Below the pieces are notes generated by a model, which did not search any database, was not told the DNA's origin, and saw nothing but the letters and a program-made list of their open reading frames with translations. Below, one piece after another: positions 1-46,532 of a stretch of DNA of 46,532 nt. Within the stretch, counting starts at the first letter, position 1. Every line of letters starts with the position of its first letter. The DNA is from Lentisphaerota bacterium (GTDB lineage: Bacteria > Verrucomicrobiota > Lentisphaeria > Victivallales > UBA1829). The DNA lies in the NCBI GenBank assembly GCA_015061845.1, contig SUVT01000010.1:1-46532 (forward strand). Direction: 5' to 3'. The position numbers and the translations under genes were made by a program.

Positions 1-226
1 CGATCTGCAAATGGAGCGTTTTCGGTGGTTACCCTGTGGGTAGCCACGCTCAAACTACCATTTCCAACTCATCAACAATCTTTTTTCAGCCAAATTTTGC
101 CGGACTTTTGAAATTACCTCTATTGTTTATTTTTTCTGCCTGTATTATACTTCATATTTAAGAGAAAATCAAGAAAAAAATCAGCCGTAAAAAGAAAAAG
201 TCTTTGAGATTGTTTGACAAAATGAT
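1..226. other. Intergenic DNA with one strong hairpin
   Basis: No coding region is supported here. Positions 25-34 pair with 38-47 (10 bp, one G-T wobble, 3-base loop), and GAGC at 14-17 pairs with GCTC at 48-51 around a bulge, so the first 51 bases can form one long hairpin. No T-run follows on either strand, so it is not an ordinary intrinsic terminator. It could be the 3' part of an element cut by the window edge. The rest is AT-rich and shows nothing clear. Confidence 0.4.
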
Positions 227-261
227 AAAAAAACTGCAGAACGATCGAAATCATTCTACAG
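227..261 (-). terminator. Terminator of operon A
   Basis: On the minus strand an 11-bp stem (234-244 with 251-261, two G-T wobbles, 6-base loop) is followed by seven T residues. It lies 23 bases after the stop codon of the GH130 gene and fits an intrinsic terminator for the prepilin - DUF6067 - GH130 operon. Confidence 0.75.
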
Positions 262-283
262 CCAGAAACGGATCCAAGAATTA

Positions 284-1303
284 TCAAACGCCGCAAAGTT
301 TCAGAAGATCAGCAACATCTGCTGTTGCAACACATTCCACAGTGTCAGCTGCTCCGTAATAGATCTTGACTTCGCCGGAATCTTCCAGGATCATACCGCC
401 GGGAAAAATCACACTCCCGCGCATTCCCTTTGTCTCATACTCATGTTCCGGAACCAGAAACGGCTTTTTGCTCATTCCGATGATCTTTGTCGGATCTTCC
501 GGATCAAGCAGGATCAGCCCGCCGTAATAGATCTTGTTCCAATCCGGATGCCAGGAATAGAGTTCCCCATTGATCTTTTCAACAGCGTGAATGGTCGTAA
601 GCCAGCCCTTTTCTGTTTTGATGGGCGGTGCTGCCGGTCCGATCTTGCTGTTGCTGTAAGGAACCTGTTCCGCTCCGAGAAGCAGTTTGCTCTCGCCCCA
701 GTAACGGCAGTCCGGTGACTTGGAACACCAGATATCAAACTCTTCGTTACCGGCACGGCTGTACACCGGAAAGGGGCGTTCCAGACGCATGAATTTGCCG
801 TCGATCTTCTCCGGAAACAGAACCATATTTCTGTTATCGGGAGTCGTCATGGTGAGATATTCAAAGTTTTCAAAATCATCTGTGACCGCGATTCCGCCGA
901 GAACGCCATGATTTGTGTTTACTGCAAAACAGAGATAACATCTTCCATCGATGACAGTAAGACGCGGGTCGTAGATATGTGCGATCTCATCTGTTTTAAG
1001 TTCCAGACAGGGGTTCGGCTGAACTTCCCAATGAAAACCGTCATCACTGAACGCCAGCCCCAGAGTGATCTGGGTGTTCGGCGGCCAGCGGTACGGTTCT
1101 CCGGTCCGCAAAGCAATCTCCTGCTGTTTCCGGAAATCTTCTTCATACCGTCCATAGTCGTCTCGGAAGATCATAACATACTTTCCGTTGAACTTCGTGA
1201 TTCCTGCATTATAGACTTGCGCCGCAGGATAAGGAATATCCGCAGGAGTCAAAATGGGATTTCCGGCATATTTTTTTACAAAATCTGTTTGTTTGAAATT
1301 CAT
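284..1303 (-). CDS. GH130-family beta-mannoside phosphorylase
   Basis: Glycoside hydrolase family 130 enzymes cleave beta-1,4-mannosides with phosphate, releasing alpha-mannose 1-phosphate in the cytoplasm. The 339-residue protein begins NPILTPADIPYPAAQVYNAG, followed by a FNGKYVMIFRDD strand, and has YDPRLT near residue 111 with the likely catalytic Asp112, then repeated five-bladed-propeller strands. No signal peptide is seen, so it should act inside the cell. An in-frame upstream extension exists but overlaps the preceding gene; the ATG at 1303 has a GGCGGAG ribosome site and lies 5 bases after the upstream stop. It is the last gene of operon A. Substrate (mannosylglucose, mannobiose or mannosyl-GlcNAc) cannot be told from sequence alone. 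Family certain, specificity open. Confidence 0.88.
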   Translation of the reverse strand: MNFKQTDFVKKYAGNPILTPADIPYPAAQVYNAGITKFNGKYVMIFRDDYGRYEEDFRKQQEIALRTGEPYRWPPNTQITLGLAFSDDGFHWEVQPNPCLELKTDEIAHIYDPRLTVIDGRCYLCFAVNTNHGVLGGIAVTDDFENFEYLTMTTPDNRNMVLFPEKIDGKFMRLERPFPVYSRAGNEEFDIWCSKSPDCRYWGESKLLLGAEQVPYSNSKIGPAAPPIKTEKGWLTTIHAVEKINGELYSWHPDWNKIYYGGLILLDPEDPTKIIGMSKKPFLVPEHEYETKGMRGSVIFPGGMILEDSGEVKIYYGAADTVECVATADVADLLKLCGV

Positions 1304-1308
1304 TGCAA

Positions 1309-4300
1309 TTACTCCGCCTTTACTGCGTTCAGGAGATAGAATCCGCGTGCAGGAATTTTGATTGTTGAAGGATAAGCTCTTCTGCCGTCCAGCATATCTC
1401 TGATGGAAGAATAACCTTTCAGATGGATCGTCTCCTGCTTGTATGATGTGTTGAAGCAGACAAGCAGAACTTTTCCGTTCTTCTTCCAGAGAGAGATCTT
1501 GACAGGACTGTCTTCCGGGGAATCCGGGTTTCTCCAGTAAGGAATCCACTCGGCACCGTCTACGCCGAACTCATCCAGCACTTCCCAGACCATACGGAGT
1601 CCGGGCATCATGGCAGAGGTTCCATTCCAGAGCGCTTCCCCGTGGATAAAACTCAACCCGCACATCTCCGCCAATGTTGATTTGTTCTTCTGCGCCTGGA
1701 TATAGTGCATCAGAATTCCGCCCGGGAAGAAATTGGAAACAGTTCCAAGCTGATCGGTTGCACAGAAGATAGACTGGTAATATTCCGGAGTCAGTGTGGA
1801 ATAGTCCGGTGCAGTGAGCCAGCCTTCTCCGGAAGTGATCACATCGACCCAGAGAGCAAGCGGGGTGGCAGAATATCCGTGAAGATAAATGATCCCCTCC
1901 GGATTGTTCCGTTTGACGATCGTCTGATATCGCAGGAACATCTCCCGTGCCTCCAGCAGAGGGATCTTCCCTTGAACATTTCCGTTACGGTCGATATATC
2001 CGCAGCCGTGAAACCGGTTGGAGCAGGGCTTCAGGAATGTCAGATCGAGATAGAAAGATGAGATCTTCTGATCGATTCGTGCCTTGACTCCGGAAAGGTA
2101 GAAGTTCTGCCATGTTCTGACCGGACAGACGTAGGTCCCGTAAGATTCCACCGGTAGTCTGGTGATGGGCCAAGATTCAAATTCCACCAGAAATTTTTGC
2201 GTTTCCGCCGGTTTGATCGGGGTGAAAAACGCATCGAACCAGAGCATCTGCTGGGAAGCATATTTCCCGGCATTTTCTTTGATCCACTTATCAATATACT
2301 CGACTTCGTTTTTCGGGGGCATGGGATTTCCGCTCTGGGGAGCTCGCAGGACCCAGCAGGGCAGCATCAGCGTAAAAACATCATCTTTGGCAAAGGGACG
2401 CAGACTGCGTTTGTTGCGGAAAAATTTGCCGCTGGCATTTCCGGTAAAGACTTTCGGATCCACCGTAGTTCCGGCAATCGCCGCATGTTTGTCGATCGGA
2501 CCGACATATCCGGCACCGGCACGGCGCAGCTTCCGACGGTTGAACGGTGTCTTGGTGGGAGTCAGGAAAAAACCAAACTCATAATCCAACACCGATTTCA
2601 GTTCCACCTGATTATCGATCAGGAAAAATTCACATTCAAACTTTTCTCTGCTGTCAACGGTCTCTGAATATTTTTTTGCAACAGACATATTTTTACTGGA
2701 GGGCAGCGCAAAGAAAACGCCCCGGTCTTCTCCGCCGATCCAGTAGAAGTTATGGAAAATATCTCCGGCATTCCATCCGTTATCAGAGAAACCGAACGAG
2801 AACTGAACTCCGGGGGCAGGAAGTTGTTTCTGAGACTTTGCCCTGCCGATCAATGCGGTATTGTACATCAGTTCACGAACATTCATGGCATTATTGGCGC
2901 GCATGTAGCGCAGCTGAGCAGGATCCAGCGGAAGAACAATGGAGAGCTTCTTCAGTTTTATACCCGGTTTCAACGGTTTTACAATAGCGTTGTACCATGC
3001 CATACCGTCAAATTCAACACGGATATCAGCCGAAATCTCCAGTTCGGACGAACTCATTTTCATGCGGATCGAAGCACCTCTGGCATCCCGGGATATGATC
3101 TCAGGGGCCTGAAGACTCTTCAATATCTGAACACCGGAGGATGTCTCTGCGTGAAAACGGAATGCTTTTGCCGCAAACGCTTCGCCGCGAAGAAAAACCT
3201 GTTCCGGAAGAATAGAGTCTTTCCCGAACTGATAGGTGTTCAACCCGGTCGTGATCATGATCTTTCCATTCCGGAATTTGACTTCCGGAGTAGTCCATCC
3301 CGGCGGTGGAACAACAGCTTTTCCGAGTTCGTCAGCATCCATCCATGCAGAACGTTTCAAAACAGTTTTCTTCGTCGTAAATGTGTTTTTGACGGATCCT
3401 TTTGCATCAAGAAGCTGAGCGTTCAAAATCAACTCTGTTCCGGGCTTGACTCCGGAAATATTGAACTTGAACTCATAGTAATTTTCTTTGTCTTTCAAAT
3501 TCAAAGCGGTCTTGCCGAGAACTTTCCCGGCAGTATCTTTCAATTCGATCCTGACCGTATGTTTTCCCTTCAGACCGAGCGAGGCAAGATTACCCATCCC
3601 GATAAAGGACATTTCCTGATGGTTGATCTCTGCCTGAACTTTGAAGATCGGCGTGAGTGTGGTGGTGTACCGTCCGGCTGCAACAGTTCCGTGTTCATCA
3701 TTCAGCCGCCAGTACATCATGGAATGGATATCACAGTCAGCACTGACTTTTTCCGGCCAGTCGATATTCATCCCGTTGGTCGCGATTTTTTTGGCAGTAC
3801 GGAGGGGCTGGCTGGATTTTCCGATTTCCCAGAGCAAGCCGCTCAATTCTCCCTTAATGGGAGCTGTACAGGAACCCTTTACGCCGAAAACGACCTCTTT
3901 GTCTGCCCGGAAGACAGGAAGATCACCGCAGAAGTGAAGCAGCCCGAACTCATGGGGATTGATCCAGTCGCGCCCTTTCAAAACAGGTGTCCAGGTCACG
4001 GCTCTGTCAGGGTTTCCATTCAGATCTTTCCGGATATTTCCGAAACAGTGCAGGAACTGAGCAGGGATGATCGTTCCTTTTTCCGGAGAAGGAATATCAA
4101 GGCTCTTCCACGGGATCGCTGCTTCCACTTCCCAGGTATAAGCACTCATATAAGACTGGGCAATCAGGCGTCCGGCACTTTTCCATTCCGGATTCCACTG
4201 CTGCGGCGGCTGTTTGACCTGACCTTTCGCTTTCATATCAGCTCTGCCCCCGGCACGTTCCACGATCAGACGGACAACATCATTTTTCTTTGTCCGGTCC

Positions 4301-4641
4301 GGGATCAGGGCAATATCAAGACAGTCTACGCTCCAGATTCCCAGATTGTCAAACGGAATCGGCTTGTACGCCGCTTCCCAGTCGATATCTGTCCGGAAGC
4401 CGACATACAGATTATCTTTGTCATAAGCAAGATACAAATCCTGCTTTTTGTAAGAGAGTATCCCCGTAGAGTTTCCGAAACCGGGAAGCCGGGCGGCTTT
4501 TCCCCATTCTTTGTCACTGAGTTTTCCGTCAATTACAGGTGCTTCTTTAAACTCCGGAACACGACAGACAAAATACTCGTTATATGCGGAACAGAGTACT
4601 GCCGCAGAACCGGCAATAATGGATAGAATAATCTTTTTCAT
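1309..4641 (-). CDS. Giant secreted glycoside-hydrolase-like protein (DUF6067, N-terminal CBM9-like)
   Basis: A 1110-residue protein with a typical signal peptide (MKKIILSIIAGSAAVLCSAY). Residues about 25-240 resemble a CBM9-like carbohydrate-binding domain (VIDGKLSDKEW, then WSVDCLDIALIPD and YTWEVEAAIPW). The middle is beta-rich, like a glycosidase super-sandwich. The C-terminal half (about 700-1060) resembles the DUF6067 putative glycosidase domain, with WFDAFF, YLDLTFLKPC and HGEALW blocks that suit a TIM barrel with acidic residues. It probably acts outside the inner membrane on a polysaccharide or glycoprotein glycan and feeds products to the GH130 phosphorylase encoded next. It starts 24 bases after the prepilin gene with AGAGGA before the ATG. 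The catalytic residues are not identified with confidence. Confidence 0.75.
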   Translation of the reverse strand: MKKIILSIIAGSAAVLCSAYNEYFVCRVPEFKEAPVIDGKLSDKEWGKAARLPGFGNSTGILSYKKQDLYLAYDKDNLYVGFRTDIDWEAAYKPIPFDNLGIWSVDCLDIALIPDRTKKNDVVRLIVERAGGRADMKAKGQVKQPPQQWNPEWKSAGRLIAQSYMSAYTWEVEAAIPWKSLDIPSPEKGTIIPAQFLHCFGNIRKDLNGNPDRAVTWTPVLKGRDWINPHEFGLLHFCGDLPVFRADKEVVFGVKGSCTAPIKGELSGLLWEIGKSSQPLRTAKKIATNGMNIDWPEKVSADCDIHSMMYWRLNDEHGTVAAGRYTTTLTPIFKVQAEINHQEMSFIGMGNLASLGLKGKHTVRIELKDTAGKVLGKTALNLKDKENYYEFKFNISGVKPGTELILNAQLLDAKGSVKNTFTTKKTVLKRSAWMDADELGKAVVPPPGWTTPEVKFRNGKIMITTGLNTYQFGKDSILPEQVFLRGEAFAAKAFRFHAETSSGVQILKSLQAPEIISRDARGASIRMKMSSSELEISADIRVEFDGMAWYNAIVKPLKPGIKLKKLSIVLPLDPAQLRYMRANNAMNVRELMYNTALIGRAKSQKQLPAPGVQFSFGFSDNGWNAGDIFHNFYWIGGEDRGVFFALPSSKNMSVAKKYSETVDSREKFECEFFLIDNQVELKSVLDYEFGFFLTPTKTPFNRRKLRRAGAGYVGPIDKHAAIAGTTVDPKVFTGNASGKFFRNKRSLRPFAKDDVFTLMLPCWVLRAPQSGNPMPPKNEVEYIDKWIKENAGKYASQQMLWFDAFFTPIKPAETQKFLVEFESWPITRLPVESYGTYVCPVRTWQNFYLSGVKARIDQKISSFYLDLTFLKPCSNRFHGCGYIDRNGNVQGKIPLLEAREMFLRYQTIVKRNNPEGIIYLHGYSATPLALWVDVITSGEGWLTAPDYSTLTPEYYQSIFCATDQLGTVSNFFPGGILMHYIQAQKNKSTLAEMCGLSFIHGEALWNGTSAMMPGLRMVWEVLDEFGVDGAEWIPYWRNPDSPEDSPVKISLWKKNGKVLLVCFNTSYKQETIHLKGYSSIRDMLDGRRAYPSTIKIPARGFYLLNAVKAE

Positions 4642-4665
4642 GGTGCTTGATCCTCTTATAAAAAT

Positions 4666-5364
4666 TTATTCTGTGAACCCGTTGCTGGGTCCCCAGGGGG
4701 CTTCTGTATTGTCTTTCCCCTGTATTTCGCTGGCACGGACACTTACCACATGGAAATCAGAGTAAAGAATATTCAAAGACTGATGATGTCTTGCAGGTGT
4801 GCCATTGTAACCAGCCCAGCCGGTATTGGTCAGGGCATAGCCGGTACCGTTATCAGCCTCTTTCGATTCTGTCAGAAGACAACGCATGGAAGGACCTTTA
4901 ATCTTTGTGATCTTCCGGTAATAAAGAGATGTTTCATTTGCCAGGGCATGACCACTGGTCTGATTGTGGGAGGGATATGTATGAGCGTTCATTCCGTAAT
5001 TGTAAAGATTGTTGTATGTCAGCTTCATGGAAGGACAAAGCAGATGTTTGTATCCGTTGTTTTTGACTCTGTAAGCTGTCGAAGCGTAATCGGATGCGAG
5101 ATGTCCGCCGACCTGAAGCAGCGCGATCCAGGTCTTTTTGGAGGCTATATTGTCATAACATGCCGGCAGGTAATCATCTGAATCGCCGTGATAAAGGATA
5201 AAGCTGTTCCCCATTTGTTTCAGGTTGTTTACACAGGAAGCTCCTCTTCCTTTTTCCCGGGCGGAGTTGAGAGTCGGTAAGAGCATTCCGGCAAGGATCG
5301 CGATAATTGCAATTACTACCAGAAGTTCGATGAGAGTGAACCGTTTTTGTGTGTAACTGTTCAT
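4666..5364 (-). CDS. Prepilin-type secreted protein (H-X9-DG class), first gene of operon A
   Basis: A 232-residue protein with a type IV prepilin/pseudopilin N-terminus: a short basic leader (MNSYTQKR), then [18 protein letters not shown] with the conserved Glu at +5 (residue 13). Position -1 is Arg, not the Gly that prepilin peptidase usually needs. The rest is a globular domain with one of the usual motifs of this family, [19 protein letters not shown], and a degenerate C-terminal H-X9-DG motif ([12 protein letters not shown], Gly replaced by Phe). Such proteins occur in large paralogous sets in Lentisphaerae and Planctomycetes and their role is unknown. It is promoter-proximal in an operon with a secreted hydrolase and a cytoplasmic phosphorylase. 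Start supported by AAAGGAAG before the ATG. Confidence 0.85.
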
Positions 5365-5429
5365 TTTTCTTCCTTTCGTTTGGATTCCGGTTGAAAATTT
5401 GAAAAAACCTGTTTTTTGTTTTCTGATTT

Positions 5430-5458
5430 AAGATAATACAGTTATGAACGAAAAACAA
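5430..5458 (-). promoter_or_regulatory. Predicted promoter of operon A
   Basis: On the minus strand TTGTTT (5458-5453) and TATCTT (5435-5430) are separated by 17 bases, with about 65 bases of leader before the prepilin ATG. It faces away from the lacI-type promoter, so the two share a control region of about 200 bases. Confidence 0.55.
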
Positions 5459-5501
5459 TCCCGGAAAAGAGGAAAAATATGAAACAAATTGAAACACACA
5501 C

Positions 5502-5534
5502 TTGACTATTTTCATTTTACTGATACATTATCAG
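5502..5534 (+). promoter_or_regulatory. Promoter of the LacI-type gene with palindromic operator
   Basis: TTGACT (5502-5507), 16 bases, TACATT (5524-5529). A 15-base palindrome CTGATACATTATCAG (5520-5534) covers the -10 box, the expected place for an autorepressing operator. It lacks the central CG usual for LacI-family operators, so the site is tentative. Confidence 0.55.
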
Positions 5535-5560
5535 AAAAGACGTCAGAACGGAGGTGAAAC

Positions 5561-6532
5561 ATGAGCTGTAATGTCAGATTACTGGCAAAAGAAGCCGGAT
5601 GTTCCCCGGCAACAGTCTCCCGGGTCCTGAATGATTTTCCCTATGTCAAACCGGAACTGCGGAAACGGGTGATCCGCGCAGCCCAGAAATACAATTATTC
5701 TCTGTACCGGAACTGCTTTCTTGTAATCATTCCGGAAAATGCCTATTTCTGCGGATATCTCGGTCTGATGCTGCAGGAACTTCAGCGGGAGGCCTTCCGG
5801 AGAAATTACCATCTTTCCATCGCCACAGAACAGGATCTGGCATTCACAAGCGGGGCGCATCTGTTTGACGGCGTTATCTCCCTGCAGGGGCGTATCGGAT
5901 TGGAAAAACGGTGGAGTACCAACGAAATCCTTCCCATGGTCTGTATCAACTCCATCGGAAAAGCCGACGATAATATCCTGCGTGTTTCTTCCGACAATAA
6001 ACAGGGGATCTTTCTGGCGCTGGACCATTTGAAATCCCGCGGACACCGGAAGATCGCTTTTATCGCCCCGGATATCCGTCAACCCGAAGATGCAACAGAT
6101 ACTCAGGAACGGCAAAAATTTTATAGACAGTGGATGCAGAATAATTTCCCGGAAGTTGAACCGTTGATTAGTGAATTCCCTTTTTATGAAACAGAAAAAA
6201 AGAAACGGATCCTTATACTGAAAAAACTGATCCGGCAGGGGATCACCGCGTTTCTTGCTCCCGGGGAAGGCGTTTGCGCACCACTCTATTATCACCTCAA
6301 CCTGCTGAATGTACGGATCCCGGAAGATATTTCCATCGTCGGAATGGAACATGACCACGTTTCATTTGCCTTGTCTCCGGCAGAAACAACCATCGGGCAG
6401 AACTGGAAAAAACTGGCAGCAGGAGCTTTGGATATTCTGGAAAAAATCCATTCAAAATCTCCTGTTCATGACTTGAGTATCCCATTCCTTTTGTATGAAC
6501 GGGGAAGTGTTGCTTACCTGAAAGGAGATTGA
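5561..6532 (+). CDS. LacI-family transcriptional regulator
   Basis: A 323-residue regulator. Residues 5-50 form the LacI-type helix-turn-helix (VRLLAKEAGCSPATVSRVLND), and the rest is a periplasmic-binding-protein-like sensor fold, with the segments HLKSRGHRKIAFIAPD and ISIVGMEHDHVSFA expected in this family. It is divergent from operon A (prepilin, DUF6067 protein, GH130) and most likely controls it in response to a sugar liberated from that operon's substrate. GGAGGTG lies just before the ATG. The next gene (YaiI family) starts 3 bases after its stop, so the two are cotranscribed. Effector unknown. Confidence 0.9.
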   Translation: MSCNVRLLAKEAGCSPATVSRVLNDFPYVKPELRKRVIRAAQKYNYSLYRNCFLVIIPENAYFCGYLGLMLQELQREAFRRNYHLSIATEQDLAFTSGAHLFDGVISLQGRIGLEKRWSTNEILPMVCINSIGKADDNILRVSSDNKQGIFLALDHLKSRGHRKIAFIAPDIRQPEDATDTQERQKFYRQWMQNNFPEVEPLISEFPFYETEKKKRILILKKLIRQGITAFLAPGEGVCAPLYYHLNLLNVRIPEDISIVGMEHDHVSFALSPAETTIGQNWKKLAAGALDILEKIHSKSPVHDLSIPFLLYERGSVAYLKGD

Positions 6533-6535
6533 TTG

Positions 6536-6994
6536 ATGACGATTTATATTGATAACGATGCCATGCCGCGTCCATTGAAAGAAGTGCTGTTCAAAGTGGC
6601 ACAGCGGGAACAGGTGAAAACTGTTTTTGTTGCGGCATTTGCTCAAAATGTTCCGTTCTCGGATTTCATCGTTTCCGTGGCAGCCGGAACCGCATTCAAC
6701 GGAGCAGATGACTGGATCGCAGAACATGTCTCTGAAGGTGATCTGGTCGTCACAGCGGATATTCCTCTGGCAGACCGTGCCATTACTGTTGGAGCGGAAG
6801 TCCTGAATACAAAAGGGGAATTTTTCACGCCTGCGAACATAAAAAATGCACTTGCCATGCGTGAATTGATGGAAGAGTTGCGGATCACCGGAGAAGTTAC
6901 CGGTGGACCTCCGCCGTTTTCCGACCGGCAGAGAATCGACTTCACCAACGCCCTGAACCGGTATCTGACGAAAAGAAAAAAATCATTCCGCTGA
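6536..6994 (+). CDS. YaiI/YqxD family protein (UPF0178, DUF188)
   Basis: A 152-residue protein matching the UPF0178 family over its full length: N-terminal IYIDNDAMPRPLKEVL, central VSEGDLVVTADIPLADRAI, and C-terminal GGPPPFSDRQRIDF. The family is related to NYN/PIN nuclease folds, with acidic residues near the N-terminus (Asp5, Asp7) and in the TADIPLA block; the substrate is not known. The ATG lies 8-9 bases after AAAGGAG at the 3' end of the upstream regulator gene; a TTG one codon earlier is less likely. It is cotranscribed with the LacI-type gene, but there is no clear functional link to sugar use. Confidence 0.88.
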   Translation: MTIYIDNDAMPRPLKEVLFKVAQREQVKTVFVAAFAQNVPFSDFIVSVAAGTAFNGADDWIAEHVSEGDLVVTADIPLADRAITVGAEVLNTKGEFFTPANIKNALAMRELMEELRITGEVTGGPPPFSDRQRIDFTNALNRYLTKRKKSFR

Positions 6995-7034
6995 CTGAGT
7001 ATTGGAAAAATTCTTTGTAAATTCTTCAAATTGA

Positions 7035-7063
7035 TTGGCAATTTTCTGAAAGGGGATTATATT
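7035..7063 (+). promoter_or_regulatory. Promoter of tRNA-Ser
   Basis: TTGGCA (7035-7040), 17 bases, TATATT (7058-7063), then GGGATAG and the mature tRNA start about 21 bases downstream. Confidence 0.6.
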
Positions 7064-7084
7064 ACGGGATAGCTTACTCTATGC

Positions 7085-7173
7085 GGAGAGATGGCTGAGT
7101 GGTCGAAGGCGGCGGTCTCGAAAACCGTTATACCCTCCGGGTATCAGGGGTTCAAATCCCCTTCTCTCCGCCA
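7085..7173 (+). tRNA. tRNA-Ser(CGA)
   Basis: Acceptor GGAGAGA (7085-7091) pairs with TCTCTCC (7163-7169), followed by discriminator G and an encoded CCA. The D arm (TGGCTGAGTGGTCGAAGGC), the anticodon loop CTCGAAA giving anticodon CGA (reads UCG), a long class II variable arm (TATACCCTCCGGGTA) and a T arm with GGTTCAAATCC are all present. The 89-base length fits a class II serine tRNA. Confidence 0.95.
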
Positions 7174-7287
7174 TTTTGCAAAAAATGGCGAACGAAGCCG
7201 CAAGGCTTCACTTCACTATGCCGTCAGGCACAACTTCACATCTTCATGCGGAGACAGCCGCTCTTCACTCAAAAGGCATAGCCTTTT
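7170..7287 (+). repeat. Array of small hairpins separated by CTTCA spacers
   Basis: Directly after the tRNA come consecutive short hairpins of different sequence: 7170-7177/7182-7189 (8 bp, GCAA loop; it overlaps the tRNA 3' end), 7194-7199/7204-7209 (6 bp, GCAA loop), 7219-7222/7227-7230 (4 bp, GTCA loop), 7248-7251/7258-7261 (4 bp, 6-base loop) and 7271-7277/7281-7287 (7 bp, ATA loop). The spacers repeat CTTCA five times (CTTCACTTCACT, CTTCACATCTTCA, CTTCACTC). The first hairpin could help tRNA 3' processing and the last is terminator-like with TTTTCTT. No open frame here looks coding. Confidence 0.6.
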
Positions 7288-7525
7288 CTTCCTTGCCACG
7301 GCATAATAAAATCTTTCACTGTTCCTGAAAAGAAACTGATTGGTTGCCAAGGTTAAATAATACTCAACACAGGTTGACACTTTTTAATTAAATTTTTATT
7401 CTTTTTGCAAAATGTATTGCTTAAGCAAACGATATTTTGTATATAAAATCAAATTAAAACTATCTGATATTTATTCTATTATTCATATTTATCAAAGAAA
7501 AATTAAAAATATTTCAAAAATTCAC

Positions 7526-7553
7526 TTGACTTTTTATCAAAACAGTGTATATT
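7526..7553 (+). promoter_or_regulatory. Promoter of tiny RNA, copy 1
   Basis: TTGACT (7526-7531), 16 bases, TATATT (7548-7553). Sequence and spacing are identical in the second copy at 18098-18125. Confidence 0.75.
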
Positions 7554-7556
7554 AAT

Positions 7557-7615
7557 CCCCATAAGACAGGATTGGAGCCTATCGGGGGGGGTAAGACTTC
7601 AGTTCTGTCTTTTTT
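7557..7615 (+). ncRNA. Candidate small RNA of about 59 nt, family 2, copy 1
   Basis: The RNA predicted to start just after the -10 box has CCCC at 7557-7560 able to pair with the G-run at 7584 onward, a GATTGGA segment (7570-7576), and a terminator hairpin AAGAC (7593-7597)/GTCTT (7607-7611) running into T residues. A second AAGACAG (7563-7569) is also perfectly complementary to CTGTCTT (7605-7611), so two mutually exclusive folds are possible. The copy at 18129 differs mainly in the length of the G-run (8 here, 6 there). It ends 27 bases before the convergent stop codon of the FAD oxidoreductase gene, so it may also overlap that mRNA's 3' end. No known RNA family recognised. Confidence 0.6.
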
Positions 7616-7641
7616 GGTTGGGCTTGAGCTTAAAGCGACAA

Positions 7642-10269
7642 CTATTCAACTTTTGCAAAAAGGGAATAATATCCTTGCATAGATGTCCGATAGGAATCAA
7701 GAACAGATCTTCCAAAGGTGTCCAAAGAATCGCATTTACACAATGCCTTGGCAAGATAAATTTCCTTGAGCTGAAGATTCCGTACACTTGTATCATCGCG
7801 ATCTTTCCGGTTGGATGACAGCGCATCTGAATAATTTTTGATTGCATGACCACTCATTCCGGAAGATGATAAAAGCCGTCTCAATTCCTTTGCGGCAGCA
7901 GGCTGCGGATGGTGAATAAAATACATACTGACAGCACGAATATGAGAAAATTCAGATTGTACCGAAATCGTTTGTAACTTTTTGAAAATGATATCCGTGC
8001 CATCGTTGATTCTGTCAAGAGCCATGATCATACTGTCCAATGGCGAACAGGATGCGCCGAATTGTCCCATTCCGCGATAGTTCCATCCCTGATCCCATTC
8101 CATGCTTTCCACTGTTCGCTTTAATAAATTTTTTCCGGAATCATCGCCCAAATAGGCAAGAATAAGAGCATACTGAATATTTTCCGGATCAGCAGAAAAT
8201 ATTTTTTTCAGGTTGGGGATCGCATTCTGTTCATCAAGAAAAATCAAAGAAAGGAAAGAGTGGCTTCCATCCCCGGAATTTCCGCAGACAGCATCATTTT
8301 CCTGAAGAATACTTTCCGGCAAAATCTCTTTACCGACGAGTTTTTTCTGAAGTTTCCGGATATCAATTTTCCTCATGGGCAGCTCATCGGCAGCTGTCAT
8401 AGCCGCCGCCAATCCTGCTGCGTACCCCTGATTTTGCAAGTCCGGCTGCATACGGATCAGCGGCATACAATCCCGGTGGGCACTGACCGCCAATCCGGTA
8501 ACAAGGATATGTTCCAAATTTTTCGGCAGCAACGCACGGAATGGAACTTTTGCATAATACGGCTCTTTTTCGGAAGCTTTGATAAGGAACATAGGGTGTA
8601 CAGTAAATCCATGTGTATCAAAATTGCTTCGTGCAATCGTAATGGTATCAGAATACGTTCTGTTTGCATAGATATCCTGAGGCTGAAGGTGAATATCCCC
8701 ATCTATGCGGCGGCGTTCCCGTGTATCAAGAATATTTGTTACATCAAAGCAGTCATTGAATTTGCCGCGCGCCATCACGAAGAAGCGTGATCCATCAGCC
8801 ACATCCGAGTCGCAGACAAAGCTGTAATCGCTGTTTTCATCGCTGCCTTCTGTATGCGGTTTTAATGGGAATGGTGCCAGTCCCGCACCTTGAACCGCGG
8901 GTTCTTCCGGAATGAAAGGCATAACTGCACCTCCTGCCGCCGCTGCAAGATCGGCATTTCCGGTCGCATCGACACACCGTTTTGCCAGAATGATACCGCA
9001 GCCGAACGGACCTGCACATAAGGAACCGCAGACCCGGTTCCCCTGAATAACAGCACCGACACAGAAGGTGAAATAAAATTGTTTTCCTCCGGCATCGTCT
9101 ATTTCCTGCATCAGCCACTGTTGTTTCCAAATCGGATTATAGGTATTGCCATGCAGAATATCCGTGACAGGGTTCGGTCCCATTTCATTACTGCACTTAT
9201 CAAGCTCCCGAGTAAAGCCGCATCTGTTCCCGAACCAGTAAGTGCAAATCATCCCGGAGGTGCAGATCCCGCCCGGATATGCCATACTTTCTGTGACGAT
9301 CGTCTCTGCTCCGCTGCGTGCAGCAGCAATCGCCGCTGGGGCTCCTGCTGTTCCGGCTCCGGTTACAAGAACATCGCAGGAAGCGAGAACGGGGAGTGTA
9401 TTGAGATCAAACTCTATCGTTGGAAAAGAGTCATCATTGAACCTGATCGGTTTATCCAAACGGACAACCTCATAATTTTTTCCGGAAGAAGAGAATGTTT
9501 TCACTCTGGAAGCCTTTCGTGCCGGTCGTTTTTGTATCAGAGTTTCTGCAAAAGTAAAGTTTTCTTTTGTCAGGATCCCGGATTCAGGGTCTACAGGCTT
9601 GCAGATGTTGCCAAAATGATAGACACATTGGTCCGCACAGCGAACCATATTCGGGTGAAAACATGCCCGGCGCATCGTGATCATGCCTTTGTTCAGAGAT
9701 TCCGGCGAAAACTCTGTAAAATTCATCCGTTTTATTGCCCGGAACACCGGATATGAAATTCCATCTTCCACGACATCCGGCAACTGCTCCAGAGTTATGT
9801 CACCGGAAGTTTTACATGCCCCGATCTGAATCAGGGAAACTTCGTACTCTCTCGGGATGAAATTATTTTCTCCGTTGCAATAATATTGAGCAGCCAATCC
9901 AAACTGCGTGGCATCAAGAATACATTTTGCATTGATGGCTTGAAATCCTGTCCGGTTGGCAATAACAGCCCCTGCAACATTACCTTTTTCGTCAAGAGTC
10001 AGTGCGGCAGCAGAGGATTGAAAAAGGAAATCTGCACCAGACTCAATAAACGCCAGATCAAGCTCATGCTTCACTTGTGCCGGTGTTTTTCTTCCGGAAT
10101 CCAGAAGTTCAAGCGTGGAGCAAATATCTTCACCGAAATGGGAATAAGGGGTAGCCGCAAACACTGAATAACCTTTTTTTGCCAACTCAACAGCTTTCCG
10201 GCATCCTTCAACAGAACCGCCAAGCAGTAAAAAATCCACATTTGCAATAATTGGTACAGATATCTTCAT
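7642..10269 (-). CDS. FAD-dependent oxidoreductase with duplicated FAD-binding region
   Basis: 875 residues. Residues about 297-700 form a complete FAD-dependent oxidoreductase of the PF12831 type, with the dinucleotide motif VTGAGTAGAPAAIAAARSG (GxGxxG at 304-309), PGGICTSG and a CVDATGNADLA block. Residues 8-290 look like a second, degenerate copy (LLGGSVEGCRKAVELAKKG; CILDATQFGLAA) whose glycine motif is partly lost. The C-terminal 180 residues are helical, possibly HEAT-like (ALILAYLGDDSGKNLLKRTV). No signal peptide, so cytoplasmic. It is the last gene of operon B, 29 bases after the DUF4091 gene, with AAGGGAG before the ATG. Enzymes of this type accompany sugar-degrading genes in Lentisphaerae and Planctomycetes, so oxidation of a sugar or glycoside is plausible; the substrate is unknown. 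Confidence 0.8.
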   Translation of the reverse strand: MKISVPIIANVDFLLLGGSVEGCRKAVELAKKGYSVFAATPYSHFGEDICSTLELLDSGRKTPAQVKHELDLAFIESGADFLFQSSAAALTLDEKGNVAGAVIANRTGFQAINAKCILDATQFGLAAQYYCNGENNFIPREYEVSLIQIGACKTSGDITLEQLPDVVEDGISYPVFRAIKRMNFTEFSPESLNKGMITMRRACFHPNMVRCADQCVYHFGNICKPVDPESGILTKENFTFAETLIQKRPARKASRVKTFSSSGKNYEVVRLDKPIRFNDDSFPTIEFDLNTLPVLASCDVLVTGAGTAGAPAAIAAARSGAETIVTESMAYPGGICTSGMICTYWFGNRCGFTRELDKCSNEMGPNPVTDILHGNTYNPIWKQQWLMQEIDDAGGKQFYFTFCVGAVIQGNRVCGSLCAGPFGCGIILAKRCVDATGNADLAAAAGGAVMPFIPEEPAVQGAGLAPFPLKPHTEGSDENSDYSFVCDSDVADGSRFFVMARGKFNDCFDVTNILDTRERRRIDGDIHLQPQDIYANRTYSDTITIARSNFDTHGFTVHPMFLIKASEKEPYYAKVPFRALLPKNLEHILVTGLAVSAHRDCMPLIRMQPDLQNQGYAAGLAAAMTAADELPMRKIDIRKLQKKLVGKEILPESILQENDAVCGNSGDGSHSFLSLIFLDEQNAIPNLKKIFSADPENIQYALILAYLGDDSGKNLLKRTVESMEWDQGWNYRGMGQFGASCSPLDSMIMALDRINDGTDIIFKKLQTISVQSEFSHIRAVSMYFIHHPQPAAAKELRRLLSSSGMSGHAIKNYSDALSSNRKDRDDTSVRNLQLKEIYLAKALCKCDSLDTFGRSVLDSYRTSMQGYYSLFAKVE

Positions 10270-10298
10270 TTCAAACTCCCTTGAATATTCTGCTTTTT

Positions 10299-13280
10299 TT
10301 ATTTCGCGGCACTGTTTTGCAGTCTGATAATATAATCAGCAATTTTCTGCCGAACCGATGGGATATATGCCGGATCGTGACTGTTCCGTATCACCTCTGC
10401 AATCGTTTTCCGATAAAAATCAAGACATTCCTGCGCCAATTTTTTATCCTTGGAACGAACTGCAAGCTGTTTCAGAAGCTTCATATATTTTATGTCATTG
10501 AACCCGATCAGAAGCGTATCGGACCGTACTGTCCGGATAACATCGTCGAAACTGCGGAGCAGCCAGTTTCCGCCGCCCATACAGCGCCAGTCATGCCCAC
10601 CATCGAACCATCCGCTGACAGCGGTGTAAAGAGACAGCGCATCAAGATTTTCATTCAGGATCCTCCACGGATAACAACGGTAGTAAGAATATGCCGGTGT
10701 TCCGTTATCGACTGCGCATTTATAAACGCTGAGCTTTGCACCCGCTTTTTTCAATTCTGCAATATAGTCGATCCCTTTGGTTTTATAGTCAGTCAGATTG
10801 GTTGAACCGTAAATGATAAACTCATCGACGAAAGGAGCGCAATCAATCACACCGCGGCAAAGAGAGATATAGGGGGTCAGCGTAATTGTTTTTCTGATTC
10901 CGGGATGATCCTGTGATATGATTTGAGCAACAGGTTTCATGATATGCCCGACTTTCTTTGCATCCGGTTCATCCCATAATTCATGGCTGTACATCTCTCT
11001 GGTGATCCCGTATTGAGCCAGAACTTTGTCAAACGCCCCGATCCATTCGCTCCATGCAGTCCTCCACTCTCTGCTGCCCTCAGGGAATTTTTTCTGAAGA
11101 ATATTATGATAAAATGTATGGTAACTTCCGTAGCCGATCAGGAAAAAACACTCCTTTCTTCTGATTTTTTCTTTCAGCAACTCCATAGTCCGGGCGAGAA
11201 CGGGGGCTTGATTCGGATGGATCCAATATTTTATCAGATGCCCTTTTCCGTCAAACTCAGCCCGAAGCATGTGCGGGGTAAGCATAAATCCATTCAGCCC
11301 GATCTCATCCAGCACAGGAAGGCATGCCGCACTGAATGCCGGATTGCTGAATCCATGAAATGGGACGACATTCTTTTCTGCCAATTCAAAGGGATAGATC
11401 TCCAGCGAAAACGGAATTGTTTTTGTCTGTACGGCATTGGCTGCATTCATGGTATTTCCCCGGGTATGATGCGGGTTCGCAACAGAAAGCGGGTTGATAC
11501 GGAGCGTTCCTGTATATGTTCCGGCAGATTTCCCTTTTGTGTTGATCCGGACCCAGATCAAAGCGGATTCTCTTGCCGGAATTGTGATGGTTCCTGTATT
11601 TCCCACAGAGACAAGACCATCAAAAAATTCTCTGGTATCTTTCTGATCTGAAACTCTGGAACGGATCCCACGGAAAATTTCAATATTTTCTCTGCCGAGA
11701 ACAGCACCGTCTTTTCCAAGCAGTCCATAACGTTCACACTTCTTATGATCAAGATGTTCGATCGTGATGCGGTATTCTTCTGTTTTTCCGGACAGATTGG
11801 AGATCATGACCGGCAGCGGATACAGTTCATTTCCTGCTGCAAAAACTTTGATCGACTCATTTTCAGACAAAAATTTCTGCGGGATATAAGGCAAATGAAA
11901 ATCCGCTCCCGGCAGCGGCAGCGACACGATGATTTTCTGTTCTTCCAGGATGGAAAGATGAATTTTCTTTTTCAATGACTGGATTTCAGCATAAACCTTG
12001 GCGGGTGTTGTAAATTTTATTTCTTCAATTTGTTTTAAATATGATTTCTTGCGTAATTTTTTATTCAGTTGAAACAATTCATTTTTACGTACAGCGATCC
12101 ATTTTTGGAATGGGATATTGATCAAAACACCATAGTTTTCGACAGCGTGGAACGATTTTTCCTGAAAGACCAGGGAACTGAATTCCTGTACATGATTCCG
12201 CTCTCTGGCAGCAAAAAACAAAATTTCTTCCGGCATGGAAGTATATCCCAGAAGCTGATAAGGAATGACCGCTTCAACTTTCCAGAACCCGGCTTCCACT
12301 GTGATATTTGCATTCCATGATGGGGTACTGCCTCCATTGGGAATACTTGTCCATTTTGCACCATTTACTGAAAATGCAAATTGAATCGGCTTTTGGGCGT
12401 TTTCCGGCACAAAAAATATCTCTGCAAGATCCGCATCCTTCCACGGATTATTGAAATCGGAAAATGTTTGATTCCTGATTTTTCCGAGATCCGGATTCTT
12501 ACAGAGAAGTATAACGCGAAAGGCGTTTTTTTCTGCTGTAACACTTACTGAAGTTTCTGCTGTGGGGGGAAGATTTGACTTCAAAGTCCGGAAATTTCTG
12601 TAAATTTTTCCGGAATCATACACATCTTTTCCGGAATCAGTCGTTTTTTTTTCAGCCGTCCCTGCTGTCGGGAGATCAGGGATTTCTTCCACTTTCACGT
12701 CGTCGATCATCAGCCAGTTTCCGACTTTCATCAACATTTTTTCGCCATATTGCGTATCGGAATAAATGGGGATCAGGATCAAGGCTTCCGTTTCATTTCC
12801 GCTGTGGAACGTGCCGCTGATCGTTGTCCATGTCTTTTCATTCAAATGTTTCAACGGAGCTGTTTTCGCAAGCTGTTTTTTTATGGACGCATCAGGACCG
12901 AATGTGCCGATTCTGCAAAGGATCGTGGCCTGTTCCGGTTTGATATTGGTTTTCAAACGAAAAGAGTAACGGTAGTTTGTATTGGGCTTCAGCTTGAATG
13001 TCGAGTTTAACTTTTTACCGTCACCGCCGATAAAGAACCATGCCAGAAAACTTTTGTGTCCATTTTTTTGATTCAAATGGATCTGAGTGACAGTCAATCT
13101 TGCAGCTTTGTTCCAGGTGGTATCTTCCGTATGGATTTTGAGCAGTGACCAGCCCGCATTGTTTTTGATCCGTGTTTCTCCTGTCAACGGGTTATCAAAA
13201 GATCCGTTTGAAAGAAGATTTTGTGCATAAAGTCCGGTTGCCAGCAGCAACGCGAAGGTGAAAAGAATCGTTTTTTTCAT
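10299..13280 (-). CDS. Secreted glycoside-hydrolase-like protein (DUF4091, GH123-like)
   Basis: 993 residues with a signal peptide (MKKTILFTFALLLATGLYA, then QN). Residues about 20-200 resemble a beta-sandwich carbohydrate-binding domain (LLSNGSFDNPLTGE at its start). Residues about 225-400 resemble a CBM9-like domain (DADLAEIFFVPEN, FWKVEAVIPYQLLG). After a beta-rich section, the C-terminal part (about 640-960) matches DUF4091, the putative catalytic TIM-barrel related to GH123, with HELWDEPDAKK and GWFDGGHDW. GH123 enzymes are beta-N-acetylgalactosaminidases, but that activity should not be assumed here. The in-frame extension of 17 codons before MKKTILF is not used, since the signal peptide starts there. 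It lies 28 bases after the prepilin and is cotranscribed with the FAD gene. Confidence 0.78.
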   Translation of the reverse strand: MKKTILFTFALLLATGLYAQNLLSNGSFDNPLTGETRIKNNAGWSLLKIHTEDTTWNKAARLTVTQIHLNQKNGHKSFLAWFFIGGDGKKLNSTFKLKPNTNYRYSFRLKTNIKPEQATILCRIGTFGPDASIKKQLAKTAPLKHLNEKTWTTISGTFHSGNETEALILIPIYSDTQYGEKMLMKVGNWLMIDDVKVEEIPDLPTAGTAEKKTTDSGKDVYDSGKIYRNFRTLKSNLPPTAETSVSVTAEKNAFRVILLCKNPDLGKIRNQTFSDFNNPWKDADLAEIFFVPENAQKPIQFAFSVNGAKWTSIPNGGSTPSWNANITVEAGFWKVEAVIPYQLLGYTSMPEEILFFAARERNHVQEFSSLVFQEKSFHAVENYGVLINIPFQKWIAVRKNELFQLNKKLRKKSYLKQIEEIKFTTPAKVYAEIQSLKKKIHLSILEEQKIIVSLPLPGADFHLPYIPQKFLSENESIKVFAAGNELYPLPVMISNLSGKTEEYRITIEHLDHKKCERYGLLGKDGAVLGRENIEIFRGIRSRVSDQKDTREFFDGLVSVGNTGTITIPARESALIWVRINTKGKSAGTYTGTLRINPLSVANPHHTRGNTMNAANAVQTKTIPFSLEIYPFELAEKNVVPFHGFSNPAFSAACLPVLDEIGLNGFMLTPHMLRAEFDGKGHLIKYWIHPNQAPVLARTMELLKEKIRRKECFFLIGYGSYHTFYHNILQKKFPEGSREWRTAWSEWIGAFDKVLAQYGITREMYSHELWDEPDAKKVGHIMKPVAQIISQDHPGIRKTITLTPYISLCRGVIDCAPFVDEFIIYGSTNLTDYKTKGIDYIAELKKAGAKLSVYKCAVDNGTPAYSYYRCYPWRILNENLDALSLYTAVSGWFDGGHDWRCMGGGNWLLRSFDDVIRTVRSDTLLIGFNDIKYMKLLKQLAVRSKDKKLAQECLDFYRKTIAEVIRNSHDPAYIPSVRQKIADYIIRLQNSAAK

Positions 13281-13968
13281 AATATCAATCCCGGTTAAAT
13301 TTTTCAGCTCAATAAACGATAAATCCATCACGGACGGTCAGAGTATTATCAAGGTAATACATTCTGGTCGTTGTTTCATAGGAGCGGATAGCTTTTGTAA
13401 TAAAATCCAATCCGGATGTTGCTGCAGCATGTCCATCAATAAAAGCCAAATTCATTTTTTGATTGTGAGCGGTATAAAAATATCCTGCACGGGATTCAAC
13501 ATGAACACTGACCCAGGAATAATTCCGTCGATCTGTTTGAGTTCTCATTGCGGAATCTCCTGCATAGAAATAGTCGGTGGGATGTTTTACTTTTTTAGCG
13601 ACAAGGTAATAGGTATCTGTTACGGCATTGTTATAGGTAAAGTTTGTGTCGTGGCGGACATGATGTTTTGAGCTGATGGAATAAGAATCCTGCCTGGCTC
13701 CGTAAGTCCGGTTTTCGTTTGTGTCCTGACCAGTACCGCGGGAGGGACATGTGACCAGGCTCCAGTTTTTGTCGGGCAGATATCCCAGTTTGAAGTGCAA
13801 GCCAACCCAGCTTCCGTTTCCAAAGCTTGCCTGAAGGACATCGTTATAATCATTCAGATAATTGGCGATCCCTCCGACTGCGATTTGCTTCAAGTTATTG
13901 ATACAGCTTGTTGATCTTGCATTTTCTCTGGCATTATTCAAGGCGGGCAATAACATTCCTGCCAAAAT

Positions 13969-14117
13969 AGCAATGATTGCAATGACTACGGATAGTTGGT
14001 TAGGCGTATAAGAAGATTTACAAAAGAGGAAACGGAAGGTAAAAAATGAACAAAAACACGATAAGCCATTATAAGTTTACGCTGATCGAATTACTCGTAG
14101 TAATCGCGATAATTGCA
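13969..14117. repeat. Candidate invertible segment bounded by imperfect inverted repeats
   Basis: The 22-base ends at 13969-13990 and 14096-14117 are inverted copies of each other with 17 of 22 matches (CGTAGTCATTGCAATCATTGCT against CGTAGTAATCGCGATAATTGCA). Both encode the VVIAI part of a prepilin N-terminus. Between them, on the plus strand, lies a ribosome site (GGAAGG) followed by ATG at 14046 and the reading [10 protein letters not shown] - [15 protein letters not shown]. No recombinase gene is present in the window. Confidence 0.6.
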
Positions 14118-14120
14118 ATC
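14046..14120 (+). pseudogene. Inverted prepilin N-terminus
   Basis: On the plus strand 25 codons encode [10 protein letters not shown] - [15 protein letters not shown], a perfect prepilin start, preceded by ACGGAAGGT. The frame then continues as the antisense of the second prepilin N-terminus, which gives a meaningless tail. It fits the body of the minus-strand gene once the intervening DNA is inverted, so it is interpreted as that gene's displaced 5' end and not as an independent gene. Confidence 0.65.
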
Positions 14121-14333
14121 ACAACCAGCAGTTCTATCAAAGTGAATTTGCGAAATACAACATTTCTTTTTACTGAATACCTGCTCATGCTTTCTCTTCC
14201 TGTTTTTATGAGTTTTTACAGTTCATTATTGATATAAAAACTTTTCTCAAAACCTTCTGATAAAAGATTTTTTTGATCTTTTATCCTTGTTTTTTCTCAC
14301 GGTTCCTGACAGAAAAATTGCTTTTCCACGAAT

Positions 14334-14394
14334 ATCCTAGCATAAAAATCAGGATTTCACAATTGACGAAAAGTACAAAATATTAACGGAAAGT
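14334..14394 (-). promoter_or_regulatory. Promoter of operon B with AraC-type operator
   Basis: On the minus strand TTGTGA (14362-14357), 17 bases, TAGGAT (14339-14334). Immediately upstream and touching the -35 are two direct half-sites whose cores on this strand read CGTTAA (14388-14383) and CGTCAA (14368-14363), 20 bases apart, that is two helical turns. The whole block matches the one at 15248-15284 in 33 of 37 positions. The layout fits activation by an AraC-family protein bound next to the -35. Confidence 0.7.
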
Positions 14395-14460
14395 CTATCA
14401 CACTGTAAAATTTTTCACGAAAGATGATATCATCTCCGGCTTCAGAAAATGATTTTTTGT

Positions 14461-15243
14461 TTATTCCGCAATGGATGGTGTGTAACGTTTCCGGTATATA
14501 GCCGGCGTTGTGCCGACATTCCGTGAAAATTGACGGTAAAAGACTTCCAGAGATTCAAAACCGCAATCATAAGCGATCTCTTTTATCGTTTTTTCTCCGG
14601 AAGCAAGAAGCTGTTTTGCCCGGTTGATCCGTAAATTCAATAAATGCTGGTGAGGCGATATTTTCAGGTAGTGCTTAAAAATGGAGAAAAGATTTGATCT
14701 GCTGATCTCAGCGACATCTGCAATTTCATTCAGGCGCAAGCTGCTGTCAAGATGCCGTTCCATAAACTCCAACGCTACTTTCAGTGCCTCCGGATAAGAT
14801 TCTCCCGGATTTTTCTGCGGTCCCGAGGCAAACCAGTAGAAAGTGGAATAGAGCAAGGCACAAAAAGCCGGATTATCCTGTTCTCCGGCATGATATCTGC
14901 GGAAGACATCATCTGCAAATCCCATCAGCTGTTCTGTTTGCAGGGGAATGGTCACTCTTGGACAGATCCGTTTTCCGCCGTCGACTTCAAACTCAATAGA
15001 ATAACAGGAATAAGGATCGTCAGAGTGATAGCGGTAAATCGTGTTTTCTCCGCCTCTGTGCCAGAATAATGTACCGCGTCCGTACAAAGTATCTTTTCCA
15101 TCCGGACCGGAAAACAAAACATGACCACCCGTCACGAGTTCCAGATATTCTTTCCGTTTTGTAACTCTGATCGGTTTTATTGTTCTTTCTGACGGAGCTT
15201 TGAAATAGGCGAGTAATTCCAGTCTTATCAAGTGTTTCAACAT
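14461..15243 (-). CDS. AraC-family transcriptional regulator
   Basis: 260 residues. The N-terminal part (about 20-150) resembles a cupin-like sensor (VTGGHVLFSGPDGKDTLYGRGTLFWHRGG), and the C-terminal part (about 160-255) has two AraC-type helix-turn-helix motifs, LRLNEIADVAEISRSNLFSIFKHY and IKEIAYDCGFESLEVFYRQFSRNVGTTP. It is encoded between operon B (downstream, same strand) and the divergent isomerase/oxidoreductase pair. Nearly identical two-half-site operators lie at the promoters of both, so it is the likely activator of both. One operator lies within 10-45 bases of its own ATG, which also suggests autoregulation. The ribosome site is weak (CGGAAAATCCC), consistent with low expression. 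Ligand unknown. Confidence 0.9.
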   Translation of the reverse strand: MLKHLIRLELLAYFKAPSERTIKPIRVTKRKEYLELVTGGHVLFSGPDGKDTLYGRGTLFWHRGGENTIYRYHSDDPYSCYSIEFEVDGGKRICPRVTIPLQTEQLMGFADDVFRRYHAGEQDNPAFCALLYSTFYWFASGPQKNPGESYPEALKVALEFMERHLDSSLRLNEIADVAEISRSNLFSIFKHYLKISPHQHLLNLRINRAKQLLASGEKTIKEIAYDCGFESLEVFYRQFSRNVGTTPAIYRKRYTPSIAE

Positions 15244-15247
15244 GTGG

Positions 15248-15309
15248 GATTTTCCGTTAATAAAATGTACTTTTCGTCAATTGTAAAAACGAAAGTCTTA
15301 TGTTATCTT
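15248..15309 (+). promoter_or_regulatory. Promoter of isomerase/oxidoreductase pair with AraC-type operator
   Basis: TTGTAA (15281-15286), 17 bases, TATCTT (15304-15309). Directly upstream are direct half-sites TTTTCCGTTAAT (15250-15261) and TTTTCGTCAATT (15271-15282), with cores 20 bases apart. The same arrangement, in the same position relative to the -35, is found at operon B. Confidence 0.7.
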
Positions 15310-15372
15310 AACGGAAGAAATATAACACGAGTTAACAAAAAGTCAACCCTTAAAAGAGGAGTTTCTTCAAAA

Positions 15373-16170
15373 ATGAAACCAATCGGTGTACAACTTTATT
15401 CTCTCCGTGAGAAAGTCGGGTACGATTTCGTGAGCGTTCTCAAGCGCGTTGCAGAAATCGGTTACAAGTATGTGGAACCTGCCGGGCTTTGGAATGTCCG
15501 CCCCAGAGAGTTCAGAAAGATCCTTGATGATCTCGGGCTGAAAATGGTCTCATCTCACACCCCGTGGGCGAGAGATCCTATGAACCTGGGAGAAATCATG
15601 GATGTCGCGGACGATCTCGGACTGGATAAAATCGTTTGCGGTTACTGGACCACTGATTTCAAAGATATGGATGCTATCAAACGGACTGCTGAGAATACAA
15701 ACAGGATGCAGGAGATCCTTGCGGCAAATGGTTTTACACTTTTCCAGCACAACCATGATTTTGAATTTCAGAGACTTGACGGAAAAATCAAATATGAAAT
15801 TTATAAAGAGCTATGCCCGAACCTGAAATTCCAGATTGACTGCTTCTGGTCAACCAATCTCGGAACCGAGAATCCGGTTGAAATGCTTCAGAAATTTGCA
15901 GATCAAACCATCTCAATCCATATGAAAGACGGTATTGTGAAGCAGAATGTCACCGGTGATAAAATGGTCAACGGGATCCTTGACCGGAAAGTGGATCTTC
16001 TGCCGCTCGGACAGGGCGATCTTCCCATCAAAGATCTTGTGCCGGCGGTCCCGGAATCTGCAGAAGCGATTATTGTAGAACTGGATTACTGTCAGGTGGA
16101 AATGTGGCAGGCAATCGAAGAAAGTTATAAGTTCATGACAGAAAACAAACTCGCAGAAGGAAACAAATAA
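15373..16170 (+). CDS. Sugar phosphate isomerase/epimerase family protein (xylose isomerase-like TIM barrel)
   Basis: 265 residues with the full AP-endonuclease-2/xylose-isomerase-like barrel: GVQLYSLREKVGYDFVSVLKRVAEIGYKYVEPAG at the start, LFQHNHDFEF (metal-site His and Glu), FQIDCFWSTNLG, SIHMKDG, and IIVELDYCQ at the end. Despite the family name, members include epimerases, isomerases and 3-keto-glycoside lyases. The chosen ATG starts the conserved domain and has GAGGAG 12 bases upstream; a longer frame would run through the promoter. The stop overlaps the next gene's start (TAATG), so expression is coupled to the Gfo/Idh/MocA gene. That pairing is typical for pathways that oxidise a sugar at C3 and then epimerise or cleave it. 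Exact reaction unknown. Confidence 0.85.
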   Translation: MKPIGVQLYSLREKVGYDFVSVLKRVAEIGYKYVEPAGLWNVRPREFRKILDDLGLKMVSSHTPWARDPMNLGEIMDVADDLGLDKIVCGYWTTDFKDMDAIKRTAENTNRMQEILAANGFTLFQHNHDFEFQRLDGKIKYEIYKELCPNLKFQIDCFWSTNLGTENPVEMLQKFADQTISIHMKDGIVKQNVTGDKMVNGILDRKVDLLPLGQGDLPIKDLVPAVPESAEAIIVELDYCQVEMWQAIEESYKFMTENKLAEGNK

Positions 16171-17291
16171 TGAAAGCAACAAAAGTCGGTATTATCGGTT
16201 GCGGCATGATCTCAGACACCTATTTCAAAGCCGCAAAAAAATTCAATATCATTGAAGTCGTTGCCTGTTCCGATCTCATTCCGGAACGCGCTGCAAAGAA
16301 AACTGAACTCTATGGAGTTCCCAATATGACCAATGAGGAACTGCTGGCAAGAGAAGATATTGAGATCGTGATCAACCTGACCCCGCCGCGCGTTCATTCC
16401 AAAATTGCCATCGATACTCTCAATGCAGGAAAACATGTTTATTCAGAAAAGCCCTTCGGTGTTGATGCTGAAGATGCTGCAAAAGTTATGTCTCTGGCGA
16501 AAGAAAAAGGGCTCCGTGTTGGCTGCGCCCCCGATACATTCCTTGGCGGAGCTCAGCAGACTGCCCGGAAACTCATTGATGACGGCTGGATCGGAAAACC
16601 TCTTTCCGGAACGGCAATGGTTCTTGAACGCGGTCCCGAAGATTGGCCGCAGGCTCCTTTCTTTTACGATTACGGTGCAGGTCCCATGCTTGATTTAGGA
16701 CCTTATTACATTACCGCACTGGTAAATATGCTGGGACCTGCAGAAAGTGTTACAGCTGTTACTGCAAAAGGTTTTGAAACTAGAACCTATGGTCCTGAAG
16801 TCGCTGATGAGTATAAAGATAAGTACAAACCTTTTGACCAGTACCCGGTAAATGTCACTACACATCTGACAGGGATCATCAAATTCAAATGCGGTGCGAT
16901 CATTACAGTGATTACCAGTTTTGACTGTTATAACCATGGACACAGTCCCATTGAAATATATGGAACAGAAGGCTCCATGCAGGTTCCGGATCCCAATATT
17001 TTTGGCGGGAAGATCCGTATTTTCAAACCCAGTTATGAAGATTGGAAAGAAATTCCGCTGACTCATGGTTATACAGAAAACAGCCGGTCCATCGGAGCGG
17101 CTGATATGGCATACGCCCTCCGCAGCGGACGCCCGCACCGCGCAAATGGAGAATTGGCAAACCATGTTCTGGAGATCATGCTTTCCTTTGACAAATCCAG
17201 TGAAGCCGGGAAAGAAATCATCCTGCAAACCACCTGTGCCCGCCCCGAAGCTCTTCCTCTGGGCTTGACACCCGGAATGCTGCCGGAATAA
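16170..17291 (+). CDS. Gfo/Idh/MocA family oxidoreductase
   Basis: 373 residues. N-terminal Rossmann domain with VGIIGCGMISDTYFKAA (GxGxxx at 9-14), NLTPPRVHSKIAIDTLNAGKHVYSEKPFGV including the family's EKP motif, and a C-terminal alpha/beta domain with IKFKCGAIITVITSFDCY and IEIYGTEGSMQVPDP. It should be a cytoplasmic NAD(P)-dependent sugar or inositol dehydrogenase. It overlaps the isomerase/epimerase stop by one base and belongs to the putative AraC regulon with the DUF4091 protein and FAD oxidoreductase. A 13-bp stem follows 20 bases after the stop. Substrate not predictable. Confidence 0.9.
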   Translation: MKATKVGIIGCGMISDTYFKAAKKFNIIEVVACSDLIPERAAKKTELYGVPNMTNEELLAREDIEIVINLTPPRVHSKIAIDTLNAGKHVYSEKPFGVDAEDAAKVMSLAKEKGLRVGCAPDTFLGGAQQTARKLIDDGWIGKPLSGTAMVLERGPEDWPQAPFFYDYGAGPMLDLGPYYITALVNMLGPAESVTAVTAKGFETRTYGPEVADEYKDKYKPFDQYPVNVTTHLTGIIKFKCGAIITVITSFDCYNHGHSPIEIYGTEGSMQVPDPNIFGGKIRIFKPSYEDWKEIPLTHGYTENSRSIGAADMAYALRSGRPHRANGELANHVLEIMLSFDKSSEAGKEIILQTTCARPEALPLGLTPGMLPE

Positions 17292-17311
17292 ATCAATATA
17301 AAAAATATCAT

Positions 17312-17346
17312 GAAACACTCATAAGGAATATCTTTATGAGTGTTTC
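17312..17346. terminator. Stem-loop after the oxidoreductase gene
   Basis: GAAACACTCATAA (17312-17324) pairs perfectly with TTATGAGTGTTTC (17334-17346) around a 9-base loop. No long T-run follows on the plus strand (TGATATT), so it may stabilise a 3' end or be a weak terminator. It also lies downstream of the convergent 64-residue reading frame. Confidence 0.5.
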
Positions 17347-17417
17347 TGATATTAAACATGTCGCTATGGCAGTGGGTAAGAAAAATATCCATACTCTATG
17401 TAAAATCAACACCTGTT

Positions 17418-17612
17418 TTATACATATAAACATCTCCGATCTTTCCCCATATGAGTTGTGATGGCAAAATAAAAGTCATCAAATGAATAAGGTCTTTGAA
17501 TTAGAAATATGTCCCCCCTGATTAATTCGATGGGATCACTCGCCCAAGACGAAGTGATTGAACCACTCCGGAACCAGTTTTGAATGGAGCTGCAAACCTT
17601 TTCCGGAGTCAT
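17418..17612 (-). CDS. Small protein of unknown function (second gene of a two-gene unit)
   Basis: 64 residues: MTPEKVCSSIQNWFRSG at the start, then DPIELIRGDIFLIQRPYSFDDFYFAITTHMG. Not recognised. It is reported because the ATG lies 2 bases after the stop of the upstream small gene with a good ribosome site (GAGGCG) inside that gene's end, which argues for translational coupling. The RGDIFLI stretch faintly recalls the start of MazF-type toxins, but length and the rest do not support that. It could also be a truncated remnant. Confidence 0.4.
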   Translation of the reverse strand: MTPEKVCSSIQNWFRSGSITSSWASDPIELIRGDIFLIQRPYSFDDFYFAITTHMGKDRRCLYV

Positions 17613-17614
17613 AA

Positions 17615-17851
17615 TTACGCCTCAAGCACCGTTTCTGTACGATCGGGATTGATTTGAATCATAACACCATCACGTATGATTGTGACAAGAATTCCTTTAG
17701 AAAATGCTTTGGCGATCGCATTGGCTCCAGCTCTTTCAGCAGATTCCCGCAAACGCTTGGTCTCTTCCGTTTCCTGAACAGATTCAACAGGATAGACCGG
17801 AACGACTTCACCGTTTGGCAATGTAATTTGAGCGGTTTTCGTCGGACTCAC
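17615..17851 (-). CDS. Small hypothetical protein with GTG start
   Basis: 78 residues from GTG: a proline- and valine-rich N-terminal stretch (ITLPNGEVVPVYPV), a charged helix (ETEETKRLRESAERAGANAIAKAF) and a short beta-like end (GILVTIIRDGVMIQINPD). Not recognised. The same frame extends upstream to 17911, but a strong promoter lies within that extension, so the real start must be downstream; GTG at 17851 has GAGG 7 bases before it. It is followed directly by a 64-residue frame. The pair lies between the sugar genes and a copy of the tiny-RNA repeat. Confidence 0.6.
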   Translation of the reverse strand: MSPTKTAQITLPNGEVVPVYPVESVQETEETKRLRESAERAGANAIAKAFSKGILVTIIRDGVMIQINPDRTETVLEA

Positions 17852-17879
17852 AGACACCTCGACTTTCTTCAACGAAAGT

Positions 17880-17908
17880 AGTATAACACAAAAAAAATAA
17901 AAATTCAA
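17880..17908 (-). promoter_or_regulatory. Promoter of the small two-gene unit
   Basis: On the minus strand TTGAAT (17908-17903), 17 bases, TATACT (17885-17880). It sets the start of the 78-residue protein to the GTG at 17851. Confidence 0.65.
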
Positions 17909-17933
17909 CAAGGGGATAAAAACATGTCAACAT

Positions 17934-18188
17934 TAAGGTTAAATAATACTCAATCCCGGCTGGTACTTTTTATCATATTTTTATTATTTTGCAAAATATT
18001 AATTATATTTTGATATAAAATCAAGCTAAGACTATCTAATATTTATTCTACTGTTTAAATTTATCACAACAAAATTAAAAATATTTCAAAAATCAACTTG
18101 ACTTTTTATCAAAACAGTGTATATTAATCCCCATAAGACAGGATTGGAGCCTATCGGGGGGTAAGACTTCAGTTCTGTCTTTTTTTTG
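17934..18188 (+). repeat. Dispersed repeat, copy 2 (carries a tiny RNA gene)
   Basis: Homologous to 7348-7616 from AAGGTTAAATAATACTCAA to the terminator. The left part shows substitutions and indels; the last 95 bases are nearly identical. Flanking sequences of the two copies are unrelated, so the element has been duplicated as a unit. Confidence 0.75.
18129..18187 (+). ncRNA. Candidate small RNA of about 59 nt, family 2, copy 2
   Basis: Promoter TTGACT (18098-18103), 16 bases, TATATT (18120-18125). The RNA has CCCC (18129-18132), AAGACAG (18135-18141), GATTGGA (18142-18148), a six-G run, and the AAGAC/GTCTT terminator hairpin (18163-18167/18177-18181) followed by seven T. It lies 250 bases before lysS, but lysS has its own promoter, so it is more likely an independent RNA than a leader. 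Same alternative folds as copy 1. Confidence 0.6.
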
Positions 18189-18371
18189 TTTTAACAGTCT
18201 GAGATTTTATCATTAATTATTCCGGCACGTTTCCGAAAACAGGAAGAAATATGTCAGTTCCGGAAGAGTTTTCTGTATAAAAAAATTGCGAACGTTTGTC
18301 ATGATCTCTGTATTCACAAAAGGCTGAACGGGAGTTTTCCGGGAAAAGAACGCTTCTTTGAAGAAATCATC

Positions 18372-18400
18372 TTGAAAAATAACAGAAACGGGTGTACATT
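18372..18400 (+). promoter_or_regulatory. Promoter of lysS
   Basis: TTGAAA (18372-18377), 17 bases, TACATT (18395-18400), leaving a leader of about 33 bases. No T-box or riboswitch fits in so short a leader. Confidence 0.6.
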
Positions 18401-18439
18401 ACCTGATGAATATAAAAACTTTTTCATGGAGAATACAAA

Positions 18440-19942
18440 ATGTCTGAACAGAAAAACCAGCCGGAACAGGTACAGGAAGTCAAGCCTGAAGTTATTTTTG
18501 AACAGAGAAAGGCAAAAATCGCAGAATTTGAAGCTGCCGGTTTGAAGCCCTACGGAACCCGCTATGATGGTGCGATCTTCACCGCAGATGCAAAAAAACT
18601 TTATGTGGAAGATGCTGAAACACAGGCAAAAGTCAATGTTGCCGGACGTATGACTGCGTTCCGCGCAATGGGAAAAGCCGTTTTTGCTGACGTGAAAGAC
18701 TCCTCCGGAAGAATCCAGCTCTACGTCTCCAGAGATGCTGTGGGCGAAGAATTCTTCAAGCTCTTCAAGAAGTTCGATATCGGTGACATCATCGGCGTGG
18801 AAGGGGAACTCTTCAAGACCCGTACCGGTGAAATCACCATCAAAGCTGAAAAATGCACTCTGCTTTCCAAATCTCTCCGCACTCTTCCGGAAAAATACCA
18901 CGGTCTTGTTGATCAGGAACAGAGATACCGTCAGCGTTATCTTGACCTGATCATGAGCGAAGAAAGCAAAGAAGTGTTCAAGAAACGCTTTGCCATCATC
19001 CGCGAAGTCCGCAGATTCCTGGAATCCAAAGGCTTCATGGAAGTGGAAACTCCCATGCTCCAGAACATTTCCGGCGGTGCAAATGCCCGTCCGTTCATCA
19101 CCCGTTACGAAGCTCTCAACAGCAATATGTACATGCGTATCGCTCCGGAACTTTTCCTGAAACGCCTCCTCGTCGGCGGTTTTGAAAAGGTCTTTGAACT
19201 CAACAGAAACTTCCGTAACGAAGGTGTCGACCGCCGTCACAGCCCCGAATTCACCATGATCGAAATCTATCAGGCTTACGGCAACTGCGAAGTCATGATG
19301 GATCTGATCGAAGAGATGGTCACAACCGTTGCCATGAAGGTGAATGGCACTCTTGAAACCACCATGCCCGACGGCACAGTGATCAACCTGCAGCGTCCCT
19401 GGAAGCGCGCAACCTACCGCGATCTCGTCAAGGAAAAAGCCGGTGCTGACTGGTTTGATCTCTCCCGCGACGAAAAAGCAGCCCGTGCAAAGGAAATGGG
19501 TGCTGTCATCCTCGATGACTTCAACGATCTGGAAATCACCCACGAAGTTTATGAAAAACTCATCGAACAGACTCTGATCCAGCCCACATTCGTGCTGAGA
19601 ATGCCCGAATATCTCGTTCCGCTGGCGAAGAAGTGCGAAGATGATCCCACCGTTGTGGATGTCTTTGAACTGGAAATCAACGGTCAGGAAGTCTCCCCCG
19701 GATACTCCGAACTCAATGACCCCATCGAACAGCGCAAACGCTTCCTCGAACAGGCAAAGCTCAACGACCGCGAAGGCGAACTCCAGAAGACCATCGACGA
19801 AGACTTCCTCTGTGCGATGGAATACGGTATGCCTCCCGCAGGCGGTATGGGAATCGGTATCGACCGTCTGGTCATGCTCCTCACAGGAAGAGATTCCATC
19901 CGCGATGTGATCCTCTTCCCCCACCTCAGAGGTAAGCAGTAA
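18440..19942 (+). CDS. lysS: Lysine--tRNA ligase (class II)
   Basis: 500 residues, full length for bacterial LysS. An N-terminal OB-fold anticodon-binding domain (about 65-150, VNVAGRMTAFRAMGKAVFADVKD) is followed by the class II catalytic core: motif 1 around FLESKGFMEVETPML, motif 2 FRNEGVDRRHSPEFTMIE, and motif 3 GMGIGIDRLVML near the C-terminus. It charges tRNA-Lys. GGAG lies 10 bases before the ATG. The gene is monocistronic here. Its codon use is visibly richer in C-ending codons (CGC, ATC, GTC) than neighbouring genes, as expected for a highly expressed housekeeping gene. Confidence 0.97.
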   Translation: MSEQKNQPEQVQEVKPEVIFEQRKAKIAEFEAAGLKPYGTRYDGAIFTADAKKLYVEDAETQAKVNVAGRMTAFRAMGKAVFADVKDSSGRIQLYVSRDAVGEEFFKLFKKFDIGDIIGVEGELFKTRTGEITIKAEKCTLLSKSLRTLPEKYHGLVDQEQRYRQRYLDLIMSEESKEVFKKRFAIIREVRRFLESKGFMEVETPMLQNISGGANARPFITRYEALNSNMYMRIAPELFLKRLLVGGFEKVFELNRNFRNEGVDRRHSPEFTMIEIYQAYGNCEVMMDLIEEMVTTVAMKVNGTLETTMPDGTVINLQRPWKRATYRDLVKEKAGADWFDLSRDEKAARAKEMGAVILDDFNDLEITHEVYEKLIEQTLIQPTFVLRMPEYLVPLAKKCEDDPTVVDVFELEINGQEVSPGYSELNDPIEQRKRFLEQAKLNDREGELQKTIDEDFLCAMEYGMPPAGGMGIGIDRLVMLLTGRDSIRDVILFPHLRGKQ

Positions 19943-20004
19943 TTCTCAAGGATCACGCTCTCAAGGGATTGTCGAAAGGCAAACCCTTTTTTGTTTTATG
20001 AACC

Positions 20005-20907
20005 TTATTTCTCATTCTTTCCGGGAAGAGGGATCTGGGCAAGAATGATTGCCAGAAAGATGATGCCGCAGCCGATCAGTTCTTTTACAGAAAGCTGTTC
20101 TTTCAGGAAGAGCCAGCCTCCAATGACTGCAAAAACCGATTCCAAACTCATCAGCAAAGTCGCTGTGACCGGATGAAGATATTTCTGAGCCACCATTTGA
20201 AGCGTGAATGCGATTGCACTGGAACCGAGTCCGCAAAACAGCCAGTAAGGGAGAGATTCTGCTGTCCCGGCGGATGATTCACGCAACAGAAGCGAAACGC
20301 CACCGGAAAGGATCGCCGCAGTCAGAAATTGCAGACAGGAGAGACGGACACAATCACACTTCGGAGCATAATAATCGATAACGAGAATATGCAGGGAATA
20401 GATCACCGCACAGCCGATCACCAGCCATTCTCCGATGCCGAGACTTCCGATTCCGCCGCAGAGCAGCCAGGTCCCGCACATTGCCAGAATGACCGCCAGC
20501 CACAGAACCGGAGAGGTCTTCCGTTTGAAACAAATTCCTAAAAGCGGCACAATAATGATATATAATGCAGTCAGAAATCCGGTTTTTCCGGCAGAAATAT
20601 ACTTTACTCCGCACTGTTGAAGAAAACTGGCTGTGGTGATCACAAAACCGCACCAGAACCCGCCGGCAAGCAGAAGCTTCCGTTCCCGTTCCGTCCCGGC
20701 ACTTCCCCAGACTGTGATCCGTTTGAACCGGAAGAGATCCATGACGAGAATAATCACTGCCAGAGCCGCAGAGCCCACGATGGACCGCAGCATGATAAAG
20801 AACATGGGGTCAACCAGTTGAGCCCCTCTGCTTTGCGCAGAAAAGCCTGTTCCCCATATCACTGTTGCGATCAGCATCGCTATCGTTCCGTACAGTTTCT
20901 CCATCAT
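20005..20907 (-). CDS. DMT-superfamily transporter (EamA type)
   Basis: About 300 residues with ten predicted membrane helices in two EamA repeats (LIATVIWGTGFSAQSRGAQLVDPMFFIMLRS in the first; LFCGLGSSAIAFTLQMVAQKYLHPVTATLLMSLESVFAVIGGWLFLKEQLSVKELIGC in the second, the usual EamA signature). It is an inner-membrane drug/metabolite exporter-like protein of unknown substrate. Two tandem ATGs (20907, 20904) follow AGAGGA; either may be used. Convergent with lysS. Confidence 0.9.
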   Translation of the reverse strand: MMEKLYGTIAMLIATVIWGTGFSAQSRGAQLVDPMFFIMLRSIVGSAALAVIILVMDLFRFKRITVWGSAGTERERKLLLAGGFWCGFVITTASFLQQCGVKYISAGKTGFLTALYIIIVPLLGICFKRKTSPVLWLAVILAMCGTWLLCGGIGSLGIGEWLVIGCAVIYSLHILVIDYYAPKCDCVRLSCLQFLTAAILSGGVSLLLRESSAGTAESLPYWLFCGLGSSAIAFTLQMVAQKYLHPVTATLLMSLESVFAVIGGWLFLKEQLSVKELIGCGIIFLAIILAQIPLPGKNEK

Positions 20908-20990
20908 CGATCCTCTGTTTTTGAAAACCTGTAAAATAGCATACAATAAAAAGAATACAAATGAGGTAGTTCATTTTATTAGAAAATGGC

Positions 20991-21018
20991 TTGTTTTTTA
21001 TGGGAATTGTGGTATATT
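20991..21018 (+). promoter_or_regulatory. Promoter of the histidine phosphatase gene
   Basis: TTGTTT (20991-20996), 16 bases, TATATT (21013-21018); the ATG follows 36 bases later behind AAGGA. Confidence 0.5.
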
Positions 21019-21054
21019 AAATCCCGAAAAACAAAGAAAAAAAAGGACGGTGAT

Positions 21055-21768
21055 ATGTTATTATTTCTCATCCGGCACGGAGACCCGGTTTATTCTCCGG
21101 ATTCCCTCACCCCGAAAGGAAAACTTCAGGCACAGGCATTGGCAAAACGGTTCGCCGTTCATGGACTCGATAAGATTTTTGCTTCTCCCATGATCCGGGC
21201 GCAGGAAACTGCCAGACCCACCAGTGAAATGCTGAGTATCCCTATTCAGATCGAAGACTGGGCAAGCGAAGATTACACATGGAAAGAGTTCACTGTCAAG
21301 TACAACGGCGACTTTGTCCACTGGCTGTTTTTCCGCCAGAACACAGAATTCCTGCAGAACGGCGATGAACTTCTCGGCAACGGAAACTGGCAGGATGGCA
21401 AGAGTGTTCAGGAGCTGGATGTCAAAGCCTGTTACAAACGGCTGGAAGCTGCTTCAGATGCCTTTCTGGAACGGTTGGGATACAAACGTGAAGGATACGG
21501 ACTTTACAAAATCCTCCGGCCCAGCGAAGAACGTGTCGCTCTCTTCTGTCATCAGGGGGTAACGCTTCTTCTGGTTCCCTATCTGCTCGGGATCCCGCCG
21601 CACCTCTTCTGGAGTTCCTTTGACGTAAATCACACAGGTGTCAGTGTTTTTGAGTTCAGGAACAATCCGAACGGGATCACATCTCCGAAGTGCATCAGTT
21701 TTTCCGATTGCTCCCATCTGTTGAATGAAGGACTGCCTTATCAATTCCTGAATGAAATTGATTTGTAA
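21055..21768 (+). CDS. Histidine phosphatase family protein (phosphoglycerate-mutase-like)
   Basis: 237 residues. The phosphohistidine motif LIRHGDP is at the N-terminus, followed by LTPKGKLQAQALAKRF and IFASPMIRAQETA, typical for the family, and FCHQGVTLLLVPYLLG carries the second active-site His. The fold and phosphatase-type chemistry are clear, the substrate is not; members include SixA-like, PhoE-like and cobalamin-pathway enzymes. The ATG at 21055 follows AAGGACGG; a longer frame would overlap the promoter. Confidence 0.88.
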   Translation: MLLFLIRHGDPVYSPDSLTPKGKLQAQALAKRFAVHGLDKIFASPMIRAQETARPTSEMLSIPIQIEDWASEDYTWKEFTVKYNGDFVHWLFFRQNTEFLQNGDELLGNGNWQDGKSVQELDVKACYKRLEAASDAFLERLGYKREGYGLYKILRPSEERVALFCHQGVTLLLVPYLLGIPPHLFWSSFDVNHTGVSVFEFRNNPNGITSPKCISFSDCSHLLNEGLPYQFLNEIDL

Positions 21769-21999
21769 ACAAAAAGGGACTGCCGCATGTTATTTGCAGC
21801 GGTTCCATCATTTTTAACTTTATGATGGCATTCTGATTTTTGCAGTGCGAAAATCGGAATGCCGCAAAAAGGTTTGAAAAGAGAAAAGAGGGGGGCGGGG
21901 AGAAAGGAGAAAAACTTTCCTGAAAAGTTTTTCTTTTGTCTCCCCGTTCACGAAACCCCTGATTGGGAATTACTCTTTTGTTTTTTCTGCGATATTGTC
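21769..21999. other. Structured region between convergent genes, three hairpins
   Basis: Three large stems follow one another: one just after the phosphatase stop (about 21778-21805); GGCATTCTGATTTT (21827-21840) with its near-perfect complement ending at 21863; and a 50-base imperfect palindrome, CGGGGAGA (21896-21903)/TCTCCCCG (21939-21946) enclosing AGAAAAACTTT (21908-21918)/AAAGTTTTTCT (21924-21934). The region separates two convergent genes and probably serves as a bidirectional terminator. The last palindrome has the look of a REP-like repeat, but no second copy is in this window. Confidence 0.55.
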
Positions 22000-24924
22000 T
22001 CAGAAGCCGAAAATCTCTTTGGAGCTCAACTTCTTCACAGTTCCGATTCCGGAAAGCTCTTTCAGGAGTTTTGCATCCGGTTTTCCGACAATCACAATGT
22101 CATATTTACAGGATGAAAGTTTCTTTGCCGCAAGCGCACGGAACTCTTTTTCATCCATCTTTTTGACAGCTGCGTAAAGGTCTCTTCTCCAATCGCCTTT
22201 CAGTCCGGCACGTTCAGCGGTACAGAAGTGATGATAGACCGCAGACCCGAGTTTCCGTTCAGCCGCAAGTTTTTTCAGGACAGACTGTTTTGCCGCATTG
22301 AACTTGGAATCGTAGAACGGAACATCTGCCAGAAGTCCCTGAGCCGCTTTGATCGCTTCAAGAGCTTTGTCCGGCTGAGTTTCTGCCATGATGTAGGAAC
22401 GTGCCGCATAGCCTTTTTCTTTCTGCAGAAGATAACTTCCGTTGGCGGAATATGCCAATGCACGGGATTCCCGGATCTCCTGGAAGACAATGGCATCCAA
22501 TCCCTGGAAGAAATATTCATTGATCACTTCTTCAAACGCCATATCTTCCGGCTTGAAGCTTTCACCGGAGGAGATCAGACCGATGGAAAGCTGAACTTTA
22601 TCATAATTCACAACCCAGATCGTCGGTTTTTCCACTTTCCGGACAGGATAGAAGGGGCGTTTCGGGACTTTTCCGCCGGCAATGACAGGAAGTTTTTCCG
22701 CTTCTTCCGCAGCTTTCTTCAGCGTAATATCTCCGGAATAGATCAGTTTGGTTGTATGTTCCGTAAAGAGCTGCTGAAGAAGTCCTGTCAGTTCCTCCGC
22801 TTTCATGGCACGCAGTTCCTTTTCAGACGGCACATTCACGAAGGGATTCACTGGACCGTACCAGGCATAGTAGACGGTCTGCAGGAAGTTCTGGAACGGG
22901 TTTTTCTTTGTGTCGGCACGTCCTTTCAGGATGAGAGGGATATATCCTTTCAGGGCGGCCTGATCCGGCTTCATGTTCCGGAGGAAATGGTTCAGCAGAG
23001 CCATCGCATCGGCATACCGTCCGACAGGACCGCTGATTTCCAGAGTGGTGTAATAAGCGGAAGAGTCCGTGGACATCTTCATTCCCAGTTTGTAGAACTC
23101 CTGCCGGAGGGTTCCGGCGGAATATTTGTCTGTTCCGAGAAACTCCAGATATCCCAGAGCGATATCGATCCGTTTATCATGATATTTTCCGCGGGGGGAT
23201 GTGAGTTGAACCCGGAAAAGTCCATCGCCGTAATCCTTCTTGATCTTGATCAGTTCTCTTCCGGAGGCCAGTTTCTTTTTGGAAAGGACTTTTGCTTTTT
23301 CCAGATTTTCCGGCTGTCCTTCGGTGGACGGCTGCTTGAAAAATTCCTGTGCAAAGGAAGAAAGCTCTCCGGATTTCAACTTGACAGGGGTGATAGGCGG
23401 TTTCTCAACTTTCACCATATCAGTCGGTTTTCCGGTGCGTTTGTAGACGATGACAGAGTGGTTGAAATACTTCCGGATAAACTCAGAAAGCTGGGCTTTG
23501 GTGACTTTTTCAACCTCTTCCGGAGTGTTCAGCAAGTCAGCATAAGAAGTTCCGGAAAGGAAAAGTTCTGCCAGTTCATCATTAAGTTCTCCGGAGTTTC
23601 CGCTTTTCAGTTCGGCGATGCGGACACGGGTATTTTCAGCGACGGCACGGATGCGCCAATCTTCAAATTTACCGTCTTCGATCCGTTTCAGCTGACCGAG
23701 GATCAACTCAGCAGTCTGTTCCAGGGACTGTCCTTCTTTTCCGATTCCGGCAAGCATGAAAATGATCTGGTCGCGCAATTCAAAGGAGAACGCATAAGCA
23801 CTCAGCACTTTTCTGGAACGGATCAGATTCTGTTCCATGATCCCGTACCCGTTATCGCAAAGAAGGGCGGCGATCACACTGGACAACATTCTGTTCTGCG
23901 GGGTCAGAGGGATCTTGACACTGATCCGGAGATGTTCCGCATCGGCTCCGGTCACAGAAATCGTTTTTGTCTCTTTAAGCGGAGTGTCTTTATAAACTTT
24001 GTGTTCCGGCGCAGGTTTGGCAGGAAGTGTTCCAAGTGTTTTTTCCAGCATATCCATGGTCTTTTCATGATCCAGGTCACCGGTCATGATGACAGCCATA
24101 TTTGAGGGAACATAGAACTTCCGGTAGAACGCCATGGTATCTTTCATGGAGGGAAGTTTGATATGTTCGGGCAGCCCGATCACGGAACGTCCGATTGGGT
24201 GTCCGGGGAAAAGATGTTTCAGGGAAGCATCCTGGGATTTCCGGTAGTCATTATCCTGTCCCCGGTTGAACTCTTCATATACGGTTTCGAGTTCTGTATG
24301 GAAGAGTCGCAGTACGGGGTTCCGGAACCGTTCGGCTTCCAGTTTCAGATACTTTTCCAGTTCGATCGAGGGAATTTTTGCCACATAATTTGTATAATTG
24401 TAACTGGTTGCAGCATTCAGACCGCTTGCACCGAGAGAGTCTGCCATTTTAGAAAATTCGCCGGGAGAAGCATATTGGGCAGCCTCTGCGGAAATTTTGT
24501 CGATTTCTTTGTAGATCTCAGCCTGTTTTGCGGGATCGGAAGAGTTTCTGCGCTGTTCAAAAAGCTGATCCAGACGGTCCAGAAGAGCTTTTTCCTTTTT
24601 CCAGTTGAGCGCACCGATCTTATCCGTTCCCTTGAACATCATGTGTTCAAAATAGTGAGCAAGTCCGGTGGAATTTTCCGGTTCATCCATTGCACCGGCG
24701 TTGACGATCGTCATGATATTGATGGAAGGTTCGGCAGGGTTTGCGGAAAGATAAACTTTCATGCCGTTTTTCAGCTGATAGATCCTGACATTGAACGGAT
24801 CTTCCGTTGCATACTGAAAGGTACGCCCTTTTTTATCGGTTCCGGTTTTCATTGCAGATTTCCCAAACAGAGCAGGGGCGAGAAAAACTCCTGCCGCAAT
24901 CATCGTTAACATTTTTTTCTTCAT
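22000..24924 (-). CDS. Secreted M16-family zinc metallopeptidase (insulinase-like)
   Basis: 974 residues with a signal peptide (MKKKMLTMIAAGVFLAPALFG). The inverted zinc motif HxxEH is at 90-94 (HYFEH) inside STGLAHYFEHMMFKGT; the distal glutamate is probably in ETVYEEFNRGQ near 212-222, displaced by a helical insert (about 105-155). Two further M16-like halves follow (about 500-960), including IGLISSGESFKPEDMAFEEVINEYFFQGLDAI, and lack HxxEH, as in typical two-domain M16 proteases where only the first half is catalytic. Likely periplasmic peptide degradation. AAGGA precedes the ATG at 24924. hisG lies upstream on the same strand but a strong terminator separates them. Confidence 0.92.
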   Translation of the reverse strand: MKKKMLTMIAAGVFLAPALFGKSAMKTGTDKKGRTFQYATEDPFNVRIYQLKNGMKVYLSANPAEPSINIMTIVNAGAMDEPENSTGLAHYFEHMMFKGTDKIGALNWKKEKALLDRLDQLFEQRRNSSDPAKQAEIYKEIDKISAEAAQYASPGEFSKMADSLGASGLNAATSYNYTNYVAKIPSIELEKYLKLEAERFRNPVLRLFHTELETVYEEFNRGQDNDYRKSQDASLKHLFPGHPIGRSVIGLPEHIKLPSMKDTMAFYRKFYVPSNMAVIMTGDLDHEKTMDMLEKTLGTLPAKPAPEHKVYKDTPLKETKTISVTGADAEHLRISVKIPLTPQNRMLSSVIAALLCDNGYGIMEQNLIRSRKVLSAYAFSFELRDQIIFMLAGIGKEGQSLEQTAELILGQLKRIEDGKFEDWRIRAVAENTRVRIAELKSGNSGELNDELAELFLSGTSYADLLNTPEEVEKVTKAQLSEFIRKYFNHSVIVYKRTGKPTDMVKVEKPPITPVKLKSGELSSFAQEFFKQPSTEGQPENLEKAKVLSKKKLASGRELIKIKKDYGDGLFRVQLTSPRGKYHDKRIDIALGYLEFLGTDKYSAGTLRQEFYKLGMKMSTDSSAYYTTLEISGPVGRYADAMALLNHFLRNMKPDQAALKGYIPLILKGRADTKKNPFQNFLQTVYYAWYGPVNPFVNVPSEKELRAMKAEELTGLLQQLFTEHTTKLIYSGDITLKKAAEEAEKLPVIAGGKVPKRPFYPVRKVEKPTIWVVNYDKVQLSIGLISSGESFKPEDMAFEEVINEYFFQGLDAIVFQEIRESRALAYSANGSYLLQKEKGYAARSYIMAETQPDKALEAIKAAQGLLADVPFYDSKFNAAKQSVLKKLAAERKLGSAVYHHFCTAERAGLKGDWRRDLYAAVKKMDEKEFRALAAKKLSSCKYDIVIVGKPDAKLLKELSGIGTVKKLSSKEIFGF

Positions 24925-24973
24925 TGTAAAAATCCTTGTCATTGTTTTTTTTGATCATTTCCCGATAATCCTT

Positions 24974-25015
24974 AAAAAAGAAAAGGATGCGGCAGAGCCA
25001 ACCCCCACCGCATCC
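24974..25015 (-). terminator. Terminator of hisG
   Basis: On the minus strand GGATGCGG (25015-25008) and CCGCATCC (24992-24985) form an 8-bp stem followed by TTTTCTTTTTT. A second hairpin, GTTCACAC/GTGTGAAC, lies just upstream at about 25033-25056. Confidence 0.85.
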
Positions 25016-25077
25016 TGTAAGACAAGCCGGTTCACACTCTTGATCGGTGTGAACATAAAATATTTGTCAGGTGTTCC

Positions 25078-25953
25078 TTAATCCACCAACTTGTTCAAGG
25101 GATATTCGATAATACCCGTTGCACCGAGTTCCTTGAGTTCAGGGATCAAGTCACGGAGAACCTGTTCGGTAACGATGGTATTGAGAGCAACCCAGTTGGG
25201 ATCGGAAAGTTCGGAAACTGTCGGTCTCTGAAGTGCAGGAAGTTTTTCCAGCAGGTTGGGCAGGTCAGACTTCTTGACGTTCATCATGATACCTGCTTTG
25301 CCCTCTGCATTGAGAACTGCCTGAAGCATCATGGCGATCTGTTCGATCTTTTTCCGCTTGAACGGATTCTGCATTGCAGTATGGTTTGCAATGAAACGGG
25401 TGGTGCTGGTGCAGAGAGTATCGATGATCTTCAGATTGTTTGCACGGAGAGAAGAACCGGTTTCGGTGATTTCCACGATGGCATCTGCCAGTCTCGGCGG
25501 CTTCACTTCGGTTGCACCCCAGGAGAATTCCACTTTTGCATTGACACCATGCTTTGCAAGATAGGCATTGGTCATACCGATCGCTTCGGTGGAGATCCGT
25601 TTGCCTTCCAGATCTTTAGCACAGGTGATATCGGAATCATTGGGAACTGCAAGAACCCATCTCAAGGGGTTTCTGCCGACTTTTCCGTAGACCAGTTCTG
25701 CAACTTCTTCCACATCGGAACCGTTTTCCTGAATCCAGTCATGACCGGTCAGACCGCAATCCAGAATTCCTTCTTCCACGTAACGGGACATTTCCTGTGC
25801 GCGGATCAGCATACAATCGATGTCTTCATCGTCGATTCTGGGATAGTAGGAGCGTGAGCTGATTTCAATCTTCCATCCGGCTTTCTTGAACATTTCTGCT
25901 GTAGCCGTTTCCAAGCTGCCCTTCGGCAAACCAAGCATCAGTTTTTCTGACAT
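25078..25953 (-). CDS. hisG: ATP phosphoribosyltransferase, long form
   Basis: 291 residues, the length of the long HisG that carries its own C-terminal regulatory domain and needs no HisZ. It catalyses the first step of histidine synthesis (ATP + PRPP). Visible landmarks: LMLGLPKGSLETATAEMF at the start, MLIRAQEMSRYVEEGILDCGLTGHDWI, the PRPP-binding region around ADAIVEITETGSSLRANNLKII, and a C-terminal domain from about 215 (ALQRPTVSELSDPNWVALNTIV), the feedback site for histidine. AAAGGAT precedes the ATG. It stands alone, without other his genes nearby. Confidence 0.96.
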   Translation of the reverse strand: MSEKLMLGLPKGSLETATAEMFKKAGWKIEISSRSYYPRIDDEDIDCMLIRAQEMSRYVEEGILDCGLTGHDWIQENGSDVEEVAELVYGKVGRNPLRWVLAVPNDSDITCAKDLEGKRISTEAIGMTNAYLAKHGVNAKVEFSWGATEVKPPRLADAIVEITETGSSLRANNLKIIDTLCTSTTRFIANHTAMQNPFKRKKIEQIAMMLQAVLNAEGKAGIMMNVKKSDLPNLLEKLPALQRPTVSELSDPNWVALNTIVTEQVLRDLIPELKELGATGIIEYPLNKLVD

Positions 25954-26003
25954 TTTCGTTATCCTTTATGTTAATTGATCTTGTTTTCAGTCCATTTCCC
26001 TGT

Positions 26004-26031
26004 AATATAGCACTGTTTCCGATATTTGCAA
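26004..26031 (-). promoter_or_regulatory. Promoter of hisG
   Basis: On the minus strand TTGCAA (26031-26026), 16 bases, TATATT (26009-26004), about 50 bases before the ATG. No attenuator leader peptide is seen. Confidence 0.5.
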
Positions 26032-26096
26032 TCACTGCCGCAGATTAAATTCCTGATAATCGGAAGAAAACAGAAAGTTTCCGGAAACATCAGTAC

Positions 26097-26133
26097 AAAA
26101 AAATGTCCTCCTTCGCCAAAGTTCAGGAGGACA
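26097..26133 (-). terminator. Terminator of operon C
   Basis: On the minus strand TGTCCTCC (26133-26126) pairs with GGAGGACA (26111-26104) and is followed by seven T residues. It lies 31 bases after the FAD oxidoreductase stop. Confidence 0.85.
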
Positions 26134-26163
26134 GAAAAGTAGTTTTTTTAAGGCAATTTCCTT

Positions 26164-27306
26164 TTATTCCGGATATTCCAGAAGGAAACCCTGCTTCCGC
26201 AGTTCGGCGGCAAGTTCAGGATACGCCAGATCATGGGGAGTTTGCCCCTGTTTGACGGACATAGCAGCGGCAATTCCGGCAACTTCCCCGGTCATTGCGG
26301 CAACAGGGATCACACGGGTGGCTTCCCAGGCATCGCCAATGGCAGAAATACACCGTCCGGCGGCGATCACGCCCCGGAGATTGCAGGGCAGAAGAGAACG
26401 GTACGGGATCTGCCAGACTTTCTCGCTGCGCCAGTCGCCAATGGAACCGACAGAGTCTTCAAAAGAACGGCTTTCCATGCCCGTTTCCATGGTGAAACAC
26501 CCCTGAATACAGCGGCCTTTCCGGATCGGAGCCTGTGTCTGCAATGTCAGCGGATAATGGCTCTTCCGGTCGGAAACCCCTTCCGCGGCTTCTTTCTGAA
26601 GCAGTTTGCGGTAACGGCGGCGTCCTTCCAGAACAAAGTCTGTGACCATCTTTCCGGAAATGTGTTCGTAAGTATAGGGATTTGCAAGAGGATCTGCATG
26701 GATGGCAACATGGGACCAGCTGTCCAGATCATTATTGGACTTGACGTGTTCATTATGCTCGATCGTCCAGAGAACCATGGAGTTTTCAGAGTAGTTGCAG
26801 GGTTCGCCCGCAAGATAAAGCAGATCGGCATCGCCTGTAGCATCCACAAAGGTTTCTGCGCTCACCTGAACCGTTCCGCTCTTGTTAAAAACGGAAATCT
26901 CTTTCAGACGGTTGTTTTCCACTTTGCAGCCGGTGATGACGGTATCGAGCCAGACTTCCACTCCGGCAGCTTCCAGCAGTTCATCCATGACCAATACCAT
27001 GGAACCGGGGGAGAAGTTCACCATGTAACGGCGTCCTTTTTTCTGCCAATCCGGATCCGGGGTCAGAGGACCGTATTTGTTGGAGGCGATGAGCAGTTCT
27101 TCCGAAATCCCGTAAATCATCTGGGTTCCTCTGGCATTGCAGAGGGGCAGATAAACCAGCACCAGTCCGGAGGTTGCCAGCCCGCCGGGAAGGATCGTTT
27201 TTTCGATCAATACGGTTTTCATGCCGCGCCTGGCAGCCGCAAGAGCAGCTGCAACACCGGCAACACCGCCGCCGCATACGGCGACATCATAGTTTTTTTC
27301 TACCAT
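26164..27306 (-). CDS. FAD-dependent oxidoreductase
   Basis: 380 residues of the PF12831 family: N-terminal YDVAVCGGGVAGVAAALAAARRG (GxGxxG at 12-17), ILPGGLATSG, FVDATGDADLLYLAG, and a C-terminal IPYRSLLPCNLRGVIAAGRCIS that closes the FAD site. No signal peptide, so cytoplasmic. It is the last gene of operon C, 4 bases after the small secreted protein gene. It resembles the second half of the 875-residue FAD protein of operon B, without the degenerate first domain. An upstream TTG start five codons earlier is possible. The substrate is probably a sugar or related compound from the operon's hydrolase; this is inferred from context only. Confidence 0.87.
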   Translation of the reverse strand: MVEKNYDVAVCGGGVAGVAAALAAARRGMKTVLIEKTILPGGLATSGLVLVYLPLCNARGTQMIYGISEELLIASNKYGPLTPDPDWQKKGRRYMVNFSPGSMVLVMDELLEAAGVEVWLDTVITGCKVENNRLKEISVFNKSGTVQVSAETFVDATGDADLLYLAGEPCNYSENSMVLWTIEHNEHVKSNNDLDSWSHVAIHADPLANPYTYEHISGKMVTDFVLEGRRRYRKLLQKEAAEGVSDRKSHYPLTLQTQAPIRKGRCIQGCFTMETGMESRSFEDSVGSIGDWRSEKVWQIPYRSLLPCNLRGVIAAGRCISAIGDAWEATRVIPVAAMTGEVAGIAAAMSVKQGQTPHDLAYPELAAELRKQGFLLEYPE

Positions 27307-27310
27307 TTTC

Positions 27311-27760
27311 TCAGTCCACAAATTCCATTTTGACTTCTTTTATCTGCAGGTTCCCGGGAGTCGTAAAGTAAACCCGGAAAGAACCGACATTTTGTTTTTT
27401 TGCCATCTCCGGCAATTCAAACTCCGCAACAAATTTCTTGAAAGAATCCGCATTGGGGAACCGTTCCTGTGTTCCGCCGAGGATCGCTCCCTGCTTGGAA
27501 TAATAGTAAAGTCCGATGCTGGAACCTTTTCCCTGAACGGTGAAAGTCACCTGAACTTTCCGCTTCTTTCCGATCAGATATTTCTGCTTGCTGTAAGAGA
27601 TGCCTTTTTTCAGAACAACGCCGTCTTTGGCAGGAACGACCAGACCGCTCCAATTTGCCATTTTTCCGTTGACGACTTTCCAATCCAGATTCGGCAATTC
27701 CCCTGCACCGAGCAGGGAAAATCCAAGAATGGCTGTAAAAATAATGATTGCTTTTTTCAT
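27311..27760 (-). CDS. Small secreted protein, beta-sandwich-like
   Basis: 149 residues with a signal peptide (MKKAIIIFTAILGFSLLGAG). The mature part is beta-rich (WKVVNGKMANWSGLVV, KVQVTFTVQGKGSSIGLYYYSK, FRVYFTTPGNLQIKEVKMEFV) and looks like a small jelly-roll carbohydrate-binding module, but no named family is recognised. It overlaps the DUF4838 gene by ATGA, so it is translationally coupled to it and may be an accessory binding subunit of that enzyme. Confidence 0.7.
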   Translation of the reverse strand: MKKAIIIFTAILGFSLLGAGELPNLDWKVVNGKMANWSGLVVPAKDGVVLKKGISYSKQKYLIGKKRKVQVTFTVQGKGSSIGLYYYSKQGAILGGTQERFPNADSFKKFVAEFELPEMAKKQNVGSFRVYFTTPGNLQIKEVKMEFVD

Positions 27761-30600
27761 TTTCCGCCTCCGATGGTAACTGTGGGAGCAGTAAGTTTGA
27801 ATGTGATTTCTTTTGCTGAACCGAAGACAAGACGGCATGAGGTGGTTTTTGCCGGGATCAGGTAGGTGAATTCATAGATCCCATTTCCTTTGGAGAGAGC
27901 TTTCACACTCTTCAGACCGATCTGTTTTGAACCGCCGAACAGCTGGATATTGCAGCGGGGAAGTGCTGTTCCTTCTGCTTTCCAGCGGAATGTGACCTTA
28001 TCCCCGGAAACGACCTGGATCTGATCGGCGCAAACAAGAAGATCTTTGGCTTTCATCTTCACTTCCGCCACATTTTTGACAGGAGTAAAGGAGATGGTTC
28101 CGGCATTCAGGAACCAGTTGCCGATCTCGTTCTTGATCCGTCCTTCCCGGAATCCGAGTTCCTGCGGACCGGCTGAACTGCCGCCCTTGATGGAAACATA
28201 ACCCATCCGGTTGGCACATTCTGCGGCAGAGGCAAAGAATTTGTTCCAGAGCAGTTTGTAGTCCGGAGAGTAGCGGCGGAAGTTCATATTGAACCGGCGG
28301 AGATCCTTGCTTCCGAGAACGGAAATGGGGAAGGACATCTGCCAGTGCCAGCTGTCTTTGTTTTCCAGAACCTTATACTGCAGCGGGAACGCAACGCCTT
28401 TGGTATGAAGAACATCATTGATCATCTCTGTCTTGTAGCGCAGCGGCTTCACGGTTTCGGGCGCGGTCGCTATCTGGATGATCTGTGTTTTATCTTTGCC
28501 GGACATGAAGATTTCAAAGTAGTTCTTCCAGAGGATCGGCTCTTTCTGAACTTTCTTTTCCACAAACTCAAAATAGAGATATTCATTGTCAGCAGCAAGT
28601 TTCAGAGTGAATGCGTTGGGAATGGTGGTTCCGTCTTCCGTGGTGTGGCAATCGCCGACAGATACCTGCTTGCTCCAGTCGATTTTGGAGGGATCGCCCT
28701 TTGCATCGGCAACACGGTTGATGACGATATTCTTTTCCGGCATGGTATTGACTTTCAGACGGCGGACGTAATCCTGTCTGCCCTCCACAGCCTGATCCCA
28801 ATATCCTTTCCGGATCCAGCCGATGCGTTTCATGACCAGCGCATCGCCGGCAGCTTTCTTTTCAGCAGCAGCAAGCAGTCCGGAAAGTTTCTTCATCCGC
28901 TCTTCTGTTCCGACGCTCCAGTTGTTGTTGGCGTCCAGCATACCTGTTCCGAGAGAGTGGGCGCGAAGACGGTTTGCGACACCGTTTTTGCCGAACATGC
29001 TGGCAGGATAGTTTTTCCAGTTCCAGTAGATATTTTCCAGTTCGGTGTAGAACGCCTTCATTTCCGGTGCGGCTTTTCCATAGAACTTGACAAAGAACTC
29101 GTCCACGATCTGATCCGGATCAAGGCTGGGATCATAGAAGATCTTGTTGACGACATAGACTTCCAGCATGCTGCAGAACCATTCACATTCGATAAAGTAG
29201 CCGCGCATACCGTCCTGAGCCATCTCTTTTGCGATCCTTCCGGCATGTCTGGGATAGACACCGGGGAAGAATTTATGTTTGTAACGGGTCTTGGAATCCC
29301 AGCTGGGGCTGAACAGATAAATCCAGCTGGTCATGACTTTCTTGCCTTTGTTCTTCATCCATTTCTTATAGATCTCATCGTGCTGGATCTTGTAAAATTC
29401 CGGGTTCCACCAAGCATGGATCCCCAGACACATCTGAACACAGAGGTTATCCGGGAGTTTCACATTTTCCGGATAGGCAAGAGATCTCTGATAAGCCAGA
29501 GTTGAGATCCCGATCCCCGGCTGCTTTTTGGCTGCGGCATTGGCAATATCGGCGATCCACTGCCACATGATGTGATTCTGTCCTTTCTTTGCGGCTTTGA
29601 TGCACTTCGGACAGCTGCAGGGGCCCTGAGTATCCTGATGCTGAACGGAAGAGTAGAAGGGCTTTCCTTCGATGCGTTTCTGATATCTTCCGTTGCTGGG
29701 CAGTCCGACCATGGGTTTGCCCTGCCACTGTTCCACAGCCTGATTTGCAAAGAATTCCACCACGCCCGGTTCAGAGAAACAGATTCCCGGCGGAAGATCG
29801 GCATCATTGGGATATTCCCGGCGGACAAAACCATCGGAGGGAGCCATTCTTCCATCATATCCCTGTGCAAAGTAATGTTTCCGGCGATCCTTGAACAGTG
29901 CGGCGTAAGCCGGTTTCTTTGCTTTGCCCCAGTGGGTAAAATAAATACGGTAGACGTTATGGTTGGTTTGTCCGAAGAAACTTGTGTTTCTCCAGCGCAG
30001 GAGCATCAGATCCTGATCACGGGGAGTGTATGCCTGAACTTTCAGCATCTTGGGTCTGCCGCCGGAGTTGTGGTTTCCGCGGAACGCATCAGTGGGGGAA
30101 GAGTGATAGTGATCTTTCACCTGAACAGACAATGTTTTCCGGGGAGTGTATGCAGTCGCATCATCGGTCAAACCGTACCAGCGGACATCGCAATATTTTT
30201 CGAGGAAGTCATACACGGCGAAGAGAGAACCCTTGAACGGATCCTTGGGGAAAGAGTCTCTGTATTTGTAAGTGACTTTGCGGAATTCCGGAGAGTCGCT
30301 TCCATAAATACGGATCTTTCCTTTGGAAAATTTGATTGCAGAATACTCTTTTCCGGTTGGCTTGTTATCGCCGCCGATCTCAATATGGATCTTTCCGGCA
30401 GAACCTTTTCCGTATTTGACCGGAAATTCTGCGCCGGTGATCAGTTTGACATGATGATTCAGTTCAAATGCACCCAGCTGAGCGGCTGCGGTGGGGTTTG
30501 CCTGCAAAATGATTTCAGCCTGGGGAACGCCGTCTTTCACAAGCACCATTTCTGCTGCGGCAACGTTCACCGCAAGTAATAATAACAATAAAGTTCTCAT
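27757..30600 (-). CDS. Secreted DUF4838 protein (alpha-glucuronidase-like fold)
   Basis: 947 residues with signal peptide MRTLLLLLLAVNVAAA. Residues about 20-130 resemble the N-terminal domain of GH67 alpha-glucuronidases (AAQLGAFELNHHVKLITGAEFPV). The central DUF4838 domain (about 140-600) contains CDVRWYGLTDD, CSCPKCIKAAKKG with paired cysteines, and YFIECEWF with candidate acidic residues. From about 620 a CBM9-like domain follows (ITLKLAADNEYLYFEFVEKK-like strands, YFEIFMSGKD), then a beta domain at the end. It likely acts on a polysaccharide or mucin-type glycan outside the inner membrane. No activity has been established from sequence. GAGG precedes the ATG, 10 bases after the prepilin stop. 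Confidence 0.83.
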   Translation of the reverse strand: MRTLLLLLLAVNVAAAEMVLVKDGVPQAEIILQANPTAAAQLGAFELNHHVKLITGAEFPVKYGKGSAGKIHIEIGGDNKPTGKEYSAIKFSKGKIRIYGSDSPEFRKVTYKYRDSFPKDPFKGSLFAVYDFLEKYCDVRWYGLTDDATAYTPRKTLSVQVKDHYHSSPTDAFRGNHNSGGRPKMLKVQAYTPRDQDLMLLRWRNTSFFGQTNHNVYRIYFTHWGKAKKPAYAALFKDRRKHYFAQGYDGRMAPSDGFVRREYPNDADLPPGICFSEPGVVEFFANQAVEQWQGKPMVGLPSNGRYQKRIEGKPFYSSVQHQDTQGPCSCPKCIKAAKKGQNHIMWQWIADIANAAAKKQPGIGISTLAYQRSLAYPENVKLPDNLCVQMCLGIHAWWNPEFYKIQHDEIYKKWMKNKGKKVMTSWIYLFSPSWDSKTRYKHKFFPGVYPRHAGRIAKEMAQDGMRGYFIECEWFCSMLEVYVVNKIFYDPSLDPDQIVDEFFVKFYGKAAPEMKAFYTELENIYWNWKNYPASMFGKNGVANRLRAHSLGTGMLDANNNWSVGTEERMKKLSGLLAAAEKKAAGDALVMKRIGWIRKGYWDQAVEGRQDYVRRLKVNTMPEKNIVINRVADAKGDPSKIDWSKQVSVGDCHTTEDGTTIPNAFTLKLAADNEYLYFEFVEKKVQKEPILWKNYFEIFMSGKDKTQIIQIATAPETVKPLRYKTEMINDVLHTKGVAFPLQYKVLENKDSWHWQMSFPISVLGSKDLRRFNMNFRRYSPDYKLLWNKFFASAAECANRMGYVSIKGGSSAGPQELGFREGRIKNEIGNWFLNAGTISFTPVKNVAEVKMKAKDLLVCADQIQVVSGDKVTFRWKAEGTALPRCNIQLFGGSKQIGLKSVKALSKGNGIYEFTYLIPAKTTSCRLVFGSAKEITFKLTAPTVTIGGGK

Positions 30601-30610
30601 ATTTTATACC

Positions 30611-31372
30611 TCACATTCCATGAAAAGCTGTTGGGGTACGGCTGATGTGCCAGAAGAAGGAATTATACATCAGAGCCTTCTTTGTATTGTTTGTATGATC
30701 AGGATATCCCTGAAGACAGGGGACTTTGTCTTTGGTACGGGATTCTGAATGACCGTCAAGGAACGCAACAGTTGCTCTGCCGTTATGGCGGAATGCAACA
30801 TAAGCCTTTGTATGCAGATTATCATTCGGAATATCTGCTGCCTGACCGTTGAAATCCACGCGCCAATGATTGTAGTTGTCAGCAACCATACAAGTCTTGG
30901 AGGGAGAGGAAAATTGGTTGAGTTTCTTATAATTCAATACTGCATTATCTGTAGGAGATTCCGTCCCGATGAAACCATAAATATTTGCGCCGTAGCTGGT
31001 TGCAAAAACTCCGTCAATATATCCTTTCAGGGGATAATCCGGACAGCGGAAAATCGTGTTATGGTATTTTTCGCCATGCTGGACATTGTACATTTTAGCA
31101 AGTTTTCCGAAGAAATATTTATCGGAAACATTTCCACTGCCGCGCATGGTCCAGGGGTTGGGAAGATGATCGCCATAATCCCCGCTGTAATTGAGGAAAA
31201 TTCTTGATATTTCCTTTGTATTATTGATACACTGGGAAGATCTTGCACTCTTCCTTGCATTGTTCAGTGCGGGCAGCAGCATTCCTGCCAGAATCGCGAT
31301 GATAGCAATGACCACTAACAGTTCGATCAGCGTAAACTGCTTCGACCAGCCTTTCCATTCTGTTTTTTTCAT
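30611..31372 (-). CDS. Prepilin-type secreted protein (H-X9-DG class) of operon C
   Basis: 253 residues. Leader [12 protein letters not shown], then [18 protein letters not shown] with Glu at +5 (residue 17); the -1 residue is Gln instead of Gly. Next comes [25 protein letters not shown] and a globular part ending in a perfect H-X9-DG motif ([12 protein letters not shown]). AAGGAG precedes the ATG at 31372. It sits between the GntR-type regulator and the DUF4838 protein, the same position the other two prepilins take in their operons. A longer in-frame reading upstream overlaps the regulator and is not used. Confidence 0.88.
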
Positions 31373-31391
31373 TTTTCTTCTCCTTGGTTGA

Positions 31392-32522
31392 TTATATTTG
31401 ATTGTCTTTCCATGCACTTTCGCCGTCATAAATAAAGTGTTTGAAGTCAGAAATTTTCTGTTCCGATACCTCTCCGGAAAGAAGCTGTTCCGCCAGATCA
31501 TGGCTGCATTCCATGAAACCGGAACGGGAATAATAGAGATTTTTCCGGGAATCGGTACTCCCGCCCAGCAGATCTCTGCCTCTGACATAAATCGGCAGAT
31601 CTTCCGGAAGATTGCAGAGTTTCCGCAAATTGACAGCCTGTCCAAGATTCGATTCTGAATCAAAAATCAAAGCATCAAAAGGTTCTTTTTCAAAGAGTTC
31701 CCAAACTTTGGCACACTGTTCCACAAAGCTGGTTTGTTCTGCACACATATGAAACTGTAATTTTCCCGGGGAAAAAGATTTTCTGATTTCCTCCAGATGA
31801 TCCGTCAGATTCCATTCCGGGTGGGGGAACAGCATGGAAAAGTTTTTTCTTGTAAAAAGCAGAGGGTTCCGGCAGCCTTTTTCTTTCAGGTCAGCCAGTA
31901 CTTCCGGAAGGTAGTTGGCAAGCATCGGGCGTTTGAAGATCAGATAATTTTCTGCATTCTGAAGAAGGTCTTCCAGATTTTCTTCCATCTGCGGCAGAAT
32001 TGCCCCGACCCGACAGCCACGTTCGATGAGAACAGGCAACAAACTCTTATACCAGTCCCCGGCAAACAGAACGATATTATCCCGTTTCAGAAGGGAGAGC
32101 TGGTTCCAGTCGATCTTTTCCTGTTCGTTCGTCTGGGAAACCGGGATCGTGATCACCTGCGATCCGTAACGGACAGCCGCTTTCATAGCACCGCGGATAC
32201 ATTCTGTTGTAACAAGATAAGAGAAATATCCGGAAGAAACGGAGTAATCCGGGCAGGGCAGAAGAATGTGGATATTTTTATTTTTCTGCGGGGCAGACGG
32301 GAGTTCGCCTGATTCCGGATCAAGAATAAAAGTCCCCGTCCGCTTGCGGATGATCCTGTGTTCCCGGACCAAACGGTCAAGCGGTTCCCGTAACGTCATG
32401 CGGGCAACGCCGAATTGCTGCGCAAGAATCCGTTCAGGAGGCAATTTGCTCCCTGCCGGATAACGCTGCAGCTCTTCCAGCAGCTGTTCATACAACTTTT
32501 TCTGTTTTGAGGGAAACGGCAT
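31392..32522 (-). CDS. GntR-family regulator with LacI-type sensor domain
   Basis: 376 residues. Residues about 8-70 form a GntR-type winged helix ([43 protein letters not shown]), and the rest (about 85-370) is a periplasmic-binding-like ligand domain ([34 protein letters not shown]), the AraR-like arrangement. It is the first gene of operon C, 19 bases before the prepilin, so it controls its own operon. AAAGGA precedes the ATG. Effector probably a mono- or disaccharide. Confidence 0.88.
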
Positions 32523-32545
32523 ACAAATATTCCTTTCTACAGAAT

Positions 32546-32574
32546 ATTTTATATGTGGTCTAGCTTCCTGTCAA
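32546..32574 (-). promoter_or_regulatory. Strong promoter of operon C
   Basis: On the minus strand a consensus TTGACA (32574-32569), 17 bases, TAAAAT (32551-32546), 23 bases before the GntR ATG. A repressor site would be expected within it; no clear palindrome is visible. Confidence 0.75.
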
Positions 32575-32614
32575 TACTTTATTTTAAAAAATATTTTTTT
32601 TCTTGAAATAAAGC

Positions 32615-33232
32615 TCATTTTAAGTCAAGAAGAGCCTGTTTAAAACCGGAAAAACTCTCAGGAGCAAAAAAAGGATTCACTTTTTTCTGATGACCGATGG
32701 TGTCGATCGGAACATGTCCGTAATGATGTCCGGAGCAGATCACCATATCATCCGGGAGCTGCCGCAGACGTTCCAGAGAATGGAACATCTTATACGCATT
32801 GCAGAATCCGATGTAGTCTACAAAAAGAGTGTCACCGGTAAAGATCGCAGAATCATCCGGCAGTTTCCAACAGATGGAATCGTCTGTATGCCCCGGTGTT
32901 TCAATAGCTGTGATTCCCCCGCCGTAAAATGGCAGAACTGTTCCGTCATGAACTGTTATATCAGAGTTCAGGGAAGATTTTTCAGAAGTGCAGACCTTTG
33001 CTGGAAAGGATGGAAGAATCTCTTCCAGCGCAGAAAAATGATCCCCGTGAGCATGAGTGATAAGAATATAAACGGGCTTTATCCCGTCATGAACTTTGAT
33101 TGCTTTCCGGATCACTTCCGGATCGATACAGGGATCCACCAGAAAAGCAGTTTTATCCGGAGCAGTTACAAGATAGGTGAAATTTCCATCGAACCCGCCG
33201 GGTCCAAGCTGTTGGATCTGAAATTCTGACAT
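32615..33232 (-). CDS. MBL-fold metallo-hydrolase (glyoxalase II-like)
   Basis: 205 residues with the metallo-beta-lactamase signature THAHGDH (59-65), plus TAFLVDPCIDPE near the start, ETPGHTDDSICW with the next metal-binding His, FTGDTLFVDYIG with the bridging Asp, and CSGHHYGHVP with the last His. Length and layout are those of hydroxyacylglutathione-hydrolase-like thioesterases; the true substrate is unknown. The ATG at 33232 is 12 bases after the stop of the zinc-ribbon gene and has no strong ribosome site; a GTG 14 codons earlier overlaps that gene. Last gene of the ExbB/ExbD operon. Confidence 0.85.
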   Translation of the reverse strand: MSEFQIQQLGPGGFDGNFTYLVTAPDKTAFLVDPCIDPEVIRKAIKVHDGIKPVYILITHAHGDHFSALEEILPSFPAKVCTSEKSSLNSDITVHDGTVLPFYGGGITAIETPGHTDDSICWKLPDDSAIFTGDTLFVDYIGFCNAYKMFHSLERLRQLPDDMVICSGHHYGHVPIDTIGHQKKVNPFFAPESFSGFKQALLDLK

Positions 33233-33243
33233 AGCAGGAACTT

Positions 33244-33489
33244 TCAAAAGAATTTTTTCTTTTTGAGAAAACACATTTCATTGCATCTCGGACAGCGGGT
33301 AATATTTCCCCGGTCATCTTTTGCAAGAAAAGAATAATGACACTTGGAACAGGAATAAAGCTGTTCTTTTGTGGTAGTCCAGTCCAGAGGTTTTTTCTTG
33401 TATTCGTGGCGGATCCAGAGAAATGTGATTACTGCGACCCAGAAAAAAACGAGAATACCAAAGACATGGGATGGAAGGATCTGTATCAT
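33244..33489 (-). CDS. Small membrane protein with zinc ribbon
   Basis: 81 residues: one N-terminal membrane helix (HVFGILVFFWVAVITFLWIRH) followed by a cytoplasmic zinc ribbon with two CxxC knuckles (CSKC and CPRC) and a lysine-rich end. The ATG overlaps the stop of the TonB-like gene (ATGA), so it is translationally coupled. No named family recognised; the operon context suggests a part of, or regulator for, an envelope energy-coupling complex. Confidence 0.7.
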   Translation of the reverse strand: MIQILPSHVFGILVFFWVAVITFLWIRHEYKKKPLDWTTTKEQLYSCSKCHYSFLAKDDRGNITRCPRCNEMCFLKKKKFF

Positions 33490-34208
33490 TTTGCATCCCC
33501 ATTCTGCTGCCATTCGACCCGGATCGTACCGATGACATAGTCATTGGCAACAGCCGGGAACATAATGGCTCTCATAGCAGCTTTATCAAGCTGTTTATCG
33601 CCGCAGGATTCAAGCACGGTGATTTCCGGCGGAGCAGTTTTTGAGGGTTTCTTGACTTCAAGTAGAGTAGGTCTCAAGTATTTCAACTTGGAAGCAGGCG
33701 GATTGAAATCAGAGACCGGCAGGACCAGACCGCCTTTCAGAAGGAATACCGGTTTGTTCACAAAAAGATATTCATATTTTTTCTGAGTGATCTCAATCAA
33801 AGGAAATTTTACCCGGGAGAGCAGATTTTGCGGGAGACGTTCTTTATGAAGAACGATTTCACCGGGAGAAAAAGTACCGGGCAGAGTGGGAAGAGTGTTC
33901 ACACTGGAAGAAACAGGTCTCAAATAATTCATTTCCGGGTTGAGAAATGCGGAATAGCCATATTGGGAATCAGGTTTTGCAAAGAGCTGCGGGTTTCCAG
34001 CCTTTTCCCAATATTCCAAATCATGCTGATCATTTTCTGATCTGGGAGTCTTCGTCATGAATGTGAAACGTTCCTGATCTTTTGCAGGAACCTCCTGTTC
34101 CTTGACAGAACGGAAAATCAGAAAAGGAAGTGCTGAAAGAATAATCACCCCGATGATCGGGTAAACGATCTTCTTTCCAGGTATTTTTTTCTCTTTACTC
34201 TCTGCCAT
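33486..34208 (-). CDS. TonB-like periplasm-spanning protein
   Basis: 240 residues: a short cytoplasmic N-terminus, one membrane helix (IVYPIIGVIILSALPFLIF), a periplasmic linker and a C-terminal domain (about 170-238) resembling the TonB C-terminal fold, with VLESCGDKQLDKAAMRAIMFPAV and IGTIRVEWQ. Encoded after ExbB and ExbD, it should transmit proton-motive energy to an outer-membrane partner. The linker is not rich in Pro-Lys repeats as in classic TonB, so the assignment rests on the C-terminal domain and context. 15 bases separate it from exbD. Confidence 0.72.
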   Translation of the reverse strand: MAESKEKKIPGKKIVYPIIGVIILSALPFLIFRSVKEQEVPAKDQERFTFMTKTPRSENDQHDLEYWEKAGNPQLFAKPDSQYGYSAFLNPEMNYLRPVSSSVNTLPTLPGTFSPGEIVLHKERLPQNLLSRVKFPLIEITQKKYEYLFVNKPVFLLKGGLVLPVSDFNPPASKLKYLRPTLLEVKKPSKTAPPEITVLESCGDKQLDKAAMRAIMFPAVANDYVIGTIRVEWQQNGDAK

Positions 34209-34223
34209 GATAAATACTCTTCC

Positions 34224-34670
34224 TTACTCTTCTTTTGTGAATACAGGTGCCGGAAGTGCTTCTTTTGCCGTTGGAAGAATCACATTTACATTCAACTCTT
34301 CTGCAATAGCCATTATCTCTGCAACCGTTCCATAACTGGTTTTGGAATCAGCACGGAGAAGCAGCGTTCCCTGTTCCCGTGATTTCATGGAACCGAGACG
34401 ATTCTTGAAATCATTGATACTGTCAAGCTCCGCATCATCAAAGTAGATCTTATTGTCAGCTGTAACCGTTACAACCATCTTTTTTACATCATACATTTTC
34501 GTATTTCCCGGCGGAAGATCCACCGCAATCCCTGAAATCTGGATGAAAGAACTCCCTAACATGAAGAAAAAGACCAGCAGGAAAAACACACTGATAAACG
34601 GCGTGAAATCCGTCAGTGAATTCCGCGGTTTCAAATTTGTTCTTATTCTGATGGGGGCAGAATCGATCAT
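34224..34670 (-). CDS. exbD: ExbD/TolR biopolymer transport protein
   Basis: 148 residues with one membrane helix near the N-terminus, LTDFTPFISVFFLLVFFFMLGS, where the Asp before the helix is the conserved proton-path residue, and a small periplasmic domain (VTVTADNKIYFDDAELD, LLLRADSKTSYGTVAEIMAIAEELNV). It works with ExbB as the proton channel that energises the TonB-like protein. Its ATG overlaps the exbB stop (ATGA). TolR instead of ExbD cannot be excluded, but there are no tol/pal genes nearby. Confidence 0.88.
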   Translation of the reverse strand: MIDSAPIRIRTNLKPRNSLTDFTPFISVFFLLVFFFMLGSSFIQISGIAVDLPPGNTKMYDVKKMVVTVTADNKIYFDDAELDSINDFKNRLGSMKSREQGTLLLRADSKTSYGTVAEIMAIAEELNVNVILPTAKEALPAPVFTKEE

Positions 34671-35284
34671 TTCTTCCGCTCCTGCTTGCGATGAGCAAAA
34701 AAGTAAAGAATTTCAGAAGAAGCTTTTTCCATATCAGCACAGAGACTCTGAACCTGTGTCAGAAGATAATTATAAGCCAGATGGGCAGGAATCGCCACAC
34801 AAAGCCCGGCAGCAGTCGTGATCAGGGCTTCTTTCACTCCTCCGGACAAGGCTGCAAGACTCATTCCGTTGGAAGCAGAAATCCCGCTGAATGTGTCATA
34901 CATACCGATCACTGTTCCGAGAAGTCCCAGCAGAGGCGCAATATTGGCAATCGTGGAAAGTATGTTCAAACGGCTTTCCAGACGGTTCAATTCTGTTCTT
35001 GCTGTATCTTCGATCGCAGGTTTGATATCATCATCATTCTGATAAGCCTGGATCGCTGCATTCAAAAGTTTTGCAACAGGACCGGGTGTCGTATCACAAA
35101 GTGTGATCGCTTCGATCATTGCATCGCGTTTCAGAACATTCACCAATCCGGTAACAAGCTCACGGACATTCACCTGGTTCCGTCGCAGCTGGAAAAATTT
35201 TTCCAGAAAAACGTAAATTCCGATCATACCGAAAAATATGATCAACCACAGCATTGGACCGCCAGCCCGCAAAAATTCCAACAT
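34667..35284 (-). CDS. exbB: ExbB/TolQ/MotA proton channel protein
   Basis: 205 residues, three membrane helices: LWLIIFFGMIGIYVFLEKFF near the start, and the pair formed by IANIAPLLGLLGTVIGMYDTF and ALITTAAGLCVAIPAHLAYNYL, which contains the family's pore-lining signature. First gene of the ExbB-ExbD-TonB-like-zinc ribbon-MBL operon. GGAGGAAT precedes the ATG. Confidence 0.92.
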   Translation of the reverse strand: MLEFLRAGGPMLWLIIFFGMIGIYVFLEKFFQLRRNQVNVRELVTGLVNVLKRDAMIEAITLCDTTPGPVAKLLNAAIQAYQNDDDIKPAIEDTARTELNRLESRLNILSTIANIAPLLGLLGTVIGMYDTFSGISASNGMSLAALSGGVKEALITTAAGLCVAIPAHLAYNYLLTQVQSLCADMEKASSEILYFFAHRKQERKK

Positions 35285-35448
35285 CGTCTATTCCTCCAAA
35301 AATTTCCCGTATGGAACAATTTTAACATTTTTTATGCAATATCCATAAATTTACATCATCTTTACACTTTTTCCAGTCCGGAAAGGAAAAAAAGAGCATC
35401 TTTCAGCAGTTGACACAGAAAATATTTCAAAAAATAAGGAGATTTTTC

Positions 35449-36174
35449 ATGAAAACTGTCATCTATTACAACGTGACCACCGGAGAATCTTTCGATCAGA
35501 ACGGTTCTCTCAGATCCTCTAACAACCCTTTTTCTGCCTCTTACGGCGAACGGCGTACCTTTGAATGGCATCTCATCACATCTGCTGATTCCAATCAGAA
35601 TGTCAGCGAATGGGAACACTGGACCGACTGGGATATCACACCGCAGTCTGCTGTCATTGCTGCCGATGATAACTATCTCGCCGCATATCCGGGATATTTG
35701 AAAGAATCCGTCTCAGGAAATACAAATGCCATTGCCCTGACAATGAAAGACTTCCCGGAAAGTATTGCACCTGCTGGAAATATCCGTATTTTCAAGCCGG
35801 ATCATTCATTTCTTATTTTTCCCTACACAGCAGTCAATACTCTGTCCGATGGTTTCGTTCTGGCTGTGGAACTTTCTGATATTGAATTGGAAACAGGAAC
35901 AAGAATCGATATTTTGGAATCTCCTCTCGTTTCCGCCGTTATGAATACAAACTCCTCTGTCGAACAGGGTATTTTTTCTTTTGATCTCATACTCAACAGC
36001 GTGCGTCTGACTGAAAAAATGGAATATTCTGATATTGAACTTCTGACTGCAAAAGGTCTGGAACTTTGTGTTTCCGGCGTTGATCCTGATACATCGGAAC
36101 AAACAGTTATCCTGCGCGGTCAGGTTCCGTTTGTAATAAATAATGTTCTTACTCCATTGGATTTATTCAAATAA
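35449..36174 (+). CDS. Orphan protein of unknown function, beta-rich
   Basis: 241 residues with no signal peptide or membrane helix. Composition is polar and beta-rich with low Lys/Arg (FEWHLITSADSNQNVSEWEHWTDWD, NIRIFKPDHSFLIFPYTAVN, FSFDLILNSVRLTEKMEY). The two halves may be related beta domains. The start ATG has AAGGAG 8 bases upstream. The feel is that of a phage tail or other structural protein, but no motif proves it and no phage genes adjoin. It is immediately followed by three promoter-hairpin units. Confidence 0.7.
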   Translation: MKTVIYYNVTTGESFDQNGSLRSSNNPFSASYGERRTFEWHLITSADSNQNVSEWEHWTDWDITPQSAVIAADDNYLAAYPGYLKESVSGNTNAIALTMKDFPESIAPAGNIRIFKPDHSFLIFPYTAVNTLSDGFVLAVELSDIELETGTRIDILESPLVSAVMNTNSSVEQGIFSFDLILNSVRLTEKMEYSDIELLTAKGLELCVSGVDPDTSEQTVILRGQVPFVINNVLTPLDLFK

Positions 36175-36189
36175 AGTTTTCTGAAACAC

Positions 36190-36264
36190 TTGACTTTTTA
36201 CCCTTTTCAGATTATATTACAATGTTGCCAGTATTTGAGATTGGAAATACTGGCAACATTTTTT
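36190..36264 (+). ncRNA. Promoter plus hairpin mini-RNA, family 1, unit 1
   Basis: TTGACT (36190-36195), 17 bases, TATATT (36213-36218), then at once a perfect 16-bp stem AATGTTGCCAGTATTT (36221-36236)/36245-36260 with loop GAGATTGG and a T-run. The predicted transcript of about 40 nt is nearly all terminator hairpin. It also lies just after the stop of the 241-residue gene and could end its message. Confidence 0.6.
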
Positions 36265-36384
36265 TAGTTTTTATATGCTATTTTCAAGATTTTTTATATA
36301 CTAAAAATACTGCTTTTTTGTTTTTCACTCTACCAAATAATTCATTTTTTATAACATTCTGTTATCCTATTTTCCTGATTAAAT

Positions 36385-36484
36385 TTGACTTTTATTACTT
36401 AATTAAATTTGACTTTTATTACTTTTCATGTTATATTACAATGTTGCCAGTATTTGAGATTGGAAATACTGGCAACATTTTTTT
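36385..36484 (+). ncRNA. Promoter plus hairpin mini-RNA, family 1, unit 2
   Basis: The stem (36440-36455/36464-36479), loop and T-run are identical to unit 1. The promoter TTGACT (36409-36414), 17 bases, TATATT (36432-36437) is preceded by a duplicated copy of its own -35 segment (AATTAAATTTGACTTTTATTACTT at 36377-36424, in two copies 24 bases apart), so only the second -35 has correct spacing. Confidence 0.6.
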
Positions 36485-36566
36485 TATTTTTCATAGCTAA
36501 AATTTCATAACTAAAAGGATTATTTTTTTTAGTTTACTGAATCTTAAATTATTTTCTTAATTAAAT

Positions 36567-36641
36567 TTGACTTTTATTACTTTTCATGTTATATTACAAT
36601 GTTGCCAGTATTTGAGATTGGAAATACTGGCAACATTTTTT
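36567..36641 (+). ncRNA. Promoter plus hairpin mini-RNA, family 1, unit 3
   Basis: TTGACT (36567-36572), 17 bases, TATATT (36590-36595), then the identical stem (36598-36613/36622-36637) and T-run. Identity with unit 2 covers the whole promoter; AT-rich DNA between units is not conserved. Convergent with gmhB, whose stop lies 67 bases downstream. Confidence 0.6.
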
Positions 36642-36707
36642 AATTTTTCAATATGATAATAGCAGACTGAAAAAAATTATTCACATGAAACAGTTATTGG
36701 AAATAAA

Positions 36708-37268
36708 TTATTTATCCAGCAACACTTTCACTGCTTCCAATATTTCCGGAGCAGTTTTATATGGCTTATCCAAAGGCTTCAACTCCTGTTCCGTACCATG
36801 TCCGGTCAAAACAAGGGCACCTGTCTGACAGCCTGCTGCAAAACCTGATTCCAAATCAGAAAGTTTATCACCGATAATAAAAGATTTTTCACAATCAATA
36901 TCAAAATCTTTCTTTGCCGCAAGAAGAAGTCCCGGTTTCGGTTTCCGGCAATCGCAGTCAATGGCAAATTCCGGTACAGAACCTTTCTTATGATGCGGAC
37001 AGTAATACCAGCCGGCAGGAAGAGGCGCTCCGGCATCTGTCAAACACTTTTCAATATGTTTTTCCACCTTTTTCAGATCCGCTTCCGTAAAATAACCGCG
37101 GGCAATCCCGGATTGATTGGAAACAACAACAATATCATATCCGGCATTTTTGATCATCCGGAAGGCTTCCGCTGTTCCTTTGCAGAGAACGACCTGTTCC
37201 GGTGAACTCAGATAATTGGCATCTTCAATGATCACTCCGTCACGATCAAGAAAAAATACTTTCTTCAT
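36708..37268 (-). CDS. gmhB: D-glycero-beta-D-manno-heptose-1,7-bisphosphate 7-phosphatase
   Basis: 186 residues, full length for GmhB, a HAD-IIIA phosphatase of ADP-heptose synthesis. Nucleophile motif FLDRDGVI (Asp8, Asp10), VVSNQSGIARGYF, the structural zinc site Cys90-His92-Cys105-Cys107 (YYCPHHKKG, CDCRKPKPG) and IIGDKLSD at the end are all present. It overlaps the recF stop by ATGA and closes the dnaN-recF-gmhB operon. gmhA is encoded 2.4 kb away on the other strand, so the heptose genes flank dnaN-recF. Confidence 0.93.
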   Translation of the reverse strand: MKKVFFLDRDGVIIEDANYLSSPEQVVLCKGTAEAFRMIKNAGYDIVVVSNQSGIARGYFTEADLKKVEKHIEKCLTDAGAPLPAGWYYCPHHKKGSVPEFAIDCDCRKPKPGLLLAAKKDFDIDCEKSFIIGDKLSDLESGFAAGCQTGALVLTGHGTEQELKPLDKPYKTAPEILEAVKVLLDK

Positions 37269-38323
37269 GCGTTTTCTCCCAACGTTATAATATTTGCCCC
37301 TTCAAATTCTTTTTCGACAGGCAGTTCAGTAAAAGCATAATAAATCTGTTCCGCTTTGGAAACTCTCCGCAGAAACGCTTCTTTAGCCGGAATATCCAAG
37401 TCAGAAAAGGCATCATCAACGATCACAGTGAAACTGCCGAACTGCTCGGAAATCAATTCCAATTCCGCCAGTTTCATGGACAAAGCGGAGATCCGGCACT
37501 GTCCGCGTGAACCGTAATTCCGCAAAACTTTTCCGGAAACAGCAATATCAAGTTCATCATGGTGCGGTCCGATACTCAAACTTCCGCGCAGCCGGTTCCG
37601 TTCAAAATTGGATTCCAACTTTGACAGAAAGAACTCTTTTTCCATAAGTTTCGGATCAAAATGATAATCCATCTGAAACCCTGCAAGTTCCGGACGCATT
37701 TCTTTCAGGATCTCTGAAGTTTTCGCAGAAAGCTCCTGTATGGCTTTTTCCCGCTTCGGAAGGATCACAGCAGCCTCTTCTGCCAGAATGGATGCGTAAG
37801 CCGTATAAGCCCGCAGATCCGGCACATTCTTCTTCAAAAGCGTGTTATAATGCTTCAGAGCGGTCTGATATTGCTGGATCGAGGCATAATAGACAGGATC
37901 GGTCATACAGAGAAAGCGATCCAGAAAACGTCTGCGGTAAGCGGGACCTTCTGTAATCAAATCGGAATCATCCGGCAGAAATGCAACGGTCTTGAAACAG
38001 CCGGCAAACTGACTTGCTTTCCGTATCTGTTTTCCATCCATAAAGAGGGACCGCACATCAAGATCAGTGATCCGCAGCGTGGTATCCCAGCCGCCGCGGA
38101 GAGAAAGATCCAGTTCCGCCATATATCCCGGAGTACCGATCTTTTTCAGTTCAGACAGGGAAAAAGTCCGGAAAGAGCGCAAAGTGGAGAAGAGATAAAT
38201 CGCTTCAAGAACGCTGCTTTTCCCGGTTCCGTTTTTCCCTGTAAACACAGAAACGACAGCAGAAAGATCAAATTCTGCTGTCTCAAAGTTTCTGAAATGA
38301 TGTAATCTGAGTTTCGATAACAT
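37265..38323 (-). CDS. recF: DNA replication and repair protein RecF
   Basis: 352 residues. ABC-type ATPase of the SMC/Rad50 class with Walker A GKNGTGKSS (29-37), the signature near LRNYGSRGQCRISALSM and Walker B FTVIVDDAFSDLD. It loads RecA at gaps in DNA. It follows dnaN with a one-base overlap (TGATG), the common dnaN-recF order, although dnaA and gyrB are not in the window. Confidence 0.96.
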   Translation of the reverse strand: MLSKLRLHHFRNFETAEFDLSAVVSVFTGKNGTGKSSVLEAIYLFSTLRSFRTFSLSELKKIGTPGYMAELDLSLRGGWDTTLRITDLDVRSLFMDGKQIRKASQFAGCFKTVAFLPDDSDLITEGPAYRRRFLDRFLCMTDPVYYASIQQYQTALKHYNTLLKKNVPDLRAYTAYASILAEEAAVILPKREKAIQELSAKTSEILKEMRPELAGFQMDYHFDPKLMEKEFFLSKLESNFERNRLRGSLSIGPHHDELDIAVSGKVLRNYGSRGQCRISALSMKLAELELISEQFGSFTVIVDDAFSDLDIPAKEAFLRRVSKAEQIYYAFTELPVEKEFEGANIITLGENA

Positions 38324-39417
38324 CAGCTCTTGCGCATGGGCATGATGATATAAATGAATCCGTCACCGCTGACCAGTTCAATGGGGCTGAAGGAATCATT
38401 CATATTGAGAGTGACATTTTCCACATCCAGGTGACGGAAAGGATCTGCCAGGAACTGGGGATTGAAGGAGACTGCAACTTCTTCAAAACCATATTCGATA
38501 GGCATAACTTCGCGTCCTTCGCCAACATTGCTGTTTGCTTCAAACTTCAGCTGGTTTTCGGCAAAAGTAAGTTTGACATAGGAAGAGGAATCGGAAAGGG
38601 GAATGCTGACGATATCGAGAGCATCGCTGAAATCGCCGCAGGGGATCGCAACAGACTTGGAGAAGTTCTGGGGGATCACAGCGCGGTACTGAGGATAATT
38701 TCCTTCGATCAGCTTGGAAACGATCTCTGTATCACCGATCTTGAAGGAAACCAGGTTTTCACCGATTTCAATGAAGATTTCGCCTTCTTTTTCCAGAATT
38801 CTCTTGGCTTCGGTTGCAGACTTCAAGGTAATGATAACATCGCCTTCGGTTCCTTCGCAGGGTTCTTCCAGAAGTTTTTCGGAAAGAGCAAGACGTTTTC
38901 CATCGGTTGCAACGGTGGTGAGAACGCCTTCCTTGATGGAAACGAGGATACCGTGCAGGACTTTTCTGGAGTCATCAAGACTGACAGCGTAGGAGATTCT
39001 GTCGATAAGTCTTGCAAAATCAGCCTGTTTGAGCTTGAATTTTCTCAGGGGAGCAAATTCCACAGCTTCGGGGAAGTCTTTAGGATCGAGTCCGAGAAGT
39101 TTGAAATCAGCGGTTCCGCAAAGGATCTTGACATTGAAACTGTCATCGGAATCCATGAGAACATCTTCAGCTTTGAACTTGGAAACCAGACCGAGAAGAC
39201 GTTTTGCGGGAACGGTTGTGATACCAGCTTCCTGAACATCTGCGGGAAGTTTTGTAGAAATTCTGAGTTCCAAATCTGTGGTGGTCATGTGGATGAAACC
39301 ATCTTTAGCTTCCATAACAATATTTGCAAGAACGGGAATGGTTGTTCTGGAGCCAATGATGTTGCAGACTCTCTGGAGTCCTTTCAAAAGGACATCTCTT
39401 TTAACATTAACTTTCAT
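38323..39417 (-). CDS. dnaN: DNA polymerase III subunit beta (sliding clamp)
   Basis: 364 residues, three clamp domains, starting MKVNVKRDVLLKGLQRVCNIIGSRTTIPVLANIVME and ending FIYIIMPMRKS, the typical C-terminal that contacts clamp-loader and polymerase peptides. The ATG at 39417 has AAAGGAG upstream; the 14-codon in-frame extension is not used. First gene of dnaN-recF-gmhB. Confidence 0.97.
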   Translation of the reverse strand: MKVNVKRDVLLKGLQRVCNIIGSRTTIPVLANIVMEAKDGFIHMTTTDLELRISTKLPADVQEAGITTVPAKRLLGLVSKFKAEDVLMDSDDSFNVKILCGTADFKLLGLDPKDFPEAVEFAPLRKFKLKQADFARLIDRISYAVSLDDSRKVLHGILVSIKEGVLTTVATDGKRLALSEKLLEEPCEGTEGDVIITLKSATEAKRILEKEGEIFIEIGENLVSFKIGDTEIVSKLIEGNYPQYRAVIPQNFSKSVAIPCGDFSDALDIVSIPLSDSSSYVKLTFAENQLKFEANSNVGEGREVMPIEYGFEEVAVSFNPQFLADPFRHLDVENVTLNMNDSFSPIELVSGDGFIYIIMPMRKS

Positions 39418-39666
39418 CGTTTTTTCTCCTTTGCTGATGGCTTGTTGACATTTTTCCATCGAGCGGTTGTTATCATATTCTGTATTTTAAATATATTATA
39501 CAGTAGTATGCAATGTTGAAAATGTCAATAACGTTTTCTTTAATATTCAAAAAAAAACTTTAAAGAATGTTCATAAAATGTTTTGACTTTGTCAGAAAAC
39601 AGTGCTTTATTAATAAAGAAAAGTTACTGACAAAATTGACAACAATCCATAAACAGAGTTATCAAC
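39418..39666. promoter_or_regulatory. Divergent control region between dnaN and gmhA
   Basis: AT-rich. Leftward: -10 TATAAT (39500-39495) with a fair -35 TTTTCA (39522-39517) for dnaN. Rightward: TTGACT (39583-39588), 17 bases, TTTATT (39606-39611) for gmhA. Two DnaA-box-like nonamers with one mismatch each (TTATGAACA on the minus strand near 39569-39577, TTATCAACA at 39659-39667) are seen, too few to call an origin. Confidence 0.5.
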
Positions 39667-40320
39667 ATGGAAAACACAAAAGTTCAAGAGTACGCCGAAA
39701 ACCTTTTTCAGAGGTTTCCGGAATTACTTCCGGCATCTGAAAGCATTTTCCAGGCTTACAGTATCATAGAAAATTCATTTTTCAAGTCGAAAATTTTATT
39801 TATTTGCGGAAATGGCGGCAGTGCTGCCGATGCAGAACATATTACAGGGGAACTTTCCAAGGGTTTTCTTTTGAAAAGAGAACTGCCGGAAGAGATGAAA
39901 AGAGAGATGAATGAGCGTCTCGGCGAAAATATGGACGATATCACCTGTAAGCTTCAGCGGGGGCTGAAATCAATGGTACTCAGTGCGCATCAGGCTCTTT
40001 CAACAGCTTTTACAAATGATGTCGACCCCATGCTCTGTTATGCCCAGCAGCTCTTTGCTATGGGGTCCGAAGGCGATTGTATCCTCGGTATCTCCACTTC
40101 CGGAAATGCTGAAAATATCCTGAATGCTTTCAAAGTCGCCGGAGGAATGGGGATCAAACGGATCCTGCTTACCGGCGAAGGAAATGGAAAATGTGCCGCT
40201 TATGCTGATTGTGTGATCCATGCTCCGGCAAAAGAAACTTACAGGGTCCAGGAATATCATCTTCCTATCTATCATACCCTTTGCATGATGATCGAAGAAA
40301 GGTTTTTCGGTAAAAAATGA
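39667..40320 (+). CDS. gmhA: SIS-domain protein, sedoheptulose-7-phosphate isomerase-like
   Basis: 217 residues, a SIS (sugar isomerase) domain of the GmhA/DiaA group: ILFICGNGGSAADAEHITGEL, CYAQQLFAMGSEGDCILGISTSGNAENILNA and YHLPIYHTLCMMIEERFF. GmhA starts ADP-heptose synthesis for LPS core; the presence of gmhB 2.4 kb away supports this. The related DiaA acts at the replication origin, and dnaN is adjacent, so DiaA is an alternative, but the catalytic Glu (AEH) and His (YHLPIYH) favour the isomerase. It has an insert around residues 70-100. The stop overlaps uppS by ATGA. Confidence 0.82.
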   Translation: MENTKVQEYAENLFQRFPELLPASESIFQAYSIIENSFFKSKILFICGNGGSAADAEHITGELSKGFLLKRELPEEMKREMNERLGENMDDITCKLQRGLKSMVLSAHQALSTAFTNDVDPMLCYAQQLFAMGSEGDCILGISTSGNAENILNAFKVAGGMGIKRILLTGEGNGKCAAYADCVIHAPAKETYRVQEYHLPIYHTLCMMIEERFFGKK

Positions 40321-41027
40321 ACGATCTCCCCGAAGTAAAACATGTTGCCATTATTATGGATGGCAATGGACGGTGGGCGAAAAAACATGATCTTCCACGG
40401 GTGGAAGGTCACAAAAAAGGCGCAGATACCGTCGAAGATCTCCTGACTTATATCTATAAATATGGAGTGAAGTACCTGACTCTTTATGCGTTCAGCACGG
40501 AAAACTGGAAACGGTCGGAAGAAGAAGTAAATGCTCTCATGTCCCTGCTTTCTTTCTTCCTTCAGGATAAAAAACAGAAAATGCTGGATAACAAGATACG
40601 GCTGCGTGTTACCGGACGGATCGATGGTTTGCCGGAAGAAGTTGCAAACTCGCTCCGGGAAGTCATGGCTGAAACAGCAAAAAATTATGAATATACTTTG
40701 ATCCTTGCTTTGAACTATGGCGGCAGAGCTGAAATCGTTGATGCAGCGAAAAAGTTCGCAGAAGAGTGCATTACCGGAAAAATTTCTCCGGAGTCACTTG
40801 ACGAATCAATATTCAAGCAGTATCTTTATCTGCCGGATGTCCCTGATCCGGAACTGATGATCCGGACAAGCGGGGAATTGCGGTTGAGTAATTTCCTTTT
40901 GTGGGAGCTTTCTTATTCTGAAATTTTTGTGACAGATACTCTCTGGCCGGATTTCAGTGAAGAAGAGTTCCGCAGAATTTTAGAAAACTTCGGTAAAAGA
41001 GACAGACGTTTCGGAGGTAGAAAGTAA
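40317..41027 (+). CDS. uppS: Isoprenyl transferase (undecaprenyl diphosphate synthase)
   Basis: 236 residues with all cis-prenyltransferase landmarks: HVAIIMDGNGRWAK (catalytic Asp15), YLTLYAFSTENWKRS, LALNYGGRAEI, and the C-terminal LMIRTSGELRLSNFLLWELSYSE followed by FVTDTLWPDF. It makes the C55 lipid carrier for peptidoglycan and O-antigen. It is coupled to gmhA by overlap, and cdsA begins right after its stop. Confidence 0.96.
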   Translation: MNDLPEVKHVAIIMDGNGRWAKKHDLPRVEGHKKGADTVEDLLTYIYKYGVKYLTLYAFSTENWKRSEEEVNALMSLLSFFLQDKKQKMLDNKIRLRVTGRIDGLPEEVANSLREVMAETAKNYEYTLILALNYGGRAEIVDAAKKFAEECITGKISPESLDESIFKQYLYLPDVPDPELMIRTSGELRLSNFLLWELSYSEIFVTDTLWPDFSEEEFRRILENFGKRDRRFGGRK

Positions 41028-41870
41028 ATGTTTTTCAAACGCCTTTTCAGTACAGTTATCCTGTTAGCTATTTTTTCATGTATCATTTTTGGATCTCCCA
41101 TGGTTTCAAAAATTGCTTTTTTGATCTTCGGTGCCCTGCTCTCCTTCTTTGTTCCTTATGAAACATGTAATATGATGGAAAAAAGCGGACGACCGGTCTT
41201 TATTACATTGACTTCAACTCTTATCTCTGTTGTATTCCTTGCAGCATATTGTTTCTTTTATTTTGAAAATCAGATTTCATTGAGTGCATTGTTCCTTGCA
41301 GTTATGCTGTTATTTGCTCTTCCATGGGTTTTACTTCTTTTTATTATCGGAAAAGAGGGTGGACTGGAACGGATTTTTAACAGTTTTGCACTCTGTGCGA
41401 TCTTTATCCCGGCATTTATTTTGATTGAAAATATCTATTTTGAGTATGGTCCGAAAGTTTTTCTTTTCTTTGTCATCGGTACAAAGATAGGGGATATCGG
41501 AGCTTATGTCGTGGGAAGTCTGTCCAATAAATTGCAGAAAGGCGGAAATCATAAGATGATCCCGTCCATCAGTCCCGGAAAATCCTGGGAAGGTGCAACC
41601 GGAGGAATGCTTGTTTCCATTATTTTTTCCGTCAGTCTTTTCGAATTTGCATTCCCTGAACTCACTTATGGAGTCTGGCTCCCGGTTGTGATGGGAATCG
41701 TACTCTTTATTTTCGGGGCTGCCGGAGATTTGGCAGAATCCTGCATCAAACGTGTTTGCGGAGTGAAAGATTCCGGACATACTCTCCCAGGAATCGGCGG
41801 AGTGTTTGATCTTGTTGACAGCCTTCTGCTGAATTCTGTGATCTTCAGTATATTCCTCTATTTCATCTGA
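41028..41870 (+). CDS. cdsA: Phosphatidate cytidylyltransferase
   Basis: 280 residues, about eight membrane helices, C-terminal CDS signature region SCIKRVCGVKDSGHTLPGIGGVFDLVDSLLLN, with KD and GG and the metal-binding Asp residues, although HGG is IGG and DRxD is DLVD in this copy. It makes CDP-diacylglycerol from phosphatidate and CTP in the inner membrane. It abuts uppS, and the uppS-cdsA order is widely conserved. AGGTAGAAAGTAA before the start gives a ribosome site inside uppS. Confidence 0.93.
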   Translation: MFFKRLFSTVILLAIFSCIIFGSPMVSKIAFLIFGALLSFFVPYETCNMMEKSGRPVFITLTSTLISVVFLAAYCFFYFENQISLSALFLAVMLLFALPWVLLLFIIGKEGGLERIFNSFALCAIFIPAFILIENIYFEYGPKVFLFFVIGTKIGDIGAYVVGSLSNKLQKGGNHKMIPSISPGKSWEGATGGMLVSIIFSVSLFEFAFPELTYGVWLPVVMGIVLFIFGAAGDLAESCIKRVCGVKDSGHTLPGIGGVFDLVDSLLLNSVIFSIFLYFI

Positions 41871-41884
41871 TAGAAGAGTCATTT

Positions 41885-41918
41885 TGGAAGAAGAGAGATC
41901 TTCTTCCATTTTTTTTTA
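41885..41918 (+). terminator. Terminator after cdsA
   Basis: TGGAAGAAGA (41885-41894) and TCTTCTTCCA (41899-41908), loop GAGA, followed by about ten T residues. It ends the gmhA-uppS-cdsA operon. Confidence 0.92.
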
Positions 41919-42007
41919 ATTTTTTTACTCTTTCCATGTAAGATTTTTCCGGCGGAAAGAAGTATGGAAGTATAGACAAAAAAATCCACAAAAATGAAAG
42001 GAAAAAA

Positions 42008-43192
42008 ATGAATCTCAAAAAAGTTGTATTGGCATTGGTTGCTGCAGTTACAGTCACTGGCGGACTCTTTGCTCAGGAAAAGATCTTCGTCTATCGTGAT
42101 ATCAAAAAAATGAAAGAAGAGTTTAAAAAGGACGGAAAAAAATTTGAAGAAGTTATTCAGTCTGCACAAAAAGGAAATGTTGAAAGTCAGCTGAAATTGG
42201 GATTGATTAATTTTATCGAGGATAATCAGGAAGCCAATATAGCGTCATATACATGGTTCCAGAGAGCAGCAAAACAGGGAAATTTGACAGCTCTATATTG
42301 GGTAGCTTTCTGTCATGATTGCGGAAAAGGGGTCAAGCAGGATATCAAAGAAGCCATGAAATTGTATGAGGAAGCTGCGAAAAAAGGATGTACGCAGGCA
42401 ATGATGGAACTTGGGCATATCTATTTTAATGGAAGAGCAGGAAAAATTGATTTTGATAAAGCGTTCAAATTATTCCGGGAAGCTGCTGACAAAGGAAATA
42501 CTTCAGGAATGCAAATGGTGGGATTATGCTATAAAATCGGTGCAGGAGTCAAGCAGGAAGAAAAAGAGTATCAGAAATGGCTTATGAAAGCAGTGGAACG
42601 TAAAGATGATACGGCTATGTTTTTGCTGGGCGAATTGCATATTGGAAATAATAAAAAGGAAGAAGCCTTTCAGTGGTACAAAAAATCAGCTGAATTGGGA
42701 AATGAATTTGCTGCATATGAGCTTAGCAGATGTTATTATAGAGGTATCGGCGTAAAAAAGGATGAGAAAACTGGAATAAAATGGCTTATGAAAGCAGCCG
42801 AATGTGATATTCCTGAAGCACTGTTTATGATAGGAATTAACTATTTTGATGGTATTGATTTAAAAAAAGATGAAGTAAAAGGCGAAGAATATATAAAAAG
42901 GGCAGCAGATTTGGGATTAGTCAATGCAATCGTTGAACTTGGTAATATATATGCAGACAAAAACAAATTAAATGAATGCGTAGCATTATACCAGAAAGCT
43001 GTTGAACTGGGCAGTGCAGAAGCAATGCACAATTTAAGTGGTCATTATTTTTTTGGTATGGGGGTGAAAAGCGATTACGAGAAGGGCATGAAGCTGCTTC
43101 TGAAATCCGCAGAACTCGGTTATGAACCTGCTGTAAAAAAATTGCAGGAAATGGAAAAATTGATGAAAGAACAGGAAAATAAGAAAAAGTAA
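42008..43192 (+). CDS. Secreted Sel1-like repeat protein
   Basis: 394 residues with a signal peptide (MNLKKVVLALVAAVTVTGGLFAQ). From about residue 50 to the end run nine or ten Sel1-type TPR-like repeats of about 36 residues, for example AKQGNLTALYWVAFCHDCGKGVKQDIKEAMKLYEEAA and AELGNEFAAYELSRCYYRGIGVKKDEKTGIKWLMKAA. Such solenoids bind other proteins, probably in the periplasm here. It is 4 bases upstream of the kinase gene, in an apparent operon with kinase, sigma factor and anti-sigma-like protein, and may be the kinase's extracytoplasmic partner. The last two repeats are lysine-rich. Confidence 0.88.
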   Translation: MNLKKVVLALVAAVTVTGGLFAQEKIFVYRDIKKMKEEFKKDGKKFEEVIQSAQKGNVESQLKLGLINFIEDNQEANIASYTWFQRAAKQGNLTALYWVAFCHDCGKGVKQDIKEAMKLYEEAAKKGCTQAMMELGHIYFNGRAGKIDFDKAFKLFREAADKGNTSGMQMVGLCYKIGAGVKQEEKEYQKWLMKAVERKDDTAMFLLGELHIGNNKKEEAFQWYKKSAELGNEFAAYELSRCYYRGIGVKKDEKTGIKWLMKAAECDIPEALFMIGINYFDGIDLKKDEVKGEEYIKRAADLGLVNAIVELGNIYADKNKLNECVALYQKAVELGSAEAMHNLSGHYFFGMGVKSDYEKGMKLLLKSAELGYEPAVKKLQEMEKLMKEQENKKK

Positions 43193-43196
43193 TACT

Positions 43197-45353
43197 ATGG
43201 AACAGTCGGGGAAACAGTTATACGGGTTGAATTTGATCAGCCGTTGCGGAGGTGGCGCATTCGGGGATGTCTGGTATTGTCAGGACGCCTCCGGAAAAAA
43301 ACTTGCGCTCAAAATCATCTCTAAAATAAGATTGGGTGATCAATGGAAAAAGGAGCTCAAAGGAGTTAAAAATTACCGGAAAATCACTGAAAATCACCCC
43401 GAACTGCTTCAAATTTTCCACGTTGGAGAGGACGGGGAATATTTTTACTATACCATGGAGCCTGCCGATAATGTCGGAACGGAAAACTATCAGCCGGATA
43501 CTTTGGCTTGGCGTTTGCAGAAAGGGGCATTGTCCCCGGAAGAGTATCCGGAGATCTTGGCCAAAATCTTTCAGGGGATCAAGGTGATCCACAAAGAAGG
43601 GTTTACTCACCGGGATATCAAACCGGACAATATTCTCTTTGTGAAAGGAGAACCAAAACTTGCCGATATCGGCTTGATGTCTTCCATGACGGTCACAATG
43701 ACTCAGCTTGCCGGAACATTGGATTATCTTCCCCCGGAACTGCTGCTTGGGAAAAGTGATTATGACAAAAAAAGCTGTCAGCGCAGTGATTTTTATGCTT
43801 TTGGCAAAGTGATCTATTGTACTGTGACCGGTTTCGATCCGGGCAATTTTCCTTCTTCGCCGAAGGAATGGAATGGTGGAACTGCTGAGAAATACTTTTA
43901 CCATCTTTCCATGCGCCTGAGCAACAGTGATTTGTCTCAGCGGATCACAGAAATAGATGAACTTTCCCGTGAGATGGAGAAGATTGCGCAAGTTCTGCAA
44001 TACGGTGAAACTTTCTGGGGAAAAATCCGTTTTTCCCTGCAGAAAGCGGGCGATCACCTGAAATCATCCTGGTCAAAAAGAAAGCCCTATTACATTTCCT
44101 GTCTTCTTCTGCTTGTTATTGGGGGTTACTGGGGTTATGATCATCTGAAAAATAAATTGAAGAAAGATGATGTTGTTGATATAAAGGTAGATAATCAGGA
44201 AAACAAAACAGGAATTTCAGAAAATACGGAAATAAAAACAGATAATTCAGAAAAACAGGTCAAAAAAAGTGATAAAGCTCCGGACGGAATGAGGGAATTT
44301 TTATTTGGCGGCGGGAGATATTCCTTTTTTATCCCGAATCAGTGGACCGTTTCCGACCGGAATGCTATAGATGAATATTTCAAAAAAAATAAAAATTTCT
44401 CAGAGAGCCAAAACAATATCCGGATAAGAAGAAGTCGTAATGTTTGGGCGGTTTTTCATCTCAAAGATGAAAAAGGGAAAAGCCTGAATGCCTGGACGGA
44501 ACTTTCCATAGAGTCTTTCACATCGACTCAGATCGATGCTCTTTCAGATCAGGAGATGGCGGCACATTTCGGGAAAAATCTGCGGGGAGTCAAGATTCAG
44601 CGGCATAAACCTTTCCGCCAGTTGGAATCCCTGATCTTTCTGTTCGGACGGACGGACAAAGGAGAAGAGTGTGAGGTTTATTTACTTCCGCGGAAAAATC
44701 ATTGTATCAAACTGATCCTTACCAAAGGACCGGAAGCATCAAAAGTTTATCTGTTCCAGCTTTTGGAAACGTTCCGGGAAAAAAATGTGGCTGTACAGAA
44801 GCAGAATGGCGACAGCCGGACCCCGCTCATGCTGGCTCTCTGGGATCGCAATTTCACTCTGGCAGATAAGCTCTTGAAAGAGGGGGCAGACATCAATGAA
44901 ACGGCATATTCCGGTTCAACGGCATTACATCTTGCTGCGGAAGAAAATCAAACGGATGCTGTTAAATTTTTGCTGAACCGCAATGCCGATCCGAATATAC
45001 AGGACAGCGGACTTGAGACACCGCTGCACTTCGCTGCAAAGAATGGAAATGCAGAGATCCTTTCCGCTCTGCTGGAGAAAAAGGGAAACCCTGACGTTCA
45101 GGATACATTAAAATATACTCCATTATGTTATGCAGTGAAAAACTCCCATGTTTATTGTGCAGAGTTATTACTGAGAGCCAAAGCAAGATGGGATATTCCC
45201 CGGAATGAACATTTTGGAACTCCGATACTTCTGCATATTATCATAGCGAAAAACAGTCCGGAACTGGAACGTCTGTTGATCCGGTATGGGGTTCCGAAAA
45301 AAACGTTTGATCTGGTGAAAGCAAAATTAAAACCATTTCTTCCGAAAAAATAA
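43197..45353 (+). CDS. Transmembrane Ser/Thr protein kinase with ankyrin repeats
   Basis: 718 residues. Residues 9-265 are a Hanks-type kinase: glycine loop CGGGAFGDV, ATP-binding Lys39, catalytic loop HRDIKPDN (138-145) with Asp140, metal-binding DIG in place of DFG (157-159), and PPE (179-181) for APE. A membrane helix (about 298-314) follows. Residues about 350-530 form a beta-rich domain resembling PsbP/DUF1795-type folds (FLFGGGRYSFFIPNQWTV). From about 540 four or five ankyrin repeats run to the end (TPLMLALWDRNFTLADKLLKEGADIN, TALHLAAEENQTDAVKFLL). With one helix the ankyrins should be outside the cytoplasm, which is unusual. All catalytic residues are present. Its neighbours are a Sel1 protein, an ECF-type sigma and an anti-sigma-like protein, suggesting one signalling path. 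Confidence 0.88.
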   Translation: MEQSGKQLYGLNLISRCGGGAFGDVWYCQDASGKKLALKIISKIRLGDQWKKELKGVKNYRKITENHPELLQIFHVGEDGEYFYYTMEPADNVGTENYQPDTLAWRLQKGALSPEEYPEILAKIFQGIKVIHKEGFTHRDIKPDNILFVKGEPKLADIGLMSSMTVTMTQLAGTLDYLPPELLLGKSDYDKKSCQRSDFYAFGKVIYCTVTGFDPGNFPSSPKEWNGGTAEKYFYHLSMRLSNSDLSQRITEIDELSREMEKIAQVLQYGETFWGKIRFSLQKAGDHLKSSWSKRKPYYISCLLLLVIGGYWGYDHLKNKLKKDDVVDIKVDNQENKTGISENTEIKTDNSEKQVKKSDKAPDGMREFLFGGGRYSFFIPNQWTVSDRNAIDEYFKKNKNFSESQNNIRIRRSRNVWAVFHLKDEKGKSLNAWTELSIESFTSTQIDALSDQEMAAHFGKNLRGVKIQRHKPFRQLESLIFLFGRTDKGEECEVYLLPRKNHCIKLILTKGPEASKVYLFQLLETFREKNVAVQKQNGDSRTPLMLALWDRNFTLADKLLKEGADINETAYSGSTALHLAAEENQTDAVKFLLNRNADPNIQDSGLETPLHFAAKNGNAEILSALLEKKGNPDVQDTLKYTPLCYAVKNSHVYCAELLLRAKARWDIPRNEHFGTPILLHIIIAKNSPELERLLIRYGVPKKTFDLVKAKLKPFLPKK

Positions 45354-45434
45354 TGGAAAAAGGGTATATTCTCTGTAAGAAGTTTCTTTTTTAAGGAAGT
45401 AAGCAGATGAAACAGCCAAAAGGAGAAGAAAAAC

Positions 45435-46049
45435 ATGGCATTTACAACAAGTAAGTCTCTGCTTGCAAGAGTCCGCAGCGGTGATGAGATCTCATGGAAT
45501 GAGTTCTATACCTCTTATAAACCGCTGATCCTGCTCTGCGGTTATGACTGTCATCTGACCGAAGATGAAAAAGAAGAACTTGTGCAGAAAGTGATGTGTG
45601 AAATTTTCCAGAAAGATATTCTTGGAAAGTATGATCCGGAAAATATTCCGTCAAACGTTGTTTTCCAGCACAATCCGTCAAAGGGACGATTCCGTCATTA
45701 TCTCCGGGGGATCATCCGGAATCAGGCATTGAAGATCGTTGAAAAGCGGAAAGAGCATCTTTCTCTGGATGATGATTCCGGAATTTCCGAGACCTTATCT
45801 TCGCCGGATCTTTGGGAAGCAGTCTGGGATGAAGAGTGGCGCAAGCATGTTCTGAAAGAAGCGTTGACAGAATTGAAAAGCCGTGTTCAGTCGGAATCTT
45901 ATGCTTCCTTTGAGATGTATGCGATCCGGAACCGTCCGGTTCAGGAGGTCGCAGATTTTCTGAATGTTTCCGTCTCTGCGGTTTATACAGCCAAGAGCCG
46001 TTGTATATCAGAGTTGAAAAAGATCATTAAAGAGTTGGAGGATCGTTAA
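45435..46049 (+). CDS. ECF-type RNA polymerase sigma factor
   Basis: 204 residues. Region 2 (about 15-110, ISWNEFYTSYKPLILLCGY, then FRHYLRGIIRNQALKIVEKRK) and region 4 (about 145-200, RPVQEVADFLNVSVSAVYTAKSRCISELKKII) are typical of extracytoplasmic-function sigma-70 proteins; regions 1 and 3 are absent. AAAAGGAG precedes the ATG. In PVC bacteria ECF factors of this kind are often encoded beside Ser/Thr kinases, as here. The next gene is a small zinc-binding protein of anti-sigma type. Its target promoters are unknown. Confidence 0.9.
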   Translation: MAFTTSKSLLARVRSGDEISWNEFYTSYKPLILLCGYDCHLTEDEKEELVQKVMCEIFQKDILGKYDPENIPSNVVFQHNPSKGRFRHYLRGIIRNQALKIVEKRKEHLSLDDDSGISETLSSPDLWEAVWDEEWRKHVLKEALTELKSRVQSESYASFEMYAIRNRPVQEVADFLNVSVSAVYTAKSRCISELKKIIKELEDR

Positions 46050-46050
46050 C

Positions 46051-46275
46051 ATGTCACATTACACAAAAGAAGAACTGGATTCCTACCGTAACGCACGGAT
46101 GTCGATTTTAGGACGGATCAATTGTTCTGTTCACCTGCGGGAGTGTAAAACCTGCCAAAAGCTTCTGGAAGAGTTGGAGGAAGATGATAAACTGATCAAA
46201 GATATCCGTTCCAGTGTAGATATTTATGAAGCATTGTCTGCAGGCCCCGCCAAGTCTGAAAACAATCAAGCCTGA
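46051..46275 (+). CDS. Small zinc-binding anti-sigma-like protein
   Basis: 74 residues starting 1 base after the sigma-factor stop. It has the H-x3-C-x2-C motif (HLRECKTC, residues 28-35) of zinc-containing anti-sigma (ZAS) domains, followed by an acidic helix (LLEELEEDDKLIKDI). Unlike typical anti-sigma factors it has no membrane helix, so it would be soluble. Function as sigma inhibitor is inferred from motif and position. Confidence 0.7.
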   Translation: MSHYTKEELDSYRNARMSILGRINCSVHLRECKTCQKLLEELEEDDKLIKDIRSSVDIYEALSAGPAKSENNQA

Positions 46276-46304
46276 AATAAAAAATTCCGGCTGCATTGAA
46301 AATC

Positions 46305-46343
46305 GGGTGCAGATCCTGTTAGGTGGGTCTGCGCCCGTTTTTT
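46305..46343 (+). terminator. Terminator after the sigma/anti-sigma genes
   Basis: GGGTGCAGATCC (46305-46316) pairs with GGGTCTGCGCCC (46325-46336) over about 11 bp with one G-T wobble, followed by GTTTTTTG. It ends the Sel1-kinase-sigma-anti-sigma unit. Confidence 0.85.
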
Positions 46344-46370
46344 GACTTTCAGCAGGGGTATCTTTCAAAA

Positions 46371-46431
46371 CCGGTAATCTCTGTAAATCTCCTTACCGGA
46401 ACTTGAAAAAGAAAGTCTTCCGTGATAAATT
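46371..46431 (+). promoter_or_regulatory. Promoter of the last gene with adjacent inverted repeat
   Basis: TTGAAA (46403-46408), 17 bases, TAAATT (46426-46431). Just upstream is an inverted repeat CCGGTAA (46371-46377)/TTACCGG (46393-46399) with a 15-base centre, a possible activator site. Confidence 0.5.
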
Positions 46432-46464
46432 ACTCTCCAAAGATATTTTGGAAAGGAAAAAATA

Positions 46465-46532
46465 ATGAGTTTGCGAAAATTTATTATGATCGGAGCGGCA
46501 GCGGCTCTTTTGAGCGGAGAACTTTTCGCCGG
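46465..46532 (+). CDS. Start of a secreted protein gene, cut by the window end
   Basis: Only 22 codons are visible: MSLRKFIMIGAAAALLSGELFA, a good signal peptide ending at a likely cleavage site. AAAGGAAAA lies 8 bases before the ATG. The mature protein is outside the window, so nothing can be said about its function. Confidence 0.7.
   Translation, partial: MSLRKFIMIGAAAALLSGELFA

Follow-up and report, generated by a model that had tools for sequence, protein, structure and literature searches.

Promoter-hairpin units in Lentisphaeria: a dispersed family of putative minimal self-terminating transcription units

The tandem array between convergent genes

Three direct copies of a short promoter-hairpin unit (W1-W3) lie in the window, the 46,532-nucleotide stretch of DNA analysed here as a whole, where the array is flanked by convergent genes: an open reading frame ending at 36174 and a GmhB-like gene on the minus strand ending at 36708. 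The features of this region are as follows.

35449-36174, plus strand: upstream co-directional gene (MKTVIYYNVTTG...), no Pfam match, with its stop 15 nt before W1
36190-36267, plus strand: unit W1, with the -35 at 36190-36195, the -10 at 36213-36218 and the hairpin at 36221-36260, then a T-run; covariance model match of 98 bits
36385-36390, plus strand: spare -35 (TTGACT), from an imperfect 24-bp tandem duplication (TTAATTAAATTTGACTTTTATTAC) immediately upstream of W2
36409-36486, plus strand: unit W2, with the -35 at 36409-36414, the -10 at 36432-36437 and the hairpin at 36440-36479, then a T-run; covariance model match of 99 bits
36567-36644, plus strand: unit W3, with the -35 at 36567-36572, the -10 at 36590-36595 and the hairpin at 36598-36637, then a T-run; covariance model match of 98 bits; recent tandem duplicate of W2
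36708-37268, minus strand: HAD-type phosphatase (GmhB-like), convergent and downstream

Each copy has the same order of parts, TTGACT, 17 nt, TATATT, AC, AATGTTGCCAGTATTT-GAGATTGG-AAATACTGGCAACATT and a T-run, with a hairpin that starts at the third base after the -10 and pairs over 16 bp, without mismatch, around the 8-nt loop GAGATTGG. W1-W3 were the sole sites in a terminator scan, with 0.1 expected in shuffles, and the hairpin folds as RNA at -22.7 kcal/mol (z = -6.6), or at -20.2 kcal/mol when cut back to the expected RNA start. Coordinates, scan and folding thus agree with the first-pass annotation, which had described three tandem units of TTGACT-17-TATATT with a hairpin and T-run. A 92-aa open reading frame at 36222-36500 was rejected as protein-coding; it begins within the W1 stem, extends through W2 and is a mechanical ORF.

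W2 and W3 arose by recent tandem duplication: they share the same promoter spacer, and a 134-nt repeat comprising upstream DNA and unit is 84% alike between them, compared with 68% for W1. Because of this duplication, the window copies alone say little about selection, and the joint selection on promoter and hairpin that had been proposed from these three copies gains little support from them, while copies elsewhere do reveal joint conservation. The description of the hairpin as a perfect 16-bp stem is likewise accurate for W1-W3 but not universal, since the two copies near ileS in the same genome each carry one C/A mismatch in the stem.

Distribution, promoter and termination

A search for further units, suggested in the first pass, found them both in the window's own genome and in relatives. 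The own genome (G000; 3.2 Mb in 169 contigs) contains seven: the three in the window, two near ileS on contig C8, and one each on C93 and C3. About 50 units, a count that takes in near-identical tandem copies, were read in eight genomes of gut Lentisphaeria from three genera of family f1 and one genus of family f4. A first covariance model located units in the same-genus relative G001 and in the g4 genomes G005, G013 and G020 of the same family; a second, broader model added copies in G019 as well as G193 and G194 (family f4), leaving 190 of the 198 class members searched without units. All genomes are draft assemblies, so copy numbers are minima and absences are soft. Seven units occur in G001, decayed ones included, and two in a public relative from roe deer cecum, 'Lentisphaeria bacterium RGIG3871', at a spacing equal to that on G001 contig C117. 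Covariance-model searches returned no units from G002, which belongs to the same genus as G000, and the family is therefore not essential. The units are intergenic and vary in orientation to genes, occur singly or in direct tandem, include tandem duplicates and decayed copies, and have stems of 13-19 bp. From their sequences, we interpret them as minimal transcription units that terminate themselves and form a dispersed, multi-copy family, in which conservation lies in the stem rather than the loop.

Promoter and hairpin travel together, as the first pass had supposed: the 39 units compared keep the -10 and the TTG of the -35, whereas the middle of the spacer is near random apart from T-rich stretches. 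Judged by its motif, the unit promoter is the ordinary sigma70-type (housekeeping) promoter of the genome. The pattern TTGA-N17..20-TATATTAC occurs at 87 sites in G000, versus 0 and 2 for the reversed control. Among 30 promoter loci that were fetched, the non-unit sites stand mostly ahead of ordinary ORFs or tRNA genes and have a stem of at most 6 bp behind the promoter; a hairpin at the promoter start site occurs in the units only. Hairpins that have outlived their promoter, which the first pass regarded as a mark of plain terminators or a palindromic repeat, are a minority (G001 C42b and G005 C323) against the 39 units read with both parts, and G001 C210 is degenerate in both.

A T-run of at least five follows the hairpin in 26 of the 39 units (67%), compared with 14% of nearby windows. 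All genus-g1 units among the 39 have a T-run; about one-third of the units, all outside g1 and including several copies in G005, G013, G019 and G020, are without a good one. At C8, C93 and C3 of G000 the neighbouring gene on the promoter side points away from the unit, so the T-run there can only end the unit's own transcript. With no co-directional upstream gene at these three loci, the hairpin is not a simple gene terminator, in line with the original proposal, although W1 may also act as a terminator for the ORF that ends at 36174. Given a standard promoter and a T-run far above chance after the hairpin, the hairpin transcript of about 40 nt suggested at first is a fair prediction. The units have the two sequence signals by which sRNA genes are recognized, an own promoter and an intrinsic terminator.

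Stem covariation and change between genomes

In an alignment of 28 units, standard pairs fill 99.1% of the pair cells. The covariation score reaches 0.592, against 0.169 when shuffled and a maximum of 0.11 when slid. Covariation of the stem, named in the first pass as a check, is thus strong, with both sides changed in 12 of the 16 pairs, though it is partly a DNA-level property. Within the hairpin, the stem core TGYCNGT varies least, and it is kept across genera. The loops measure 6-9 nt, mostly 8, and differ among copies, also within one genome. In G001 C42 the stem has stayed as it is, but the loop, CCAAGCTC, reads much like the window loop GAGATTGG in reverse complement, and the common loop GAGCACG is inverted or nearly so in G005 C151, C68, C323 and C313. 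Such variation within genomes and repeated inversion argue against the loop-mediated antisense role that had been considered, as does the occurrence of TCCAATCTC in the window solely in the three loops. A CsrA-type decoy was also rejected, the loop GGA being absent from GAGCACG (G005), CCAAGCTC (G001 C42) and GATGCAGA (G000 C93).

The pairing in these stems is close to pure Watson-Crick. Only 8 of 622 pairs in 39 units are G.U and 3 are mismatched, compared with 67 G.U and 30 mismatched among 666 pairs in 48 other terminator-like hairpins that were picked from the same loci by a simple rule (Fisher 3e-13; the units share ancestry, and the p-value is only a guide). Furthermore, stems in family f1 mostly begin 1-3 nt after the -10, the palindrome reaching several bases upstream of the expected +1; those in f4 begin 5-7 nt after it, at about +1. 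The near-absence of G.U pairs and the upstream extension of the f1 palindrome are better explained at the DNA level. Perfect arms with inverted spacers are a published signature of polymerase template switching (PMC8794818, PMC8604942), and the near-pure Watson-Crick stems, inverted loops and stem starts upstream of the RNA start suggest that stem perfection is probably maintained in part, and loops inverted, by DNA template switching from arm to arm. The units also share simultaneous compensating changes with template-switch hairpins (PMC8794818, PMC8604942); however, template switching is a mutational process rather than an element, and it accounts for the perfect stems but not for the conserved promoter. 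Since covariation and stem perfection are partly a property of the DNA, they are not by themselves proof of RNA function or selection.

Comparison of G000 with G001 offers a further view of conservation. The two genomes have in common the ileS pair, the C3/C174 unit and the window array, the two sides of which lie in G001 on separate contigs, C210 (one unit) and C42 (two units). At ileS, both genomes carry two units in the same place, and each copy shows a single base difference in the -10 and hairpin while promoter spacers, flanks and intergenic DNA have diverged heavily. This vertical retention amid diverged surroundings points to purifying selection on the promoter core and hairpin at the ileS locus. 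The single difference is the same C/A in both copies, which implies concerted change of the two copies. Stem similarity in genus g4 averages 0.81 within a genome versus 0.57 between congeners, with none of 5000 permutations as large, a pattern that suggests lineage-specific amplification or concerted evolution.

Candidate roles and neighbouring elements

We tentatively favour, short of calling it probable, the reading that these are multi-copy minimal transcription units whose hairpin RNA would serve a putative partner through its stem. The standard sigma70-type promoter would fire straight into a perfect hairpin, usually with a T-run behind it; RNA polymerase would start at or within the hairpin base and stop about 40 nt later, releasing a closed hairpin RNA with a U tail. 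A putative partner could then bind the double-stranded stem in trans, and the copies would jointly constitute a multi-copy RNA ligand or decoy. The more ambitious proposal, a new Lentisphaeria class of dedicated RNA genes that would be among the smallest known (one terminator-like hairpin of about 40 nt, many copies per genome, and a species-specific stem co-evolving with the putative partner), seems to us doubtful.

Several LhrC sibling RNA genes occur per genome, each with its own promoter and terminator, and the LhrC RNAs pair with targets via loops or single strands, whereas the unit loops are variable or inverted and the predicted RNA is a hairpin only. Listeria LhrC serves as an example of a multi-copy sRNA family (PMC13350326). 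In style, the family looks like a relative of known small repeated DNA elements. The pneumococcal SPRITE is described as a dispersed intergenic repeat of 30 copies with an 18-bp duplex and then a U-rich tract, and as a presumed non-autonomous mobile element for which no clean empty sites were found (PMC3049150). By the features described, the units are similar: they too are intergenic and multi-copy, have a long duplex (13-19 bp) and a T-run (five or more in 67%), and lack a clean empty site, although the hosts belong to different phyla. The SPRITE model as described there has AAAA/TTTT ends and mentions no promoter, in contrast to the conserved standard promoter of the units (PMC3049150). Correia elements and other MITEs are likewise small, dispersed and promoter-carrying (sigma70-like; PMC10969869), but they have terminal inverted repeats and target duplications, none of which were found in the units, and the unit promoter fires into the hairpin rather than outward toward genes. 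At the unit borders no repeats were seen (the left border is the -35, the right border the hairpin end), nor was there a clean empty site. Matches to annotated phages or viral contigs were absent, and a phage or virus origin was rejected; Rfam 15 gave no match to the region at gathering score, only chance-level eukaryotic or Wolbachia matches. Literature searches on promoter-hairpin repeats, or on repeats in Lentisphaerae or Victivallis, returned nothing on this element.

The strongest competing explanation is a non-autonomous mobile repeat of the SPRITE/REP kind that spreads as DNA and has no host role, with the hairpin, and perhaps its transcription, needed for propagation; we regard this as a possible account but an uncertain one. 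It would fit the intergenic placement, varied orientation, tandem duplicates and decayed copies, the patchy presence (8 of 198 class members, with none in same-genus G002), and the g4 stems that are alike within a genome and unlike between congeners, as after lineage-specific amplification. A dead insertion, however, would not be expected to keep promoter core and hairpin in both sister genomes at ileS while its flanks diverge, and no clean empty site, terminal repeat or target duplication was found. The specific form of this idea based on REPIN/RAYT is disfavoured: REPINs comprise two inverted REPs moved by RAYT (PMC8049555), whereas the units, alone or in direct tandem, include a promoter and lack inverted REP pairs, and five of the eight carriers (G000, G001, G013, G193 and G194) have no PF01797, the Y1/RAYT transposase family, an absence that is not absolute at 78-94% completeness.

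Other alternatives give the units a local task. As a cis-acting roadblock or insulator, a unit would fire constantly and terminate at once, stopping read-through from neighbouring genes, consistent with the pointing of each G000 array (window, C8, C93 and C3) at the 3' end of the next gene. Outside g1, however, units at G193 C54, G019 C131, G020 C21 and G194 C441 point to the start of a co-directional gene (orientations there were read from ORF lists and codon-position GC), and a roadblock would not need a conserved stem core; we consider it unlikely. The overlap of the dyad with +1, the conserved half-site TGYCNGT and the near-absence of G.U pairs could instead suit a protein operator over the start site, the promoter being a regulated start and the hairpin RNA incidental. 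Usual operators are smaller than 16-bp arms around an 8-bp spacer, an operator would not require perfect complementarity at variable positions as well, and in g1 no gene follows within the unit, which together make this quite improbable. Plain intrinsic terminators of upstream genes with a chance promoter are the least credible of these accounts, a very remote prospect: the stop of a co-directional gene does precede W1 by 15 nt, and W1 combines a strong hairpin with a T-run, but almost every copy in the eight genomes has the promoter and C8, C93 and C3 have no co-directional upstream gene to terminate.

If transcribed, the units would be RNA genes of nearly the simplest conceivable kind and would offer a clear test case for the role of a free terminator hairpin in the cell. 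If mobile, they would resemble SPRITE/REP repeats in style while carrying a promoter, in a phylum for which our literature search found no such repeats described. In either case, perfect stems probably kept by DNA-level template switching (Watson-Crick only, with inverted loops) beside a conserved promoter in eight genomes are a caution for any RNA-function claim built on covariation alone.

Other repeats occupy some of the same intergenic regions. The G001 unit C117c is destroyed in G000, where an inverted-repeat element of about 200 bp (GAGGCTGTTGCAAAACCTG...CAGGTTTTGCAACAGCCTC) replaces the -10 and hairpin; the G000 contigs C70 and C45 share about 120 bases at their ends and look adjacent, with the GAGGCTGTTGCAAAACCTG element exactly at the position of the -10 and hairpin of the G001 unit. 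On G000 C3 (approx. 1590-1760 of the fetched locus), an inverted-repeat element of about 170 bp (GAGGTAATTTCAAAAGTC...GACTTTTGAAATTGCCTC) lies directly upstream of the unit with a CTTT duplication; G001 C174 is an empty site for this element, and the same element ends also start close to the terminus of G001 contig C210. The gmhB and ileS loci of G002 have no clean empty site, their intergenic DNA being wholly different, and carry another dispersed repeat of about 200 bp (GCTGTTTCCCATA..GGTTGGTAAATC...GGGAACAGAGCT or similar) where the sister species have units. Downstream of the degenerate unit on G001 C210, a promoter-like TTGACTTTTTATCAAAACGGTGTATATTA precedes two T-rich stretches that resemble hairpins within a long leader, an arrangement that looks like an attenuator leader.
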